Shown: positions 1-64,000 of the stretch, piece after piece
Position numbering within the stretch: position 1 is the stretch's first letter
How the letters are laid out: each line of letters starts with the position of its first letter
Origin: Vulcanimicrobiota bacterium
GTDB lineage: Bacteria; Vulcanimicrobiota; Vulcanimicrobiia; Vulcanimicrobiales; Vulcanimicrobiaceae
Assembly (NCBI GenBank): GCA_003161435.1
Contig: PMOS01000012.1
Location: 186,001-250,000 of the forward strand
DNA length: 64,000 bases
Direction of reading: 5' to 3'
The notes under the pieces: generated by a model
Seen by the model: only the letters and a program-made list of their open reading frames with translations
The model's database searches: none
Told to the model about the DNA's origin: nothing
Made by a program: the position numbers and the translations under genes

Positions 1-529
1 CGAGCGGCTGCAGCGGCTGCGCCTGCTAGGCGTCGACAAAGACACCACGCTGCGCTATCAGAACAAGCGCGCCTGGGACTACGACGTGGTGAGCGAAGGC
101 TTCCGCTACCACCTCACCAACATCATGGCCAGCGTCGGCGTCTCGCAGATCAAGCGCGTCGACGAGTTCATCGCCGGCCGGCGCGCGGTGTGCGAGCGCT
201 ATTCCACCGCCTTCGACGGACTGCCGGGCGTGCGCGTGCTGCGCCGCGTCTACGACGACGTCTCACCGTTCATCTATAGCCTGCGCGTTCCGGCCGGCCG
301 CCGTGACGCGTTCATCGAGCACCTCTCGCTGCGCGGCGTCGACGCCGGGATCCACTTCGTCCCGGTCCACCGCCATACGTACTTTGCCGACGCGCGCCGC
401 ACGCCGATGCCGGTGACCGAGCGCGTCGTCGAACAGGTCGTGACGCTGCCCCTTCACTCCTTAATGACGGAACGGGCGGTGGAACGCGTCGTCGAAAGCG
501 TGTGGAGCTTCTTCTCTTCGTGCGCATAG
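1..529 (+). CDS. DegT/DnrJ/EryC1/StrS-type sugar aminotransferase, C-terminal part
   Basis: The reading frame is open from base 2 to the stop at 529, so the gene starts left of the window and only about 175 C-terminal residues are visible. The stretch WDYDVVSEGFRYHLTNIMAS resembles the segment of DegT-family PLP aminotransferases that follows the catalytic lysine; the lysine itself lies outside the window. These enzymes transaminate keto-sugar nucleotides for O-antigen or glycan synthesis. An epimerase, a GT2 protein and a cytidylyltransferase follow on the opposite strand, which fits an amino-sugar or surface-glycan locus. The exact substrate cannot be read from this fragment. Confidence 0.85.
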   Translation, partial: ERLQRLRLLGVDKDTTLRYQNKRAWDYDVVSEGFRYHLTNIMASVGVSQIKRVDEFIAGRRAVCERYSTAFDGLPGVRVLRRVYDDVSPFIYSLRVPAGRRDAFIEHLSLRGVDAGIHFVPVHRHTYFADARRTPMPVTERVVEQVVTLPLHSLMTERAVERVVESVWSFFSSCA

Positions 530-547
530 CGCAGCCGGCTTCGGTTC

Positions 548-1090
548 CTACACCTTCGCTGCACGCGAAAATGCCGGCAACGCGGCGTCGCGCGTCGAGA
601 TGACGGTTGGGACGAGCGGCCACGGAATCGCCAGCTCGGGGCTGTCGTAGCGGTAACCGCTCGCGGCGGCGGCGGAGTATGGAGCCGAGTGCAGATACTC
701 CAGCGTCGCGCCGTCGCGCAGCGTCTGATACCCGTGGGCGAAGCCGGCCGGCGCGTACAGCGCGCAGCCGTCATCCTCCTCCAATGTGAACGCTTCCCAA
801 CGGCCGTACGTCGGCGAATCGTCGCGCACGTCGACCAGAACGTCGTACACACCGCCGCGCGTGCAGCGAATCAGCTTGACCTCGGCGTGGGGCTCGAGTT
901 GGAAATGCAGGCCGCGCAGCGTTCCGACGACGGCGTTGTACGCTTCGCCGCGCTGTGGCCAGCTCGTCACGAAACCCAATTCCGCGAACCGCTCCGCATC
1001 GAAGGTCCGTATGAACCAGCCGCGCTCGTCGCATGCCCGCCGCAGCCGAATCTTGAACAGGCCGTCGAGCGACGTCGAGATAGCATCCAT
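548..1090 (-). CDS. dTDP-4-dehydrorhamnose 3,5-epimerase-like protein (RmlC family)
   Basis: This 180-residue protein has the RmlC cupin pattern: RGLHFQ near residues 59-64 with the probable catalytic histidine, KLIRCTRGGVYDVLVDVR, and YAPAGFAHGY. Family members epimerise C3/C5 of 4-keto-6-deoxy sugar nucleotides. The frame is open further upstream, but the ATG at 1090 gives the normal family length and N terminus. It lies downstream of the GT2 gene on the same strand and converges with the DegT gene. A second RmlC-type gene is at 43734-44261, so the two probably act on different sugars. With a CDP-sugar enzyme next door, this copy may belong to a CDP-linked pathway; that is inference. Confidence 0.85.
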   Translation of the reverse strand: MDAISTSLDGLFKIRLRRACDERGWFIRTFDAERFAELGFVTSWPQRGEAYNAVVGTLRGLHFQLEPHAEVKLIRCTRGGVYDVLVDVRDDSPTYGRWEAFTLEEDDGCALYAPAGFAHGYQTLRDGATLEYLHSAPYSAAAASGYRYDSPELAIPWPLVPTVISTRDAALPAFSRAAKV

Positions 1091-1164
1091 CGCCCAGACG
1101 GTTTCCGGCGCGGCCGCCGGGTCCTCGTCACCCCGCCGGGCGCAAGGAAACAGGCTAGCCCGCG

Positions 1165-2997
1165 TTAGGCCGGCCGGCGAATCTCGGTTGGCGCCGGCGA
1201 GCGGCCGGCCAGCACCGACATGAACGCCTCGACGCCGTGCGCCTCGCGCAGCCAGTCGGGTGCGGCGGCGAGCGCGTTCGCGACGTCGGCCCGATGACGA
1301 GCGCGGCGTTCGGCGGCGTGCCCTTCGACCGGATGCGCCGCGTACAGCGCGTCGAGCACCGCAAGGTAGTGCGGCAACGCGGCGCCCAGCCGCTGCGCGA
1401 ACAGGCCCAGCCGTGCGGTGACGGTGACGGAGGTCGAGCCGGTCGGCGCAAAGCGCACCGCGCGCGCGAGTCGCAGGGTGAAGTCCCAGTCGTCGAGCAA
1501 CGGCACCGCGTCGTTGAACGTCCCGATCCGGTCGAACAACCCGCGATAGAGGACGACCGCGTCGAGCGGTACCGCGTGCGCGATCTCGAGCAGCGCGAGA
1601 TCGCTCTCGGCGCCGCCGAACGCCGCGACCTCGCCGACCTGTTCCGCGTTGCTCGCGGTTCCGTCGGTGCGCTCGACCGCCAAGCATGAACCCGCGAGCG
1701 ATGCCATCGCGCCGGTGCGCGCGATCGCCTCGACGGCGCGCTCGAGATGGTCGGCAGCGTAGCGGTTGTCGGGATCGAGAAACGCGACGTACTCGCCGCG
1801 GATCATCCGCAGGGCGAGGTTCCGCGCGGCGCCGGGGCTATGCGGAGTCGCCAGGCGCGCGTAGGCGATGCGCTCCCATGCGGCGTGCGAACGCAGCAGG
1901 GCCTCGAGGTTCATCGGTCCGTGATCGACGACGACGATTTCCCAGTTGTCGACGCGTTGAGCGGCGACCGAGTCGAGCGCACGCAGCAGCGGCGCTGGTT
2001 GTCCGGCCGTCTGTACGACAACGCTTACCCGCGAGTCGCGCACCCGCGCCGGATCGTAGACCGTAGCGCGCGCGAGCAACTGCTGCTCGAGGCGGGCGAA
2101 CCATGCCATCTGCGCGTCGTCGAATGGCGACACTCCGTCGTTGAGCGCAGGCGCCTGCGCGACCAGCGTTCGCAGCAGCCGCGCGACGCCGGTTTCACGG
2201 CCGCGCATGCGGCGCAGAAACTCCGGATGATCGACGTAACGCTCGACATAGCCGGCAAAGTCCAGCACGTTTCGGCCGGAACGATGGTACCCATCGCCGG
2301 AGAACTGATCGGCGTGGAGCCGGATCACCATGCTCGGCGCCGCGATGTAGGCGAACCGTTTCCCTTCGAGCGCGAGGCGGATGATCAGTTCCCAGTCGCG
2401 CGCATCCTGGCCGTTGCCCGGGTCGCCGCAGATCCCCGGCTCGAGCAGCACCTCGCGCTTGAACAGCGCGCAGGGAAAACAGACCGGGCAGACCGTGGTG
2501 AACTCTTCGACCAGCTCGTCGCGCGCATCGACGAAGTCGACCGGGAATTGGCCCGGCATCGCGCGCGTCGTGTAGGCGACCCCGTCCTCGCGCGCGAAGT
2601 AGGCGTTGCAATAGACGACGTCGAGCTCGGGATCGCGCGCGAAGCCCGCTTCGAGCCGCGCGACGTGCGGCGGCAACAAAAAGTCGTCGGACGAGAGGCA
2701 CATCAGATACCGGCCGCACGCGAGCTCGAGCAGCCGGTCGAAGTTGCGCGCCATCCCGATGTTCGTCTCGTTCTGATAGAGGCGCACGCGCGGATCGTCG
2801 CCGTAGCGGCCGTTCAGGAGTTCCCACGCGCCGTCGGTCGAGCAGTTGTCCGAGACGACGACCTCGATGTTGGGATAGGTTTGCGCGAGGGCGCTGTCGA
2901 CCGCCTGAGCGACGTATTTGACGTAGTTGAAGTTCGGGATGAGGACGCTGATCAGCGGATAGCGCGCCTCGTCCACTGGTGTCCCGAGGCGGGGCAC
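1165..2997 (-). CDS. Glycosyltransferase with two GT2-type domains
   Basis: The protein has 610 residues. The first GT-A fold starts at about residue 17 (PLISVLIPNFNYVKYVAQ, then VVVSDNCSTD and the acidic CLSSDDF metal-binding region). A second, more diverged domain begins near residue 325 (VSVVVQTAGQPAPLLRALDS) and contains an FLDPDN motif. GT2 enzymes transfer sugars from nucleotide donors to glycans or proteins. The GTG start shares one base with the TAG stop of rfbF, implying translational coupling. No membrane segment or signal peptide is evident, so it is probably cytoplasmic. Acceptor and sugar are unknown; LPS, capsule or flagellin are all possible. Confidence 0.85.
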   Translation of the reverse strand: MPRLGTPVDEARYPLISVLIPNFNYVKYVAQAVDSALAQTYPNIEVVVSDNCSTDGAWELLNGRYGDDPRVRLYQNETNIGMARNFDRLLELACGRYLMCLSSDDFLLPPHVARLEAGFARDPELDVVYCNAYFAREDGVAYTTRAMPGQFPVDFVDARDELVEEFTTVCPVCFPCALFKREVLLEPGICGDPGNGQDARDWELIIRLALEGKRFAYIAAPSMVIRLHADQFSGDGYHRSGRNVLDFAGYVERYVDHPEFLRRMRGRETGVARLLRTLVAQAPALNDGVSPFDDAQMAWFARLEQQLLARATVYDPARVRDSRVSVVVQTAGQPAPLLRALDSVAAQRVDNWEIVVVDHGPMNLEALLRSHAAWERIAYARLATPHSPGAARNLALRMIRGEYVAFLDPDNRYAADHLERAVEAIARTGAMASLAGSCLAVERTDGTASNAEQVGEVAAFGGAESDLALLEIAHAVPLDAVVLYRGLFDRIGTFNDAVPLLDDWDFTLRLARAVRFAPTGSTSVTVTARLGLFAQRLGAALPHYLAVLDALYAAHPVEGHAAERRARHRADVANALAAAPDWLREAHGVEAFMSVLAGRSPAPTEIRRPA

Positions 2998-3767
2998 TAA
3001 GCCCAGACCTTCCAGGGTGCGCGACCGCCGGCCCAGGACTCCTCGAGCACCGTCTTGTCGCGCAACGTGTCCATCGGTTGCCAGAAGCCGCGGTGCACGA
3101 AGGCCGATAGCTTGCCGTCGGCGGCGAGACGCTCGAGCGGTTCGCGCTCCCAGACCGTGTCGTCGCCGTCGATGTAGTCGAACACGCCGGGTGAGAGCAC
3201 GAAGTACCCGCCGTTGATCCAGGCACCGTCGCCTTCCGGCTTTTCGTCGAACGCGACGATCTTCTGCTCGTCCAGCCGGACCGCGCCGAAACGCCCCGGC
3301 GGCTGCACCGTGGTCATCGTGGCCAGCGCCCCCGACGATTGGTGGTGCGCGACGACGGCGCCGACGTCGACGTCCGACAACCCGTCACCGTACGTGAAGC
3401 AGAATGGTTCATCGTTGAGATAACGGCGCACGCGCAGCAGCCGTCCGCCGGTCTTCGTGTCGTCGCCGGTGTCGACCAGCGTCACCTTCCACGGCTCAAC
3501 GGCGCAGCTGTGCACGCGCATCGATCGCTCGCGCATGTCGAACGTGACGTCCGACGCGTGCAGCGCGTAGTTCGCGAAGAACTCCTTGATGACGTATCCC
3601 TTGTAGCCGCAGCACACGATGAAGTCGTCGATCCCGTAGGACGAGTACGTCTTCATGATGTGCCACAGCATGGGCCGTCCACCCAGCTCGACCATCGGCT
3701 TGGGCCGGGTCGTCGTCTCCTCGCTGATACGGGTGCCCAGGCCGCCCGCCAGGATCACTGCCTTCAC
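2997..3767 (-). CDS. rfbF: Glucose-1-phosphate cytidylyltransferase
   Basis: The 256-residue protein begins MKAVILAGGLGTRISEE with the nucleotidyltransferase signature GGLGTR (residues 8-13) and RPKPM (21-25), then GDGLSDVD and NGGYFVLSPGVFDYI, typical of RfbF. It makes CDP-glucose from CTP and glucose-1-phosphate, the entry to CDP-3,6-dideoxyhexoses and related sugars. Normal length is about 257 residues. It is the first gene of the rfbF-GT2 unit, with a one-base overlap to the next gene. The usual partner rfbG (CDP-glucose 4,6-dehydratase) is not in the window and may lie to the left. Confidence 0.92.
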   Translation of the reverse strand: MKAVILAGGLGTRISEETTTRPKPMVELGGRPMLWHIMKTYSSYGIDDFIVCCGYKGYVIKEFFANYALHASDVTFDMRERSMRVHSCAVEPWKVTLVDTGDDTKTGGRLLRVRRYLNDEPFCFTYGDGLSDVDVGAVVAHHQSSGALATMTTVQPPGRFGAVRLDEQKIVAFDEKPEGDGAWINGGYFVLSPGVFDYIDGDDTVWEREPLERLAADGKLSAFVHRGFWQPMDTLRDKTVLEESWAGGRAPWKVWA

Positions 3768-3809
3768 CGGCAGGCGAAATCCGGACGCGACGGGACAGCC
3801 GAAATCTTC

Positions 3810-3830
3810 AGCATCCTGTTAGGTATCGGC
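3810..3830 (-). promoter_or_regulatory. Putative promoter -10 and leader motif of rfbF
   Basis: On the minus strand GCCGATAC (3823-3830) is followed by CTAACAGGATGCTG. The same combination, CCGATATC then ACTAACAGGGTGCTG, lies 44 bases before the GT2-TPR gene at 16653. Here the motif is 56 bases before the rfbF start. GCCGATAC resembles the -10 box of the sigma-28 promoters in this window, but no TAAA box is found upstream. ACAGGATG also resembles a CsrA site. The repeat is observed; its function is inferred. Confidence 0.35.
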
Positions 3831-3893
3831 AGCCGAAATGGATCGCTGAAGGGACAGGCCGCGCGCATCCGCCGTGCCGAAGCTACATTGTGG

Positions 3894-4874
3894 ATGACCC
3901 CGTACTACCGGCACTTCGGGTTGGAGCGCGATCCGTTTCTCGACACGGCGGATCCCCATTTCTACCGCGCAACGCCGGGCCTCACGCGCGCCCGCGACCA
4001 CCTGGTCGGCGGGGTGCTCGAGTCACGCGGCCTGCAGATCGTCGTCGGCGATCCGGGGACCGGAAAGACCAGCCTGATGGCGCAGATCGAGCGCGAGCTG
4101 CTCGGCCTCGACGAGGTCCGGCTCGGCAAGATCCTCGATCCGTCCTTCACGACCGAGACCGAGTTCTTGCTGGGCGTCGCGCGCTCGTTCGGCCTCGCCC
4201 TTCCGCCGCGTTCACCGGCAGCGCTCAAGAACGCGCTCAAGAACTACCTCTACGACGCGGCCGTCGTGGACGGGCTGATTCTCGCGCTGCTGGTCGACGA
4301 AGCGCAGAACGCGAGCGACGAGATCTTCGAGGTGCTTCGGCTGCTGCTCAACTACGACGTCCCGCAGCGTAAGCTGCTCAACGTCGTGCTGTTCGGTCAG
4401 AGCGATCTCCGCGCGCGGGTCGACTCGCGCCGCAATCTCGCCGACCGAGTCGACGACTGGTTCGCGCTCGAAGCGCTCGACGAGAACGAGGCACGGGCGT
4501 TGATCGCGCACCGCATCTCGCGCGCCGGCGGCCCCGGCGACGTCGCTGCGCTGTTCGACGATGATGCACTCGACACGATGGTCGACGTCGCGGGCGGCAC
4601 GCCGCGGCGGCTGATGACGCTCGCGCACGCCACCTTGCGCGAGGCGGCGGCGAACGGCCGGCCACGCGCGATCCGCATCGACGCGCAGGCCGCGGTCCGA
4701 TCCCGCGGGCTGGCGGTGCCGCGATCCGCGCCGGCGCCACCGCCCCCACCGCCCGCGGCGCCGTCTCCGGCGACGCTCGAGACGATCACGGGCGAAGAGC
4801 CGGTCGTTTCCGAGCCAGCAACACCCAAGCGGCGTCGCTGGTTCGGATTGTTGCCGGCTTCCCGCTCGCGATGA
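3894..4874 (+). CDS. ExeA-like AAA+ ATPase
   Basis: A 326-residue ATPase starting MTPYYRHFGLERDPF, the hallmark N terminus of ExeA/GspA-type ATPases. Walker A GDPGTGKTS is at residues 52-60, Walker B LLVDEAQ around 132-138, and VVLFGQSDLR is a likely sensor region. The last 45 residues are a proline/alanine-rich tail without ATPase motifs. A TTG two codons upstream (3888) is an alternative start. Family members energise secretion-system assembly or polysaccharide/exosortase systems. The stop codon overlaps the next start (ATGA), so it is co-translated with the unknown 514-residue protein. No peptidoglycan-binding domain is visible, unlike full-length ExeA. Confidence 0.85.
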   Translation: MTPYYRHFGLERDPFLDTADPHFYRATPGLTRARDHLVGGVLESRGLQIVVGDPGTGKTSLMAQIERELLGLDEVRLGKILDPSFTTETEFLLGVARSFGLALPPRSPAALKNALKNYLYDAAVVDGLILALLVDEAQNASDEIFEVLRLLLNYDVPQRKLLNVVLFGQSDLRARVDSRRNLADRVDDWFALEALDENEARALIAHRISRAGGPGDVAALFDDDALDTMVDVAGGTPRRLMTLAHATLREAAANGRPRAIRIDAQAAVRSRGLAVPRSAPAPPPPPPAAPSPATLETITGEEPVVSEPATPKRRRWFGLLPASRSR

Positions 4875-6415
4875 ACGGTCGCGACGTCGACCTCGATGGC
4901 CTCTTCGACCGCGACGCGGACAGCCGGCTTCTCGAACGCCGTCGCCGCGAAGAGCTGGGGCTGGCCCCGCAGTCGCCGCCGCCATCCTCGACGCCGGTGC
5001 GCTTCGGCGCCGAATCGATGGTCAACGAGTCGGTGCGGCCGGCCGCGCCGCGCGGCGCGGTGCTGCGTGTCGCGCTCGTCGCGCGGCCCAATCGCGAGCT
5101 GATCCCGGGAGCCGTCGTCACGATCGTCGTGAGCCTGCACGATGACGGCGACGCCGATGCCGCCGACGTCCGGCTACGCGTCGTGCTGCCGCCGGAAGCC
5201 GAAGCGATCGCCGGTTCTTTTTCGCGCGAGGAGCTCGAGATCGACGGCGAAGCGCTCTTGGGCGAAGGATTGCGGGTCGGAACGATTGCCGCCCACGAGG
5301 AGTTGCGCGTCCGCTTTGCGTTGCGCGTTCTGCCGGGGACCGGGCCGCTCGACGTCGCCGTTCACGCCGGCGCGCCCGGCGTGCCGACCATCTCGGCTCC
5401 GACCTTGCGCCTCCCGCGCCGCAGCGGCCACGCCGCGTTCGAACAGCCGCGTCCGTTCTTCGAGCTCGAGGCCGGCGAAACCGATGACGTGCTCACCACA
5501 CTCGCCACGCATCCGGCGGAGATCGAACACAGCATCGATGCGCTCGTCGACGAGCCGGCCGCTCCCGCCGAATCGGTGCTCGAGCTCGCCGGCGCGGAAT
5601 CCGAGCCCGAACTCGAGAGCGTACGCGCAGAGTCCGCACTCGCCGCCGGTGAACCGAAGCCCGAACATGTGCGGCCACCCAGGCCGAAAGCCAAGCCGAA
5701 GCCCAAGGCCAGAACGAAGCCCCAGTCGGAACGCGCACCTGAGCTCGAACCATCCGAGCCTGCGCCGGCAGCGGAGCCTGCGCGCCAAGAGTTCACCCTG
5801 ATGCGCAACCTCGATATCGACGAGGTGCGCGCACTCGAGCGCGTGTTCTCCGGTGGCGTACCGCACGGTCTCGCCGGGCTGGCCTTGCTTTCGTCGATCG
5901 CCGCGGTCGACGCACCGCTGGGCGGATCGCTCGGCATCCGCGACTTCGCCCATTCGGTCGCGGCGGCGCTGCCGCGCGCGCTCGTCGCGGCGCGCATGCG
6001 CCATGCGACGCCGCCGGTCGTCACGCGCCAAGCCCTCGCGGCGATCCACCCGAACGCCGTCGCCCCCGCCGGGCGCGTAGGCGGCGACGGCCCGCTGCTG
6101 GCGCTGCGACTCGACGACCGCGGGCTCGATGCGCTGCGCGCCGTGCTCGGCCGCGACCTCGACGACATCTTTCTGCGCGGCGTCCAAGTGCTGCTCGCCG
6201 TCTGCCCGCGCTCGCTCGAAGGCGTCGCTCTCGCGGCAGCCGAGCGGGCCGGCGAAGCGCTCGCGACCTACCGCGTCGCCGCCGGCGCATGGCTGATGCG
6301 CGTCACCGTTCGACGTGCGGTCGACCGCGCGTACGATCCGCTCACCGCCGACGATCTCTTGCTCCACGACGCCGGTCGCGCGCTGGTCGCCGCGCTCCGC
6401 GACGCGCTGACGTGA
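4871..6415 (+). CDS. Unknown modular protein with beta-sandwich-like region
   Basis: A 514-residue protein I do not recognise. Residues 1-60 are charged and polar. Residues about 63-180 look like a DUF11/CARDB-type beta-sandwich (LIPGAVVTIVVSLHDDGDAD, then an alternating strand pattern). Residues 200-310 are low-complexity, Glu/Pro-rich and then Lys/Pro-rich. Residues 315-514 form a compact alpha-helical-looking domain. There is no signal peptide and no transmembrane segment. It overlaps the ExeA-like gene by ATGA and the downstream glycosyltransferase by GTGA. The three genes therefore look like one functional unit, perhaps an ATPase with a scaffold and a sugar-adding enzyme. Confidence 0.7.
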   Translation: MNGRDVDLDGLFDRDADSRLLERRRREELGLAPQSPPPSSTPVRFGAESMVNESVRPAAPRGAVLRVALVARPNRELIPGAVVTIVVSLHDDGDADAADVRLRVVLPPEAEAIAGSFSREELEIDGEALLGEGLRVGTIAAHEELRVRFALRVLPGTGPLDVAVHAGAPGVPTISAPTLRLPRRSGHAAFEQPRPFFELEAGETDDVLTTLATHPAEIEHSIDALVDEPAAPAESVLELAGAESEPELESVRAESALAAGEPKPEHVRPPRPKAKPKPKARTKPQSERAPELEPSEPAPAAEPARQEFTLMRNLDIDEVRALERVFSGGVPHGLAGLALLSSIAAVDAPLGGSLGIRDFAHSVAAALPRALVAARMRHATPPVVTRQALAAIHPNAVAPAGRVGGDGPLLALRLDDRGLDALRAVLGRDLDDIFLRGVQVLLAVCPRSLEGVALAAAERAGEALATYRVAAGAWLMRVTVRRAVDRAYDPLTADDLLLHDAGRALVAALRDALT

Positions 6416-7185
6416 AGCTGCTGATCGGGATTCCGACCAACGGTCAACCGACCCGGCCGTTTCTCGACGCGCTACGCGAGCTCGTCCTACCGCCGAACAT
6501 TGACGACGCAGACCGCGTCGTGTGGACGGGGAACCTGGTCGCGGCGCAGCGCGAGATGATCGCGCGCGACGCCGTCGAGCGCGGCGTCGATCTGCTGGCG
6601 ATGATCGACGACGACATCGTCGCGCCGCCCGACGCGCTGGTCCGGCTCGTCGGTGCGCTCGAAGCCGATCCTCGGGCCGCGATCGCCGGTGCGCTCTACT
6701 ACAGCCGCGACAGCGCGCGACCGATGGCCGTCGCGCGCTGGGACTCGCGCGACACGACGTCGGCCGCTATCCCGGCCTTCGCCGGCGAGGCTGTCGCTCG
6801 CGTCGACGGAGTCGGCTTCGGCTGCGTCGTCGTGCGCGCGGCCGCGTTGCGCGCGCTCTCACTGCCGTACTTCGCAGCTCACGTGTTCATCGACCGCGGA
6901 GCGCGCGTTGTCCGCCAGTGCGACGAAGACTATCTGCTGTGCGAGCGCGTTCGGGGTGCCGGTTGGCACGTGCTGCTGCACCCCGGCGTGCGCGTCGGTC
7001 ACTACGACCGCGCGACCCGGACGACCGCGCCGGGGCGTTGGGAAACCGACGCCGAAACCGACCGGCTGCGCATGATCGTGCTCGAAACCGCCGGAACCCG
7101 CCTCGTGCCGTTCGACGACATGCTACCCCGCGACACCGAACATCACGAACCGTTCGAAACGACGCTGCTCTTCGCCGGCAACTAG
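6412..7185 (+). CDS. Glycosyltransferase (GT-A/GT2-like), 257 residues
   Basis: The protein starts at GTG 6412, which overlaps the preceding TGA (GTGA), and reads MKLLIGIPTNGQPTRPFLDA. The LLAMIDDDIVAP motif carries the DxD-type acidic cluster of GT-A transferases. DGVGFGCVVVRAAAL and CDEDYLLCERVRGAGW resemble the later acceptor-side motifs of this family. It is soluble, with no membrane helix. As the last gene of the ExeA-like ATPase unit, it may modify a product of that unit. Donor and acceptor are unknown. Confidence 0.75.
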   Translation: MKLLIGIPTNGQPTRPFLDALRELVLPPNIDDADRVVWTGNLVAAQREMIARDAVERGVDLLAMIDDDIVAPPDALVRLVGALEADPRAAIAGALYYSRDSARPMAVARWDSRDTTSAAIPAFAGEAVARVDGVGFGCVVVRAAALRALSLPYFAAHVFIDRGARVVRQCDEDYLLCERVRGAGWHVLLHPGVRVGHYDRATRTTAPGRWETDAETDRLRMIVLETAGTRLVPFDDMLPRDTEHHEPFETTLLFAGN

Positions 7186-7209
7186 GTCATCCTGAGCCCG
7201 TCGAAGGAT
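7186..7209. repeat. Copy of short interspersed repeat (GTCATCCTGAGCCNGTCGAA)
   Basis: GTCATCCTGAGCCCGTCGAAGG begins directly after the glycosyltransferase stop, in the gap between two convergent genes. Related copies are at 39969-39993, 52825-52863 and, inverted, at 63236-63260 and 63281-63304. The family is recognisable by eye; its mobility or function is unknown. Confidence 0.7.
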
Positions 7210-7287
7210 CGGCAAACGTGCCCTACGACAACGATCGCAAAAAGCCGCGTCGTCGGCCTTCGCCTCCGAACGCGAAGGGAAACGCGC

Positions 7288-7668
7288 CTAGAACTGGCCG
7301 TCGACGAGGTGACCGCCGGCGGTGCGGCGGCGGATGGTGCGCGCGAGCGCGTTGACCTTGCCGATCGAACGCAGCCGAGTGGCGACATCGTCATGATAGG
7401 CGCGCATGCGCCGCAACTGATCGTCGCGGTACGCGATGATCCCGCGTACGCGCCGCGCGACCTTGGGGTCGTGCACGGGCGAGGTTTCCGGTGCGGCGGC
7501 GAACAGCCGGCCCAGATCGCCGGTCAGCGCGGCCTGCCGGCCGAACGCGACTTCGACGTCGGGCCAGCGGCGCTCGACGAACGCGGACTCCGCTTCCAGA
7601 CACGAGCGCTCGAGCGCGATGATGGCGCGAACGACGGCGTCTCGCGCCGCGTCAGCCGACGAGGGCAC
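7288..7668 (-). CDS. fliT: Flagellar FliT-like export chaperone
   Basis: A small, helical, charged protein (126 residues) whose GTG start lies 17 bases inside the end of fliS. Its position directly after fliD-fliS is the classical place of FliT, the chaperone that binds the filament-cap protein FliD. The composition (long amphipathic helices, no membrane segment) agrees, but similarity to enteric FliT is not obvious. The name rests mainly on context. It ends the flagellar transcription unit and converges with the glycosyltransferase gene. Confidence 0.6.
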   Translation of the reverse strand: MPSSADAARDAVVRAIIALERSCLEAESAFVERRWPDVEVAFGRQAALTGDLGRLFAAAPETSPVHDPKVARRVRGIIAYRDDQLRRMRAYHDDVATRLRSIGKVNALARTIRRRTAGGHLVDGQF

Positions 7669-8077
7669 CGAGCTGTGTGCTTTCGGCGCCTTCGCTGCGA
7701 TAGCGCCTGATCGCCTCGACCCAGGTCTCGCGCATCCCGGCGATCATCGGGAGTAGCTCGCGCACCTTCTGCGGGTCGCCCTGCATGTTCGCCGCGACCA
7801 GCTGATGGTGCCAGAACTCGTAGATGCGAAACAGGTTGCCCGGGATGTCGCTGTCCAGGTCCAGCCGCAGCGAGCCCATCAGCAGCGCGCAGGCACGCTG
7901 CGCGCGGCGCAGCAAGTCGTGCCGCGCCTGGATGTCGGTCGGCCGAGTCTCCATCGCGTCGAGCGCCTGTCGCGCGAACAGCAGCAGCGCATCGTAGACT
8001 TTAATGATCAGCTCCTCCGGGCTCGCCGAGTGGATCGACGCTTCCAGATAGCGAAGGTTCGCGTTGTTGATCGTCAT
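7652..8077 (-). CDS. fliS: Flagellar export chaperone FliS
   Basis: A 141-residue FliS with the typical start YLEASIHSASPEELIIKVYD and the helical core ALDAMETRP and NLFRIYEFWHHQLVAANMQG. FliS binds the C terminus of flagellin in the cytoplasm, prevents early polymerisation and delivers it to the export gate. The length is normal. It follows fliD with a gap of two bases and overlaps fliT. In species with FliW, FliS and FliW bind different sites of flagellin, consistent with both genes being present here. Confidence 0.95.
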   Translation of the reverse strand: MTINNANLRYLEASIHSASPEELIIKVYDALLLFARQALDAMETRPTDIQARHDLLRRAQRACALLMGSLRLDLDSDIPGNLFRIYEFWHHQLVAANMQGDPQKVRELLPMIAGMRETWVEAIRRYRSEGAESTQLGALVG

Positions 8078-8079
8078 TA

Positions 8080-10116
8080 TTACCCGGATGAAGACGTGGT
8101 AGAACCGCCCAGCGCGGCGAGCTCCGACTGCATCGACTGCAACTCGGCGATCTGCGTCTCGCTGTTGGTGAACTCTTGCCGCAGCTGGTTGGCCTGCAGA
8201 TTGGCCTGATTGGTGACCAACGCGATCTGCGTCTGCAGCGACGAGATCTGGTCGGCGTTCTCACCCGACAGCGTCGAGAACAGTGACTTCGACGGGATGG
8301 TACCCGCGATCGAGCCGGTGAGCTGCGTCGGCAGACCCGACACCGAGGTGAGATACGAACCGATCTGCGTGACGATGCTGTTCGCTCCGGTGAACAACTG
8401 CGCGACGGCGTTCGCGTTGGCCGCCAGCGCCGTGGTGAACGTCGGGACGTCCAAGGCGTTGAGCCGGCCGCTCGTCCCGTCGAAGGTCTGCTGCGAGAGG
8501 TTGCTCTGCGTGGTCGTGTTCGCCGAATCGCTGGCGTCCGCGCTGTCGACCGTGAACGACGAGTCGAGCGTCAACCCGATCGACGCGAGCGAGTTGTATG
8601 AGGTCGAGTTGGTGTTGCCCATCGAGGAGACGAAGTTCACCAGCTGGTCGCGCAGATCGCTGACGTCCTGATTGTTGAACAGCACCCCGCCGCCGCTGAG
8701 CTGCGTGCCCTGCGTCTGGCCGCTCGTGTCGTTGGACGTCGTGCCGACGACCGGTGCCTGGGTCGCGGTGTCGATCTCGCTGATGAGGGCGTTGTACGCG
8801 TTGACGAAGCTGGTGATCGATCCTTGCAGCGCCGTGCTGTCTTGCGCGACGGCGATCGTGACCGGCGCGACGATCGTGCCGTCGACCGCCTGCTGCAACG
8901 TGAGGTCGACGCCCGGAACGACGGACGTGACGCTGTTCGAGTTGCTGTAAACCGTGTGCGACGTGCCGGCGTTGTCGACGTATTGAACTTGCGCCGACTT
9001 GCCGACCGCCAGCGATGCTCCGGCGCTCAACTGGTTCGGCTGGGCCGCGTTGGTCAGGAACCCTGCGGCCTGCAAGAAGTTCGACGTGTCGGACGCCGAG
9101 CCGACGGTGATCCCCTGTGGCCCATCGCTCTTGGCCGTCAGCACGATCTTGTCGTTGGCCTGATCGTACGTGGCGTAGACGCCGGCCGACGAAGCGTTGA
9201 TCTTCTGCAGCAGGTCGTTGAGGTTGTTTTGCGTCGGGTCGACGGTGAAGTTGACGCCGTTGATCGTGAAGACGCCGGAGGTGACGGCGGTCCCGAAACC
9301 GGCGTTGTTGGCCGTGTTCAGGGTCGCGCCGTCGTTGATGCCGCCGACCGACGACGTGCTGACGGCCGAGTACGTTCCGCCGCTCTGCGTGATCGGCGCC
9401 GTGTCGAGCTTGAGGACCTGAAGCAGGTTTCCCTGATCGGTCGCGCTGCCCAGCGTGAGCGGCTGGCTCGAGCTGAGCGTGACCTTCTGCGTCGCCGCGT
9501 TGTAGGTCATCGTCACGCCGACGGCGGCCAGTGCGGCCGAGTTGTCGGCGATGAAGCTCTGCAGCGTGGTCGAGTTGACGTCGTAGGTGAAGACCGCGCC
9601 GTTGATCGTGATCTGGCCGGCCGAGGTCGTCCCGACCGTGCCGTTTTGCGGCGTGATCGACGCGCCCGCGTCGACGAGCGCCGTCGTCTGGCTGAACGCC
9701 CCGTTGGCCGCCGAGTCGTTGGTGATCTGCGTCGCCGTCGCGAGCGTCGCGCTCGTGACGACGTACGTCCCGGGCGTCGCGACCGTGCCCGACACGGTCG
9801 ATGCCGAGATCGCGGCGGAGTTCGACGACGTCGGGCTCGTCGCGGTGAACGCGGTCGAATCGCTGATCGCTTGGAACGTGTCCTGGAACTTCGCGACGAG
9901 GTCCTGGATCTTCAGCATCTCCGCTTGTTGCGCGTTGAGCTGGCTGACCTGCGTTTGCAGCGGCTTCTCTTGCTGCAGCGTCAGGTCGGTGTACTTCTGG
10001 ATGATCGAGTTGTAGTCGATCCCCGACGCGATCCCCGGGAACGAGACCGGCGGAACATTCGTTCCCGGCACGGTCGACGACGTGGAGCTGGTGGTCGCCG
10101 CGCCGATTCCGGACAC
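8080..10116 (-). CDS. fliD: Flagellar filament cap protein FliD
   Basis: A 678-residue FliD (hook-associated protein 2). The N-terminal part has PGIASGIDYNSIIQKYTDLT, the FliD_N motif, and the C terminus is the coiled-coil LQTQIALVTNQANLQANQLR ending in QTQIAELQSM. The middle consists of Ser/Thr/Ala-rich beta domains with repeats of a hook_IN type (GVFTINGVNFTVDPTQNNLN). FliD caps the filament and folds incoming flagellin. It is longer than enteric FliD (about 470) because of extra exposed domains. The stop of flaG is directly adjacent to the start of fliD. Confidence 0.94.
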   Translation of the reverse strand: MSGIGAATTSSTSSTVPGTNVPPVSFPGIASGIDYNSIIQKYTDLTLQQEKPLQTQVSQLNAQQAEMLKIQDLVAKFQDTFQAISDSTAFTATSPTSSNSAAISASTVSGTVATPGTYVVTSATLATATQITNDSAANGAFSQTTALVDAGASITPQNGTVGTTSAGQITINGAVFTYDVNSTTLQSFIADNSAALAAVGVTMTYNAATQKVTLSSSQPLTLGSATDQGNLLQVLKLDTAPITQSGGTYSAVSTSSVGGINDGATLNTANNAGFGTAVTSGVFTINGVNFTVDPTQNNLNDLLQKINASSAGVYATYDQANDKIVLTAKSDGPQGITVGSASDTSNFLQAAGFLTNAAQPNQLSAGASLAVGKSAQVQYVDNAGTSHTVYSNSNSVTSVVPGVDLTLQQAVDGTIVAPVTIAVAQDSTALQGSITSFVNAYNALISEIDTATQAPVVGTTSNDTSGQTQGTQLSGGGVLFNNQDVSDLRDQLVNFVSSMGNTNSTSYNSLASIGLTLDSSFTVDSADASDSANTTTQSNLSQQTFDGTSGRLNALDVPTFTTALAANANAVAQLFTGANSIVTQIGSYLTSVSGLPTQLTGSIAGTIPSKSLFSTLSGENADQISSLQTQIALVTNQANLQANQLRQEFTNSETQIAELQSMQSELAALGGSTTSSSG

Positions 10117-10449
10117 CTAAGCGGTCCGATCCAATACGGTGCCGGCAAGCTTGTTGAAGAATTGCGCGATGAGCACCATGGACTCCGCCGGGAACTGAGT
10201 GATGACTGCGCCGGTGTCGGAGTTCTTGAACACGGTCACGACCTCGCCGGGGCTAACGACTTTGAACTGAACGGAGACTTGGGACCCGCCCCCGACCAGT
10301 TGCGAAAGCGCTCGGTGTAGAGTTTGATCGGCGACGGGCGACCCCGTCTTGCTCGTGTCGGACGGCGTTGGAAACGCTGGAAGTCCGACCGGCGGAGAAG
10401 GGGCCGTCAATGCGGTGGCTTGAGCTTGTTCGATGGCCTGAACGTCCAT
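10117..10449 (-). CDS. flaG: FlaG family flagellar protein
   Basis: A 110-residue protein with the FlaG core: HRALSQLVGGGSQVSVQFKV, then VVTVFKNSDTGAVITQFPAE and a helical end. FlaG proteins affect filament length and usually sit next to fliD, as here. The start ATG at 10449 has an AGGAGG site (10462-10457 region) at good distance. The upstream ORF extension is not used because a sigma-28-type promoter lies at 10472-10499. Confidence 0.88.
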   Translation of the reverse strand: MDVQAIEQAQATALTAPSPPVGLPAFPTPSDTSKTGSPVADQTLHRALSQLVGGGSQVSVQFKVVSPGEVVTVFKNSDTGAVITQFPAESMVLIAQFFNKLAGTVLDRTA

Positions 10450-10471
10450 GTTCTCGGTCCTCCTCGTGATG

Positions 10472-10499
10472 ATATCGGACGCGGAAGAGAGCAGGTTTA
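10472..10499 (-). promoter_or_regulatory. Sigma-28-type promoter of flaG-fliD-fliS-fliT
   Basis: On the minus strand TAAACCTG (10492-10499), a 12-base spacer, and TCCGATAT (10472-10479) match the arrangement of the fliC promoter (TAAAGTTC, 12, GCCGAATT). The TAA of the upstream box is also the stop codon of the preceding glycosyltransferase gene. The flaG start is 23 bases downstream. Confidence 0.7.
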
Positions 10500-12461
10500 G
10501 GTGACGGCGGCGACGATCGACGCGTAGGCGCGTACGATGGAGCGCGCTGCGGCAGCCGGCGCGAGCGCCGTCGCGATGTCGGACGGGAGGCGCGCCCCGC
10601 CACGCAACGCCTCGTCCCAGGCTTCGCCGAGCGCCCGGGTGAGCGCGACGGCGTCGGCCGGATCGAAACGGCGCAACGCGACCCCCGGAACGTCGAAGCG
10701 GCGGCGGCCGGCGACGACGAGTTGCGCTCCGGCCAGCACGGCCGCGACCAGCCGCGAACCACCGTCGCCGACCCACGCCGCGTCGACGACCACGCCGGCA
10801 CTCGCCCGCAGCGCGGCCGCCGTGCCGGCGCTCGGTTCACCGGGAAGCACGATCAACCCCGCGCCGCCGAACTCGCGGACGCGCTCGAGATACGACGCGT
10901 CGGCGACCGGACCGGTCAGCACCAGCGGGATCGACGCGTCGGCCGCGCAGCGCGCCACGAGCAGCTGGTTCCATATCGGACCGATCGGCGCGTGCACCAA
11001 GGCGAAGCGGTCGCTGCCGACGAGCCGGCCGATCGGTGACGGATCGGCCTGCGCGGCGAGCGGCACGACGATCTCGATCGGTCCTTTCCGGCCGGTGCGC
11101 TGCCGCAGCGACTCCGCTTCGTCCCACGTCGCCACGAAAACGACCGACGCCTCGCACAACGCGACGGATGCGTCCGCGACGCCGGCCGCATCCGGTGCGT
11201 ACGGTACGTCGGTGCCCACCTCGCCGACGGTGACGGCCCGCTTCGCGAGCAGGCCGAGGTACGTCGCGACGTCGCCCTCATCGCTGCCGTACTCGAAGCA
11301 GTAACGGGTGACTTCGACGCCCCACCAGCCCCCCGCCGCGGCATCTTCGTCGTATGCGTGCACGGCGACCGGAATGCCGGCGCGGCGGGCTTGCTCGACG
11401 ATCGCGCGGACGCGGCGTCCGTCCCGCGTCCCGACGACGTGTACGAGATCCGCGCCGTTCAACTCGTGCGCTGCCGAGTCTGCCGGGGCGTCGAAACCCT
11501 CAGCGCGGAGCGCCGCGATCAGCGCGTCGGCTTCGTCGGTGTCGGCCGACGGACGCAACCGCCCGTCGGCGCGCCCGGCGATGACCGCGATACGTCCCGC
11601 GCTCGACCCGGCCGTTGCGGGCGCACGCGGCGGCGCGACGCGCACGTCCGGCTCGGGCGCTCGTTCGACGGCGAACCAGCGCCGCACGGGTCCTTCCGCC
11701 GGGTCGAAGACGAGCCCGACGTCGAGCGGCAACGGATCGACGACTTCAACCGTAAACGCGCTGGGGTCAGTTCGTCCGAAGTCGGTTGCAGGATCGAGCC
11801 GCAGCACGCACGCGGCGTCGCCGGGATCGGCGCCGGCGTCCAGGATGGCCACCTCCGCTGAGGCGGCCGCAACCGGAGCGTCGCCGTACCAGGCCATTGC
11901 CGCCGCGTCGCGGCGCGAGGCGGCGACGCCGGCCGCGCACAGGCCGCGCAGCAGCGCCCAGCCACCGACGGCATCAGGTGCATCGATCTGAACGGATCGG
12001 CCCCGCACGAAACGGCGTGCATATCGGTAGGGCGCGAGTCGCGTTAGCGAGTGGCGCAGCGGCGCCGCGCCGAAACATCCGACCGCCCGCGCGGCGCGGA
12101 AGCGCGGCGCGGGCGCCAAGAACAAGACGTGCTCCACCACGCGTTCGCCGCGCAAGATCAGGCTCTCGAGGTGCGGCAGAATCCGATCTGCGACGCCCAG
12201 CGCAAAGCGGTCGTCGCCCGGGGTCTCGAACGGAAACACCAGCGGGTCCCGATCGCGGTCGATCACCATCGCCGGGTCGACCAGCACGAGCGGAACGATC
12301 GTGTCACCGTCGTCGCCCGCCAAGTAGAGGTCGAGTGAAAGCGCCGCGCGGCGCTGGCGCAGGACGGGTTCGACGCGCACGGCGGCGAGCCGCGAGGCGT
12401 CGAGCACCGGGGTGCCCGTGCTCCAGGGCGCGATGATCTCGTGGGTGCGATGGCGCCTCAT
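10497..12461 (-). CDS. Large glycosyltransferase-like protein of the flagellin locus
   Basis: A 654-residue protein, poorly conserved to my eye. Residues about 300-650 resemble a degenerate GT-B fold: IAVIAGRADG, LVHVVGTRDGRRVRAIVEQA, then PIWNQLLVARC, GGAGLIVLPGEP and a final VGDGGSRLVAAVLAGAQLVV-type acceptor loop. The N-terminal half is of unknown fold. The ATG overlaps the stop of the 736-residue protein (ATGA). Its place between fliC and flaG suggests a role in flagellin glycosylation. The transferase assignment is moderate and the flagellin link is inferred from context only. Confidence 0.6.
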   Translation of the reverse strand: MRRHRTHEIIAPWSTGTPVLDASRLAAVRVEPVLRQRRAALSLDLYLAGDDGDTIVPLVLVDPAMVIDRDRDPLVFPFETPGDDRFALGVADRILPHLESLILRGERVVEHVLFLAPAPRFRAARAVGCFGAAPLRHSLTRLAPYRYARRFVRGRSVQIDAPDAVGGWALLRGLCAAGVAASRRDAAAMAWYGDAPVAAASAEVAILDAGADPGDAACVLRLDPATDFGRTDPSAFTVEVVDPLPLDVGLVFDPAEGPVRRWFAVERAPEPDVRVAPPRAPATAGSSAGRIAVIAGRADGRLRPSADTDEADALIAALRAEGFDAPADSAAHELNGADLVHVVGTRDGRRVRAIVEQARRAGIPVAVHAYDEDAAAGGWWGVEVTRYCFEYGSDEGDVATYLGLLAKRAVTVGEVGTDVPYAPDAAGVADASVALCEASVVFVATWDEAESLRQRTGRKGPIEIVVPLAAQADPSPIGRLVGSDRFALVHAPIGPIWNQLLVARCAADASIPLVLTGPVADASYLERVREFGGAGLIVLPGEPSAGTAAALRASAGVVVDAAWVGDGGSRLVAAVLAGAQLVVAGRRRFDVPGVALRRFDPADAVALTRALGEAWDEALRGGARLPSDIATALAPAAAARSIVRAYASIVAAVT

Positions 12462-14668
12462 GAGAGGGCCGGCTCCAACAGGTCACCCAGTGCGCGCGCA
12501 TCGACGGCGCGCAGCCCGTCGAGTGCATCGCGTTCGTATCCGGCTGCGACGACGACGCGCTGCCCGGCCTCGCAGTTCGAACGCCATACGGATAGATCGG
12601 CGACCCGCTCGATGCGCACCGCGACCGTTTCGTCGAGCGGCCGTCCGGCCGCGGCCAAGACCGGCCGGACGCGCGCGACGGCGTCGGCCGGCGATACGTC
12701 GCCGTCGAGCAACAGGTGCACGCGAATCGGATCGCCGGCGTCGAACACGGCGGCTACGGCCGCCAAAAATGCGACGGCGCGATCGAGTTCCGCTGCGCCG
12801 GCGACCGGAACGGCAACCGCGTGCGGCCGGTCGGCACGATCGCAACGGTCGCGCGCTCGCGCCGTAGGCGGCGCGTCGCCGAACGGGATACGCGCAAGCG
12901 GGTCGAAGCCGGCTGCGATGCACGCCGGATCTGCCGCGGCGACGCGTTGATGCGTCCCCGCTGCCGCCGCCGGATTGTGTGAGAGCGCCGCGTCGAAGCG
13001 ATGGACCAACGCGTCGTCGCAGCGCACCACCGGATAGCCGGCCGCGCGGAGCTTCGCCACCAAATCCGCGATGCCGCGGCGCGTCGGCCCGAACGCGGGA
13101 TCGATCCCGCCGACCGCGTGCAGCGCTTCACGTGCCACGGCCAGCACCGGCGTAACGGCCGAATCGATCGGCTCCAGGCGATGCGCACGCTCGGCCCGAC
13201 GGCGCTCGGCCAGCGTATGCAACTGGGTGAGGTCGGCGTAGGTCACGTCGGTCACGCCCTCGCCGCCGGTCGCCCCGGGAACGACGGGGAAGGCCGCGCC
13301 GAGTGCCGGGATGCGGCCGAACGCGTCGCGCAACCGATCGAGCGCAGCGGCGGGGACCAGCACGTCGTCGGCGACGAGCACGATCAGCTCGCGCTCCGCC
13401 GCGCCGAGCGCGCGGTTCGCGCCGTCCGTCAGGAGCGGATCGGCGGCGTCGGTTTCGATGCGCAGCTGCGGATACGCAGCGAGAATCCGCCGTGTCGTCT
13501 GCGCACCTTGAGCGCACACGGCGACCAGCTCGTCGTTCACGCGAACGGCCGGTACGACCGCGTCGAGTGTCAGACGCATGATCTCGGGCAACGACGCGGC
13601 TAAAAAGACGATCGTGGCACGGCGCGGGGCCGCCGGTCCGACCGGCGGCGAGGCGTAGCCCGGCGCGCGGACCGCGCGGCGCAGCGCGCTCGCGGCGGTC
13701 GTCAGCGTCGCGAGCGCATCGGACAACGTTGCACCGTCGGCCGTCACGTGTTGGGGGAAACGGCCGAGTGCCAGCAGGACGCAGCGCCCATCGAGCGCCG
13801 CCGCGTCGGGCGCCGACACGGCGACGTACGGTTGCGCTTCGAGCGCCTCGACCAACTTGGCGTACCGGGCCGCGTCCGGCAGCGACGCGCCGTCGGCGAG
13901 CAGCAGATACCGGTCACCGCGCATGCGCATCTCGGCCCGCAACGCCGCGGCCGGATCGTCGACGACGCGCACCGCGGTCCGGGGCGCGAGGTCGCGTGCA
14001 CGACGCGCCGCGAGCTCGGCACCGGGCCCGTGCACCAACACGCACAGCGGCGGCAAAGGTACGCGCACGCGCACGCGGTGACCGACGAGCTCCGGGCGCG
14101 CTTCCGCAATCGCGCGCAGCGCCGCGCTGCGGCCGCGGTCGTCAGGGTCGAGCGCCGGCGCGGTACACCCGAACGACGGACGGCACAGCACCTCGCGACC
14201 GGCAGCGCGGGCGCGCGCGCACAGCTCGAGCGCCGCCGCGACCGGGTCGGCCGGCAGCGGCTCGAGCAGCAAACGCCGGTCGACCAGCAGCATCCCAGGG
14301 GCGACGACGTCGACGTTGCCGCGAATCGCGGCTTCGACACGCGCGTCGCGCGCCGGCGCGACGATCGGCGCGAGCTCGAACGGGAGCGGTCCGCAGCCGG
14401 CGGGCGCCAGCATCCAGCCGAAGAGCCGCGCACCGGCGGCGTGCAGCGCGCCGCCGAGCACGCCGAAACGATCGCCGAGCGTCGACAGTCCGCCCAACGC
14501 GCCCGGCACCGGTCGAGCCCCGGGCGCCAGCAACAGTACGTGAGAACCTGTCGCAGCCCACGCCGCTGCGGCAATGTCGCGCGGTCCGTCGACCGAAACC
14601 ACCGCCAATGCACGGCCACGAGCATCGCCCGGTTCGCTGGCGGGTCCGGCGAGGATCGTGAAACGCAC
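12458..14668 (-). CDS. Large GT2-like glycosyltransferase of the flagellin locus
   Basis: A 736-residue protein. Residues about 350-600 contain a GT2-like domain: ATIVFLAASLPEIMRLTLDA, then LIVLVADDVLVPAAALDRL with the DD acidic pair, and AVGGIDPAFGPTRRGIADL, the usual C-terminal GT2 motif. The first 340 residues resemble a second, worn GT2-type module (LLLAPGARPVPGALGGL). It has no signal peptide or membrane helix. It lies eight bases after the GT2-TPR gene and overlaps the next gene by four bases. Likely role: cytoplasmic modification of flagellin before export; substrate unknown. Confidence 0.65.
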   Translation of the reverse strand: MRFTILAGPASEPGDARGRALAVVSVDGPRDIAAAAWAATGSHVLLLAPGARPVPGALGGLSTLGDRFGVLGGALHAAGARLFGWMLAPAGCGPLPFELAPIVAPARDARVEAAIRGNVDVVAPGMLLVDRRLLLEPLPADPVAAALELCARARAAGREVLCRPSFGCTAPALDPDDRGRSAALRAIAEARPELVGHRVRVRVPLPPLCVLVHGPGAELAARRARDLAPRTAVRVVDDPAAALRAEMRMRGDRYLLLADGASLPDAARYAKLVEALEAQPYVAVSAPDAAALDGRCVLLALGRFPQHVTADGATLSDALATLTTAASALRRAVRAPGYASPPVGPAAPRRATIVFLAASLPEIMRLTLDAVVPAVRVNDELVAVCAQGAQTTRRILAAYPQLRIETDAADPLLTDGANRALGAAERELIVLVADDVLVPAAALDRLRDAFGRIPALGAAFPVVPGATGGEGVTDVTYADLTQLHTLAERRRAERAHRLEPIDSAVTPVLAVAREALHAVGGIDPAFGPTRRGIADLVAKLRAAGYPVVRCDDALVHRFDAALSHNPAAAAGTHQRVAAADPACIAAGFDPLARIPFGDAPPTARARDRCDRADRPHAVAVPVAGAAELDRAVAFLAAVAAVFDAGDPIRVHLLLDGDVSPADAVARVRPVLAAAGRPLDETVAVRIERVADLSVWRSNCEAGQRVVVAAGYERDALDGLRAVDARALGDLLEPALS

Positions 14669-14676
14669 CGCGCCGA

Positions 14677-16653
14677 TCAGTCGAGGACGAACGCGGCGAG
14701 CTTTCCCGCGTCGTCGAACCGGCCTGCCTCGAGCAAAGCGGTCGCCAGTCCGACCGTCGCGTGGCGCAGCGCGTCGTCGTCGCGCGCCGCCAAGCCGCGG
14801 ATGCGCCGCAGCTCCACGATCGCGCCGTCGAGATCGCCCGAGCGACGCAAGATCTCGGCCCGCAAAGCGAACGCCGCGGTCGCGTGCGCGTCGTCGTCGC
14901 CGACGCCCTCGAGGTGCGCGAGCGCCTCGCCGTCGCGCCGCAGTCGTGCCGCCGCGAGCGCGGCGTTGAACGACAGCACGCCGTCGCTCGGCGCGTGCGC
15001 CAGACCCTCGCGGGCGGCGTCCAGCGCATCGTCGAGCCGTCCGTCTTCGAGCAGCCGATAGGAGCGGCGGGCGAAGTCGGCCGCGTCGGCGAGCGGCGCG
15101 TCGAGCTCCGCTTGGCGCAAGCGTTCGCGCTTGGCGCCGTTACCCGCGGCCGCGTACACGCCGTCGAGCAGGCGCAGCACGTGCCCGTTGCCCGGTTCGA
15201 GGGCGAGCGCGCGCAGCGCGAAAGGTTCGGGATCACCGAGCCGCTCATCGCGCGTCGTCTGCGCCGCCGAATACAGCAGTGCCGCATACACATTGTCGGC
15301 GATCGCGTCGCGGCGCTGTTCGACCCGTTCGAACGCCTCGGTGAAGCGCCGCCGGCGCATCAGGTAGTTCACGTACTCGACGAACCCCGGTTGACCGTCG
15401 CGTTCCGAGGCCTCGCGAAACAAACGCTCGGCGTCGTAGAATCGCCCGACTCGTTCGTACGCCGACGCCATCAGCCCGCGCAGCAGCGTCGAGTCCGGCT
15501 TGCTGGCGAACGCGCGCTCGAACCATGGAACCGCTTCGATGAAGCGTTTCTCTTTGACGTAGGTGGTGGCCACGTTGAGCGGCGCCTTCCACGTCCAGAT
15601 CTCGTCGTCGACCATCGAGTGCTGCGCCGCGTTGAACGCGCCGGCCATCACCGCGTCGTACTCGTCCCGAGCTTCATCGAAGCGCCCGAGTTGCGCGAGC
15701 AGGTGCGCGCGCGTGAAGACCACGTTCGGATGGCCGGGGCAATGCGTCAGGCCGTCGTCGAGGATCGCGATCCCGCGCTCGACGTCCTTGCGCCCGTCGG
15801 CGTACGCGCTGGCGAGCATGACGTAGCCGATCGGAAAGAACGCGCGCTGCGGTCCGGGCATCGCGAACATGCGCTCGAGCGCCTCGATCCCGCTCTCGAA
15901 GTCGCCGGCGACGATTGCCGAGATGCCGAAGTTGAACCACGAGAACGCATCGCCGGAAGCCTCGCGGATCGCGCGCTCCAGCAGCGGCTTGTTGCGCTCG
16001 TTCTTCGCCCGGCCGTCCATCATCGCCGCCGTGTAGCCCTTGTGGCGAATCAGGACCGGCGACATGACCGAATACAGGTGCTCCGTGCCGTCGACCACCA
16101 CGCTCTCGTGGATCACGTTGCGGTAGCGGATCCGCGGGGTGGTGGGAAAGATGCGAGCCAGCACGTGCGTCATGGTCGACGCGGCGCCGGAGGCGTCGTC
16201 GACGAGGTTCTGGATCCGCACGTAGACGCCGGTCAGGTCCGCCGGCGTCTCGCGCAATGCGCGCAGCAGCGAGAGCGATTCAGGGGCGATCTCCTCGTCC
16301 GCATCGAGCACCAACGTCCAGCGACGCGTCGCGAGCGCCAACGACTCGTTGCGCGCCCAGCCGAAGTCGTCGCGCCAGGCGCGAAAGATGACGTTGGCGC
16401 CGAACTCGAGAGCGATCTCGACGGTCCGGTCGCTCGATCCAGTGTCGACGATGTTGATCTCGTCGACGACGTCGCGGACGCTGCGCAGACAGTCCGCCAA
16501 GAACCGCTCTTCGTTCTTGACGATCATGCACAAGCTGATTCCGACGGGCAGTTGCTCGCAATCGACCGGCGGCGCCGGGAGGTTGAACAGCAGCCCGGTC
16601 TGGGCGCGCGCGAACGCGCTATCCCGATAGTCGTCGACGATCTCTAGCGGCAA
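14677..16653 (-). CDS. GT2 glycosyltransferase with TPR repeats
   Basis: A clear GT2 domain opens the protein (ISLCMIVKNEERFLADCLRS, VDTGSSDRTVEIA, WTLVLDADEEI), followed by about 400 residues of TPR-like helix pairs. This is the architecture of GT2-TPR transferases that modify proteins. The frame is open back into fliC, but the fliC terminator at 16711-16749 excludes that start. The TTG at 16653 has AGAGG six bases upstream and is preferred (658 residues); GTG 16686 is an alternative. It is the first of three transferase genes directly after fliC, so flagellin is the likely acceptor. The leader shares motifs with that of fliC. Confidence 0.82.
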   Translation of the reverse strand: MPLEIVDDYRDSAFARAQTGLLFNLPAPPVDCEQLPVGISLCMIVKNEERFLADCLRSVRDVVDEINIVDTGSSDRTVEIALEFGANVIFRAWRDDFGWARNESLALATRRWTLVLDADEEIAPESLSLLRALRETPADLTGVYVRIQNLVDDASGAASTMTHVLARIFPTTPRIRYRNVIHESVVVDGTEHLYSVMSPVLIRHKGYTAAMMDGRAKNERNKPLLERAIREASGDAFSWFNFGISAIVAGDFESGIEALERMFAMPGPQRAFFPIGYVMLASAYADGRKDVERGIAILDDGLTHCPGHPNVVFTRAHLLAQLGRFDEARDEYDAVMAGAFNAAQHSMVDDEIWTWKAPLNVATTYVKEKRFIEAVPWFERAFASKPDSTLLRGLMASAYERVGRFYDAERLFREASERDGQPGFVEYVNYLMRRRRFTEAFERVEQRRDAIADNVYAALLYSAAQTTRDERLGDPEPFALRALALEPGNGHVLRLLDGVYAAAGNGAKRERLRQAELDAPLADAADFARRSYRLLEDGRLDDALDAAREGLAHAPSDGVLSFNAALAAARLRRDGEALAHLEGVGDDDAHATAAFALRAEILRRSGDLDGAIVELRRIRGLAARDDDALRHATVGLATALLEAGRFDDAGKLAAFVLD

Positions 16654-16669
16654 AGCGTACCTCTGTAGC

Positions 16670-16704
16670 AGAGTGCTTTCCAGCACCCTGTTAGTGATAT
16701 CGGA
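16670..16704 (-). promoter_or_regulatory. Leader of GT2-TPR gene: -10-like box and GGA hairpin
   Basis: On the minus strand TCCGATAT (16697-16704) is followed by CACTAACAGGGTGCTGGAAAGCACTCT. The bases GTGCT-GGAA-AGCAC form a 5-bp hairpin with GGA in the loop, the usual presentation of a CsrA site. The 12-mer GGAAAGCACTCT (16670-16681) also occurs in the fliC leader (18047-18058). TCCGATAT equals the flaG -10 box, but no TAAA box is present at the right distance, so promoter activity is uncertain. Confidence 0.45.
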
Positions 16705-16710
16705 CGGCGC

Positions 16711-16749
16711 GAGAAAAAAGCGAGAGGGCTCGCCGGAGCGAGCCCTCTC
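16711..16749 (-). terminator. Intrinsic terminator of fliC
   Basis: A perfect 12-bp inverted repeat (16722-16733 with 16738-16749, loop of four bases) is followed on the minus strand by CTTTTTTC. It lies 22 bases after the fliC stop codon. It separates fliC from the downstream glycosyltransferases, so these are reached by readthrough or by their own promoter. Confidence 0.93.
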
Positions 16750-16771
16750 ATAAGCCAGAGCCGAGTCAGGA

Positions 16772-18013
16772 TCAGCGGAAGAGGCTGACCACCGACTGTG
16801 CGTTCTGGTTTGCCTGAGCCAGGACCGACGTACCGACCTGCACCAGGATCTGATCCCTGGTGTAGGCGGTCGTCTCGGCACCGACGTTGAGGTCGCGAAT
16901 CGCGGACTCGGACGCCGTCAGATTGACTGAAGCCGTCGTGTCGTTGCTCTGGTCTTCCTGCAGGCGGACGATCGTCGCGCCGAGCTGTGCGCGCTGCGCG
17001 AGTACGCTCTGGAGCGCGTTGTCGATCTGCCCGATCGAGTCCTCGGCCGCGAGCGAGCCGTTCGGGAAGGTCCCGGCGGCACCGGCCGGCCCGATCAGGT
17101 TGACGTTCGCGATGCGCAGCGAGGACGTCGACGTGTCGATGAAGCCGACTTGGATCGTCGCGCCTTCCGAAGCGCCCGACTGGAAGTTGAACGCCGGCGA
17201 GTTCGGGTTCGAGGCAGCGGCCACGAACTGGCTGATCTTGAGGAACGAGGTGACTCCGACGTCGAGCGTTCCCGCCACGCCGAACCCGATCGTGACCCCG
17301 TCGACGACGGTGGCCGCGGCGGACGTGCCGGCGGTCAGCGTGATCGTCGAGATGGCAACCGTGTTCGCCGAGCTGTTGAAGAACGAGACGATGAGCCCCT
17401 GCGTGCTCGAGTTCAGCTGAGCGACCTGGACTTCGATCGTTCCGTCCGCGACCGTCGCGTTCGATGCGGTCGCAGCGAACGAGATCTGGGTCGGATCGAT
17501 CAGCGTGCCGCCGCCTGCGAGGTCGGCGTTCGACGTCACGACGGCGTTCACGTCGACTTCCTGCTGGAAGCCGGCATGCGAACCGTCGAGCAGGTTCTGC
17601 CCGTTGAAGTTCGTGTTCTGCGAGATGCGGTTGACTTCGAGCAGCAGCTGCTGCACTTCATCTTGCAGGTTGGTGCGGTCGTTCGTCGACGTGATGTCGG
17701 ACGCGCCCTCGACCGCGAGAGTGCGGATGCGCTGCAGGATGTCGGTCGTCGTCGAGAGCGCGCCTTCGGCGACTTGCGCCGCGTTGGTCGCGTCTTGGAC
17801 GTTCTGCGCGCCCTGGTCGAAGCCGTTGACCTGCGCTTGCAGGGATTCGGCGATCGCGAGGCCCGACGGATCGTCGGCCGCGGTGTTGATGCGAAGACCG
17901 CTGGACAGCCGGTCTACGGCGGTTCCGAGGGCCTGCTGGTTTCGATTCAGGTTGAGACTTGCTTGATTCGCCAACAGATTGTTGGCGATTGAAAGCCCAC
18001 CAATGCCGGACAT
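16772..18013 (-). CDS. fliC: Flagellin
   Basis: A 413-residue flagellin. The N-terminal D0/D1 part has ANNLLANQASLNLNRNQQAL and DRLSSGLRINTAADDPSGLA. The C-terminal part has LTASESAIRDLNVGAETTAY and ends in NQNAQSVVSLFR. The central about 170 residues are variable, Ser/Thr-rich, and a plausible target of O-glycosylation. The start ATG has GGAGGA five bases upstream. Transcription is from a sigma-28-type promoter at 18077-18104, and a strong terminator follows. With fliW and csrA immediately upstream, translation is probably under CsrA control at the GGA sites of the leader. Confidence 0.97.
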   Translation of the reverse strand: MSGIGGLSIANNLLANQASLNLNRNQQALGTAVDRLSSGLRINTAADDPSGLAIAESLQAQVNGFDQGAQNVQDATNAAQVAEGALSTTTDILQRIRTLAVEGASDITSTNDRTNLQDEVQQLLLEVNRISQNTNFNGQNLLDGSHAGFQQEVDVNAVVTSNADLAGGGTLIDPTQISFAATASNATVADGTIEVQVAQLNSSTQGLIVSFFNSSANTVAISTITLTAGTSAAATVVDGVTIGFGVAGTLDVGVTSFLKISQFVAAASNPNSPAFNFQSGASEGATIQVGFIDTSTSSLRIANVNLIGPAGAAGTFPNGSLAAEDSIGQIDNALQSVLAQRAQLGATIVRLQEDQSNDTTASVNLTASESAIRDLNVGAETTAYTRDQILVQVGTSVLAQANQNAQSVVSLFR

Positions 18014-18060
18014 GTGTTTCCTCCGTGATCACACGCGTGTAGAACGAGAGTGCTTTCCGA
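18014..18060 (-). promoter_or_regulatory. fliC leader with probable CsrA sites
   Basis: The leader RNA contains GGA three times: in GGGAGGA, in a loop of GAGT-CGGAAAGC-ACTC (18045-18060 region), and in the ribosome binding site ACGGAGGA. CsrA dimers usually bridge one hairpin-loop GGA and the one at the Shine-Dalgarno. The DNA also shows adjacent palindromes GTGATCAC and ACACGCGTGT (18025-18040) of unknown meaning. The binding is inferred from sequence and gene context. Confidence 0.55.
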
Positions 18061-18076
18061 CTCGTCCTCCCTTGCT

Positions 18077-18104
18077 AATTCGGCGACATGATTGCCGAAC
18101 TTTA
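18077..18104 (-). promoter_or_regulatory. Sigma-28-type promoter of fliC
   Basis: On the minus strand TAAAGTTC (18097-18104), 12 bases, then GCCGAATT (18077-18084). This closely follows the FliA consensus (TAAAGTTT, 11 bases, GCCGATAA) with one extra spacer base. The flagellin start codon is 64 bases beyond the -10 box. Confidence 0.85.
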
Positions 18105-18112
18105 GCCGTTAC

Positions 18113-18442
18113 CGCCTCCGCTTCGCTGCGCTCCGCTACGGCAGGATGGAACGCCTCCGCTGCGCGGAGGACCTGAGATTGCGCTCCGCTCCACTACGTC
18201 CTGATGAGGGCGCCGCGCTTCGCGACGGGCCTCCGCTGCGCTACCGCTCCGCGGAGGCGCTCCGCGTGGTCGAAGGGGAGATATCCTTCGTGCCGTAGCG
18301 CGAGCGCGTCGGCGAGCGGTGCGAAGCGCCTCCGCGGAGCGGAGGCCCCTCGCGAAGCGCGGCGCCCTCCTTACGGCCGAAGCGGAGCCGACCGTAGCGG
18401 AGCGAAGCGGAGCCTTCCTTCATGCCGTAGCGAAGCGGAGGC
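18113..18442. repeat. Nested imperfect palindrome between csrA and fliC
   Basis: This stretch of about 330 bases has no gene. CGCCTCCGCTTCGCT with CTACGGCA (18113-18145) reappears inverted at 18418-18442. An inner pair of about 30 bases, GAGGGCGCCGCGCTTCGCGA then GGGCCTCCGCT (18206-18238), is inverted at 18330-18371. Many short CTCCGCT/AGCGGAG units fill the arms. It could act as a structured terminator between csrA and fliC, or be a repeat insertion. Confidence 0.75.
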
Positions 18443-18471
18443 GTTTGCGGCGCAGCGACGCGGAGGCGACT

Positions 18472-18732
18472 CTACTCCTTAGGGGTGCTGCGCCGCGTCT
18501 TCGAGAGGTCGGCGACTTTTGCGCGCTCGGCCGCGGGTTTGGGCTGCGGGTCGCCGACGGCGGCGCGATTGGTGCGCTGGATCTCGTCGTACACCTCGGA
18601 GCGGTGCACCGGGATCGTCCGCGGCGCTTCGATCCCCAGCTTCACGGTATCGCGATCGACCGCGACGACGACGATTCGGACGTCGTCACCGATCATGATC
18701 GCTTGATTGAGCTTTCGGCTGAGGACTAGCAG
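18472..18732 (-). CDS. csrA: Carbon storage regulator CsrA, with CTG start
   Basis: The translated sequence [20 protein letters not shown] is a textbook CsrA N terminus if the first codon, CTG at 18732, is read as Met (family: MLVLSRK). GGAGGG ends four bases upstream of this CTG. No ATG, GTG or TTG is in frame upstream; the first ATG is internal at residue 14 and would delete beta strand 1. The protein would be 86 residues, with an unusually long Lys/Arg/Pro-rich tail after VYDEIQRTN. CsrA dimers bind GGA in mRNA leaders, classically flagellin mRNA. It lies between fliW and fliC, the standard FliW-CsrA-flagellin module. Confidence 0.9.
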
Positions 18733-18734
18733 GA

Positions 18735-18762
18735 CGCCCTCCGTGGCTAAAGACGGAGGGCG
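18735..18762 (-). promoter_or_regulatory. RNA hairpin covering the csrA ribosome binding site
   Basis: A perfect 10-bp inverted repeat CGCCCTCCGT/ACGGAGGGCG with an 8-base loop lies directly before csrA. The 3' arm in the RNA contains the GGAGGG site. Folding would block csrA translation. There is no U tract, so it is less like a terminator. It may give translational control of csrA or coupling to fliW translation. Confidence 0.7.
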
Positions 18763-18780
18763 GCCTTCCCGGTGACGGTT

Positions 18781-19278
18781 CTAGGCTCCCGCCGTCGCGG
18801 CGGGGGCTTTGCGCGGGATCGGAGTCCGGACCGAGTAGCCCCCGGTTTCGAGGGTCACTTGCCGGCCGGTCCGCGTGCGCAGGTTGACCACGATCGGGGC
18901 CAGCAGGTTCATCGTCATCTCGGCGGCGCCGGGGCTGACCACCACGACGCAGAGCGTCGCGAAGTCCTCGGGCCGGCCCAGGTCCAGCGAGCTGGTCGCG
19001 TAGGGCGGAAGCCTCGGCGCGTACTCGGGGAAGATCTGCCAGGGATCGGCGGCCGGCAAGGCGATCGCCGGGTCGTCGAGGCTTTGCAGCCAGACGAACC
19101 GCTCTTGGCCTTCGAGATTCAGCGCGATGAAGCGCCGCAGCAAGGCGAAGCCCGGCAACCCCCAGGGGAAGTCGAGAACCTCGGATTCTCGGTACGAGCA
19201 GGTGCCGAATCGAGGCAGGTTCACGGTCACGATTCGGTCGGCGGACTCCACGGTCGTCTCCGTAACGCTCAAAGTCAT
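18781..19278 (-). CDS. fliW: Flagellar assembly factor FliW
   Basis: A 165-residue FliW: ESEVLDFPWGLPGFALLRRF, LQSLDDPAIALPAADPW and a C-terminal NLLAPIVVNLRTRTGRQV, all family hallmarks. FliW binds either free flagellin or CsrA. When flagellin is exported, the released FliW inhibits CsrA and lets flagellin translation proceed. It starts three bases before the flgL stop region and precedes csrA. The normal length is about 150, so a 15-residue tail is extra. Confidence 0.94.
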   Translation of the reverse strand: MTLSVTETTVESADRIVTVNLPRFGTCSYRESEVLDFPWGLPGFALLRRFIALNLEGQERFVWLQSLDDPAIALPAADPWQIFPEYAPRLPPYATSSLDLGRPEDFATLCVVVVSPGAAEMTMNLLAPIVVNLRTRTGRQVTLETGGYSVRTPIPRKAPAATAGA

Positions 19279-19280
19279 CC

Positions 19281-20618
19281 TCAGGTCAGGTAGTCGAAGA
19301 GGGTTTTTCCCTCGAGGCGGTTCGTGGTATCGTACGCCGCCTGAAGGGCAGTCTGCGTGGCGGTGAACTTCGTGGTCGCCGCGGCGACGTTTACATCCTC
19401 GATCCCCGACTCCACATTCGTATTATCGGTAATGGACGTCTGGAGTTGATCCCCGATCGACGACAGCGTCTGGATGCGCGAGCCGATCACCGAGCGAGCG
19501 TTCAGGACCGTATTGAGCACGTTGCTGACGTCGCCGAGCTGGGTCGAGACGTTCTGCACCATGTCGGCCTGATTCGTGCTCGACGTGCTGGCCAGGTGAA
19601 AGACCGCCGTCAGGTTGCCGGCGTTGGTGGCCCCGGGCGATGCGACGTCGCTGACGTAGAACGAGCCCGTCCCGGTCAGCGTGACCTTCTGCGTGCTGGG
19701 ATCGAACGACGCCGTGACACCGGTTTGCGCCGTGACGGCGTTGATCGCGCCCACGACGCTACCGGCACCGCCGTCGAGCGGCGCATTGGCGGGCACGGTC
19801 ACCGTCTGCACCGATTGGACGCCGTTGACCTCGCCGTTGATCTGCAGCGAGAAGTTGCCCGAGCTGTCGGGGACCGGCGTGGTGGCGAACGTGTTCGCTG
19901 CATTGAGCAGCGTCGGCGCCGGCGAGGCGGCACCGTAGACCACGGCGCCGGCCTGGTTGATCGCCTGCGTGCTCTCGTCGGCCGCCGTGTCGTTCTTCAG
20001 CGTGTCGCGCAGCCGGATCAGCGTCTGGAACACATCGGGCGAACCGTCCGAGCTGTTGTAGTTGAACGCCGACTGGAACGTCGTTGAAAGGGCGAACTGC
20101 TGGTTGTTGTAGACCAGCTGGCCCTGAGCTTGCTCGTTCCCGGTGAACGTCACGCCGGTGATGGGATTGCCCTGCGCGACGGCGGGCGGCGCAGCGCTCG
20201 TCGACGTCCCGGCAAACACGTATTTGCCGGCGTACTGCGTGTTGCCGATCGCGATCGCCTGTTGGAGCAGTTGGTCGACCTGGTCGGCCAGCGAGCTGCG
20301 CTGACTGGCGCTCAGGGTGTCGCTCGCGCCCTGCGTCGCCAACGTCTGCGCGCTCTGCATCACCGACGTGAGGCTGCTCAGCGAGCTGTCGGTCTGGGTG
20401 AGCTCGGAGACCGCGTTCTGAACATTCGTCGACTGCTGCGTCGTCGTGTCGATCGTGACGTGCAGTTGCAGATCCTCGGCGATCTGGCTCGGATCGTCGC
20501 TGGGCGCGCTGACCTGCTTGCCGCTCGAGAGCTGCTGTCCCAGCTGGGCATAGAGCGAGGTTTGATCGTCGATCGCCGCCGTCTGCTGCGCGTAGATCGT
20601 CGAGGTTGCGATGCGCAT
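19281..20618 (-). CDS. flgL: Hook-filament junction protein FlgL
   Basis: A 445-residue FlgL (HAP3) with a flagellin-like N terminus MRIATSTIYAQQTAAIDDQT and SSGKQVSAPSDDPSQIAEDL, and the helical C terminus ATTKFTATQTALQAAYDTTN ending in KTLFDYLT. It is extended compared with enteric FlgL (about 317) by a middle Ser/Thr-rich beta insertion. FlgL forms the junction ring between FlgK and the filament. It follows flgK by 16 bases. Confidence 0.93.
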   Translation of the reverse strand: MRIATSTIYAQQTAAIDDQTSLYAQLGQQLSSGKQVSAPSDDPSQIAEDLQLHVTIDTTTQQSTNVQNAVSELTQTDSSLSSLTSVMQSAQTLATQGASDTLSASQRSSLADQVDQLLQQAIAIGNTQYAGKYVFAGTSTSAAPPAVAQGNPITGVTFTGNEQAQGQLVYNNQQFALSTTFQSAFNYNSSDGSPDVFQTLIRLRDTLKNDTAADESTQAINQAGAVVYGAASPAPTLLNAANTFATTPVPDSSGNFSLQINGEVNGVQSVQTVTVPANAPLDGGAGSVVGAINAVTAQTGVTASFDPSTQKVTLTGTGSFYVSDVASPGATNAGNLTAVFHLASTSSTNQADMVQNVSTQLGDVSNVLNTVLNARSVIGSRIQTLSSIGDQLQTSITDNTNVESGIEDVNVAAATTKFTATQTALQAAYDTTNRLEGKTLFDYLT

Positions 20619-20634
20619 CGTGCTCCTTCGTTTC

Positions 20635-22785
20635 CTACGGTGTCGGGATGAGAGCGATCGCCGTCGTCAGCAACGTCTCGATCACATTGAGCGTCTTGGC
20701 CGCGGCTTGATACGCGTTCTGGTACTGGACCAGATTTTGCGTCTCTTCGTCGATGTTGATCCCGTCGACGCCCTGGCGAACCGAGTTGATGTTCGACGCG
20801 AGGGTCGTCTGGGATGACGCGCCGGTCGTAGCGTTGGACGTGTCGGTGCCGATCTGGGTGACCAGCCCGCCGTAATATGCACCCAGGGTCTGCGACGGGG
20901 TGCTGGCGATCGAGTAGTTCGCGGCGTGCGCCTTGGTCGCGGTGAAGGTGATCGAGCCCGTCGTTCGGTCGACCGCGGTCACGACGACGTTCTCTGCGTT
21001 GGCCGTCCCGCCGTCGAGCGTGAGGACTTGCCCGACCCCCACCTGCGCGAACGTTCCGGCCGGTGCCGCCACCGTCACGCTACCCGCAGCGATTGCGGCC
21101 GGCGCCGTGTACTGCAGCGGCGGGACCCCGACGTTGGCGGCAAAGAGCGTGATCGCCGAATTCGCGGCGCCGTTGTCGCCGGCGCCGAGCGCGTTGGTGT
21201 CGTCCTGCACCACGCCGCTGATCTTTGCGGCGCCCAGCACGCTCAGCAGCGAGGACGTGGTCGTCCCCTGCGGAGCGTTCGCGGCCACCACGGCGTTCGA
21301 GTCGGTGATGGTGAACTGCGGCGACGAGGGAGCTGCCTGCTGCGCGCGCAGCAACGGGCCTTCGTTGTTCGGGTCGCGCGTGAAGACGATCTTCTGCGCG
21401 GTGCTGTCGAACGACGCCGTGACGCCGAGCTGCGCCGCGTTGAAGCTGGTGACGAACTGGTCGACGGTGGTTGCGTTGCCGCCCGCTCCCCAGTTGTACG
21501 CGAACGTCTGATTGACGCCGTTCACCGTCACGGTCAACTGGCTGCCGGCGGGGCTCGCCCCGGCCGCCGGGTACGCGAACGTCGGCGAGCCGGCCGCATT
21601 GAAGATCGGCGCCGACGTGTCGACGGTGTTGTTCGCCGAGTTCATGGCGACGGTCAGGTTGCCGGCCGAGGTCGAGGTGAGCGCGGCCGGCAACTGCGCG
21701 GCGTCGGTGATCCCGACCTGGATGTTCGTCGCCGTGATCGTACCGTTCGCGTTCACCGGCTGCAGCAGGGCGGTTCCGGGATTGCCGTTGGCGTCGTAGG
21801 CCGACGTCGTGATCCGGTTGATCGCCGTCGCCGTTGCGTTTGCGAAGTTGTCGAGCTGCTGCCCGTAACTGGTGAGGTTGTTGTTGTACAAGTCGACGTA
21901 TGCGCCGAGCTGGCCGCTGCCGACGGCCACCGGCACCGGGTTCGACGGGTTCGGGTCGCCGGTGATTCCGACGACCAGCGACGGATTCCCTGAAGCGTCG
22001 GTGCCGACCACCGGCGCCGCAAGATGGTAGGCGCTCGTGTCGTTGACGACGGCGCGTCCGCCGATCGTCACCAGCGTCGAACCGTTGGCTTGCACCGACG
22101 TCTGCGTCGAAACCAACTGCGAGAGCTGATCGATCAGTTGGTCGCGCTCATCCTCGTACGTGTTCGGATTGTCTCCGACGGCCGTCGAGGCGCGTATCTG
22201 TCCGTTCAGGGCGGCGATCTGGTCGATCAGGCCGTTGGCCTGGTTCACGACGCCGGAGGCCTGTTGGATCGCGGTCGTCTTCGCGGTCTGGACGGCGGCG
22301 CCGACAGAGTTCAACTGCGCAACGAACGTCTGCGCGGCGCTGATCACGTTGCCGCGCGCCGCCGTGCCGCCGGATTGATCGCTCGACGGCGTCGACGCGA
22401 GCGCCGTGAACGCCGTCTGCAGCGCCGAGAACGCGGTGTTGATCCCGTTGCTGGGTTCGCCGAACGCCGACTGCAGCGAGGTGAGTTGCTGCTGCTCGAC
22501 CGTGTAGTAATTCTGCGCGGCGGTCGCGCCCCGGAACAGCCCGTCGTACGAATCCTGATGGATCCGGGTGATCGAGGAGACGACGACGCCGCCGCCCTGC
22601 GTACCGGGTCCCTGCCACGTCGCGTAGCCCGGCGACCCGACGATCGGCGGCGCCTCGCTCAGGTTGACCACCTGCCGCGACGCGCCCGGGGTGTTGATGT
22701 TCGCGATGTTGCTGGAAGTCGTGTCCGACGCTTCCTGAAACGCCGCGAGCGCGCTGCCCGCGACGTTCAATCCGAAGAAACTCAT
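20635..22785 (-). CDS. flgK: Hook-filament junction protein FlgK
   Basis: A 716-residue FlgK (HAP1). The N terminus SFFGLNVAGSALAAFQEASD and NIANINTPGASRQVV is the rod/hook-type motif, and the C terminus VDGINIDEETQNLVQYQNAY with AAKTLNVIETLL is diagnostic. FlgK is the first junction protein on the hook. The large central insertion is of unknown structure. Its ATG overlaps the flgN stop by four bases. Confidence 0.95.
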   Translation of the reverse strand: MSFFGLNVAGSALAAFQEASDTTSSNIANINTPGASRQVVNLSEAPPIVGSPGYATWQGPGTQGGGVVVSSITRIHQDSYDGLFRGATAAQNYYTVEQQQLTSLQSAFGEPSNGINTAFSALQTAFTALASTPSSDQSGGTAARGNVISAAQTFVAQLNSVGAAVQTAKTTAIQQASGVVNQANGLIDQIAALNGQIRASTAVGDNPNTYEDERDQLIDQLSQLVSTQTSVQANGSTLVTIGGRAVVNDTSAYHLAAPVVGTDASGNPSLVVGITGDPNPSNPVPVAVGSGQLGAYVDLYNNNLTSYGQQLDNFANATATAINRITTSAYDANGNPGTALLQPVNANGTITATNIQVGITDAAQLPAALTSTSAGNLTVAMNSANNTVDTSAPIFNAAGSPTFAYPAAGASPAGSQLTVTVNGVNQTFAYNWGAGGNATTVDQFVTSFNAAQLGVTASFDSTAQKIVFTRDPNNEGPLLRAQQAAPSSPQFTITDSNAVVAANAPQGTTTSSLLSVLGAAKISGVVQDDTNALGAGDNGAANSAITLFAANVGVPPLQYTAPAAIAAGSVTVAAPAGTFAQVGVGQVLTLDGGTANAENVVVTAVDRTTGSITFTATKAHAANYSIASTPSQTLGAYYGGLVTQIGTDTSNATTGASSQTTLASNINSVRQGVDGINIDEETQNLVQYQNAYQAAAKTLNVIETLLTTAIALIPTP

Positions 22786-23258
22786 GCTCGACGGCTCACG
22801 ATGACGCTTCCCTCAGGCGGCGGCACGATGCCGCGACGCCGATAGGTGCCGGTTTGTTCGGTTCCGGCGCGCTGCAGCACCGCAACGGTTCGTGCCAGGC
22901 GCTCGAGGCCGGCCAGAATCAGGGACTTGTTGTTCGATACGGTCAAGCGCAGCTCGGTACCACGCGTGCCGAGCTGGTGCACCGTGCCGTGCAGCCAGCG
23001 GCGCAGCGAAGCCGGCGCGTAGGCGCAGACTTGCTCCATGGTGAGGTTGCCGAAGCCGGCGCGCTGCATCGCGACGCGTTGCGCGAACGCCGTACCGTGC
23101 AGGACGCGCTGCGCTTCCAGTCGCCGTTCGGCGGCTTCGATCGCGGCCGGGTTGTTGCGCACCAGCGCGTCGGTCAGCCGCAGTGCGGCGACGTTGAGCT
23201 CGGCGAGCAGCCGGTTCTCCTCGCCGACGAGCCGCGCGAACTGCTGCCACTGGCTCAT
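22782..23258 (-). CDS. flgN: FlgN-type flagellar export chaperone
   Basis: A 158-residue helical protein with FlgN-like features: LVGEENRLLAELNVAALRLT at the N terminus and SNNKSLILAGLERLARTVAV near the C terminus, the segment that binds FlgK and FlgL. It sits between flgM and flgK, overlapping flgK by ATGA. FlgN keeps FlgK/FlgL soluble and feeds them to the export ATPase. Confidence 0.85.
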   Translation of the reverse strand: MSQWQQFARLVGEENRLLAELNVAALRLTDALVRNNPAAIEAAERRLEAQRVLHGTAFAQRVAMQRAGFGNLTMEQVCAYAPASLRRWLHGTVHQLGTRGTELRLTVSNNKSLILAGLERLARTVAVLQRAGTEQTGTYRRRGIVPPPEGSVIVSRRA

Positions 23259-23289
23259 CGCGTCCCCCGACGGGGAACGCGCGCCGTCG

Positions 23290-23577
23290 TCAGACCGCGG
23301 CGGCGAGGATCAGACGACCCAGCAGCTTCTCGACGATCTGGTCGGTCGAGACGTAGTAGCGACCCTCGGAGATCTGTCGGCGCAGGCGCTCGACCAGGTC
23401 GGGCCGGTAGAACGGCTCGGATGTCACAGACGAGAACAGATCGGCCAGCGACGCGGCCTCCGCGGATGGATCGAAGGTATCGGCCGTCTCCACCGCAGCC
23501 GTCGCGACCGACGACTTCCGTTTCACCGTCTTGTAGGCGGTGACGGCGGAAGCGATCTCCGCCCGAGAGATGAACAT
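23290..23577 (-). CDS. flgM: Anti-sigma-28 factor FlgM
   Basis: A 95-residue protein whose C-terminal half RPDLVERLRRQISEGRYYVS with DQIVEKLLGRLI is the sigma-28-binding part of FlgM. FlgM holds sigma-28 inactive until the hook is finished and FlgM is exported. It is followed by flgN and preceded by a sigma-28-type promoter, the common autoregulated arrangement. AGAGG is the likely ribosome binding site, eleven bases before the ATG. Confidence 0.88.
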   Translation of the reverse strand: MFISRAEIASAVTAYKTVKRKSSVATAAVETADTFDPSAEAASLADLFSSVTSEPFYRPDLVERLRRQISEGRYYVSTDQIVEKLLGRLILAAAV

Positions 23578-23618
23578 TGGTTACGACGCCTCTTTTCCGT
23601 GCATCCGTGCTACAAGGC

Positions 23619-23646
23619 GTATCGTCGGCTCGTCGAAGGGACTTTA
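23619..23646 (-). promoter_or_regulatory. Sigma-28-type promoter of flgM
   Basis: On the minus strand TAAAGTCC (23639-23646), 12 bases, GACGATAC (23619-23626). The spacing is identical to the fliC, flaG and flgF promoters and the -10 matches six of eight bases of GCCGATAA. It lies between the flgJ stop (23668) and the flgM start (23577). Confidence 0.6.
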
Positions 23647-23667
23647 GTCCCCCAAGGCGCGGGCCAG

Positions 23668-24018
23668 TCACCGTTCGCTCTCCGGTTGGACGCGCGCCGA
23701 GGCCGCGGTTCCGGGATCGGCGAGGACCGAAGGGCGCAGTTCTTGTTCGAGCATCTTGCCGATGCCGAGCGACCCGCTTTTGGCCATTTCCTCAGCGCGC
23801 TTCTCGTCGAGCATGCCCGCAAACGTCTCTTCGGCGTTCGACGTTTTGCCGGTCAACGAGGTCGGCGGAGCGCTCTTGCGCATCTCTTTGAAGAGCATGT
23901 CGACGAACAGCGACTCCATTTGCTGCCCCGCCTGATGGAGCTTCACAAGCGCCTGTTGTTGCTGATTGGTGAGCGGGCGCACAGCTTGCACCCCCCCCGT
24001 CGCGGCCGTCGGATCCAC
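23668..24018 (-). CDS. flgJ: Rod-binding protein FlgJ, N-terminal type without muramidase
   Basis: A 116-residue protein with the rod-binding domain: LHQAGQQMESLFVDMLFKEM and TFAGMLDEKRAEEMAKSGSL. Only the FlgJ N-terminal domain is present; the muramidase half of enteric FlgJ is missing, as in many other phyla. It caps the growing rod. The GTG start directly follows the flgI stop (TGAGTG). Codons 7-10 contain a run of eight G (23991-23998), a possible slippage site. Confidence 0.88.
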   Translation of the reverse strand: MDPTAATGGVQAVRPLTNQQQQALVKLHQAGQQMESLFVDMLFKEMRKSAPPTSLTGKTSNAEETFAGMLDEKRAEEMAKSGSLGIGKMLEQELRPSVLADPGTAASARVQPESER

Positions 24019-25152
24019 TCAGATGATCTCCACGTCGGCTTGAAGCGAACCGGACTCGCGCAGCGCCTGGATGATCGCGATCAGGTCGCGCGGCGACACT
24101 CCGATCGTGTTCAGCGCCCGGACGACTTGGGCGAGCGTGGCGGCACCCGAGATATAGACCAGCTTCTTGTTGCCCTCGGCCGCGGTGATTCGTGTGTTCG
24201 ATTGGACCGGCGGCTGACTGTTGCTGAACGGGGCGGCCGGAACGACGACGTTGTTGGTCGCGATCGTGATCGACAGGTTGCCGTGCGCGATCGCGCAGGC
24301 GGCCAGCGTGATGTCGCCGCCCATCACGACGGTCCCGGTCCGCTCGTTCACGACCACCTTCGCGACCTGATCGGCCTGCAGCGAGACATCCCCCGCGTCG
24401 GCCAGAAAATCGACCGGATCGCCGGCGTAGCGCGTCGGCAAGTTGACCCGAATCGTCTCCGCGTCGAGCGCTCGCGCGGTCCCGCCGCCGAAACGCACGT
24501 TCAGCGCCGAGGCGAGCCGCGCGGCCGTGCGGAAATCCGGCGAGGTCAATACGTACGAGAAGCCGGCTTGATCGTGCTGGATGTTCGTGATCATGTCGCG
24601 CGCTATGACCGCACCTTGCGGGACGCGCCCGGCGGTGACGTGATTTTGCGTGATGCTGTTGGGTCCGGCGAAGCCGTTGGTGCTCGCGCTGAAGCCGCCG
24701 ACCGAAACCGGTCCCTGCGCCGTCGCGTAGACCAGATTGTTGGCGGCGCGCAGCTCGGTCATCACCAACGTCCCGCCCTGCAGGCTGGTCGAATCGCCGA
24801 CCGCCGAGACGGTGACGTCGGTGGTGTCGCCGGAATGCGCGAACGGCGAGAGCGACGCGGTGACGATCACGGCGGCGACGTCGCGGGTGCGCACGTCGGT
24901 CGACGTGGTCGTCAAGCCGAAGGTCTGCAGAATGTTCTGGATCGTCTTGGAGGTGAACGCCGCCGACGCCGTGTCGCCGGTCTGGTTGAGCCCGGTGACG
25001 ATGCCGTATCCCACCAGTTGGTTTGTGGTGACGCCCTGCACTCGCGCGACGTCCTTGAGACGGACCGGCTGCGCCGTCGCGGGCGCAGCGAACAGCCCGC
25101 TCGTGACGGCGGCGACCAGGATTGCGGCGACGTGATTGCGCTTCATCTTCAT
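24019..25152 (-). CDS. flgI: Flagellar P-ring protein FlgI
   Basis: A 377-residue FlgI with a signal peptide (VAAILVAAVTSGLFAAPATA, cut near residue 27). Mature motifs are RLKDVARVQGVTTNQLVGYG, IVTGLNQTGDT and ITQNHVTAGRVPQGAVI; the end is LIAIIQALRESGSLQADVEI. FlgI forms the P-ring in the peptidoglycan layer. Two in-frame ATG codons are close together (25152 and 25146); the first is used here. It follows flgH by five bases. Presence of the ring proves a diderm-type basal body. Confidence 0.96.
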   Translation of the reverse strand: MKMKRNHVAAILVAAVTSGLFAAPATAQPVRLKDVARVQGVTTNQLVGYGIVTGLNQTGDTASAAFTSKTIQNILQTFGLTTTSTDVRTRDVAAVIVTASLSPFAHSGDTTDVTVSAVGDSTSLQGGTLVMTELRAANNLVYATAQGPVSVGGFSASTNGFAGPNSITQNHVTAGRVPQGAVIARDMITNIQHDQAGFSYVLTSPDFRTAARLASALNVRFGGGTARALDAETIRVNLPTRYAGDPVDFLADAGDVSLQADQVAKVVVNERTGTVVMGGDITLAACAIAHGNLSITIATNNVVVPAAPFSNSQPPVQSNTRITAAEGNKKLVYISGAATLAQVVRALNTIGVSPRDLIAIIQALRESGSLQADVEII

Positions 25153-25157
25153 CTCGT

Positions 25158-25754
25158 TCAGAACAGCCAGTGGACGATCTTGGACAAGATCCCGGGATGA
25201 CGCGCATCGGAGTACTTGCCGTCGAAGTTGGCGTGCACGTCGGCGACCCGCGTCGACAACACGGTGTCGGTATTGTCGATGTCTTCGGGCCGGATCACGC
25301 CGGTCACGTGCAGCGTCTGCTTTTGGCCGTCGATGATCAGCCCTTGATCGCCGGTGATGCGCAGCGCTCCAGACGGCAGAATCTCCGTCACTTGCGCTTC
25401 CATCGAGGTCACGAACGAGTTCGAGCCGACGTCCGAATAGTTCGCCGACGATTGCCGCCCGGCGCTGAGCCCCGACGTGAGGCGAACCAGCGGGAGGTTG
25501 AAGATCCCGGTCCCGCCACCGCCGTTCGCGGCGTAGCTGTTGTTGACGTTGGTCGCGTTCTGGCTGGAGGTGCTCACCGCGAAATCGAAGCTCACCTGGA
25601 CCAGATCGCCGATTTGTTGCGCGCGGTGATCCGGCCCCAGCCGTAGCGGATGACCCGGCGCGGACGGCGGCGGCGCCGCCTGGTACAGCGAGTCGGCGGC
25701 AGCGGGCGCGCACAGCGCCGCGACGATCGACGCGGCGAGCAGCGGACGAAGCAT
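25158..25754 (-). CDS. flgH: Flagellar L-ring protein FlgH
   Basis: A 198-residue FlgH. The N terminus MLRPLLAASIVAALCAPAAA is a signal sequence; the cysteine at 15 is not in a canonical lipobox because the preceding residue is Leu. The mature part has HRAQQIGDLVQVSFDFAVST, LRITGDQGLIIDGQKQTLHV and VIRPEDIDNTDTVLSTRVAD, typical of FlgH. It forms the outer-membrane L-ring. The start overlaps the flgA stop (TGATG). Confidence 0.93.
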   Translation of the reverse strand: MLRPLLAASIVAALCAPAAADSLYQAAPPPSAPGHPLRLGPDHRAQQIGDLVQVSFDFAVSTSSQNATNVNNSYAANGGGGTGIFNLPLVRLTSGLSAGRQSSANYSDVGSNSFVTSMEAQVTEILPSGALRITGDQGLIIDGQKQTLHVTGVIRPEDIDNTDTVLSTRVADVHANFDGKYSDARHPGILSKIVHWLF

Positions 25755-26491
25755 CAGCGTTCTCCTCCGGGCAGCGTGAGCTCGACGCGGTTGGGCGCGG
25801 TCACGATCGCCGCGATCGCCTTCTGCGTTTGCGGGTTGACGACGGTGACCGTGTCGCCGATCGCGCCGCCGGTTCGCGCGATCACGTCCGCGACCAGGGC
25901 GACGATGCCGTCGTGGATCACCAGGATCGCCGCCTGGCCTGCTTTGACGACCGCGTTGGGGATCGTCTGCTCGACGTACAGGGCCGCACCCGCCGCCGTC
26001 GCGACGTTCAGCCGCCGCCCGACGAGCACGTCGATCCCGACCGCCGGGCGGCCGTTCGACGCAAGGCGCGCCAGCGTGACGTCGTCCGGCGCGAGCACCG
26101 CGCCCGGCGCGAGATCGTGCGCGGCGACCGCGGTGCGAACGTACGTCGTCACCCGGTAGCCGGCGACGACCGTGCGCGAGAGCTTGCCGTCGATGCGGAT
26201 CGCGATCGGGACGCCGACGTACGAGAGCGAGACGAACGGCGCACCGGCGGCCTCGATCCGGACATCGCCGGCCGGCAGCCGCTGATCGGCAACTTGATAC
26301 GCGGCGGCGACCGAGCGATCGGGGCCGGTGACCAGATCGTGCGCGACACGATCGGCCACCGCCTCGACCCGCGCCCCCGCGACGACTTGGGTTCGGGTGT
26401 CCGCGTCTGCGGCCGCGCAAACGCCGACCTGTGCGCAAAGCGCACAGACCAGCATTGCGGTCGACAGCAAGAATCCGCGGAAAGGCGTCAT
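25754..26491 (-). CDS. flgA: P-ring assembly chaperone FlgA
   Basis: A 245-residue periplasmic protein with a signal peptide ending around CALCAQVGVCAAADA. The C-terminal SAF-type domain (VVAGYRVTTYVRTAVAAHDL, VLVGRRLNVATAAGAAL and IGDTVTVVNPQTQKAIAAIV) is the FlgA signature. It assists FlgI polymerisation in the periplasm. It overlaps flgG by one base and flgH by three, within the flgF-flgG-flgA-flgH-flgI-flgJ run. Confidence 0.9.
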   Translation of the reverse strand: MTPFRGFLLSTAMLVCALCAQVGVCAAADADTRTQVVAGARVEAVADRVAHDLVTGPDRSVAAAYQVADQRLPAGDVRIEAAGAPFVSLSYVGVPIAIRIDGKLSRTVVAGYRVTTYVRTAVAAHDLAPGAVLAPDDVTLARLASNGRPAVGIDVLVGRRLNVATAAGAALYVEQTIPNAVVKAGQAAILVIHDGIVALVADVIARTGGAIGDTVTVVNPQTQKAIAAIVTAPNRVELTLPGGER

Positions 26492-27279
26492 CAGCCTTGC
26501 TTCATCTGGACCGCGGTCGAGAGCATCTGATCGGCGGTGCTGATCGACTTGGAGTTCGCCTCGTACGCGCGCTGAGCGGTGATCATGTTCACCAGCTCCT
26601 CGACGACGGAGACGTTGCTCTGCTCGATGTAGCCGCCTTGCAGCGTCCCGGCACCGTTGAGCCCGGGCTGCGAGAGCGTCGGCGCTCCGGAGGCGCCGGT
26701 CTGCACAAAGAGGTTTTGTCCCTTGGGCGCCAGGCCCGCCGCGTTGGTGAAGCGCACCAGCTGGATCTGCCCGAGCTGCTGCGGCTGCTGCTGGCCCGGG
26801 ATTTGCGCGGTGACGGTTCCGTCGGCGCCGACTTGCACGCCCGTCGCGTTGGCGGGAACCGTGATCTGCGGCGAGAGGAAGTACCCATCGGCGGTCACGA
26901 TCGAGCCGTTCGCATCCTCTTTGAACGAACCGTCGCGTGTGTACGCGCTGGTCCCGTCGGGCAGCGTCACCTGGAAGAACCCGTCGCCCTGAATCGCCAT
27001 GTCGAGCGGGTTGCTGGTCTGCTGGAGCGTCCCTTGCGTGAACGTCTTCTCCGACGCACCGACCTTGACGCCCAAACCAACGTCCTGACCGACCGGCACC
27101 ACCGACGGGCCGACCGGCGTGCCCGGCACGCGCAGGTTCTGGTAGATCAGATCCTGGAAGCGCGCTTCGTTCTTGCGAAACCCGGTGGTGTTGACGTTGG
27201 CGATGTTGTTGCTGATCGTATCGATGTTGTACTGCTGCGCCATCATGCCGGTCGCAGCGGTGTAAAGGGCTCTCATCAT
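26491..27279 (-). CDS. flgG: Distal rod protein FlgG
   Basis: A 262-residue FlgG: MMRALYTAATGMMAQQYNID, SNNIANVNTTGFRKNEARFQ, then the conserved PLDMAIQGDGFFQVTLPDG and the C-terminal YIEQSNVSVVEELVNMITAQ. It builds the distal rod. The length matches the family (about 260). It lies 14 bases after flgF. Confidence 0.96.
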   Translation of the reverse strand: MMRALYTAATGMMAQQYNIDTISNNIANVNTTGFRKNEARFQDLIYQNLRVPGTPVGPSVVPVGQDVGLGVKVGASEKTFTQGTLQQTSNPLDMAIQGDGFFQVTLPDGTSAYTRDGSFKEDANGSIVTADGYFLSPQITVPANATGVQVGADGTVTAQIPGQQQPQQLGQIQLVRFTNAAGLAPKGQNLFVQTGASGAPTLSQPGLNGAGTLQGGYIEQSNVSVVEELVNMITAQRAYEANSKSISTADQMLSTAVQMKQG

Positions 27280-27293
27280 GGTCGAGGTCGCTC

Positions 27294-28079
27294 CTAGGCG
27301 TTGCTGCGGCCGACGGTCTGCACCGCTTCTGAGACCGCGGTATCTTGGGTTTGGATCGATTTCTGGTTCGCTTCGAACCAGCGCTCGTTGGCGATCAGGT
27401 CGACCATCGAGCGGATGACGTCGGCGTTGCTCTTCTCGACCGAGCCCTGGAGCGCGGTGGTGTTGGTCGCGGCGCGCGGACCGGCGTTGCCCGTGTCGGC
27501 ATACCGGTTCGAGCCCTGCGGCCGTAGCGCGCTCGTGTTGCTGAATTCGACCAGGCCCAGCTGCCCGTAGCCTTGGCCGTCGACGGAGATCGCGCCGTTC
27601 CGATCGATCGTGACCTTGCCGCTCTGCGGCAGCACCACCGGCGCGCCGTTCGCATCGAGCACGCGGTCGCCGTTCTGCGCCGTCAGCACCCCGTTCTGGT
27701 CGCGCGTGAACTCGCCGTCACGCGTGTAGCTCAGCGCCCCGTTCCCGTCCTTGACCGCGAAAAAACCCGGCCCGGACAAAGCGACGTCGAGATCGTTGCC
27801 CGTCGAAGCGATCGCGCCTTGCGCAAAATCCGCCGGCGTGTCGTAGACCTGCGCGCCCCTGCCGAGCGCCCCGATCGGCTGTTGCGCCGGCGCACCGCCG
27901 GACGTGTTCGTCGGATCGGTTTGAAACCGGTACAGCTGCGTCGTGGGCTGCGCCTGAACTTGCAGCAACGTACGCTTGAACCCGACGGTGTTGGCGTTCG
28001 CGAGGTTGTTCGCGATCGTGTCCACCGCCGATTGCGCGACGAGCGCTCCCGACGTCGCCGAGTACATGCCACGGACCAA
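27294..28079 (-). CDS. flgF: Proximal rod protein FlgF
   Basis: A 261-residue rod protein related to FlgG. It begins MVRGMYSATSGALVAQSAVD and NNLANANTVGFKRTLLQVQA and ends in EKSNADVIRSMVDLIANERW. The place before flgG identifies it as FlgF. The start is TTG at 28079, supported by GGAGGAG eight bases upstream. It is the first gene of the long flgF-to-csrA series and has its own sigma-28-type promoter and a structured leader. Confidence 0.9.
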   Translation of the reverse strand: MVRGMYSATSGALVAQSAVDTIANNLANANTVGFKRTLLQVQAQPTTQLYRFQTDPTNTSGGAPAQQPIGALGRGAQVYDTPADFAQGAIASTGNDLDVALSGPGFFAVKDGNGALSYTRDGEFTRDQNGVLTAQNGDRVLDANGAPVVLPQSGKVTIDRNGAISVDGQGYGQLGLVEFSNTSALRPQGSNRYADTGNAGPRAATNTTALQGSVEKSNADVIRSMVDLIANERWFEANQKSIQTQDTAVSEAVQTVGRSNA

Positions 28080-28140
28080 AGTAAAAACTCCTCCGCACGA
28101 ACTGCCGGTGAAGCGGCTCCGTCAATCGATCGGGAACCGC

Positions 28141-28175
28141 AGCGGCCCCAACCGTGCGAAGGTTGTCCGGCCGCT
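28141..28175 (-). promoter_or_regulatory. Stem-loop in the flgF leader
   Basis: In the RNA AGCGGCC and GGCCGCT (7 bp) enclose a second stem CAACC/GGTTG (5 bp) with a seven-base loop, leaving GGA as an internal bulge. The hairpin begins about ten bases after the flgF -10 box, near the expected 5' end. It may stabilise the long transcript or be a regulatory site, for example for CsrA. Confidence 0.5.
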
Positions 28176-28185
28176 ACCTCTCTGA

Positions 28186-28213
28186 TGTTCGGCGCCACCG
28201 GGGCGCGACTTTA
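28186..28213 (-). promoter_or_regulatory. Sigma-28-type promoter of flgF
   Basis: On the minus strand TAAAGTCG (28206-28213), 12 bases, GCCGAACA (28186-28193). Spacing is the same as for fliC and flaG. It is 107 bases upstream of the flgF start codon. Confidence 0.72.
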
Positions 28214-28229
28214 GGGCGTCGTGGTTGAA

Positions 28230-28374
28230 GGGATGGGGTGGGTAGCGTTGTGGCGGGGACGCTCTCTGCGGCGCATCCTGCGCCTTCGTTCGCTCGGTGC
28301 TTCGCTCGCTCTCGCCATCCTGGCTCCGCTCGCTGCGCAACGCCCCGCCGCAACACTACCCACCCCACCCCTTC
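28230..28374. repeat. Long palindromic element, copy A
   Basis: The arms GGGGTGGGTAGCGTTGTGGC (about 28236-28255) and the inverted counterpart ending CACTACCCACCCCACCCCTT (to 28373) pair with a few mismatches. The core contains CGCTCGCTCTCGCC and GGCTCCGCTCGCTGCG, shared with copies B (31960-32101) and C (39739-39877). It fills most of the gap between the divergent flgF and kinase genes. Confidence 0.85.
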
Positions 28375-28461
28375 CGGCGCGATATGAAAGGCCGGGCTCT
28401 CCGTTCGCGTCGACCTGGCGGCGACGGGTTGCGGCCGGATGGTGGGGAATAGTGGCATGCA

Positions 28462-29328
28462 ATGGGTTCGGATGACTTGCTTGGGGGGCGGTATCGGCTC
28501 GAGCATGTTGCCGGGCACGGCGGGATGGCGACGGTGTTCAGCGCGTATGATAGCGTGCTCGATCGTAAAGTCGCGATCAAGCTTTTGCAGCGGCGGCGCG
28601 ATGCGACGGGCGCGCTGCACGCGCGGTTCGATCGTGAGGCGCGTGCGGAGGCGAAGATCGTGCATCCCAACGTCGTCTCCGTTCACGATGTGGGCGAGAC
28701 CGAGGACGGGCGGCCGTTCATCGTCATGGACTACGTCGAGGGGCAGTCGCTGGCGGAGCTGATCGCCGGGACGGCGCTTTCGTCGGAACGGGTTGCGGCG
28801 ATCGGGATGGGGATCGCGCGGGCACTCGCGGCCGCGCACGGGCTGGGGATATTTCACCGGGACGTCAAGCCCGCCAACGTCATCATCGATCCCCAGGGGA
28901 TCCCGCATCTCATGGACTTCGGCCTCGCGCGCGAGCTCTACAGCGACGATGCCGACGTAACGGCGCCTGGTCTGCTGGTGGGAACTGCCAACTACGTTGC
29001 GCCCGAGCAGGCCCGCTACGGCACGGCGAGTCCGGCCGCCGATCTCTACGCGCTCGGCGCGCTCATGTACCACGCGCTCACGGGGGCGCCGCCGTTCGAC
29101 GGCGCCGGTGCGCTCGACGTCGCGTTGCTGCGGTTCGAGGAAGATCCGGCCGAGCTGCGCGTCCTCGTGCCGGCGGCGGACCCCGACCTCACGGCCGTGA
29201 TTCACGCGCTGCTCGCGCGCGATCCGGTCGAGCGCCCGTGGGACACCGCCGCGATCGCGGAGCGGCTCGGCGACATTGCGGCGCGCCTTCGCGCCACCCG
29301 AACTGCCGGCGACGTTTCGACGCTCTAG
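28462..29328 (+). CDS. Serine/threonine protein kinase (kinase domain only)
   Basis: A 288-residue Hanks-type kinase: glycine loop VAGHGGMATVF, Lys40 in VAIKLL, catalytic HRDVKPAN (residues 132-139), DFG (152-154) and GTANYVAPEQARYG. It has no transmembrane segment, PASTA or sensor domain after the kinase fold, so it is probably cytoplasmic. It is on the plus strand inside the minus-strand flagellar region, diverging from flgF. A role in motility control is possible but is only suggested by position. Confidence 0.9.
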   Translation: MGSDDLLGGRYRLEHVAGHGGMATVFSAYDSVLDRKVAIKLLQRRRDATGALHARFDREARAEAKIVHPNVVSVHDVGETEDGRPFIVMDYVEGQSLAELIAGTALSSERVAAIGMGIARALAAAHGLGIFHRDVKPANVIIDPQGIPHLMDFGLARELYSDDADVTAPGLLVGTANYVAPEQARYGTASPAADLYALGALMYHALTGAPPFDGAGALDVALLRFEEDPAELRVLVPAADPDLTAVIHALLARDPVERPWDTAAIAERLGDIAARLRATRTAGDVSTL

Positions 29329-29539
29329 TACGCCTTGTCCCGACCGATCAGGACCGCGCGTCGAGCAGCGTAACGCGCCTACGACGCATGTTCGAGATGC
29401 AAGGTGTCCTCAGCCACCATCTGCAAGGACAAGTGTGACTTTGCGTTAGCCGGCTGCGCATATCTCGTGCCGCGGCACTTTACGCTGCAGATGCATCTCG
29501 GGTCGATGCTCGGTCAATCTCTGCAAGCCGGACTCTTCT
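29329..29539. other. Intergenic gap after the kinase gene
   Basis: About 210 bases without a convincing gene, promoter or terminator. I see no strong inverted repeat and no sigma-28-type motif here. Base composition is visibly less GC-rich than in the neighbouring flagellar genes. Confidence 0.5.
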
Positions 29540-30199
29540 TTGACGTGTTTGGTGGCCGTGGTAGAACCCAAGCGGGCTCGCATCATCTTCGCCGGGGCGC
29601 TCCTCACGCTGCTGACTTCGACGGTAGCTTCCTGCGGGCCAGGCTTTACTGAGTCGAACGACGTCATCATGCCGTACACCGAGTTGGTGATGCCGATCGG
29701 CTCGACCGTGAGAGCGACGAACGCGAACGGCACGATCTCGATCTTCGCCAAGTCGACGGAATACCGAATCTATCGATGGAACGGCAGAGAGGCGACCGTC
29801 GGACTGACTCCGCGAGGTCCGAACCGCTGGTACGGCTCCTTGGGCATCTACGCGCTCGACGCAGACAGAAGCGGCCCCGGGTGGTCCGAGCGAATTCAGC
29901 CTGAGGAGTATCAACTTCACTTTGACGACGCGGCAGCAGCCGAACGATGGCTCGCCGGAGACCACATCCCTCCCATGTGGGAGGTCTGGAACGACAGCGG
30001 GCTTCGCGTCGGCTATTCGGAGTGGGACGGACAGATGCACATCGACGTAGCGCAAGTGTGTATTAGCGGCAAGAAGCCCGTGCATCTTCGCGGCGCCGAG
30101 AACAGACAGGTTACGATCGTCGGCAAGGATGGGCGCGCGATCTCTACATTGCCATGCCGACATCCAGGTAAGGTCGACAACACCGGTCCCGGGTATTGA
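29540..30199 (+). CDS. Putative lipoprotein of unknown function
   Basis: The N terminus has a basic region, a hydrophobic stretch (IIFAGALLTLLTSTVASC) and a good lipobox VASC, so the protein is probably lipidated and surface or periplasm anchored. The remaining about 185 residues, rich in Trp, Tyr and Asp, match no family I know. Start is uncertain: TTG 29540 is given, but GTG 29552 or 29558 are equally good. Base composition is lower in GC than the neighbours, suggesting later acquisition. Confidence 0.55.
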   Translation: MTCLVAVVEPKRARIIFAGALLTLLTSTVASCGPGFTESNDVIMPYTELVMPIGSTVRATNANGTISIFAKSTEYRIYRWNGREATVGLTPRGPNRWYGSLGIYALDADRSGPGWSERIQPEEYQLHFDDAAAAERWLAGDHIPPMWEVWNDSGLRVGYSEWDGQMHIDVAQVCISGKKPVHLRGAENRQVTIVGKDGRAISTLPCRHPGKVDNTGPGY

Positions 30200-30231
30200 A
30201 AGAGCTGAGAATCGCGCTCGGCGGTTGCTCG

Positions 30232-30750
30232 CTATCGGGGCAACGCCGTCGTCCAGTCTTTCGCAATCGCGGCTTGAGCATGCTGGATGGACATCGCTCC
30301 CCTACACACCAATGCGTGCATTTCATTTTCGACTCTATCCTTTAGCCTCGCGCCGGCGAGCGGTTCGGGCCACAGGTTTCGCAGGTCCGTCGGGTCACCG
30401 CCGAGCTCGAGCGGGATAAGATGGTCAACCTCATACGCCGGATGCCGATGACCTTCGCTATCTACAGCACTGCGATGGCCGCGCGCGATGCCGTATCTTT
30501 CATACGCCGCATTCGTTAATCGCCGCCACACCTTTCCGGTAGGGCGGATACGACGCGCATAACCCCGCGAACATATACGCCCGGCGTCGCTCGTTATGGC
30601 GACGCCAGGCGTCAAATCGCGGTTTGGGAGAAGACCTGTGCGGGTCGCTGCTGATACAGATGAAGATTGAAAATGAGATGCACTTTGCGCGAAGATCGCC
30701 AGAACAAGGACGGCGGTCGCCGTCAACTGACGTCCGCGCCGGATGTTCAC
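30232..30750 (-). CDS. HNH-nuclease-like secreted or membrane-anchored protein
   Basis: 172 residues from the GTG at 30750, which overlaps the stop of the upstream gene (GTGA). The N terminus has a hydrophobic segment (LTATAVLVLAIFAQSASHF). The C-terminal half has YEVDHLIPLELGGDPTDLRN and LWPEPLAGARLKDRVENEMH, the pattern of a small HNH-like family in which DH and N would be metal and catalytic residues. Whether it cuts DNA is unknown. A longer upstream ORF extension exists but the overlap start is preferred. Confidence 0.65.
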   Translation of the reverse strand: MNIRRGRQLTATAVLVLAIFAQSASHFQSSSVSAATRTGLLPNRDLTPGVAITSDAGRICSRGYARRIRPTGKVWRRLTNAAYERYGIARGHRSAVDSEGHRHPAYEVDHLIPLELGGDPTDLRNLWPEPLAGARLKDRVENEMHALVCRGAMSIQHAQAAIAKDWTTALPR

Positions 30751-31847
30751 TCCAGGTGACCGGCGTAGACGACGTCGCCGCGGTGGGTGAGCTTGGCGTT
30801 CATGCCCGGTCCGGGATCGCACAGCGTCACATCGTCGGCCGCGATCCACAGCGACGATATGTAGCGCTCCGACTCTCGAACCTCGTAGCGGCGGCCGTCG
30901 GCCAGCGTGACGACGGAACCGTCCTCGCTGACGCTGTCGATCGTTTCCGTCGAGCAGACGTCGTACGCCCCGGCAGCCACATTGGCAACGGGCGACCGCG
31001 CCGCCGCGACCCGCGCAGCATGCGCAACCACGACGGGTGCCGGCGCTCTTCGAACCACCGCCGGCGCATGGGTCAGCGAAGAGCGGGCGGCCGGAACCGG
31101 CGAGCGAGACGACCGGGGCTGTGCGCTTACCGTCATCGTCGGTGACGGTGCCGCGACGAGTTCGGCCGGCGACGACGAAGGGGCCGGCGTCTTCAAAGCG
31201 ATCGATGTCGGCACAGGCTTGGTCGTCGAAAGAGCGACGATCTTCCAGCCCCAGCGCGCGTCAGGAGTCCAGACATAGCTGCGGCCCCGCATCGCGAACG
31301 TCACGCTCCCCGACGACGCATCGAACCGGCTGTCCGCAACGTTCTCCCGCGACCCGTCCGGAAACACGAGTCCCTCGAACACCTTGTCGTCCACGATGAT
31401 TCCGTCGAGTTGCCAACCGCCGCTCGCCGGCCCGAATCTCCAGGTGTCGCGCCGCACGAACAGCATCTTGACCCGCGCGTCGCTCACAAGCGCGTAGCGT
31501 ATGACGAGGTCCGCGTCCCGTCCGCGAACATCACCCACGCGAGGCCGCACGTCGCTCGCGCCCGCGATCTCGAGAAACCGCCCGAACATCACCTTGTCAC
31601 CGATGAGCGCCGGCGAGAGCGGCATCTGCGCTCCACCCGCCGCCTTGCGCGCAAAGATCGTCGCGACGGCGTGCCGGATCTCATCTCCCGTTGGCACGGC
31701 TGTCGCGCCCGACGATGCGGGCCCCGCGGCAGGATGCGCCGCCATGTCGGCGTTCCGTGACCGATCGCCCAACCCAAGAAACAACCCCAATGCGACGCCG
31801 CCTACCACCGCGGCGACAAGGTAGTGCTTCCTCTTCAGCTCCATCAT
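30747..31847 (-). CDS. Unknown membrane-anchored protein
   Basis: A 366-residue protein. It begins MMELKRKHY followed by one transmembrane helix (LVAAVVGGVALGLFLGLG), so most of it is probably periplasmic. There are two folded-looking parts (residues about 50-205 and 300-366) joined by a Pro/Ala/Ser/Val-rich linker. The last part (SVSEDGSVVTLADGRRYEVR) resembles a small beta domain. I do not recognise it. It is translationally coupled to the HNH-like gene. ATG 31844 is an equivalent start. Confidence 0.65.
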   Translation of the reverse strand: MMELKRKHYLVAAVVGGVALGLFLGLGDRSRNADMAAHPAAGPASSGATAVPTGDEIRHAVATIFARKAAGGAQMPLSPALIGDKVMFGRFLEIAGASDVRPRVGDVRGRDADLVIRYALVSDARVKMLFVRRDTWRFGPASGGWQLDGIIVDDKVFEGLVFPDGSRENVADSRFDASSGSVTFAMRGRSYVWTPDARWGWKIVALSTTKPVPTSIALKTPAPSSSPAELVAAPSPTMTVSAQPRSSRSPVPAARSSLTHAPAVVRRAPAPVVVAHAARVAAARSPVANVAAGAYDVCSTETIDSVSEDGSVVTLADGRRYEVRESERYISSLWIAADDVTLCDPGPGMNAKLTHRGDVVYAGHLE

Positions 31848-31959
31848 CGTAGCACCAAGTCTCCGGTGCTCAGATCGCCCAAGACGGCCAGCAGCCGCCA
31901 AAGCGCATTGAGAGCTACGTTTGCCCTACACGCGCATCATTCCGCCCAACGGTGCCGGA

Positions 31960-32101
31960 AGGGGTGGGGTGCAGTGTTGCGGCGGGGCGTTTCGCAGTGA
32001 GCGGAGCCCGGAGGGCGAGAGCGAGCGGAGAACCGAGCGACCGGAGCGCAATGGATTGCGCGCAGGGAGCGTCCCCGCCGCAACACTGCACCCCACCCCT
32101 T
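31960..32101. repeat. Long palindromic element, copy B
   Basis: The outer 29 bases (31960-31988) are a perfect inverted repeat of 32073-32101. The core, read on the minus strand, contains CGGTTCTCCGCTCGCTCTCG and GGCTCCGCTCACTGCGAAAC, nearly the same as copy C. It begins ten bases after the fliE stop and could serve as a strong hairpin terminator for flgB-flgC-fliE. Confidence 0.9.
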
Positions 32102-32111
32102 CAACCCGCAG

Positions 32112-32474
32112 CTACACCTGCATCTGCGAGATTTGCGTATACGCCTCGAGCAGCTTCGAGCGCATCGCCATCGTGAAGTTCAGCGCGAGGTTCGCCTCTT
32201 CGACCGACGTGACGACCTTCTGCATGTCGTTCGTCTTCCCGTCGGCGAGATCGCGAGTCGCCTGGTCAGAAGCGGTGATCTTGTCGTTCACGTCGGCCAG
32301 CATCGACTTGACCGTGTCCTTGAACGATGGCGCCTCGGCTTGGCCGATGCCGGCGCCGGTGTCGAGCGATGGGATCGGCCCGACGTTGGGGCGCTCGTCG
32401 AGGCTCGTCGCCTTGCCGATGTCGGGCACGAACGTGCCGGGGATGACGTTGGAGATCGCCGATGCGTAGTCCAT
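32112..32474 (-). CDS. fliE: Hook-basal body protein FliE
   Basis: A 120-residue FliE: PSFKDTVKSMLADVNDKITA, DLADGKTNDMQKVVTSVEEA, and NLALNFTMAMRSKLLEAYTQ with ISQMQV at the end, all diagnostic. FliE links the MS ring to the proximal rod. Its ATG shares a base with the flgC stop. It is the last flagellar gene of the flgB-flgC-fliE set. Confidence 0.95.
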   Translation of the reverse strand: MDYASAISNVIPGTFVPDIGKATSLDERPNVGPIPSLDTGAGIGQAEAPSFKDTVKSMLADVNDKITASDQATRDLADGKTNDMQKVVTSVEEANLALNFTMAMRSKLLEAYTQISQMQV

Positions 32475-32923
32475 CAGGCTTTGAGCAGCCCGAGCGTCGC
32501 GTTGCCGATCTGTCGGGATTCTTGGATCGCCGTGACGTTGGCCTCGTAGGCGCGCGAGGCGGCCATCATGTCGACCATCTCCTTGACGACGTCGACGTTG
32601 GGCATGTGGACGTAGCCGTTGGCGTCGGCGTCGGGATGACCGGGGTCGTAGACGAGCTTGTCGGGGCTCTGATCGTTCACGATCCCGACGACCTGGACGC
32701 CGGCGCTCGAGCGGGCCGGATCGGTCGGATCGTCGGTCGCCCCGGCGGCGGTCGGGGTCGGTTCGTTCTTCTGCGCGTAGACGACCAATTGGCGCTTGAA
32801 CGGGCCGCCTTCGGCCGTGCGCGTCGTGTTGACGTTGGCGATGTTGTTGGCGATGGTGTCCATCGCGAGGCGCTCGGCCGACAGACCGGACGCGCTGACC
32901 TCGATCGAGGTGTAAAATCCCAT
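32474..32923 (-). CDS. flgC: Proximal rod protein FlgC
   Basis: A 149-residue FlgC: YTSIEVSASGLSAERLAMDT, NNIANVNTTRTAEGGPFKRQ and the C-terminal PNVDVVKEMVDMMAASRAYE. It builds part of the proximal rod. The order flgB-flgC-fliE is conserved among flagellated bacteria. Confidence 0.96.
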   Translation of the reverse strand: MGFYTSIEVSASGLSAERLAMDTIANNIANVNTTRTAEGGPFKRQLVVYAQKNEPTPTAAGATDDPTDPARSSAGVQVVGIVNDQSPDKLVYDPGHPDADANGYVHMPNVDVVKEMVDMMAASRAYEANVTAIQESRQIGNATLGLLKA

Positions 32924-32927
32924 AGTC

Positions 32928-33353
32928 CTAGAAGTGCTCCTCGATCGATGCCTTGATCGCGGTGTACTGGGTCTGCAAGAGCTGCCCCATCGTTTGGGCG
33001 TAGGCCGAGTTGAGCGAGAGCTTCGCCATCTCTTGATCGACGTCGACGTTGGAGCCGTCGAGCCGCATCTGCTGCGTGTCGTCGACCGTCGTGGTGATCT
33101 TGAAGGTGCCCGCGTCCCGCGCCCCGTCCACCGGAATGTCGCGGTCAGAGGTCGTCACCAAGGCGAGGGCGTCGGAGTTCGGGTCCGGCGGCTCGGTCGC
33201 GGCCAGCGCGTCCTTGAACGAGACGTCGGCGCGCCGGAAGTTCGGCGTGTTGACGTTCGCGACGTTGTTGGCGATCGCGCCGTGCGCGGCGCCCGCGCCG
33301 TCCATCGCGTTCTTGAGCATGCCGACGGTCTGGCCGAAGAGAAAGTCGCCCAT
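32928..33353 (-). CDS. flgB: Proximal rod protein FlgB
   Basis: A 141-residue FlgB: MLKNAMDGAGAAHGAIANNV, ANVNTPNFRRADVSF, and the end NVDVDQEMAKLSLNSAYAQT. ATG 33353 is used; GTG 33362 lies three codons upstream and is also possible. A sigma-28-like sequence ends at 33363, immediately before the start. Confidence 0.93.
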   Translation of the reverse strand: MGDFLFGQTVGMLKNAMDGAGAAHGAIANNVANVNTPNFRRADVSFKDALAATEPPDPNSDALALVTTSDRDIPVDGARDAGTFKITTTVDDTQQMRLDGSNVDVDQEMAKLSLNSAYAQTMGQLLQTQYTAIKASIEEHF

Positions 33354-33362
33354 TCCCCTCAC

Positions 33363-33390
33363 CCATCGGCCGGCGGGCGGCCGTTCCTTA
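33363..33390 (-). promoter_or_regulatory. Possible near-leaderless promoter of flgB
   Basis: On the minus strand TAAGGAAC (33383-33390), 12 bases, GCCGATGG (33363-33370). The spacing equals that of the better promoters, but the first box is only partly conserved and includes the stop codon of the ABC gene. Transcription would begin within or just before the flgB start. Confidence 0.3.
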
Positions 33391-35115
33391 GCGAGCGAAC
33401 TGCGCGGCGTGCAAGTCGGCGTACGGACCGCCGGCGGCGATCAGGCTCTCGTGCGTGCCGGTTTCACGGACGGTGCCGGCCTCGATGTAGAGGATCTTGG
33501 TCGCGCGGCGGATCGTCGAGAGGCGGTGTGCGATGATCAGCGTCGTGCGGCCCGGCAACAGGCGGTCGAGCGCGTCTTCGATCAGGGCTTCGGAGTGCGA
33601 GTCGAGCGCACTGGTTGCCTCGTCGAGGATGAGGATGCGCGGGTCGCGCAGGATCGCGCGCGCGATCGCCAGGCGCTGGCGCTGGCCACCCGAGAGGCGG
33701 ATGCCGCGCTCGCCGACCAGCGTGCCGTAGCCGTCGGGGAGGCGCCGCACGAACTCGTCGGCGTTCGCCTCGAGCGCGGCGGCCACGATCTCGTCGTCGC
33801 GCGCCTCGAGCCGCCCATAGCGGATGTTGTCGGCGATCGTGCCGTTGAACAGCTGCGTCTCCTGCGGCACGATCGCGATCGCATTGCGCAGGTCGCCGAG
33901 CCGCACGTTCGCGATGTCGGTTCCATCGACGGTGATCCGCCCGCCCTCCGGCTCGTAAAAGCGCGGGACGAGGTTGACGATCGTGCTTTTCCCGGCGCCC
34001 GATGGACCGACCAGCGCGACGACCTCACCGTGCAGCATCTCGGCGGTGAAGTTGATCAGCACCGGGCGGCCTTCGTCGTAGGAGAAGGTCACGTTCTCGA
34101 AGCGGACGTCGCCGACGACCGCCGAGAGCGGCACGGCATCCGGCGGATCGTTCGGTTCGATGGGCAGGTCCAAGATGTCGAACACGCGGCCCGCACCGAC
34201 GAACGCGCGCGCGAAGTCCGCGAAGAAGATCGAGAACCGGTTCATCGGGTTGATCAGCAGGCCGGTCGCCGTCCAAAACCCCCATGCCGTCGCCGGGCTC
34301 AGCCGTCCGACCGATACTTCGCGTGCGGTGAGCGCGATGATCAGGCAGAGTGCGATCATCACGACCGTGGCCAGCACCGGGGCCTGCGTCTGGTTGAACT
34401 GCGTCACCTTCATGTACGCGCCGAAATAGCGCTCGTTCGCGGCTGCGAAGCGATCGCGCTCGAAGTCCTCGCGCCGGAACGCCTTGACGATCCGCTCGTT
34501 CTGGAGCACCTCGGTAAGGTTGCTCGAGAGATCGGCGATCCGTTCTTGTGCGCGCTTCGTTCCGGCCACGATCAACGCATTGAACTTGCTCACGACGAAC
34601 GCAATGACCGGCGCCGCGACGAACAACACGACCGCGAGAAACCAGTCGAGATAGAGCATGTACACGAGCGCCGCGACGAATGTCACGGTCACTTGGACGA
34701 ACTGCGGCAACGAGATCGAGATGGCGTCGGTCATGAGCCCGAGGTCCGACGTCATGCGCGCTTGGAGCTCGCCGGGACGCCAACGGTCGAAGTCGCGCAG
34801 CGGCATCCTCGCGATCCGCTCGAACATCCGCGCCCGAAAGGTCGCCACCATCCGCTGCCCGCTGAAAGCCGTGAGATACGCCTGGCCGTAGGCGGCGGCG
34901 TTCCCGACGATCTGCGAAACCAAGATCAACGCCACGACCAGCCCGAGGATGTCCCAGTGAGGATGCTCGACCAGCACGTCGCTCTGGAGGAACACCGCGA
35001 CCTGCGCCAACGTGAGCGGCGCAACGCCGGCGAGAACGCCGAGTAGCGACCCGACGATCAGCCGCGGGTAGAACGGGCGCGCCTCGCGGAGCAGTCGCCG
35101 AAGAGTCGGGTTCAC
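33388..35115 (-). CDS. ABC exporter, fused permease and ATPase (MsbA-like)
   Basis: A 575-residue half-transporter. Six membrane helices occupy residues about 20-310. The nucleotide-binding domain has Walker A GPSGAGKSTIVNL, the Q-loop, signature RLSGGQRQRLAIARA, Walker B ILILDEATSALD and the H-loop IIAHRLSTI. It should act as a homodimer in the inner membrane. The type covers lipid A, lipid and drug exporters; the substrate cannot be told. It is transcribed toward flgB with only a 34-base gap. Confidence 0.92.
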   Translation of the reverse strand: MNPTLRRLLREARPFYPRLIVGSLLGVLAGVAPLTLAQVAVFLQSDVLVEHPHWDILGLVVALILVSQIVGNAAAYGQAYLTAFSGQRMVATFRARMFERIARMPLRDFDRWRPGELQARMTSDLGLMTDAISISLPQFVQVTVTFVAALVYMLYLDWFLAVVLFVAAPVIAFVVSKFNALIVAGTKRAQERIADLSSNLTEVLQNERIVKAFRREDFERDRFAAANERYFGAYMKVTQFNQTQAPVLATVVMIALCLIIALTAREVSVGRLSPATAWGFWTATGLLINPMNRFSIFFADFARAFVGAGRVFDILDLPIEPNDPPDAVPLSAVVGDVRFENVTFSYDEGRPVLINFTAEMLHGEVVALVGPSGAGKSTIVNLVPRFYEPEGGRITVDGTDIANVRLGDLRNAIAIVPQETQLFNGTIADNIRYGRLEARDDEIVAAALEANADEFVRRLPDGYGTLVGERGIRLSGGQRQRLAIARAILRDPRILILDEATSALDSHSEALIEDALDRLLPGRTTLIIAHRLSTIRRATKILYIEAGTVRETGTHESLIAAGGPYADLHAAQFAR

Positions 35116-35187
35116 CGCGAAACCTTCGCCGTGGCTCGCAAGTACCTTGGGTGCGAGTTCACCAGCCGTGAGGTGGCCATCTCAATC

Positions 35188-35808
35188 GTGGATTGTTTCT
35201 TTCATAACGCCGTCCCGTCCGTCGCGCCGTGCCGCGGCTGCAAAAAGCCGATCTGCGCGAGCTGCCGCAACGAGAACGGCAACTGCCCGAGCTGTGTCCT
35301 GGCGGCGCGCATCGACGCCGCCCGGCAAACCAATGCGATCAACGGCGGCGTCGGTCCGTCATATGGGACCTACGCCGAACCTCCGCCCGGACCGGCCTAC
35401 TCGGCCGCACCTCCGCCGCCGCCCAGCCCACCGCCGCCGAGCGTGCAGCCCCAGGCAGCCGTCGCGAACTGCCGCCCGGAGACGCGCGCGCTCGTCGCCC
35501 TGAGCTACCCGTTCTGGCCGCTGGCGCTGCTGGCGCTGCTGGATTCGAAGGGCTCGCTCTTCGTACGTCGTCAAGCCTGGCAAGCACTCGGCTTCAACGC
35601 CGGTATGTTCGGTCTGTCGGCCTTCCTGTCGGCGGCGGTTTCGATCCCGTTGCTCGGATTCTCGGTCTGGCCGCTGCTGACGTTCATCGCCCCGATCTGG
35701 GTCGTTGCCGACGTGATCTACGCCATCAAAGTATGGCAGGGCGATGACGTCAACGTTCCGATCGTCAGCGACTGGGTCGATGCGCGGCTCCCCGCCCAGA
35801 CCGGCTAA
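35188..35808 (+). CDS. Zinc-binding N terminus plus membrane domain (DUF4870-like)
   Basis: The protein begins with a B-box-like zinc-binding motif: Cys and His in MDCFFHNAVPS, then CRGCKKPICASC and CPSC. A Pro/Ala/Tyr-rich linker follows. The C-terminal part has two or three hydrophobic helices (ALVALSYPFWPLALLALLDS, FNAGMFGLSAFLSAAV and VWPLLTFIAPIWVVADVIYA), as in DUF4870/TIC20-like proteins. GTG 35188 places the zinc motif at the N terminus; GTG 35131 or 35173 would add residues without recognised features. Function unknown. Confidence 0.75.
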   Translation: MDCFFHNAVPSVAPCRGCKKPICASCRNENGNCPSCVLAARIDAARQTNAINGGVGPSYGTYAEPPPGPAYSAAPPPPPSPPPPSVQPQAAVANCRPETRALVALSYPFWPLALLALLDSKGSLFVRRQAWQALGFNAGMFGLSAFLSAAVSIPLLGFSVWPLLTFIAPIWVVADVIYAIKVWQGDDVNVPIVSDWVDARLPAQTG

Positions 35809-35815
35809 CCCTCGA

Positions 35816-37246
35816 TCAACGCGAGGCGGTCTGCCCTCGCGCGCTGCCCACCCAGGTTTCGACCTCGTCGGCGGCGCGCGGGATCGCCGCTGAGAGCACC
35901 TCGACCCCGCTCTCGGTGATCAGCACGTCGTCCTCGATCCGTACGCCGATCCCGCGATAGCGCGCCGGCACGGTCAAATCGTCGAGCTGGAAGTAGAGTC
36001 CCGGCTCGACCGTGAGTACCATTCCCGTTCGCAGCTGACCGAACTTGTACGTCTCGGCGCGTGCGGCCGCGCAGTCGTGCACGTCGATTCCCAGCATGTG
36101 GCTGACGTTGTGCAGCGAGTAACGCTTGTAGAACAGGTTCTCGTCGCGCAGCGCCTCCTCGGCCGACGCGAGGATCCCGAGCTCTTGCAGGCCGTGCGCG
36201 AGGACGTGCATCGCCGCACGGTTCGGGTCGAGGAAATCGTTGCCGGGCTTGCACTCCGCCAGCGCAGCCTCTTGCGCCGCCAAGACGAGGTCGTAGACCG
36301 TGCGCTGCTCGGGCGTGAAGCGCCCGCTGATCGGCAGCGTGCGCGTGACGTCGGCCGTGTACAACGTCTCGGCTTCGACCCCGGCGTCGAGCAGCAAGAG
36401 CTCGTTCTCGCCGATGCGGCGATCGTTGCGGGTCCAGTGCAGCGTGCACGCGTCGGGGCCGCTGGCGGCGATCGTGTTGTAACCGACGCCGTTACCGTCG
36501 ATGCGCGCCCGCAGGTTGAACACCCCTTCGACGGCGCGCTCGGTCTGCGCGCCCGGCAGGGAGCGCACCACATCGTCGAAGCCACGGTGCGTCGCGGCGA
36601 TCGCTCGCCGGAGCTCGCGGATCTCGAGCTCGTCCTTGATCAGGCGCATCTCGGAGAGCGCGGCGGCGAGCTCGGCGTCACGCTCGGCTTGCTCGGGCAA
36701 CGCCGCGTCGAGTGCCGGATCGATCCCGCGCCGCACGCGGTACGCTCCGTGCGCGAGCGCAGAGGCGATGTCGTGCGCGAGCGCCGCGAGCGGTTTGGTC
36801 GCGATCGCGTAGCGTTCTGCAGTCTGTTCGACGCCAAGACGTGGCCCGACCCACAGCTCGCCTTTGGCGCGGTCGGTGAAGAACGCTGCGTCGGTCTTGC
36901 CGGGATTCGGCTCGCAGTAGAGCGTCGCGGCGTGGACGTCGCCGTCGGGGACCAACACCAGCACGTTGTCGGGCTCGACGTTCCCGGTGAGATAATAGAA
37001 GTCCGTACCGGGCCTGAACGGATATACCGTATCGTTGGCGCGGGTCTTCTCGTGCCCGGTCGGCACGATGAGCGTCTGACCCGGGAACGCGCGCGAGAGC
37101 GCGTCGCGCCGCGCGGCAAAACGGTCGGCGCCCTCGATCGGCGAAACCGGCGTGCGGGGCGGCGTCGCCCAGCCGCTGGTCATGAAGCGAAGCAGGTTCT
37201 CCGGGTTCGCGCCGTCGTGCGCCGCCCGCGCGGATTGGTCGCTCAT
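35816..37246 (-). CDS. pepP: Xaa-Pro aminopeptidase (peptidase M24)
   Basis: A 476-residue aminopeptidase P. The N-terminal creatinase-like domain has PFRPGTDFYYLTGNVEPDNV. The catalytic pita-bread domain shows the metal ligands: LLLLDAGVEAETLYTADVTR (two Asp), HNVSHMLGIDVHD (His), TVEPGLYF (Glu) and IGVRIEDDVL (Glu). It removes N-terminal residues before proline, with manganese usually bound. Start is the ATG at 37246; the longer frame upstream overlaps the photolyase gene in another frame and is not real. Confidence 0.94.
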   Translation of the reverse strand: MSDQSARAAHDGANPENLLRFMTSGWATPPRTPVSPIEGADRFAARRDALSRAFPGQTLIVPTGHEKTRANDTVYPFRPGTDFYYLTGNVEPDNVLVLVPDGDVHAATLYCEPNPGKTDAAFFTDRAKGELWVGPRLGVEQTAERYAIATKPLAALAHDIASALAHGAYRVRRGIDPALDAALPEQAERDAELAAALSEMRLIKDELEIRELRRAIAATHRGFDDVVRSLPGAQTERAVEGVFNLRARIDGNGVGYNTIAASGPDACTLHWTRNDRRIGENELLLLDAGVEAETLYTADVTRTLPISGRFTPEQRTVYDLVLAAQEAALAECKPGNDFLDPNRAAMHVLAHGLQELGILASAEEALRDENLFYKRYSLHNVSHMLGIDVHDCAAARAETYKFGQLRTGMVLTVEPGLYFQLDDLTVPARYRGIGVRIEDDVLITESGVEVLSAAIPRAADEVETWVGSARGQTASR

Positions 37247-37289
37247 ATCGATGGTTTCGGCGTTTCCCACGCCGGCGCCCGCGCCGCGA

Positions 37290-38714
37290 TCAAGCCGGCG
37301 CGCGCACCTCGCGGGCGTAACGCTCGAGGAACGCCCGCGCCACGCTCTCATGGTCGACGATCGGCGCGGGATACGACCGCGGGCCGAACAGCGCCAGCTG
37401 CAACTGCGCTTCGCCGTATCCGGCCTCGGCTTCGAACAGCGCCGCGTCGGACAGCCCCGCGAGCTCCGGGATCCATTGCCGAACGTAGGCCGTCGAGGGA
37501 TCGAATCGCCGCGCCTGTTTGCGCGGATTGTAGATGCGCGGGTACGCCGCCAGATCGGCACCGACGCCGGCGATCCACTGCCAGTTGCCGGCGGCCAGCG
37601 CCGGCTCGTCCTCGGTGAGCTCGCGATCCCACTCGTCACGCCCGACTCGCCAGTCCACACCCAAGTCGAAGCACAAGAACGACGCTGCGATCGCGCGCAC
37701 GCGCGGGTGCATCCAACCGGTCGCGCGCAGCTCGCGGATCCCGGCATCCACCAGCGGATAGCCCGTACGCCCGCTGCGCCATGCGTCGAGTTGCGGGTGC
37801 GTGCGCGCAAAGGTGAAGCCGCGCATCTTGACTTGCAGTGGCTCCTCGGTCAGCGACTCGTTGTACCATGCGAGCTGCAAGAAGAAGTCACGTTGCGCGA
37901 GCGAGCGCAAGTAGAGTTTGAGGGACGTGCGTTCTTCCACCAGCAGGAACGGGTCGCCGGCGCGTTCGCACGTCGCGCGCACGACCTCGCGCGCGGCGAT
38001 CGTGCCGAACGACAGCGCCGCCGACAACCGCGACGTCTCCGCCAGGGCCGGAACATTACGGGCCGCGCCGTATTGCAGCGCCGGCCCGGCCAGGAACGCG
38101 GTCAGCTTGGCGCGCGCCGCGTCTTCGCCGACCGCTTCGTCGACGGTCGCGTGCGAGCCGAACTCTTCGGGAAACGGGAGCGGCTCGCTGGCGATCTCGA
38201 CCGCGGCGAACGTCGCGCTCGCGGCACCTTCGACCGGGATCAGCGTGCGCCAACGCGCGTGATACGGCACGAACGAGCGGTATCCGTCACCGCGGTGGTG
38301 CGCGGCCGCCGAATCCTCGGGCGGTACGGCGAGCGCGTCGTGGACGGGCACCGCGCGCAGGCCGCCCTCCTCGAGCGTCGACTGCAGCTCGCGGTCCTGC
38401 CGCACGCTCTTCGCGTCGTATCTGCAGCTCCACCCGACGGCCGACGCGCCGACTGCGCGCGCCAGCGCGCGCAGCACCGGTCCGGGATTTCCGCGTCGCA
38501 CGATCAGGGCGGTTCCACGTGCGCGCAACGCTTCGTCGAGCGCGCGCACCGCGGCGCAATAGTATGCGGCGCGTCGCGGCGAGCGGCGCAGGCGGCTCGC
38601 TGAGGCGCTGTCGATCACGTGCACCGGCACGATTGCACCGTGTCGCGCCACGGCAGCCAGCCCGGCGTGATCGCTCAGGCGAAGGTCGCGGCCAAAGGCG
38701 AATACGGCCCGCAC
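37290..38714 (-). CDS. phrB: Deoxyribodipyrimidine photolyase
   Basis: A 474-residue class I photolyase/cryptochrome. Motifs include the N-terminal photolyase domain (AVFAFGRDLRLSDHAGL), the FAD-binding region RTGYPLVDAGIRELRATGWM, VRAIAASFLCFDLGVDWRVG and the end of the FAD domain WQWIAGVGADLAAYPRIYNP. It repairs UV dimers with light. The GTG at 38714 gives a normal start; the ORF continues upstream through the cytochrome gene in another frame. It follows the cytochrome c gene by 23 bases and might be co-transcribed. Confidence 0.93.
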   Translation of the reverse strand: MRAVFAFGRDLRLSDHAGLAAVARHGAIVPVHVIDSASASRLRRSPRRAAYYCAAVRALDEALRARGTALIVRRGNPGPVLRALARAVGASAVGWSCRYDAKSVRQDRELQSTLEEGGLRAVPVHDALAVPPEDSAAAHHRGDGYRSFVPYHARWRTLIPVEGAASATFAAVEIASEPLPFPEEFGSHATVDEAVGEDAARAKLTAFLAGPALQYGAARNVPALAETSRLSAALSFGTIAAREVVRATCERAGDPFLLVEERTSLKLYLRSLAQRDFFLQLAWYNESLTEEPLQVKMRGFTFARTHPQLDAWRSGRTGYPLVDAGIRELRATGWMHPRVRAIAASFLCFDLGVDWRVGRDEWDRELTEDEPALAAGNWQWIAGVGADLAAYPRIYNPRKQARRFDPSTAYVRQWIPELAGLSDAALFEAEAGYGEAQLQLALFGPRSYPAPIVDHESVARAFLERYAREVRAPA

Positions 38715-38737
38715 CGAAGCGACGCCGTCGCTAGTCT

Positions 38738-39139
38738 CTACAGGCTCTGGACGTAAGCGGCGACGTCCTGCACATCCTTGTCGTTGAGCGGAGACGGCCA
38801 CAGCTTGGGCATCGGCGGCGTCGGATTGTGAATCCACGCAATCGTCTGGTCGTAGTTCTTGCGGCTCTTCTCGTTCTTGAGCGAAGGTCCGACGCCGCCT
38901 TCCGTACCCGTAGCACCGTGGCAGCTCGCGCAGTTCGCGGCGAAGATGGTCTTTCCACGCGCCGGGTCGCCTTGCGCAGCCACGCCGCTCTTCGACGACG
39001 CAGCAGCGGTGGTCGATGTCGCGCCGGACGCCGACGTCGTCGTGCTCGTGGTCGACTGATCGCTTCCCTTCGAGCAACCCGCGGCGATGAGCATCGCGAT
39101 CGCACCGGTTGCCAGAATCGCTACAGGCTTGGAAGGCAT
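38738..39139 (-). CDS. Small lipoprotein cytochrome c
   Basis: A 133-residue protein with a lipoprotein signal (ILATGAIAMLIAAGCSKGSD, lipobox AAGC), a Ser/Thr-rich tether, and one haem c domain: CASCH near residue 76 and the axial ligand methionine in NPTPPMPKLWPSPL. The end KDVQDVAAYVQSL is typical of class I cytochromes c. It should be an electron carrier anchored at the membrane. ATG 39139 has AAAGGAG four bases upstream; the upstream in-frame extension is not used. Confidence 0.92.
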   Translation of the reverse strand: MPSKPVAILATGAIAMLIAAGCSKGSDQSTTSTTTSASGATSTTAAASSKSGVAAQGDPARGKTIFAANCASCHGATGTEGGVGPSLKNEKSRKNYDQTIAWIHNPTPPMPKLWPSPLNDKDVQDVAAYVQSL

Positions 39140-39200
39140 GGGACTCCTTTCTCGGGGCGCAGGGACGGTCCCCACCTCGCTGCCGACTCACTCCCCGACG

Positions 39201-39232
39201 GGAGAACGTTCTCCTCTGTTCGTACAACGAAC
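39201..39232. promoter_or_regulatory. Two adjacent palindromes in a divergent promoter region
   Basis: GGAGAACGTTCTCC (39201-39214) is a perfect 14-base palindrome. GTTCGT-ACA-ACGAAC (39218-39232) is a second dyad with a three-base centre. Both contain GAAC/GTTC half sites. They lie between the divergent cytochrome c and acetyltransferase genes and end just before the latter's start codon, a good place for repressor binding. Confidence 0.5.
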
Positions 39233-39235
39233 CGC

Positions 39236-39727
39236 GTGAGCCGGGTCTTCATCCGATACGCGTTGCCGCGCGACGCCGACCGGCTCGTCGCCGATGGTGT
39301 CGTCGGCGGCGGCCCGAGGCCGACCGGTGAGCCGTGGCCGGCGCGCGTCCAGAAGTGGCTTTCGGAACAGCAGGCAGGGCGCCGCCTGATCCTCGTCGCC
39401 GAAGATGTTTCCGGACTGCTCGGCACCGTTCAACTCGTGTTTCGTTTCCCGGTCGGCTACGTCGATCCCGAGGCGGCGAACGGCGTCGACATCGCGATGG
39501 TCGAGGCGCTCAAGACGCGCACCGATGCGCCGCCCGGCGTCGCGAACCAGCTGATCACCGATGTTCAGAACATTGCGCGCAAACGGGGGGTGAAGACGTT
39601 GACCTTTTTGTTGCAGATGGGGGACAATCGGGGAATTGCTCAGGCGAAGTCTTGGGGGTTTGAGGAGTTTCGTATCATGCCTGAGCAGGGGCGGATGCTG
39701 GCGTTCTTTCGCAAGTCGATCGAGTAG
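39236..39727 (+). CDS. GNAT-type N-acetyltransferase
   Basis: A 163-residue protein with a GNAT fold pattern: IRYALPRDADRL, RRLILVAEDVSGLLGTVQLV, a C-terminal NQLITDVQNIARKRGVKTLT and the final DNRGIAQAKSWGFEEF, where a neighbour-strand motif usually reads LY.. GF. The canonical acetyl-CoA loop (Q/RxxGxG/A) is degenerate, with PPGVANQL in its place. Start is GTG 39236, directly after two palindromes. The substrate is unknown. Confidence 0.78.
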   Translation: MSRVFIRYALPRDADRLVADGVVGGGPRPTGEPWPARVQKWLSEQQAGRRLILVAEDVSGLLGTVQLVFRFPVGYVDPEAANGVDIAMVEALKTRTDAPPGVANQLITDVQNIARKRGVKTLTFLLQMGDNRGIAQAKSWGFEEFRIMPEQGRMLAFFRKSIE

Positions 39728-39738
39728 AGCGTAGTCGC

Positions 39739-39877
39739 CGGGAGGCGCGTATGGTTGCGGTGGGGACGCTCGCTGCGCGCAATCCGTTGCGCTTCGCTCA
39801 CTCGGTTCTCCGCTCGCTCTCGCCTTCCAGGCTCCGCTCGCTGCGAAACGCCCCTCCGCAACCATACGCGCCTCCCG
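39739..39877. repeat. Long palindromic element, copy C
   Basis: The outer 22 bases (39739-39760) are a perfect inverted repeat of 39856-39877. The core CGGTTCTCCGCTCGCTCTCG and CTGCGAAACG match copy B, but the arms (GGAGGCGCGTATGGTTGCGG type) are unlike those of A and B. It lies between the convergent acetyltransferase and moaA genes. Confidence 0.9.
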
Positions 39878-39968
39878 ACGACATGGTGATAATGCGTTCT
39901 TCTCAATGACGTCAACAGTGGTGGGGTGGCAGGACGGTGGCGGACACCACACCCGTTGACAGCGCGAT

Positions 39969-39993
39969 GTCATCCCGAGCTTGTCGAGGGATG
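39969..39993. repeat. Copy of short interspersed repeat
   Basis: GTCATCCCGAGCTTGTCGAG with GGATGA resembles the repeat at 7186-7209. It is in the gap after copy C of the long palindromic element and before the moaA stop codon. Confidence 0.6.
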
Positions 39994-40024
39994 AACGCTC
40001 GGGTCTTGGGCTTAGCGCAGGCTG

Positions 40025-41038
40025 TTAGCCGCCGATTTCGGAGAAGGCTCGCATTTGGCTGGAGGCTTCGCCGAGTTGCAGGTGGTGGCGCTCGGGTTTG
40101 ATGTGCATCGAGTTGCGGAGGATCGATTCAATCGCGGCTTGGCCGCCGCCGGTGCGCAGCGGGGTGCGCAGGTCGATCATGTTGTCGCCGAACAGGCAGA
40201 GTTTGAGGCGGCCGTCGGCGGAGAGGCGCACGCGGTTGCAGGTTTCGCAGTAGTCGTGCGCGAGCGGCGAGATCACGCCGACGGTGCCGGGGGCGTCGTC
40301 GTAGGCAAAGGTTCGCGCGGGGCCGTTGCCGTGCGGGTTGGGGACGGCGTGCAGCGCGCCGACGGTTCCGAGACGTTCGAGCACTTCGTCGGATGAGATC
40401 CAGGTGTTGCGCTGGAGATCGACGTTCTCGGTCACCGGCATCACTTCGATGAAACGGATGTGAACGGCGCGCTTGCGCGTCAGCTCGGCGAAGGCTTCGA
40501 TCTCATCGTCGTTCGTGCCCCGCATCAGCACGCAGTTGATCTTCACCGGCCCTAGGCCCGCGGCGATCGCGGCGTCGATCCCGGCCAGCGTGCGGGCGAG
40601 GCCTGGGCGGCGGGCGATCGCCGTGAAGCGCTCGTCCTGCAGCGTGTCGAGGGAGACATTCACCCGGCGCAGGCCGGCTGCGGCCAGCGCCGGCGCTTGG
40701 TCGGCGAGCAGCAGTCCGTTGGTCGAGAGCGCGATGTCGTCGATCCCGGGGATCGCGGCGATCATGGCGACGAGGCGGTCGAGGTTGCGGCGGATCAGCG
40801 GCTCGCCGCCGGTCAGGCGGATGCTGCGAACGCCGATGCGCGCGGCCGCCCGGACGATCTCGGCGACCTCCTCGTAGCTCAGGACGTCGGGTTTGGGGAT
40901 CCACGGCAGCCCTGCCTCGGGCATGCAGTAGACGCAGCGCAAATTGCAGCGATCGGTCACCGAGACGCGCAGATACGTGATCGGGCGCCGGAAGGCGTCG
41001 ACCAGCGGCTCCGCCACCGTCTCGATCAGATCGATCAT
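40025..41038 (-). CDS. moaA: GTP 3',8-cyclase MoaA
   Basis: A 337-residue radical SAM enzyme. The N-terminal cluster motif is DRCNLRCVYC, the C-terminal 4Fe-4S cluster motif CETCNRVRLSADGRLKLC, and the protein ends in the functional GG. LTGGEPLIR is the SAM-binding GGE motif. MoaA converts GTP to 3',8-cyclo-GTP, the first step of molybdenum cofactor synthesis. moaE, moaD and moeB are 5-7 kb away on the same strand; moaC is not in the window. Confidence 0.97.
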   Translation of the reverse strand: MIDLIETVAEPLVDAFRRPITYLRVSVTDRCNLRCVYCMPEAGLPWIPKPDVLSYEEVAEIVRAAARIGVRSIRLTGGEPLIRRNLDRLVAMIAAIPGIDDIALSTNGLLLADQAPALAAAGLRRVNVSLDTLQDERFTAIARRPGLARTLAGIDAAIAAGLGPVKINCVLMRGTNDDEIEAFAELTRKRAVHIRFIEVMPVTENVDLQRNTWISSDEVLERLGTVGALHAVPNPHGNGPARTFAYDDAPGTVGVISPLAHDYCETCNRVRLSADGRLKLCLFGDNMIDLRTPLRTGGGQAAIESILRNSMHIKPERHHLQLGEASSQMRAFSEIGG

Positions 41039-41105
41039 CGCCTTATGGTTCCCCGGATTCGGCCCAGGTCCCGGTTCGACGGCAAAGGCGGCGACCACCC
41101 CGGGC

Positions 41106-41744
41106 TCAGCTGTCCTGGAAGACCTTGTCGTCGACCGGAACGTTGATCTTGTAGTTCGCGAACGTCGAGCTCACGTCGGCGTTGTAGTGCGGGATGTCGA
41201 CCTTGCCGGTCTGCTGCTTGAGCACGAAGTTGCCCGCGATCTGATCGTACGTGTTGGTGAACTTGATCGTCCCGCCGGAGTCCTTGTAGAAGTAGGTCAT
41301 CTCGCTGACGGTCGCGGTCTTGTCGTCGACCTTCACGTCGACGTGATCGATCCGCCCGTTCTTCTTGCGGACGAGCTTGAACAGCGCGTTCGCGCCGTCG
41401 TCGGACGTCTGGCTGACGTCGTATAGCTTGGGCCAATCGGACGGCGGCTCGATTTGCCCGACGACCTTCTTGAGCTGGCCGGCGAGGGCAGGGACCGCTT
41501 GAAACTGCACGGCGCTGCGGTCGGGGCGCTTGAAGAACGCCTTGCCTTCGAGCGTGGGGCTCAGGTACGGGAAGGTGTGGAGCTGAATCGCGACCGTCAC
41601 GTCGGCCTGATAGCTGTTGAGCCCGCTGTTGACGCGCTGCATGCGCCCGTACAGATCGTCCTGCGCCCCGGCGGGGGACGCTGGAACGGCCAAGCCCAGG
41701 AAAGCGGCGCCGGAGAGCAATGCAAACGTTCGACGGATCATCAT
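41106..41744 (-). CDS. Secreted LolA-like protein
   Basis: A 212-residue protein with a signal peptide (RRTFALLSGAAFLGLAVPAS, cut after PAGA near residue 27). The mature part begins DDLYGRMQRVNSGLNSYQAD and shows long beta strands, as in the LolA/LolB half-barrel used for lipoprotein transport (TLEGKAFFKRPDRSAVQF). It may be a periplasmic lipid or lipoprotein carrier. It lies between queG and moaA, with no evident link to either. Confidence 0.65.
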   Translation of the reverse strand: MMIRRTFALLSGAAFLGLAVPASPAGAQDDLYGRMQRVNSGLNSYQADVTVAIQLHTFPYLSPTLEGKAFFKRPDRSAVQFQAVPALAGQLKKVVGQIEPPSDWPKLYDVSQTSDDGANALFKLVRKKNGRIDHVDVKVDDKTATVSEMTYFYKDSGGTIKFTNTYDQIAGNFVLKQQTGKVDIPHYNADVSSTFANYKINVPVDDKVFQDS

Positions 41745-42888
41745 GATGCTTTAGGTACACAACGCCCCTCCGGCTATGCTGGGTTCCAACACGGCATCGA
41801 GCTCCGAGCGTACGGTCGCGTCCTGCTCGGTCGCTCGAGCGGCCCGCAGCACGGCAAGCGCTCGCGGCGACCGTATCCGTCCCAGCGCCCAGGCGGCATG
41901 TCCGCGGACTAGCGCGCTGCGGTCGCCGATGAGCGCTTCGGCCAAGGCGGGGACGTCGGCGCGGTCGAGACCGTTGCCCAGCGCGACGGCTGCGTTGCGG
42001 CGCAACACCGATGCACCGCGCCAGCCCATCGCCGTTTCGCGCACCCGCGCGAACGGGCGACCGCGCAGGCGCAACAGCGCCTGCAGATCCGGTTCGGCAA
42101 GGTCGGCGTCCAGCGGCGCGAACGCCGCTTCGCCCGCGCGGCCGGCGCGGATGCTCGGCGGACAGGCGTCGTTGCACAGATCGCAGCCCCACACCCACGT
42201 CCCGACCAGCGGCCGCAGCGCCGGCGGGATCGCGTCGCGCCGCTGCGTCATGTCGCTGATGCAGCGCGTCGCGTCGATCGTGCGGTCCCCCCGCAGCGCT
42301 CCGGTTGGGCAGACGTCGACGCAGCGCGCGCACGCGCCGCACGACGTGCGAAGCGCCGGATCGGCCTCGAGCTCGAGCGTCGTCACGATCTCGCCCAAGA
42401 ACACCGCCGATCCGAGCCCGTTGACGATGAGGCTCGTGTGCTTGCCGATCCAACCCAGTCCGGCGCGGGCCGCAAAAGCGCGCTCCGCCAGCGGCGCCGT
42501 ATCGCAGGCGACCCGCGTCACCGCGTCCCCGGCGAGCGCATCGATGCGCGCGGCGAGATCGCGCAGCAGCGTCCGCATGCGCTGATGGTAGTCACGCGAC
42601 CACGCGTACGCCGAGACGCGCCCACGGCCGGGGCGCTCCGCGGGCGGACGCGTCGCATACGGCACCGCGATGCACACCACGCTGCGAGCTCCGGGCAGGA
42701 GCGTCGCGGGATCGCTTGCGGCACCCGCGTACGCATCGTCGTACGACCATGTCGCGAGGTCGCCGCGTTCGAACGCGGCGTTCATTCGCGCGCGCGTCGA
42801 GGCATCGGCATGCGCGCCGGCGATTCGCACCGCCCGCGCGCCGCACTCCACCGCCGCGCGCTTGACCGCCGCCGTCAGCGCCGCGGCG

Positions 42889-43733
<845 letters not shown>

Positions 43734-43737
<4 letters not shown>

Positions 43738-44261
43738 GGCAGGTAATCTTCGGGGATCGCGGCGTCCTTCGGCGAGAGCTTCGGCTCGCCGCGCAGCGGC
43801 CAAGCGATCCCGATGCGCGGATTTCGCCATGAGACGGCGCCTTCTCTGGCCGCATCGTAGGGCACGCTATTCTTGTACGAGACGACGACGCCGTCTTCGA
43901 GGGCGAGAAAGCCGTGAGCGAAACCGGCCGGCACGAACAGCTGCTTGTGGTTGCTGTCGGTCAGCTCGAAACCTTCCCACTGCAGATACGTCGGCGAATC
44001 ACGACGCAGGTCGACGATCGCATCCCAGATGCGCCCGTGCAGACACTGCACGAGCTTGGCCATTTCAAAGTCGTAGTGTAAGCCCCGCAGCACGTTGCGG
44101 CTTGACCGCGACGACGAGTCCTGCGCGAAACGCAGGTCAAACCCGAGATCCGCGTACTTCGGATCGGACCACGTCTCTTTGAAGAACCCACGATCGTCGG
44201 AATAGACGTCGGGGACGAAGACGCGCGCCTCAGCGAAGCTGGTCGGGAAAACTTGGATCAC
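43734..44261 (-). CDS. rfbC: dTDP-4-dehydrorhamnose 3,5-epimerase family protein
   Basis: A 175-residue RmlC-type cupin: FVPDVYSDDRGFFKETWSDP, SSRNVLRGLHYDFEMAKLVQ, WDAIVDLRRDSPTY and KQLFVPAGFAHGFLALEDGV. The histidine in RGLHY and the aspartate in IVDLR are the expected catalytic pair. GTG 44261 overlaps the preceding stop (GTGA). It is coupled to an aldo/keto reductase, without other rhamnose genes nearby. Compare the second copy at 548-1090. Confidence 0.9.
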
Positions 44262-45424
44262 GAGCGACTCGGTTTCTGGATGAGATCGACGAGCCGCATA
44301 GCGTAGGCACGTTGCGCGAGCCAGTCCGATGCGCCGATCGACGCCCCGGAGGCTCGAGCACCCGACCAACCCGGAATCGCGTCGTCGAGTGCCGGAGACG
44401 CGGCGACGGAGTCGAGCAGCGTACGCGCGGCACTCGGATCACGGCTAATCGCCGCGCCGTAGGCGAGTTGTCCGACGCCGATTCCCAGCACGAAACGCTG
44501 AAAGCGCAGCGGCGATACGCGTTCTCCAAGGCGCGTCGACAGCGCCTGGCCTGCGGCTAGCGCTGCGGCGGCGTCATACGAAGCATCGACCTGTGCACGC
44601 GCGCGCAGGCCGGCCGACGCCGGCGGATTGCCCGGAAGCAGTTCGTCGTATCGGTCCGCCACCGTCGACACGAACCGCTGGATGTCGATCTGGCCCAGCC
44701 AGAACGGCGCATGCATCAGCTCACCCAGCGATTGCGAGGCGAGACCCAGCTGCACGTCGGCGATAGCCGAATCGGCAGGAGAGAGCACGAAGATCGGGTC
44801 GACCGGGAAATCTCTCCGCACGGCGACCGTCAGGTCGCGCGCGAACGGAAGCACGTGGCCGACGTTGGGCCGCGTCATGTTCAGTGCTCGCAACGGCGCG
44901 ACGTCGAGCGGCAACGCACCGTTCGGAATCTGGTAGGCATGAACGGCGAGGTCGGCCGCCGGGGCCGCCATCGTCATGGCGGTAAGCTCGTTCGGACCCG
45001 CCGCGGCGAGGAACACGTCCAGGACTCCTGCATCGTAGAGCGCGGCGTCACGGGGATTCGCGCCCCACTGTGGCGGGACGGCCTGGACGTTGTTGATCCA
45101 CGACAGCGCGCTGTCGTAGCCGTCGCGATCGCCATTGGCGACGAAGGCGCGAAGGCCGGTCGCAGGATGTGGCCCGACGTGCGGGACATGTCCAAAGTCG
45201 GTGTCGCCGCGACCGTGGAGATACGCATCGACGTCGGCGATGCACCGCTCACGGAAGAGCGCGATTCCGCAGAAACGAGGATCGCGCAGAATCAGAACGC
45301 CCCGTGCTGCGGCACGGCCCGCATCGACGGAGGCGCGATCGTCGGCAAGCGCGACGCACGGCCTGCACAATAGCGCCGCGAGCACCAATCCGGCGATACA
45401 GCGGCTAGAACAGATCGAACGCAT
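44258..45424 (-). CDS. Unknown exported protein
   Basis: A 388-residue protein with a signal peptide (IAGLVLAALLCRPCVALADD, cut near residue 27). The mature part has paired cysteines early (FCGIALFRERC), the rest is helical, with RRDFPVDPIFVLSPADSAIA and MHAPFWLGQIDIQRFVSTVA as distinctive pieces. I cannot assign it. It overlaps the end of the moeB-type gene by 20 bases and rfbC by four bases, so it is embedded in the same operon. Confidence 0.65.
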   Translation of the reverse strand: MRSICSSRCIAGLVLAALLCRPCVALADDRASVDAGRAAARGVLILRDPRFCGIALFRERCIADVDAYLHGRGDTDFGHVPHVGPHPATGLRAFVANGDRDGYDSALSWINNVQAVPPQWGANPRDAALYDAGVLDVFLAAAGPNELTAMTMAAPAADLAVHAYQIPNGALPLDVAPLRALNMTRPNVGHVLPFARDLTVAVRRDFPVDPIFVLSPADSAIADVQLGLASQSLGELMHAPFWLGQIDIQRFVSTVADRYDELLPGNPPASAGLRARAQVDASYDAAAALAAGQALSTRLGERVSPLRFQRFVLGIGVGQLAYGAAISRDPSAARTLLDSVAASPALDDAIPGWSGARASGASIGASDWLAQRAYAMRLVDLIQKPSRS

Positions 45425-46526
45425 CGTCGCGTGCCGCCAGGGCGAGAAGACCATCGCGCAGGTGATAGACCCTGCCGAAGCCGGCTTCCTTGAGGCGCTC
45501 CGCGGCCCAGCGCGATTTCGCGCCGACGCGGCACGCGACGACGTACGTCTTGGCCGTGTCGAGCTCGTGCATGCGCGCTTCGAGCGTCGTCGCCGGGATC
45601 GCGATCGCGCCCGGGACTTCGCCGAGCGCACGCTCGTGCGGATCGCGGACGTCGAGCACGACCGCGCCGGCGGCCAGCACGCGGTCGAACGCCTCCAGGT
45701 CGAGCTCGGGAACGGTCGACTCCGGCGCAGCGCGTTCCGGTACGGTGCCGACCTCGCGGATCGTCGGCGCGTCGCCGCACAATGGGCACACCGGATCGCG
45801 CGCCAACGCGTACTCGCGCACGCGCGCATCGAGCGCGTCGATCAGCAGCAGCCGGCCGATCAACGGCGTCCCGATTCCCAGCAGCAGTTTGATCGCTTCG
45901 TTCGCCTGGAACGAGCCGACCATCCCCGCCAGGACGCCCAGCACGCCGCCCTCACTGCACGACGGCACGAGATGCTCCGGCGGTGCCTCCGGATAGAGGC
46001 AGCGATAACACGGACCGCCCGGCGCGCCGAAGACCGATATCTGGCCGTCGAAACGAAAGATCGACCCATGCACGTCGGGTTTTCCTTCGAGCACGCACGC
46101 GTCGTTGACGAGATAGCGCGTCGCGAAGGTGTCGCTGCCGTCGACGACCACATCGACCAGCCGAACGAGCTCGCGCGCGTTGGACGCTTCGAAGCGTATC
46201 GGCAGCGCGTCGACAACGATCTGCGGGTTGAGCGCGCGCAACCGCTCGGCGGCGCGCTGCGCCTTGGATGCGCCGACGTCGCTCGTATAGTACAGGATCT
46301 GCCGCTGCAAGTTCGTGACGTCGACCGTGTCGTCGTCGATCACCAGGATGCGCCCGACCCCGGCCGCGGCGAGATAGGCCAACACCGGCGAGCCGAGTCC
46401 GCCGGCGCCGACGACGAGCACGCGTCCGCGCGACAGGCGCTCTTGACCGGCCAAGCCGACCTCGGGGATGAGCAGATGCCGGCTGTAGCGGCGCAGGCTC
46501 GACCGACCCGCCATCGTCGTCGTCAC
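45405..46526 (-). CDS. moeB: MoeB/ThiF-type adenylyltransferase fused to rhodanese
   Basis: A 373-residue E1-like protein: RYSRHLLIPEVGLAGQERLS, ATP-binding GAGGLGSPVLAYLAAAG, arginine finger NLQRQILY, zinc cysteines CYRCLYP and CPLCG, active cysteine region VPSCSEGGVLG. A C-terminal rhodanese domain has the loop ACRVGAKS. It adenylates the MoaD C terminus and probably supplies sulfur through the rhodanese, making MoaD thiocarboxylate. GTG 46526 overlaps the hydrolase stop (GTGA). Confidence 0.93.
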   Translation of the reverse strand: MTTTMAGRSSLRRYSRHLLIPEVGLAGQERLSRGRVLVVGAGGLGSPVLAYLAAAGVGRILVIDDDTVDVTNLQRQILYYTSDVGASKAQRAAERLRALNPQIVVDALPIRFEASNARELVRLVDVVVDGSDTFATRYLVNDACVLEGKPDVHGSIFRFDGQISVFGAPGGPCYRCLYPEAPPEHLVPSCSEGGVLGVLAGMVGSFQANEAIKLLLGIGTPLIGRLLLIDALDARVREYALARDPVCPLCGDAPTIREVGTVPERAAPESTVPELDLEAFDRVLAAGAVVLDVRDPHERALGEVPGAIAIPATTLEARMHELDTAKTYVVACRVGAKSRWAAERLKEAGFGRVYHLRDGLLALAARDDAFDLF

Positions 46527-47287
46527 AGCGGCGCGTCGACCATCGGCGGCTCGACAGGCGATGCCGAAGCGCGGCGCGGATGCATCGCTCCGAGCCATTG
46601 CAGGACCGCGCTGCGGCTGTTGTCGCCGGCGAAGGTGTGATCGCTCGCGACGCTCACGAGCGTCTTGGGTTCGCTCGCGCGCTCGAACAGCGCCTCGACC
46701 GACGGACGCGTGACCATTCCGTCGCGCTCGGCCGACACGAACAGCACCGGCCGGCCCGCGAGCCGCGGCAACGCCGCGTCGAGGTGCGGCTGCCATTCGC
46801 TCGACGCTTCTTGCAGCGTCAAGCCGTCGACATACGACGAGCGCAGGTCGAGGACGCCGCGCGCCGCGAGCGCATCGAGCGCGGCCGGGCGGCCGTAGCC
46901 CGTTGCGATCGATACCGCGCCCGCGATGCTCGGATCGCGTCCCGCCACGCACAGCGCGGTCGCCGCGCCCATGCTGTGTCCGACGGTGTAGACCGTCGAC
47001 GCGCCGGCTTCGCGTGCGAGCCCGACGACGGCTTCCATCGCGTCGAACAGATCCTCGACCGAGCGCAGCCGTCCGCCGCTCGCACCCAGCTTATGGCCGG
47101 GAAAGTCGAGCGAGTAGACGCTGAACCCGTGACTTGCCAAGAACGCGGACAGCCCATCGAGATTCTGCTTCGAGCTCGAGTAGCCGTGCCCGACGACCAG
47201 CGCGACGTCGCGCTTGCGCCGCGCCTCATATTCCAGCACCGCGACCGGGTTCGCCGCGGCGTCGATGTGATGCAGCGTGACATTCAT
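46523..47287 (-). CDS. Alpha/beta hydrolase
   Basis: A 254-residue hydrolase with GHSMGAATALCVAGRD (nucleophile elbow GHSMG), SVYSLDFPGHKLGASGG (oxyanion side) and DHTFAGDNSR carrying the probable catalytic His; an acid lies in FVSAERDGMV. It is cytoplasmic by its lack of a signal peptide. Start ATG 47287 overlaps the moaE stop (ATGA). The substrate is unknown and a role in molybdopterin metabolism is not established. Confidence 0.85.
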   Translation of the reverse strand: MNVTLHHIDAAANPVAVLEYEARRKRDVALVVGHGYSSSKQNLDGLSAFLASHGFSVYSLDFPGHKLGASGGRLRSVEDLFDAMEAVVGLAREAGASTVYTVGHSMGAATALCVAGRDPSIAGAVSIATGYGRPAALDALAARGVLDLRSSYVDGLTLQEASSEWQPHLDAALPRLAGRPVLFVSAERDGMVTRPSVEALFERASEPKTLVSVASDHTFAGDNSRSAVLQWLGAMHPRRASASPVEPPMVDAPL

Positions 47288-47706
47288 GACGGCGTGTTCG
47301 CGATCCACGCCGCGCCGCCGTCGCGATACACCTCGCGCTTCCAGACGGCGACTCGCGCCTTGAGCGCGTCGATCGCGTAGCGGCAGGCGTCGAAGGCGGG
47401 GCCGCGATGCGGGGCGGCGACGACGACCGCGACCGACGGCTCGCCCAGCGCGACGCGCCCGGTGCGGTGCATCATCGCGATCTCGAGCGGCCCGAAGCGT
47501 TCGCGAGCCTCGCGCGCGATCGTCTCCATCTCGGCGACCGCCATTGCCGGATACGCCTCGTACTCGAGCGCCGCGACGGGCCGCGGGTCGCCGGGTGACG
47601 TCTCGCGCGTCGTGCCCAGGAACGTCACGACCGCTCCGTGAGCATCCGTTTGCACCGAACGCGTCATGGCGCCGACGTCGAGCGGCTGGGCCGTCAACTC
47701 GATCAC
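47284..47706 (-). CDS. moaE: Molybdopterin synthase large subunit MoaE
   Basis: A 140-residue MoaE: GAVVTFLGTTRETSPGDPRP, ALEYEAYPAMAVAEMETIAR, MHRTGRVALGEPSVAVVVAA and KARVAVWKREVYRDGGAAWI with the catalytic lysines. It inserts two sulfur atoms into precursor Z using MoaD thiocarboxylate. GTG 47706 follows the moaD stop after one base. Confidence 0.95.
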   Translation of the reverse strand: MIELTAQPLDVGAMTRSVQTDAHGAVVTFLGTTRETSPGDPRPVAALEYEAYPAMAVAEMETIAREARERFGPLEIAMMHRTGRVALGEPSVAVVVAAPHRGPAFDACRYAIDALKARVAVWKREVYRDGGAAWIANTPS

Positions 47707-47707
47707 G

Positions 47708-47956
47708 TCAGCCGCCGCCGACGGGGGGCAACAGAGCGACCTCATCGCCTTCCCGCAGCAGCGTCCCGCCGTCGGCCAGCGCGCCGTTACGGGCGAAGCG
47801 CGTCGACGAGCGGAGCCCGTCGAGGCCGGGCGCATCGCGCGACAGCCGAACCCACACGTCGTCGAGCGTCGTTCCGTCGTCCACCTCGAGCTCCCGGGCG
47901 CCGAAGCCGAGCAGCTCGCGCAAGCGCGCGAAGGCGAGCACGTGCACGAGCGGCAC
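47708..47956 (-). CDS. moaD: Molybdopterin synthase sulfur carrier MoaD
   Basis: An 82-residue ubiquitin-like protein: VLAFARLRELLGFGARELEV, RFARNGALADGGTLLREGDE and the functional C-terminal PPVGGG. The thiocarboxylated end delivers sulfur to MoaE. GTG 47956 directly follows the preceding stop codon (TGAGTG); a GTG five codons later is possible. Confidence 0.94.
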   Translation of the reverse strand: MPLVHVLAFARLRELLGFGARELEVDDGTTLDDVWVRLSRDAPGLDGLRSSTRFARNGALADGGTLLREGDEVALLPPVGGG

Positions 47957-48214
47957 TCAGTTTCCGCCCAAGTCGCTGGTGTAGCCGCGTTCGCTCAACC
48001 AGGCCCGCGATTCGTCGTGCAGGCCGAGCAGATCGATGCGGTTGCAGGTGAGCTTGTGCAGCAGCACCTCCCAAAACTGCTGATCCTTCTCGTACACGTC
48101 GTCCGGGATCTGGTTCTGCTCGCGCGTGAACTCGCGCAGCGCTTCCCAATCGCGGCGCGCGAGCAGCGTGCGCAACGCGTTCTCGTACTCGGGACTCGGT
48201 GCAGCGGGCTGCAT
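47957..48214 (-). CDS. Small acidic helical protein, unknown
   Basis: An 85-residue protein starting MQPAAPSPEYENALRTLLAR and ending in RAWLSERGYTSDLGGN. It is helical and charged, with no signal peptide, metal motif or known domain. It sits between the Cof-type phosphatase and moaD, touching both (start two bases after the phosphatase stop). The tight packing supports it as a real gene. Confidence 0.7.
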   Translation of the reverse strand: MQPAAPSPEYENALRTLLARRDWEALREFTREQNQIPDDVYEKDQQFWEVLLHKLTCNRIDLLGLHDESRAWLSERGYTSDLGGN

Positions 48215-48216
48215 CG

Positions 48217-49035
48217 TCAGGCCGACTTCTTCGATTGCGGCGGACAAAACCGCTCGATCGCCAGCGCGACGCCGTCGCGGTCGTTCGCAGCGGTCACGTA
48301 CGGAACGGACTGCCGGACCTCGGGCAGCGCGTTGCCCATCGCGACGCCGATCGCCGCCCAGCGCAGCATCGGCACGTCGTTGCGCGAGTCGCCCACCGCC
48401 ATGACGCGTTCGGACGGGATCCCGAAGTCCGCGCACAGCTTCGCCAGCGCGTTCTTCTTGCTGGCATGGCGGTTCAGCACGGCGCACTCGACGAAGTCGC
48501 ACCACGTCTCGTGACGAAAGCTCAGCGGGAGATCGCCGAACGCGCGCACGATCTGCGTGACCGACTCCTCGCCCAGGAAGCGCAGAAACGTCGGCGCTTC
48601 GGTGAGCATGTCGTGCAGCGACGGTGCTTCGAACCAGCCTGGTCCGCGCATGTCGTCCATGTAGATGTGCGAGCCCTGCAGCCGGTAGAACGCCTCCTCG
48701 ACGTAGATCGCGATCGCGAGCCCCTCCCGCTCGGCGAACTCCACCATCGGCTTCGCGTACTCGAGCGGCACCGGAACGTGCTCGAGCGTCTTGTTCGCGC
48801 CGAAGTCTTTCGTCAACGCCCCGTGACAGCAGATCACGGGCAGGTTGAGGCCCAGCTCCTTGGAGACGCGAATCGGCACGTCGACGCCGCGCCCGGTCAC
48901 CAGAACGACGCGGACCCCGGCGGTCAGCGCGTCTTTGATCGCCGTGCGGTTTCGTACGCTGATCGTCTCGTCGGGCGCCAGCAGCGTTCCGTCGAGGTCG
49001 AGTGCGATGAGGTCGATGGATGGTGTCGAAGGCAT
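48217..49035 (-). CDS. HAD-superfamily Cof-type phosphatase
   Basis: A 272-residue HAD hydrolase: motif I LIALDLDGTLLAPDETIS, motif II VVLVTGRG, the lysine in ALAKLCADFGIP, and motif IV AVGDSRNDVPMLRWA, followed by GVAMGNALPEVR. Cof-type enzymes dephosphorylate sugar phosphates, pyridoxal phosphate or flavin mononucleotide. It is the first gene of the long minus-strand series down to queG, diverging from the gene at 49100. Confidence 0.93.
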   Translation of the reverse strand: MPSTPSIDLIALDLDGTLLAPDETISVRNRTAIKDALTAGVRVVLVTGRGVDVPIRVSKELGLNLPVICCHGALTKDFGANKTLEHVPVPLEYAKPMVEFAEREGLAIAIYVEEAFYRLQGSHIYMDDMRGPGWFEAPSLHDMLTEAPTFLRFLGEESVTQIVRAFGDLPLSFRHETWCDFVECAVLNRHASKKNALAKLCADFGIPSERVMAVGDSRNDVPMLRWAAIGVAMGNALPEVRQSVPYVTAANDRDGVALAIERFCPPQSKKSA

Positions 49036-49099
49036 TCGGTGTCCAGGCTACGATTCGGAGGATGCGCAACGGCGGCCTCGTCGAATGCGTTGACCCGAC

Positions 49100-49483
49100 A
49101 TGCGCACCTTCGTCGCGGTCCTCGCGCTGTTTGCCGCTGGGATCGGCCCCGCGCTCGGGCAACCCGGACAGCCGGCGTCGCGTTGCACGCACGACACGTT
49201 CCCGGTCGGCAATCAGCCGGTCACGGTTACCGCCTGCGCGGGCGCGCCCGACAGCGGGCAGACCGTCGCGGTGACCGAAACCTTCAAGAGCGCGTCGGGC
49301 TCCTTTAACCACACGACCTCGATCGACGTCCTGCCGGGCGCCTCGGCGTCACGCGCGGTGCAGGACGTCGCGCTCGCTCCGCTCGGCCTGCAGTACACTC
49401 TGCACCTCACGCTGGCATACCGCGATGCGACGGTGATCATCGAGCACGCGCTGCTCCTTCCCGGCGCGGTTCCCCTGAAATAA
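49100..49483 (+). CDS. Small secreted protein, unknown
   Basis: A 127-residue protein with a signal peptide (TFVAVLALFAAGIGPALG, cut after position 20). The mature part is rich in Thr, Ser and Val and looks like a single beta domain, with two cysteines (CTHDTFPVG and TACAGAPDSG) that could form a disulfide. No family is recognised. It is on the plus strand, diverging from the Cof phosphatase. Confidence 0.65.
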   Translation: MRTFVAVLALFAAGIGPALGQPGQPASRCTHDTFPVGNQPVTVTACAGAPDSGQTVAVTETFKSASGSFNHTTSIDVLPGASASRAVQDVALAPLGLQYTLHLTLAYRDATVIIEHALLLPGAVPLK

Positions 49484-49555
49484 CGCCGGGGTCCGGCGCA
49501 ACCTGACCCGGGCTTCGTGGTTCCTAGGCACCGAAATGCGGTGTCGACGCCCCTG

Positions 49556-50992
49556 ATGCCCTGTACCAGCGTGGCCCCGGAGCTCGACGCGGTCGGTCGA
49601 GCCCGGTACGTCACCGAACACCTCCCGCGCGGTCTCTTCCGCACCCCCGATGGGACCGATACCGGGGTCGCCTGGCGCGTCAGCCCGGATCCGTTCCCAC
49701 TCAAACCCGCGACCGTCGCGGCGATCGAGACGCTCGGCGACGACTTGCTGGCATTCTACCGCGCGCTCAACGCGCTCTACCTGCGCAGCGCGCGGGGAAG
49801 CGCGCCGGCGTTCATCGCCGAGGAGCTCGACCGCGGCAAGCCCGAGCAGATCGTGCGGCTCGCGCGGCAGAACCGGTTCAAGCAGGACGTCCCACGCGTG
49901 ATCCGCCCCGACCTCATCCTCGCCGACGACGGTTACGTCGCCAGCGAACTCGACAGCGTCCCGGGCGGGATGGGCTTCACCGGCGCACTCGCGCGCACGT
50001 ACTGCGAGGTCGGGATCGACAGCGTCGGCGGCGCCGACGGGATGGCCGAGAGCTTCGCGCAGATGGCCGTCTCGGTCGCGGCGGTCGAGCACCCGACGGT
50101 CGCGGTGGTCGTCAGCGCCGAATCGTCGGACTATCGCAACGAGCTCACCTGGCTCGCGGCGCGGATCGATGCGCTCGGCGTCGCCGACGTCGTGGTCTGC
50201 GAGCCGCAAGAGATCGTCTTCACCGAAGACGCGCTGTTCGTTCGGCGTGAAGACGGCCGCGAGACGAAGATCGATGTCCTGTACCGGAACTTCGAGTTGT
50301 TCGATCTGCTCAACGTCCCCAAGCAAGAGCTGATCTTGTACGCGGCACGGCACAATCGCGTGCGCATGACGCCGCCGCCGAAGGCGCACCTCGAAGAGAA
50401 GGCGTCCTTCGCGCTGTTCCACCATCCGCTGCTGCGCAAGCTTTGGCGCGCCGAGTTGGGCGATGCGATCGACGAGCGCCTGCTGGGAATCTTCCCGCAG
50501 ACCTGGATCGTCGACCCCCGCCCGGTCCCGCCGCAGGCGGCGATCATGGGTCTGAGCGCAAACGGCGTGCCGGTGCAGCAGTGGTCGCAACTCGAGGACC
50601 TCGGTAAGAGCGAACGCGACTACGTGCTCAAGCCATCCGGCTTCAGTGAGCTAGCCTGGGGATCGCGCGGAGTGAAAGTCGCCAACGACCTCACCCGCGA
50701 AGCGTGGCGCGAAGCGCTGCACGCTGCGCTCGCATCGTTCCCGACAACACCCTACATCTTGCAGCGCTTCCACAAGGGCAAGCGCGTGCGCGTGCCATTC
50801 CTGAGCGAATCGAGCGGCGAAACCAAGGAGATGGACGGTCGCGTTCGGCTTTGCCCGTACTACTTCGTCACCGGCGAGCACACGCGGTTGGGCGGAATCC
50901 TCGCTACGGTCGCGCCCGCCGACAAACGCGTGATCCACGGCATGAGCGACGCGATCATGGCCTCCTGCCGGATCGCGGACGACGGCTTCTGA
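49556..50992 (+). CDS. Unknown protein with ATP-grasp-like C terminus
   Basis: A 478-residue protein. The C-terminal part has DYVLKPSGFSELAWGSRGVK, which resembles the nucleotide-binding lysine loop of ATP-grasp enzymes, and a pairing strand PYILQRFHKGKRVRVPF. The N-terminal 150 residues contain RPDLILADDGYVASELDSVP, as in the glutathionylspermidine synthase-like preATP-grasp fold. A peptide or polyamine ligase function is possible. Starts GTG 49517 and 49541 are alternatives. Confidence 0.6.
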   Translation: MPCTSVAPELDAVGRARYVTEHLPRGLFRTPDGTDTGVAWRVSPDPFPLKPATVAAIETLGDDLLAFYRALNALYLRSARGSAPAFIAEELDRGKPEQIVRLARQNRFKQDVPRVIRPDLILADDGYVASELDSVPGGMGFTGALARTYCEVGIDSVGGADGMAESFAQMAVSVAAVEHPTVAVVVSAESSDYRNELTWLAARIDALGVADVVVCEPQEIVFTEDALFVRREDGRETKIDVLYRNFELFDLLNVPKQELILYAARHNRVRMTPPPKAHLEEKASFALFHHPLLRKLWRAELGDAIDERLLGIFPQTWIVDPRPVPPQAAIMGLSANGVPVQQWSQLEDLGKSERDYVLKPSGFSELAWGSRGVKVANDLTREAWREALHAALASFPTTPYILQRFHKGKRVRVPFLSESSGETKEMDGRVRLCPYYFVTGEHTRLGGILATVAPADKRVIHGMSDAIMASCRIADDGF

Positions 50993-51696
50993 CAACCGCC
51001 GCCCAGGCCCACGGGCGCGCGTGGCTCAAAAAGTATCGCGTCGCCGCCTTCGGGACGTCCGCGGTCGTGGCCGCGATCGTGTACTTCATGGTGCCGACGT
51101 GGCTGCACGGCGCGACGCGTTTCGTCGCCGCCTACGACGCGGGCATACTCCTGCTGCTCGGATTCTTGTGGCGCGGCGGTCTTCATAGCGATCCGCAGGA
51201 GACGCGCGCGCGCGCGGCACTCGAGGATCCCGGCCGCAACCTGATCGCCGCGATCGTCCTGGTCGCCGTCGTCGTCGGGCTCGTCGCGGCGATCGCGATC
51301 CTCGGTCATGGACCCAAAGTGCAGAACATCTTCGAACGCTGGGAAGCGTACCTTCTCGGTTTCGTCGCGATCAGCGTCGGTTGGTTCCTCGTGCACACGC
51401 TCTACACGTTCCGCTACGCGCACCTGTACTGGTACGACGACAACGGTGACGGCACGGAGTGCGGCGGAATCAAGTTCCCTGGGACCGACGAACCTTCGGA
51501 CTGGGACTTCGCGTACTTCTCCTTCTGCTTGGGCACGTCGTTCGCGGTGTCGGACCCTCAGGTTACCGCGACGCGCGTCCGCCGCGAGGTCATCGCGCAC
51601 TCGATCATCTCGTTTGCGTACAACTCGGTCATCGTCGGTATCGTGATCAACCTGTTCGCCGGGATCTTCGCCGCCGACTCGGGCGGCGGCAAGTAG
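50989..51696 (+). CDS. DUF1345 membrane protein, probable CTG start
   Basis: A five-helix membrane protein of the DUF1345 family: AYDAGILLLLGFLWRGGLHS, NLIAAIVLVAVVVGLVAAIA, LGFVAISVGWFLVHTLYTFR and ISFAYNSVIVGIVINLFAGI. The acidic loop KFPGTDEPSDWDFAYFSFCL is typical. The frame has no ATG, GTG or TTG near the expected N terminus. CTG 50989 overlaps the preceding stop as CTGA, giving 235 residues. ATG 51088 would lose the first helix. Confidence 0.75.
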   Translation: MTTAAQAHGRAWLKKYRVAAFGTSAVVAAIVYFMVPTWLHGATRFVAAYDAGILLLLGFLWRGGLHSDPQETRARAALEDPGRNLIAAIVLVAVVVGLVAAIAILGHGPKVQNIFERWEAYLLGFVAISVGWFLVHTLYTFRYAHLYWYDDNGDGTECGGIKFPGTDEPSDWDFAYFSFCLGTSFAVSDPQVTATRVRREVIAHSIISFAYNSVIVGIVINLFAGIFAADSGGGK

Positions 51697-51704
51697 CGGC
51701 GAAT

Positions 51705-52829
51705 CTAGTCCAGCGCGTCGAGGATGGCGTTGATTTCGTCGCCGGTATTGTAGCCGTGGGGGGCGATGCGGATGCCGTTGGCCCGGTAGGTGGCACAGAT
51801 GCCGGCAGCGCCGAGGCGCTTGCCGAGTGCGATGGGGTCGACGTCGTCGCGGCGGAAGGTCAGGATGCCGGATTTCACGTCGTCGCGCGAACGGTCGCCG
51901 AGGACGGTCCAGCCGCGTGACTGCAGTCCGTCGGCGAGTTGGTCGGTCAGCGCGAGGACGTGCGCGGCGATGCGTTCGATCCCGGCGGCGGCGAGGACGT
52001 CGATCGACGTCGCCAGCGACAGCGCGCCGATGATGTTGACCGTGCCGCCTTCGTAGCGCGTCGCGTTCGGCGCGGGCCGCTGCGCATAGTCCAGAAAATC
52101 CCACATGTCGGCGACGGAGCGCCAGCCGGGAAGACGAAGCGCGACGCGGTCGAGCAGCGCGGCGCGCAGCCACAAGAAGCTGACGCCTTGGAGGGCCATG
52201 AGCCACTTCGCGCCGCCGGCGTAGACCGCGTCGACGCCGGTCGCGTTGACGTCGAGCGGAAACGCCCCGAGGCCTTGCATGACGTCGACGACGAACAGCG
52301 CGCCGCGCGCGTGCGCGACCTCCGTGAGGGCAGCGAGATCGTGACGGTAGCCGTCGTCGAACGTCACCCAGGAGACGGCGACGACTTTGGTGCGCGGCGA
52401 GATGTAGCCGCGTAGGACGTCCGGCGTCATGCGTTCGCGCGGGGCGTCGATCAGGGTGACCGTCACGCCGCGCGCGCGCAGCGCGAGCCAGGGATAGGCG
52501 TTCGAGCCGAACTCGTTGGCGCCGATGATCACTTCGTCGCCGGGTCCGAGGTCCAGTCCTTGGGCGAGCACCGTGGCGCAGTCGCCGGTGTTGCGCAACA
52601 GCGCGATCTCGTCGCCGCGACCGCCGACGAACTCGGCGATGCGGCGGCGGTAGGCCGGGAGTGAGAGCTCGCGCGACGCCGTGCCCAGCACGCCGCGCGC
52701 GGCGTGGTCGTCGATCATTGCGTGCAGCGCGTCGCGGGTCGCGACCGGTAACACGCCGGCCGCCGCATGGTTGACGTAGATGAGGCCGGGCGCGACGGCA
52801 AAGGCGTCGCGCGCCAGCGGTGCTGTCAT
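51705..52829 (-). CDS. Class V aminotransferase (cysteine desulfurase-like)
   Basis: A 374-residue PLP enzyme. The lysine in YAGGAKWLMALQGVSFLW is the expected Schiff-base site; VVAVSWVTFDDGYRHDLAAL contains the residue stacking on PLP. The N terminus is AVAPGLIYVNHAAAGVLPVA, as in class V. It could be a desulfurase, isopenicillin epimerase-like or kynureninase-like enzyme; the substrate is open. The start codon lies inside a copy of the interspersed repeat. Confidence 0.85.
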   Translation of the reverse strand: MTAPLARDAFAVAPGLIYVNHAAAGVLPVATRDALHAMIDDHAARGVLGTASRELSLPAYRRRIAEFVGGRGDEIALLRNTGDCATVLAQGLDLGPGDEVIIGANEFGSNAYPWLALRARGVTVTLIDAPRERMTPDVLRGYISPRTKVVAVSWVTFDDGYRHDLAALTEVAHARGALFVVDVMQGLGAFPLDVNATGVDAVYAGGAKWLMALQGVSFLWLRAALLDRVALRLPGWRSVADMWDFLDYAQRPAPNATRYEGGTVNIIGALSLATSIDVLAAAGIERIAAHVLALTDQLADGLQSRGWTVLGDRSRDDVKSGILTFRRDDVDPIALGKRLGAAGICATYRANGIRIAPHGYNTGDEINAILDALD

Positions 52830-52863
52830 CCTGAGCCTAGCCTGTCCTGAGCCTGGCGAAGGG
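52825..52863. repeat. Copy of short interspersed repeat, overlapping a start codon
   Basis: GTCATCCTGAGCCTAGCCTG with a second partial unit TCCTGAGCCTGGCGAAGG. Its first three bases after GT provide, on the minus strand, the ATG of the class V aminotransferase, and CAGG just before it. Confidence 0.65.
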
Positions 52864-52876
52864 AAGGGGGCTCCGA

Positions 52877-53317
52877 TCAACTCAGCGGGTCGGAGTTGAC
52901 GAAGATGTCGGCGTGGGATTTGTTCGGGTCGACCCGCAGCTTGGCGTGCGCGACCTGATTGATGAACGTACCCAGCGGGACGTAGACGTCGCCGTTGAGC
53001 TGGAAGGTCTGCCCCGGCATCGTGACGGCACCTTGATCGATCATCATCGTGCGGCTGCCGATGGTGAACCGCGCCACGGTCGTGCCGATCGAAACCTCGA
53101 CGGCGTTCCCTTGAAAGGTCAACAACCCGTTGAACGATTTCACCAGGTCGACCAGGTCGGCGTAGACGACGCCGTTGCGCACGAGCGCGACGCCGCCGGC
53201 ACGATCGACCGGGCGCCCGTCGAGCGTGAGCTTCACCGAGCGATCGGCGGCGAACGCGGGGAAGCTCGAACCGGCCAGGATGAGCGCGAGGATGATGGCG
53301 GCGGGGAATCTCGTCAT
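52877..53317 (-). CDS. Secreted copper-amine-oxidase N-terminal-domain-like protein
   Basis: A 146-residue protein with a signal peptide (AIILALILAGSSFPAFA, cut near 23). The mature domain, VKLTLDGRPVDRAGGVALVR with GVVYADLVDLVKSFNGLLTF and VYVPLGTFINQVAHAKL, is the Cu amine oxidase N-terminal-like fold found in extracellular proteins. It is not an amine oxidase itself. ATG 53317 overlaps the phoU stop (ATGA). Confidence 0.78.
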   Translation of the reverse strand: MTRFPAAIILALILAGSSFPAFAADRSVKLTLDGRPVDRAGGVALVRNGVVYADLVDLVKSFNGLLTFQGNAVEVSIGTTVARFTIGSRTMMIDQGAVTMPGQTFQLNGDVYVPLGTFINQVAHAKLRVDPNKSHADIFVNSDPLS

Positions 53318-53943
53318 GAGTAGATGTCCTTGGTGTGCCAAGCGATGTTTTGCGCCCGGTCCCCGACGCGCTCGATGATCGAGACGACGAAGAGCAAGAG
53401 GGTGCCCGCTGGTACCGTACCCGGATCGTGCTGCATCTCCGCCTGAAGCGCCTCGATTCCGTTGCGATAGAGCACATCCACGTCGTCGTCGCGCTCGATC
53501 ACGTCGTCGGCCAGGGCCGCGTCGCCCTCACGGTACGCCCGCATGACGTCTTGGAGCATCTCGTAGGCCAGGTTCGCGATCCGCCCCACCTCGACGCTCG
53601 CCGGTCGGACGGCGACGTCGGCGAGCTTGATGGCGTTCTTGGCGATGTCGACGGCGTAGTCGCCGATGCGCTCGAGATCGGTGACGATCTGCAGCATCCC
53701 GGCGATCTGCCGGAGCTCACCGGCCACCGGCTGCTGCTTCCAGATCAGCTCGATGCACGATGTTTCAACACGGCGCCGCGTGTCGTCGATCTCGTCGTCG
53801 CCGGCGACCACGCGGCCCGCGAGCACGACGTCGCGCCGCTCGAGAGCTTGCGTCGCGGAGCGAATCGCATCGGAGACGAGCGCGCCCAATCGGACGACAT
53901 CCAGGCGCGTGTTCTCAAGCGCCTGGTGATAAGCGGTTCGCAT
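53314..53943 (-). CDS. phoU: Phosphate-transport regulator PhoU
   Basis: A 209-residue PhoU: two three-helix repeats with VETSCIELIWKQQPVAGELR, IVTDLERIGDYAVDIAKNAI and LLFVVSIIERVGDRAQNIAW, where the Glu-Arg-x-x-Asp motifs bind metal. It represses the Pho response when phosphate is plentiful. No pst genes are in the window. Start ATG 53943 has GGGGAG close upstream; an upstream in-frame ATG (53958) is possible. Confidence 0.94.
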   Translation of the reverse strand: MRTAYHQALENTRLDVVRLGALVSDAIRSATQALERRDVVLAGRVVAGDDEIDDTRRRVETSCIELIWKQQPVAGELRQIAGMLQIVTDLERIGDYAVDIAKNAIKLADVAVRPASVEVGRIANLAYEMLQDVMRAYREGDAALADDVIERDDDVDVLYRNGIEALQAEMQHDPGTVPAGTLLLFVVSIIERVGDRAQNIAWHTKDIYS

Positions 53944-54005
53944 GGCTCCCCCCACCATAGCAGAGGGGAGGGCGTTCCGAGAACCCCGTGGTACGGCGGC
54001 CCTCG

Positions 54006-54785
<780 letters not shown>

Positions 54786-54786
54786 C

Positions 54787-55329
54787 CTATAACGAAGCGG
54801 TTTTGCGGGCTCCGATGTGGGCGACGGTGTCATTCATCTCGCGTTCGATGTCGGGATCGAAGCCGATCCAGCGCCCGACGACGCGGCCGGTTCCGTCGAT
54901 TGCGAAGAGCGTCGGGAAACCGGTGATGCCGAAGGCGTGAGAAACCGTCATGTCCGGGTCGAGCGCGACATCGACCATCTTGAAGTGCTCCGCGAACGGG
55001 CGAACCGTCGCCGGGATCTCGCCGACGTCGATCGAGATTACGTCGACCCCGGGATGCGTTCGGCGAAAGTGCTGGACCAGCGGAATCGACGCGCGGCACG
55101 GATCGCACCACGTCGCCCAGAAATCGAGGAAGACGATCCGGCCTCGGCGATGCACCAGGTCGTACCGGCCGCCGTCGAGCGTCGCCACCGACACCGGCGG
55201 TGCCTGGACGATGTCGCGGTGCAGGCGCGGCAGGACGACGAAGCGGGCGACGGCGACCAGAACGACCACGACGGCGAGGATGTCGAGCGCGCGCGCAGCG
55301 CGCGCGGCCCAGCTGCGCAGCGAAGGCAC
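54787..55329 (-). CDS. Membrane-anchored thioredoxin-like protein (TlpA type)
   Basis: A 180-residue protein with one N-terminal membrane helix (ALDILAVVVVLVAVARFVVL) and a periplasmic thioredoxin fold. The active site is FWATWCDPCRASIP, WCDPC instead of the common WCPPC or WCGPC; the cis-proline motif is GFPTLF. It should reduce or oxidise disulfides, perhaps in cytochrome maturation. GTG 55329 is used because ATG 55374 would leave only nine bases to the divergent Crp gene. Confidence 0.85.
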   Translation of the reverse strand: MPSLRSWAARAARALDILAVVVVLVAVARFVVLPRLHRDIVQAPPVSVATLDGGRYDLVHRRGRIVFLDFWATWCDPCRASIPLVQHFRRTHPGVDVISIDVGEIPATVRPFAEHFKMVDVALDPDMTVSHAFGITGFPTLFAIDGTGRVVGRWIGFDPDIEREMNDTVAHIGARKTASL

Positions 55330-55383
55330 CTGTGGCGGTTCTCCCCGCAGGGAATGGGCCCCCTGCGCCCGCATCCCACCGCG

Positions 55384-56331
55384 ATGCCCACGACCCGCGT
55401 CGCATCGATCACGATCGACGCCCGCACGCTGCCCGCGTCGAATAGAAGCGCGCGCATTTTCGAGGCTTTCGACAAGCTGCCCGTAGGCGGCGCCGTGGAG
55501 CTGCACGAGGAGAGCGATCCGCGCTCGCTGCGCAACGAGTTTCAGCAGTACCGGCCGGGGCGTTTCTCCTGGGACGCCCGAAACCTGGGCAGCGGCCGTT
55601 GGACGATTCGGCTCGAGCGCATCGACGAACGTGCCGACACGGCGACGTTCCTCTCCCATTGCGCGCCCTTCGCGAACGCCAAGCAGACCACGATCAACGA
55701 GCTCGCCGCGGTCGCGACCGAGCGGTCGTACCGCACCGGCGAGACGTGCTTCGACGAGGGCGAGATGTGGCCGTACCTCGGCTTCGTGCGCAGCGGCAAG
55801 ATCGTCTACACGCTCCTCTCGCCCGACGGCAAGACGCATGCCCTCGGCGAGCGCTTGACCCACGATCCGCTCAACGAGTCGGGGACCTTCGACGGCGGCG
55901 GCGCGACGACGCGCGCCGAAGCGCTGACCGACTGCTCGGTGGTGCTGGTCCCCTCCGAGGCCGTCCTCCACGCCGTGCGCAACGACAGCGAGCTGGCACT
56001 CGGCTTTCTGGCCGCGGCCTCGCAGGCGCGCCGGCGGTCGATCGACACGATCGCCGACCTGGCCTTCGCGCACGTCCTCCAGCGCGTCGCCAAGTTCTTG
56101 ATGTCGTACGCGCAAGCGACGACCGGAATGGCCCCCGGGCTGCCCGGCGTGGAGAACCTCTCGCAGGCCCAGATCGCCGCCGCCGCCGGAACCGTTCGGG
56201 ACATGGCCGCCCGGGCGCTGATCCGCCTCAAGAACGCGCAGGCGGTGGCGCTCGACCGCGGCCGCGTGCGCTCGATCGACCGGCTGCGACTCGAGGCCTT
56301 CGCGCACGGGGTGCAGGCGCCACCGGTGTAG
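55384..56331 (+). CDS. DUF2249-Crp/Fnr fusion regulator
   Basis: A 315-residue fusion. Residues about 7-78 are a DUF2249 domain (IDARTLPASNRSARIFEAFD, GGAVELHEESDPRSLRNEF, GRWTIRLERI). Residues 95-205 form a cyclic-nucleotide-type beta barrel (YLGFVRSGKIVYTLLSPDGK), and residues 215-300 a Crp winged helix (NLSQAQIAAAAGTVRDMAAR). DUF2249 proteins are linked to nitrogen oxide and haem metabolism in other organisms, so a redox or NO-related role is plausible. It diverges from the thioredoxin-like gene. Confidence 0.86.
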   Translation: MPTTRVASITIDARTLPASNRSARIFEAFDKLPVGGAVELHEESDPRSLRNEFQQYRPGRFSWDARNLGSGRWTIRLERIDERADTATFLSHCAPFANAKQTTINELAAVATERSYRTGETCFDEGEMWPYLGFVRSGKIVYTLLSPDGKTHALGERLTHDPLNESGTFDGGGATTRAEALTDCSVVLVPSEAVLHAVRNDSELALGFLAAASQARRRSIDTIADLAFAHVLQRVAKFLMSYAQATTGMAPGLPGVENLSQAQIAAAAGTVRDMAARALIRLKNAQAVALDRGRVRSIDRLRLEAFAHGVQAPPV

Positions 56332-56383
56332 CCCGCCTGCAATGGCAGGCGGCTCCGCTTTCCTGCGGAGAAGTGGCGGAGCT

Positions 56384-58504
56384 ATGCGTCGCCTCTTGTT
56401 TCTCTTTGCGGCGGCCGCGGTCACCGTTTCGGCCGCGCTGCCCGCGCTCGCCAAGTTGGCCTATCCCGATGCACCGCGCGGAGCCGTGAGCGACACCTAC
56501 TTCGGGACCACCGTTCCCGATCCGTATCGCTGGATGGAAGACGTCGACGCACCGCAGACGACGGCGTGGGTCAAAGCCGAAGGCGATCTGACGCGCCAGT
56601 ATCTCGACGCGATCCCGCAACGCACGGCGATTCGTGACGACTATCGCAAGCTGCTCGACTACGAGAAGGTCGGCGCCCCGTTCCACCAAGGTCCATGGTG
56701 GTTCTTCACCCGCAACACCGGTCTCCAGAACCAGAGCGTGCTCTTCGTGCGGCGCGGCGAGCACGGAACGCCACGCGTTCTGCTCGACCCGAACAGGCTG
56801 GCCGCCGACGGAACGGTCGCGCTGGCGGGCTCCAGCTTCACCCACGACGGGACGCTGATGGCATATGCCACGCAATCGTCGGGCTCCGACTGGCAGACCT
56901 GGCACGTCAAGGACGTGGCGACCGGCACCGACCGTGCTGATGCGCTGCAGTGGAGCAAGTTCTCCGGCGCGTTGTGGACCGGCGACAGCGGCTTTTATTA
57001 TGAAGCCTACGATCCGCCGCAAGCCGGCGCAGGCAACGCCACTCTCAGCGCACTCGGCGCGCAAAAAATGTACTACCACCGGCTCGGAACGCCGCAGTCC
57101 GCCGATCGGCTCGTCTACACCGCACCGAACGATCAGTTCATGGCGGCCGGGCGCACCGAAGATCAGCGCTACGACTTCTTCTACCTCTCGAAGGGCGACG
57201 GTAACAGCCTGTCCTGGAAGCGCACCGCTGAGCCCGAGTCCGCCTTACGGCTGGTCTTTGCGCTGGATCCGAACGTCCAGTACTCGCCGGTCGGCGACGA
57301 CGGGACGCGGCTGTACATCCAAACCAACCTGCACGCACAGCGCGGCCGGCTGACGTGGCTCGATCTCAACGATCCGACCCATAGGCTGCACGACATCGTA
57401 CCGCAGAGTGCCGACACGATGGAGGGCGTGAGCCTGCTCGGCAACCGCTTCTACGTCGCCTATCTGCACGATGCCCACTCGTTGGTTCGCGTCTTCGATC
57501 TGAAGGGTCGCGCGCTCGGTACGATCGCACTCCCGGGGATCGGGAGCGGCGGCCTGCCCGGCGGCCATCGCGACGATCGCATCGCGTACTACTCCTTCAC
57601 GTCGTACACGTACCCCCCGACGATCTACCGCTTCAACACGGTGACCGGCAAGAGCAGCGTGGCGATCGCGCCGAAAGTCGCATTCGATTCGACGCCGTAC
57701 GTCACCGAGCAGCTGTTCACGACGTCGAAGGACGGCACGCGAATTCCGGTGTTCGTCGTGCATCGCAAGAACATGCCGCTCAACGGTTCGACGCCGACGA
57801 TCCTGTACGGCTACGGCGGGTTCGACATCTCGATCACGCCCGCGTTCTCGTCGTCGGTCGCGATGTGGCTGCAGATGGGCGGCGCGTACGCGGTCGCAAC
57901 CCTGCGCGGCGGCGGCGAGTACGGCGACGCCTGGCACGACGCCGGGCGGCTGGCGAACAAACAGCACGTCTTCGACGACTTCATCGCCGCGGCCCAGATG
58001 CTGATCGACAAGAAGATCACCTCGACGCCGAAGCTCGCCGCGAACGGCGGTTCGAACGGCGGCTTGCTGGTCGGCGCCGCGATCACCGAACGTCCGGACC
58101 TGTGGGGCGCGGCCATCCCGGAGGTCGGCGTGCTCGACATGCTGCGCTTCCAGAAGTTCACCGTCGGCAAGGCCTGGGTGACGGACTACGGCTCGTCGGA
58201 AGCGTCGGCCGATCAGTTCAAGTACCTCTTCGCCTACTCGCCGTATCAGAACGTCAAGGACGGCACGGCGTACCCGCCGACGCTGGTGATGACGTCCGAT
58301 CACGACGATCGCGTCTTTCCGGCACACTCGTTCAAATTCGCCGCCGCACTGCAGCACGCGCAGTCCGGTGACGCGCCGGTCCTGCTGCGCGTCGAGTCCA
58401 AGGCCGGTCACGGCGCCGGCCGGCCGACCGAGAAGATCATCGACGACGTCGCCGATCGCTACGCGTTCCTGGTGAAGAATCTGAACTTCAGCCCGACCCT
58501 GTAG
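56384..58504 (+). CDS. Prolyl oligopeptidase (S9A), exported
   Basis: A 706-residue serine peptidase with a signal peptide (LFLFAAAAVTVSAALPALA). The seven-blade propeller covers about residues 70-420. The hydrolase domain has Ser557 in GGSNGGLLVG, the Asp in SDHDDRVFP (about 638-646) and His676 in KAGHGAG, close to the porcine numbering. It cleaves short peptides after proline in the periplasm or outside. ATG 56384 has GCGGAG just upstream. Confidence 0.96.
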   Translation: MRRLLFLFAAAAVTVSAALPALAKLAYPDAPRGAVSDTYFGTTVPDPYRWMEDVDAPQTTAWVKAEGDLTRQYLDAIPQRTAIRDDYRKLLDYEKVGAPFHQGPWWFFTRNTGLQNQSVLFVRRGEHGTPRVLLDPNRLAADGTVALAGSSFTHDGTLMAYATQSSGSDWQTWHVKDVATGTDRADALQWSKFSGALWTGDSGFYYEAYDPPQAGAGNATLSALGAQKMYYHRLGTPQSADRLVYTAPNDQFMAAGRTEDQRYDFFYLSKGDGNSLSWKRTAEPESALRLVFALDPNVQYSPVGDDGTRLYIQTNLHAQRGRLTWLDLNDPTHRLHDIVPQSADTMEGVSLLGNRFYVAYLHDAHSLVRVFDLKGRALGTIALPGIGSGGLPGGHRDDRIAYYSFTSYTYPPTIYRFNTVTGKSSVAIAPKVAFDSTPYVTEQLFTTSKDGTRIPVFVVHRKNMPLNGSTPTILYGYGGFDISITPAFSSSVAMWLQMGGAYAVATLRGGGEYGDAWHDAGRLANKQHVFDDFIAAAQMLIDKKITSTPKLAANGGSNGGLLVGAAITERPDLWGAAIPEVGVLDMLRFQKFTVGKAWVTDYGSSEASADQFKYLFAYSPYQNVKDGTAYPPTLVMTSDHDDRVFPAHSFKFAAALQHAQSGDAPVLLRVESKAGHGAGRPTEKIIDDVADRYAFLVKNLNFSPTL

Positions 58505-58531
58505 TGACAGCACGCTAGTGTCTCGGCGATA

Positions 58532-61141
58532 GTGGCGCGGGCCACGAAGCGCGGGCCCGCGCACGACGTCTTCATCAGTTACTCGTCGAAAGACCGGGCG
58601 CGCGCGGACGCGATCTGCGCCGCGCTCGAAGCCGACGGCGTGAGCTGCTGGATCGCGCCGCGCGACGGAACGCCGGGCGCCTCCTACGCGAAGTTCCTGG
58701 TCGACGCGATCGTGGCGAGCCGCATCGTCGTGCTCGTGTTCTCGCGCAACGCCAACCGTTCGGAGGCGGTGCTCAGCGAGCTTGAGATCGCCTTCAGTCA
58801 CGGGATCGCGGTCCTGCCCGTGCGCGTCGAGAACGTCCTGCCGACCGACTCGGCCGAGTTCTATCTCAAGCGGCGGCACTGGTTCGACGCGCACGCCGAC
58901 TTCGAGACGCACCTGCCGCAGCTCGCGCCGGCCGTGCGGATCGCCCTTGCGCCGCCGCCGAGGGCGCGTGCCGTTCACGGCACGTCAGGCCAGGCCGGTG
59001 CGAGCGCCGCGCCCGCGCCGCCGCGCGGCAACCTACCGCGCCAGGCGACGAGCTTCGTCGGCCGCGCGGCCGACGTGCAGCGCGTCGTCGAGCTTGTGAG
59101 CGCGCCGGGTCTGGTGACGATCGTCGGCACCGGCGGTGTCGGCAAGACCCGCGTTGCCCTGCGCGCCGCCGAAGTCCGCGGCGATCCGCGCGACGGCACC
59201 TGGTTCGTCGACTTCGCTCCGCTCGAAAACGGCGCGCTCGTCGCGAGCACGGTCCTCTCGGGGATCGGGGTGACGAAACGCGGGGAAGAGAGCGCGTTCG
59301 ACATGCTGCTCGCGCACCTGCGCGAGCGTGACATCGTGATCGTCCTCGACAACTGTGAGCGGCAGTCGGCCGAGGTGGCGCGCGTCGCCGCAGCCGTGAT
59401 CGCAAGCTGCCCGCACGTCACGCTCCTGGCGAGCAGCCGGGAGCCGCTGAACGTTCCGGGTGAGCAGGTCTACCGCTTGGCGACGCTGGACGCGGCTTCC
59501 GCCGCGCAGCTCTTTGCAGATCGCGCGAAGCTCGCCAACCCGCGTTTCGACGTGACGGCGGCGAACGCGCGCGTCGTCGACGACATCTGCGCGCGGCTCG
59601 ACGGGATCGCGCTGGCGATCGAGCTGGCGGCCGCGCGCGTGCGCATGATCTCGGTCGACGAGCTTTCGCGGCGGCTCGCGGAACGGTTTCGCGTGCTCAC
59701 CGGCGGCAACCGCACGGCGTTGCCGCACCAGCAGACGATGCGCGCCCTCATCGACTGGAGCTACGACGCGCTCTCGGACGACGAAAAGGCGATCTTCCGC
59801 CGTACCGCGGCCTTCAGCGGCGGGTTCACGCTCGAGGCCGCCGGCGCGGTGTGCGCCGGCGAGGCGCTCGACGAGTGGGCGGTCCTCGATCTGCTTTCGG
59901 CGCTGGTCGACAAGTCGCTCGTCGTCGCCGACGTCGACGAAACCGCGCAGCGCTATCACCTGCTACAGACGATCGCCGAGTACGCCGGCGAACGGCTCGC
60001 CGAGAGCGGCGAAAGCCGCACGATCGCGGTCGCGCATGCGAGGTTCTTCGCGGGCGCCGCGAGCGATGCATATCGCGAGTGGGCCGAGGTCGCGCAGCCG
60101 GGCTGGCTCGCGCGGCTGCGGCCCGACATCGAGAACTTCCGTGCCGCGCTCAATTGGTCGCTCACGCAGCGCAACGACATCGAGCTCGGCGTACAGCTCG
60201 TCGCCGACGTCGTGCCGTTGTTCCTGCGCCTCTCGTTCTTGAGCGAAGCGATCGGCTGGTCCGAGGCGGCGCTGGCGGCGGGCCCCGAGCTGCCGGCGGC
60301 GGCCGACGCGCGCCTGCACGACAACCTCGCGATGCTCTACAACAACCTCGGCTCTTCGGCGAAGGCCGAAACGGCGGCGCAGCGCGCCGTCGCGTCGTAC
60401 GCGCGGACCGATGACGCACGCGGTCACACGCGAGCATTGTCGCGGCTCGCCGTTCACGTCGCTCGGCAGTCGCGATTCGACGAAGCGATCGCGCACGCCG
60501 GCGCGGCGCTGGAACGCGCGCGCGGCATCGGCGACCGCCGGCTGCTGGCGGCCACGCTGGTGCACTGCGCCAGCGTGTTCACGCCCGAGCAAATCGATCG
60601 GGCTCGACCGCAGTTCGAGGAGGGCGCCGCGCTCTACCGGGCCCTAGGCGACCGCGAGGGCTCCGTGCGCGCGCTGGAATGGCTGGCGTTCGCCGAGGCG
60701 CGCGCCGGCGCGTTCGACCGCGCGATCGCCGCCCTGTTCGAGGCGTTGCAGCTCGCCGAAGGCGACGCCCGGATGTACGTCGCCGGCAGCCTTGCCTGCA
60801 CGCTGGCGGCGCAGGGCGACGCGCGGGCCCTCGACGTGGCGCGCGAGGCCTTCGCCCTCGCCAAAGAGGCGCAGCACGCCAATCTCACCGCCAACGCGAT
60901 CGCGTATCTCGCCGCCGCGTCGGCGACCGGCGATGCAACCCGCGCCGCGCGCCTGTTCGGCTATGCTCGGGCGCGACTCGCCGAGCTCGGTTGGCAACCC
61001 GACAACACCGACGCGCTGATCGACGAGCGCGTGACAGCGCAGCTGCGCGCGACGCTCAGTGACGCGCAACTGCAAGAGTTCAACGCGCGCGGCGCGTCGA
61101 TGCCCGAGGACGAGGCCTTCGCCGAAGCCGCGTCGGTGTAG
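58532..61141 (+). CDS. TIR domain, NB-ARC ATPase and TPR protein (STAND type)
   Basis: An 869-residue protein. Residues 10-139 are a TIR domain (HDVFISYSSKDRARADAICA); SELEIA near 82-87 carries the Glu83 expected for NADase activity. Residues 168-450 are an NB-ARC-like ATPase with Walker A GTGGVGKT (199-206) and Walker B IVIVLDNCE (268-276), then a winged-helix-like part. Residues about 550-840 are TPR-like. The architecture resembles antiphage NLR-like proteins and AfsR-type regulators, without DNA-binding domain. GTG start at 58532 after a short gap. Confidence 0.85.
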   Translation: MARATKRGPAHDVFISYSSKDRARADAICAALEADGVSCWIAPRDGTPGASYAKFLVDAIVASRIVVLVFSRNANRSEAVLSELEIAFSHGIAVLPVRVENVLPTDSAEFYLKRRHWFDAHADFETHLPQLAPAVRIALAPPPRARAVHGTSGQAGASAAPAPPRGNLPRQATSFVGRAADVQRVVELVSAPGLVTIVGTGGVGKTRVALRAAEVRGDPRDGTWFVDFAPLENGALVASTVLSGIGVTKRGEESAFDMLLAHLRERDIVIVLDNCERQSAEVARVAAAVIASCPHVTLLASSREPLNVPGEQVYRLATLDAASAAQLFADRAKLANPRFDVTAANARVVDDICARLDGIALAIELAAARVRMISVDELSRRLAERFRVLTGGNRTALPHQQTMRALIDWSYDALSDDEKAIFRRTAAFSGGFTLEAAGAVCAGEALDEWAVLDLLSALVDKSLVVADVDETAQRYHLLQTIAEYAGERLAESGESRTIAVAHARFFAGAASDAYREWAEVAQPGWLARLRPDIENFRAALNWSLTQRNDIELGVQLVADVVPLFLRLSFLSEAIGWSEAALAAGPELPAAADARLHDNLAMLYNNLGSSAKAETAAQRAVASYARTDDARGHTRALSRLAVHVARQSRFDEAIAHAGAALERARGIGDRRLLAATLVHCASVFTPEQIDRARPQFEEGAALYRALGDREGSVRALEWLAFAEARAGAFDRAIAALFEALQLAEGDARMYVAGSLACTLAAQGDARALDVAREAFALAKEAQHANLTANAIAYLAAASATGDATRAARLFGYARARLAELGWQPDNTDALIDERVTAQLRATLSDAQLQEFNARGASMPEDEAFAEAASV

Positions 61142-61142
61142 T

Positions 61143-61167
61143 GTGTCGGCGCAAAGTGCGCCAACAC
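61143..61167 (+). terminator. Hairpin after the TIR-STAND gene
   Basis: GTGTCGGCGC and GCGCCAACAC (one mismatch) flank a five-base loop directly after the stop codon. No U tract follows, so it is a weak terminator or an RNA-stability element. Confidence 0.45.
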
Positions 61168-61207
61168 TCGCGTTCGGCCTGCGGCCGATCCGCCGCTGAC
61201 GATCAGG

Positions 61208-61705
61208 TTAGCAGTGGGGTAAGAGGCCCATCGTGCGGCGCCGTGTGGAGGCGACCGGATCCATGCACTGTTGCGCGAGCGTGTAGGTTCCGCCGGTCAT
61301 CCCCGCGCACGTGCCGACCGGAGCGTACGTTCCGGTCAGCTGGTTGGCGTTGGGGTCGTAGGTGCCCCCGAACGTGAACGTGCACGCATTGCCGGCGGTA
61401 TCCATCGTTCCGGCGCCGGTGAGCGCGTTCGACGTGTCGAGCGTCAACGCGAGCGCGATGCTCGTAGCACCGGCCGCGCCCAGCAGCAGTGCGCCGCCGA
61501 CGGCCGCTCCGTGCTCGGACAGGGTCGCAGTCGCGGTTTGGGTGCCGGCGGTATTGTCCTTCAGCGTGCCGACATAGTCGCCCGAAACGTCGCTCAGCGT
61601 CGCCGCCGGAAGCGGGTTCACGCTGTTCGAGCTTCCGTTGCACGCGGTTAGGGCGAACGCGCCGATGATGACCGACGCCAACATCGTGCCGCTGAAAAGC
61701 CTCAT
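61208..61705 (-). CDS. Putative lipoprotein, unknown
   Basis: A 165-residue protein with a lipoprotein signal: MLASVIIGAFALTACNGSS, lipobox LTAC. The mature protein is Gly/Thr/Ala-rich beta with three more cysteine-containing parts (NACTFTFGGTYDPNANQLTG and PVGTCAGMTGGTY). It looks like a small secreted beta-barrel or sandwich domain. The longer upstream frame is not used because the signal sequence starts at 61705. Confidence 0.7.
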   Translation of the reverse strand: MRLFSGTMLASVIIGAFALTACNGSSNSVNPLPAATLSDVSGDYVGTLKDNTAGTQTATATLSEHGAAVGGALLLGAAGATSIALALTLDTSNALTGAGTMDTAGNACTFTFGGTYDPNANQLTGTYAPVGTCAGMTGGTYTLAQQCMDPVASTRRRTMGLLPHC

Positions 61706-61773
61706 GCGCCCGGTTTCTCCCGGCACTCGCCATTCTCTTCCCGCCGCGTTGCGGGACGCGCGTTCGCAAGCGC

Positions 61774-62460
61774 CTAGTCGGCCTGCTTGCGGTCGACCTC
61801 GTACTCCATTGCGCCCAACGTCGCGTACTGCCGGATGTCTTCGGCGACGTGCGGCTCGCCGTAGTGTCGCTCGACAACACGCACGACACAATCGATCTCG
61901 GCCTGACCGGCACGGCCGAGCATTCGGGTCAGGTCTTCCTGATCGACGACGCGCGCCGAATCGAGCTTCGTCAACACCAGATATGGTAGGGAGATGACTC
62001 TCAGTCCGGTTTGATCGAAGACCTCCTCGGCTAGCGCTTCGCAGGCCCAACTCTGATCCGTCGAGATGACGTCGATCGTGCGGCCGTCCTTCGACCACGT
62101 AGCGCCGTACGGACCGAGCGTCGCATCGGGAAAGACGAGCTCGTGCTCGTTGCGCCACCCGAGTGCCTCGAGACGCAGGATAGCGTCCGTGTAGCGTTCG
62201 TGGGCGACGAGAAAGTCGAGGTCCTTCGTGTACCGTTCCGGCGCGTAGGCGCGAGTCGCGACACCCCCCACGACAACGGCGGGAATATCGCCGAACAGGT
62301 CTTCGATCGTGACGAGCAGCGTCGTGCGCTGGAGTTGCATGAGCATCCCCAAATTGCTGCCCGAGCCCTCCGGGCGCTTACGCAGGCCGCTCTCGAGATA
62401 CGAGCGCCGCCGTCCGCGAGCACTCTCCAAGCGCTGCAACCAGTCCCCGCTCGCTCCCAT
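61774..62460 (-). CDS. Nucleotidyltransferase-fold protein (AbiEii/MNT-like)
   Basis: A 228-residue protein. AVVVGGVATRAYAPERYTKD with LDFLV gives the Gly-Gly and Asp-x-Asp pattern of the minimal nucleotidyltransferase family, and RLEALGWRNEHELVF with TIDVISTD fits the middle strands. It may be the toxin or the resistance enzyme of a two-gene system, but no clear partner is next to it. The basic N-terminal 38 residues might be non-coding; ATG 62343 is an alternative start. Confidence 0.7.
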   Translation of the reverse strand: MGASGDWLQRLESARGRRRSYLESGLRKRPEGSGSNLGMLMQLQRTTLLVTIEDLFGDIPAVVVGGVATRAYAPERYTKDLDFLVAHERYTDAILRLEALGWRNEHELVFPDATLGPYGATWSKDGRTIDVISTDQSWACEALAEEVFDQTGLRVISLPYLVLTKLDSARVVDQEDLTRMLGRAGQAEIDCVVRVVERHYGEPHVAEDIRQYATLGAMEYEVDRKQAD

Positions 62461-62553
62461 CCTTCGAAGATTCGCGGCGGGCGCGGCGCCTCCGTCCGGG
62501 CCCTTGCACTTCGGCAGCGCAGCAAACCGGGCTCGCGGCGGGTTAAGCTATCC

Positions 62554-63186
62554 GTGGACCTCCCGTTCGCGGCGACCGCGTTTGCCATTGCCTTCACGAT
62601 CATCGACCCGGTTGGGATGATCCCGCTGACGCTCGTCGCGACGGCGGGCGCGGGAGCGCGCCGTCAGCGCATCATCAACGAGGCCGTGCTCGTCGCCGCC
62701 GCCGTCATCCTCGTCATGGGCCTGATCGGGCATGCGCTGCTCGCGTATTTGGGGATCACGCTGCCGGCCTTTACGATCGCCGGTGGGATCCTCTTGTTCC
62801 TCATCGCGATCGACATGCTTTTCGCGCGGCCGACCGGTGCCAAGCAAACCGAAGAGGAAACGCGCGCGGCTTCGGAAGCGAACAATCCCGCCGTCTTCCC
62901 GCTCGCCATCCCGATGATCGCGGGACCCGGCACGATCGCGACAGTGCTGCTTCTCAGCGGCCTCACCCACGGCAACGAGATCCGCATCCTCACCGTGACC
63001 CTCGCCTACGCCGCCGCCCTGGTCGTCACGTGGCTGTGTATGACGTCCGCGCCTCACCTACAACGCATCGTCGGCAAGACGGGCATCCACGTAGTCACGC
63101 GCCTCCTCGGCATCATCCTTGCCGCCCTCGCCGTCCAATTCGTGCTCAACGGCCTCATGGGAACCGCGTTCTTTCGCCACGCCTGA
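62554..63186 (+). CDS. MarC family integral membrane protein
   Basis: A 210-residue protein with six membrane helices: FAATAFAIAFTIIDPVGMIP (the family Pro-rich start), AVILVMGLIGHALLAYLGIT, ANNPAVFPLAIPMIAGPGTI, then two final helices. MarC-type proteins are inner-membrane proteins of unknown transport function. GTG 62554 follows the divergent nucleotidyltransferase by 93 bases. Confidence 0.9.
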   Translation: MDLPFAATAFAIAFTIIDPVGMIPLTLVATAGAGARRQRIINEAVLVAAAVILVMGLIGHALLAYLGITLPAFTIAGGILLFLIAIDMLFARPTGAKQTEEETRAASEANNPAVFPLAIPMIAGPGTIATVLLLSGLTHGNEIRILTVTLAYAAALVVTWLCMTSAPHLQRIVGKTGIHVVTRLLGIILAALAVQFVLNGLMGTAFFRHA

Positions 63187-63377
63187 AGAAGCGGCATGCA
63201 GTTCGCGCGAGGCACGACTACCTTGTGTTGTTGGCGTTCCTTCGACTTTGCTCAGGAACGCCAAACGCAGGGCGCGACCGTGCTTCGACAGGCTCAGCAT
63301 GACCGAGAACGGCCGCTGCTCGCGTTACGAGACGGCTACGTCGATTCGCATCGTGAAGACTGTCACGTCAATCCAGG
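63187..63377. repeat. Intergenic region with two inverted copies of the short repeat
   Basis: GTTCCTTCGACTTTGCTCAG (from 63236) and TGCTTCGACAGGCTCAGCAT (from 63281) are inverted relatives of the repeat at 7186. No gene is seen between MarC and the MFS gene end; these are convergent. Confidence 0.6.
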
Positions 63378-64000
63378 TTACGTTGCGATCGCGTCGGCGC
63401 GGCGCAGCGATGGGTTGCGCCAGGTCCAGAGGGCGACGACGCAGAGCGTTGCAAGGCCGCCGGCGACGACGGCGGGGACGGCGCCGACGAACGCGGCGAG
63501 CGTGCCGGACTCGAAGCCGCCGAGCTCGTTGCTGGCGATGATGAAGACGCCTTCGACCGCATTGACCCGGCCACGCATCGCGTCGGCCGTGCCGAGCGCG
63601 ACGAGGCCGTCGCGGATCGCGACGCTGACCATGTCGGCGGCGCCGGCGACCGCGAGCGCCGGGATTGCGATCCAGAGCGATGTCGAGAGGCCGAACGCAA
63701 CCGTCGCCGCGCCGAACAAGGCGACGGCAACCAAAAGGCGCGGCCCCGCGTAACGGCGGATCGGGCGGCGCGCGATCGCGATCGCGCAGATCGCGCTGCC
63801 GACCGCGAGCGATGCGCGCAACGTACCGAAGCCGATCGGTCCGACGTGAAAGATCTGTGCCGCGTAGATCGGCAGCAGCGCGGTGGCGCCGCCGAACAGC
63901 ACCGCGAACAGGTCGAGCGAGATCGCGCCGGCGAGAATCGGCTTGCGCCGCAGAAAAGCGATGCCGGCGAAGACATCGTGCCACGAAAAGGCCGACTCGC
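63378..64000 (-). CDS. MFS exporter (EntS-like), C-terminal part
   Basis: The frame is open to the window edge, so the N-terminal half is missing. About 207 residues are visible with five or more membrane helices: LDLFAVLFGGATALLPIYAA, LLVAVALFGAATVAFGLSTS, LWIAIPALAVAGAADMVSVA and the end. The MFS-3 motif GGFESGTLAAFVGAVPAVVA near the end, as in EntS, suggests export of siderophores or other small molecules. Confidence 0.8.
   Translation of the reverse strand, partial: ESAFSWHDVFAGIAFLRRKPILAGAISLDLFAVLFGGATALLPIYAAQIFHVGPIGFGTLRASLAVGSAICAIAIARRPIRRYAGPRLLVAVALFGAATVAFGLSTSLWIAIPALAVAGAADMVSVAIRDGLVALGTADAMRGRVNAVEGVFIIASNELGGFESGTLAAFVGAVPAVVAGGLATLCVVALWTWRNPSLRRADAIAT

Follow-up and report, generated by a model that had tools for sequence, protein, structure and literature searches.

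A predicted CsrA-FliW-type flagellin leader in Candidatus Eremiobacterota and its 12-mer in common with a glycosyltransferase leader

CsrA prefers GGA in the loops of hairpins, and species of the FliW type repress flagellin via CsrA. In Campylobacter jejuni the flaA leader forms two stem-loops, each with ANGGA in its loop, and stem-loop 2 covers the ribosome site; compensatory changes attest to conservation of the structure, and FliW antagonizes CsrA (PMC4894983). From the same work, CANGGANG is the high-affinity loop consensus of CsrA/RsmE, and the targets bound by C. jejuni CsrA include flaA and the flagellin-glycan gene pseB, whereas the flagellin-modification gene Cj1324 is not bound (PMC4894983). 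The leaders of Bacillus subtilis hag and Clostridioides difficile fliC contain two CsrA sites (BS1 and BS2) in organisms with both fliW and csrA; the predicted BS2 of C. difficile fliC is CTAAGGAGGG, located at the GGAGG site (PMC8523840, PMC6529632).

We have compared these systems with a fliC locus in a stretch of 64,000 nucleotides (the window) from a soil bacterium whose relatives, found by protein similarity, belong to the little-studied phylum Candidatus Eremiobacterota. A first-pass annotation of the window had proposed that fliC and an adjoining glycosyltransferase gene have a leader hairpin in common through which CsrA and FliW control both. We consider it probable that the fliC leader is a flagellin leader under control of the CsrA-FliW type and that the 12-mer found before the glycosyltransferase gene is not a working CsrA site. 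The fliC half of this reading would extend the CsrA-FliW flagellin switch to Candidatus Eremiobacterota; our search of the literature found no report joining Eremiobacterota and CsrA.

Promoter and stem-loops of the fliC leader

The gene order on the minus strand of the window is fliW, csrA, fliC, a terminator and the glycosyltransferase gene, here called GT2-TPR (these genes and all promoter, leader and terminator elements given below lie on that strand). Directly upstream of fliC are fliW (18781-19278; Pfam FliW PF02623, E 1.6e-33) and csrA (18472-18732, 86 aa; Pfam CsrA PF02599, E 3.2e-23), and in relatives csrA is likewise found immediately 5' of flagellin. The window CsrA matches PDB entries 1t3o (1e-15) and 5dmb (4e-15), with the conserved VHR region aligned. 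fliC itself (16772-18013) encodes 413 aa with matches to Pfam Flagellin_N (2.2e-38) and Flagellin_C (3.7e-15), and its start codon is the ATG at 18013-18011. A putative sigma-28 (FliA)-type promoter, TAAAGTT-N13-GCCGAATT, was read from the sequence at 18077-18104; TAAAGT and CCGA elements were found again upstream of the flagellin genes of relatives.

Two stem-loops are predicted in the leader. Stem-loop 1 (18041-18068), drawn from folds, relatives and covariation, has GGA in its loop. Folded alone it takes the form GAGUC-GGAAA-G-c-ACUC (-3.3 kcal/mol), and folded in the whole leader it has an 8-bp stem and a 12-nt loop. Stem-loop 2 (18010-18036), drawn from folds and from the presence of CANGGAGG in relatives, holds the ribosome site in its loop and the AUG in its 3' arm; the loop includes CACGGAGG (18020-18027), which matches CANGGANG. 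The folding energy of the leader as a whole is ordinary (z -0.24) and an Rfam search of the window gave no matches.

This arrangement resembles that of C. jejuni flaA in having two stem-loops, GGA in loop 1 and the ribosome site in loop 2. It differs, in an organism of a different phylum, in that loop 1 of the window reads GGAAA and that the two GGA sites are approximately 34 nt apart, as against 21 nt in flaA. As in B. subtilis hag and C. difficile fliC there are two sites in the flagellin leader, one of them at a GGAGG, a likeness drawn without sequence alignment; unlike those leaders, the fliC leader of the window has a hairpin of a covarying type right behind the sigma-28 promoter. By the features testable here, the fliC locus would seem to belong to the CsrA-FliW flagellin system.

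A plausible scenario is that the sigma-28 promoter starts the fliC mRNA just 5' of stem-loop 1, whose loop would present GGA, and that stem-loop 2 would present CACGGAGG, which doubles as the ribosome site. If the mechanism follows that of Bacillus and Campylobacter, a dimer of CsrA would then span the two sites and keep ribosomes off, and FliW, freed from flagellin during export, would remove CsrA. CsrA-FliW control of flagellin through the predicted sites has good support from the gene neighborhood and from the comparison of leaders given below; CsrA binding, translational repression and FliW antagonism at this leader are what we infer from the described systems.

Conservation of the hairpin and of the ribosome-site signature

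Support for the first stem-loop comes from 42 flagellin leaders. Beside those in the genome of the window, they include leaders from relatives in its genus and family, in another family of the same order and in one family elsewhere in the phylum. The leader typical of the genus reads AGGACGGGUC-AGGAA-GCACCCGUC, followed by GUGUGAUCAUGGAGGAAACACAUG. In other genera the arms are different and the loop is alike (GGGAGAC-AGGAU-GUCUUUC, AGGGAGC-AGGAC-GCUUCCU and CAGGUAC-AUGGAUG-GUACCUG, among others). With the last 18 nt of each leader (the ribosome site) excluded from the count, a hairpin with GGA in its loop and a stem of at least 5 bp was found in 35 of the 42 leaders, which as related sequences are not independent events, compared with 4.6 +/- 2.0 (maximum 10) in dinucleotide shuffles. 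Among ten gap-free hairpins of equal length, which were chosen and trimmed by hand in a way that favors the structure, 92.9% of cells pair and six of seven pairs show changes on both sides; none of 500 shuffles matched this covariation score, and structures slid along the same sequences pair at 47-63%. One relative (G028) has kept the hairpin and lost its GGA. Taken as a predicted structure, then, a promoter-proximal hairpin with an A(N)GGA loop is conserved and covarying in the flagellin leaders of the phylum. The window has a weak member of this family: its stem-loop 1 fails the 5-bp hairpin test and its loop reads CGGAAA, without ANGGA. The fliC string that had been noticed earlier thus belongs to a conserved element without being typical of it, since its GGAAA loop has diverged from the AGGAA of the genus. 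In one relative (L049, G015:C3) two flagellin genes stand in tandem, and each leader has a GGA-loop hairpin of its own (AGGAC and AUGGAU).

The ribosome site carries a signature of its own. CANGGAGG, with A, C or T as N, lies at the Shine-Dalgarno site in 41 of the 42 flagellin leaders; in the 42nd (L071) the start picked by our script is internal to the gene, and CCACGGAGGG stands before the ATG. Among 44 other open reading frames with a GGAGG site at the loci examined, ten have CANGGAGG, namely nine csrA genes and one flagellin gene missed by our filter, and none of the remaining 34 sites, which belong neither to csrA nor to flagellin, has it. Within the ribosome sites checked, this predicted CsrA signature is therefore restricted to flagellin and csrA. 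Together with the rare csrA start codons discussed below, it leads to simple, testable predictions.

The genome of the window also has two copies of a second flagellin family, in which the ribosome site lies within a CTTCC-ANGGAG-GGAAG hairpin. This pattern gave 11 matches in 60 genomes, ten of them in the same genus, and the reversed control gave none. The family comprises L070 and L071 (G000:C1 ~5970 and G000:C37 ~2507) and L072-L078, with a CTTCC-A(C/T/A)GGAG-GGAAG hexaloop, and its leaders often have extra upstream hairpins such as GCCC-AGGGAC-GGGC.

The glycosyltransferase leader and the 12-mer

The GT2-TPR gene (14677-16653; Pfam Glycos_transf_2 3.4e-21 and TPR) most likely starts at the TTG at 16653-16651, behind the ribosome site AGAGG (16664-16660), since its orthologues have a GTG or ATG start there, mostly behind a ribosome site. 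An in-frame upstream GTG at the hairpin, which would make the 12-mer coding, was rejected; no ribosome site lies at a suitable distance before it, and the starts of the orthologues disagree with it. Between fliC and the GT2-TPR gene there is an intrinsic terminator (16721-16750), seen as a hairpin and then a T run in most relatives. It is followed by TCCGATAT (16697-16704), a sigma-28-like -10 element, and by a 9-bp hairpin with a GGAA loop (16669-16690), which we assessed by folds and by comparison with orthologues. This hairpin, CAGGGUGCU-GGAA-AGCACUCUG, has a predicted energy of -17.6 kcal/mol over 41 nt (z -3.1). The GT2-TPR gene is followed (10497-14668) by two large open reading frames of 736 and 654 aa that overlap by 4 bases and have no Pfam matches; they are likely in one operon with it.

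As the first-pass annotation had stated, the 12-mer GGAAAGCACTCT is present in both leaders, at 18047-18058 before fliC and at 16670-16681 before the GT2-TPR gene. Had the 12-mer been frequent at random positions of the genome, the annotation's idea of joint control would by its own terms have been refuted; in 3,833,552 bases, where a random 12-mer is expected approximately 0.5 times, pattern search found these two copies only, and the reversed-pattern control found none (our genome-wide statements rest on pattern and protein searches). The claim of a common hairpin motif stood in part. Folding places the GGA in a hairpin loop at both leaders, but the two stems use the letters of the 12-mer differently: in fliC, GAGU is paired with ACUC and AGC stays at the loop, whereas in the GT leader AGCACUCUG lies wholly in the 3' arm of the 9-bp stem. 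The string is common to both leaders and the hairpin is not.

For the comparison with orthologues we used 19 GT2-TPR leaders (our own and 18 others), cut after the T run of the terminator where one was present. Neither the 9-bp hairpin nor the 12-mer was found in any of the 18 orthologous leaders, which makes the hairpin specific to this species in a comparison of one genome per species, and GGA is absent altogether from ten of the 19 leaders. The GT leader of the window has a single GGA, in the GGAA tetraloop and in the context GCUGGAAAGC, without ANGGA in the loop; it has no second GGA site and no CANGGA at its AGAGG ribosome site. Of the proposed CsrA-FliW control over both genes, the fliC part is favored by the adjoining fliW and csrA, the covarying hairpin and CANGGAGG, and the GT part found no support. 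CsrA control of the GT gene may be occasional, with relative G002, whose GT leader forms a 5-bp hairpin with a loop that contains ACGGA, as a candidate example.

Three explanations for the 12-mer have to be weighed, and the chance figures that bear on them should be read with the knowledge that this pair of leaders was picked after the fact. A 12-mer is shared by 0.19% of random same-strand window pairs of equal length, compared with 0.015% of shuffled leaders. Local alignment of the two leaders runs through the 12-mer, a 3-nt gap and CTACA (score 25), a score reached by 67 of 60,000 dinucleotide shuffles (0.11%) and by 1,906 of 150,000 random window pairs (1.3%). Because random window pairs score as well this often, and because the pair was picked afterwards, we regard the match as suggestive, weakly beyond chance, and not compelling. 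Pure coincidence, a match with neither history nor function, comes close to an even chance in our judgement, as numerous other pairs of leaders might have caught the eye in the same way; what speaks against it is that the leaders belong to adjacent, functionally linked genes and that the distance to the promoter element is similar in both (15-18 nt from a sigma-28-like -10 element to the 12-mer). A serious but more tentative possibility is that the GT hairpin is a short copy of the stem-loop 1 sequence without a regulatory role, or a hairpin that stabilizes the 5' end. The low frequency of the score among shuffles and the greater length of the GT leader in the window than in relatives are consistent with copying, as is a genome search with a 20-mer of the hairpin that found, at up to 3 mismatches, the hairpin itself alone and no dispersed repeat. 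On the other hand, the 5' arms of the two hairpins have nothing in common, and the 1.3% of random pairs makes chance a fair alternative.

Joint control, in which CsrA and FliW would match modification to substrate through the hairpin motif, we consider unlikely. It can draw on the confinement of the 12-mer to two places in the genome, on its similar position behind the -10 element, on the further CTACA of the alignment and on C. jejuni, where CsrA binds both flaA and pseB (PMC4894983). pseB shows by experiment that CsrA can control a flagellin-glycan gene; it is a sugar biosynthesis gene, and the GT2-TPR leader of the window is without the conserved signature. The different pairing register, the orthologous leaders without the hairpin and often without GGA, the lack of an A two bases ahead of the one GGA and the lack of a second site at the ribosome site all argue against joint control. 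Similarly improbable is a recent gain, by the GT leader of this one species, of a hairpin that responds to CsrA and is related to stem-loop 1 of flagellin. If true, such a gain would place flagellin and the enzyme that modifies it under one common post-transcriptional switch, and this in a genus where a CUG or AUU start and a ribosome-site hairpin would themselves keep csrA low.

We therefore favor the reading in which the GT 12-mer belongs to a species-specific hairpin, arisen by coincidence or as a short local copy, and the GT2-TPR gene would more likely be tied to flagellin by neighborhood and a sigma-28-like promoter. A GCCGATA-like element is present in 18 of the 19 GT leaders, in the genus form GTCCGATA or GCGCCGATA, although no clear TAAA -35 was seen. 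Given the ten leaders without GGA, the species-specific hairpin and this -10-like element in 18 leaders, a common sigma-28-type promoter, though unproven, is the likelier and more economical link between the two genes than CsrA. In relatives with both genes on the contig the GT2-TPR gene adjoins flagellin, an arrangement that suggests, by association, a role of GT2-TPR on flagellin.

The start of csrA

The rare start codon of csrA is the most unusual feature near the fliC locus. In the genus (the window, 18730-18762, and L033-L036, L038, L039, L041 and L046), the codon at the conserved start (MLVLSRK) is CTG in the window, at 18732-18730, and in five other species; the remaining three have ATT (G007), GTG (G010) and TTG (G004). 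Nearly all sequences from other genera have ATG. In L033, L035 and L038 the stretch from the preceding stop to the CTG contains no alternative start codon of the usual kinds. The csrA ribosome site of the window is predicted to lie in the 3' arm of a hairpin, CGCCCTCCGT-CTTTAGCC-ACGGAGGGCG (18735-18762), and folds predict a similarly strong hairpin pairing this site for most other members of the genus. Unlike C. jejuni, the csrA gene of the window combines a CTG start with a CANGGAGG of its own; the latter signature suggests that CsrA may also limit its own synthesis.

The gap between csrA and fliC is far shorter in relatives than in the window, where approximately 350 bases (18110-18470) are dense with interleaved GC-rich inverted and direct repeats of the CCTCCGCTTCGCTGCGCTCCGCT type.
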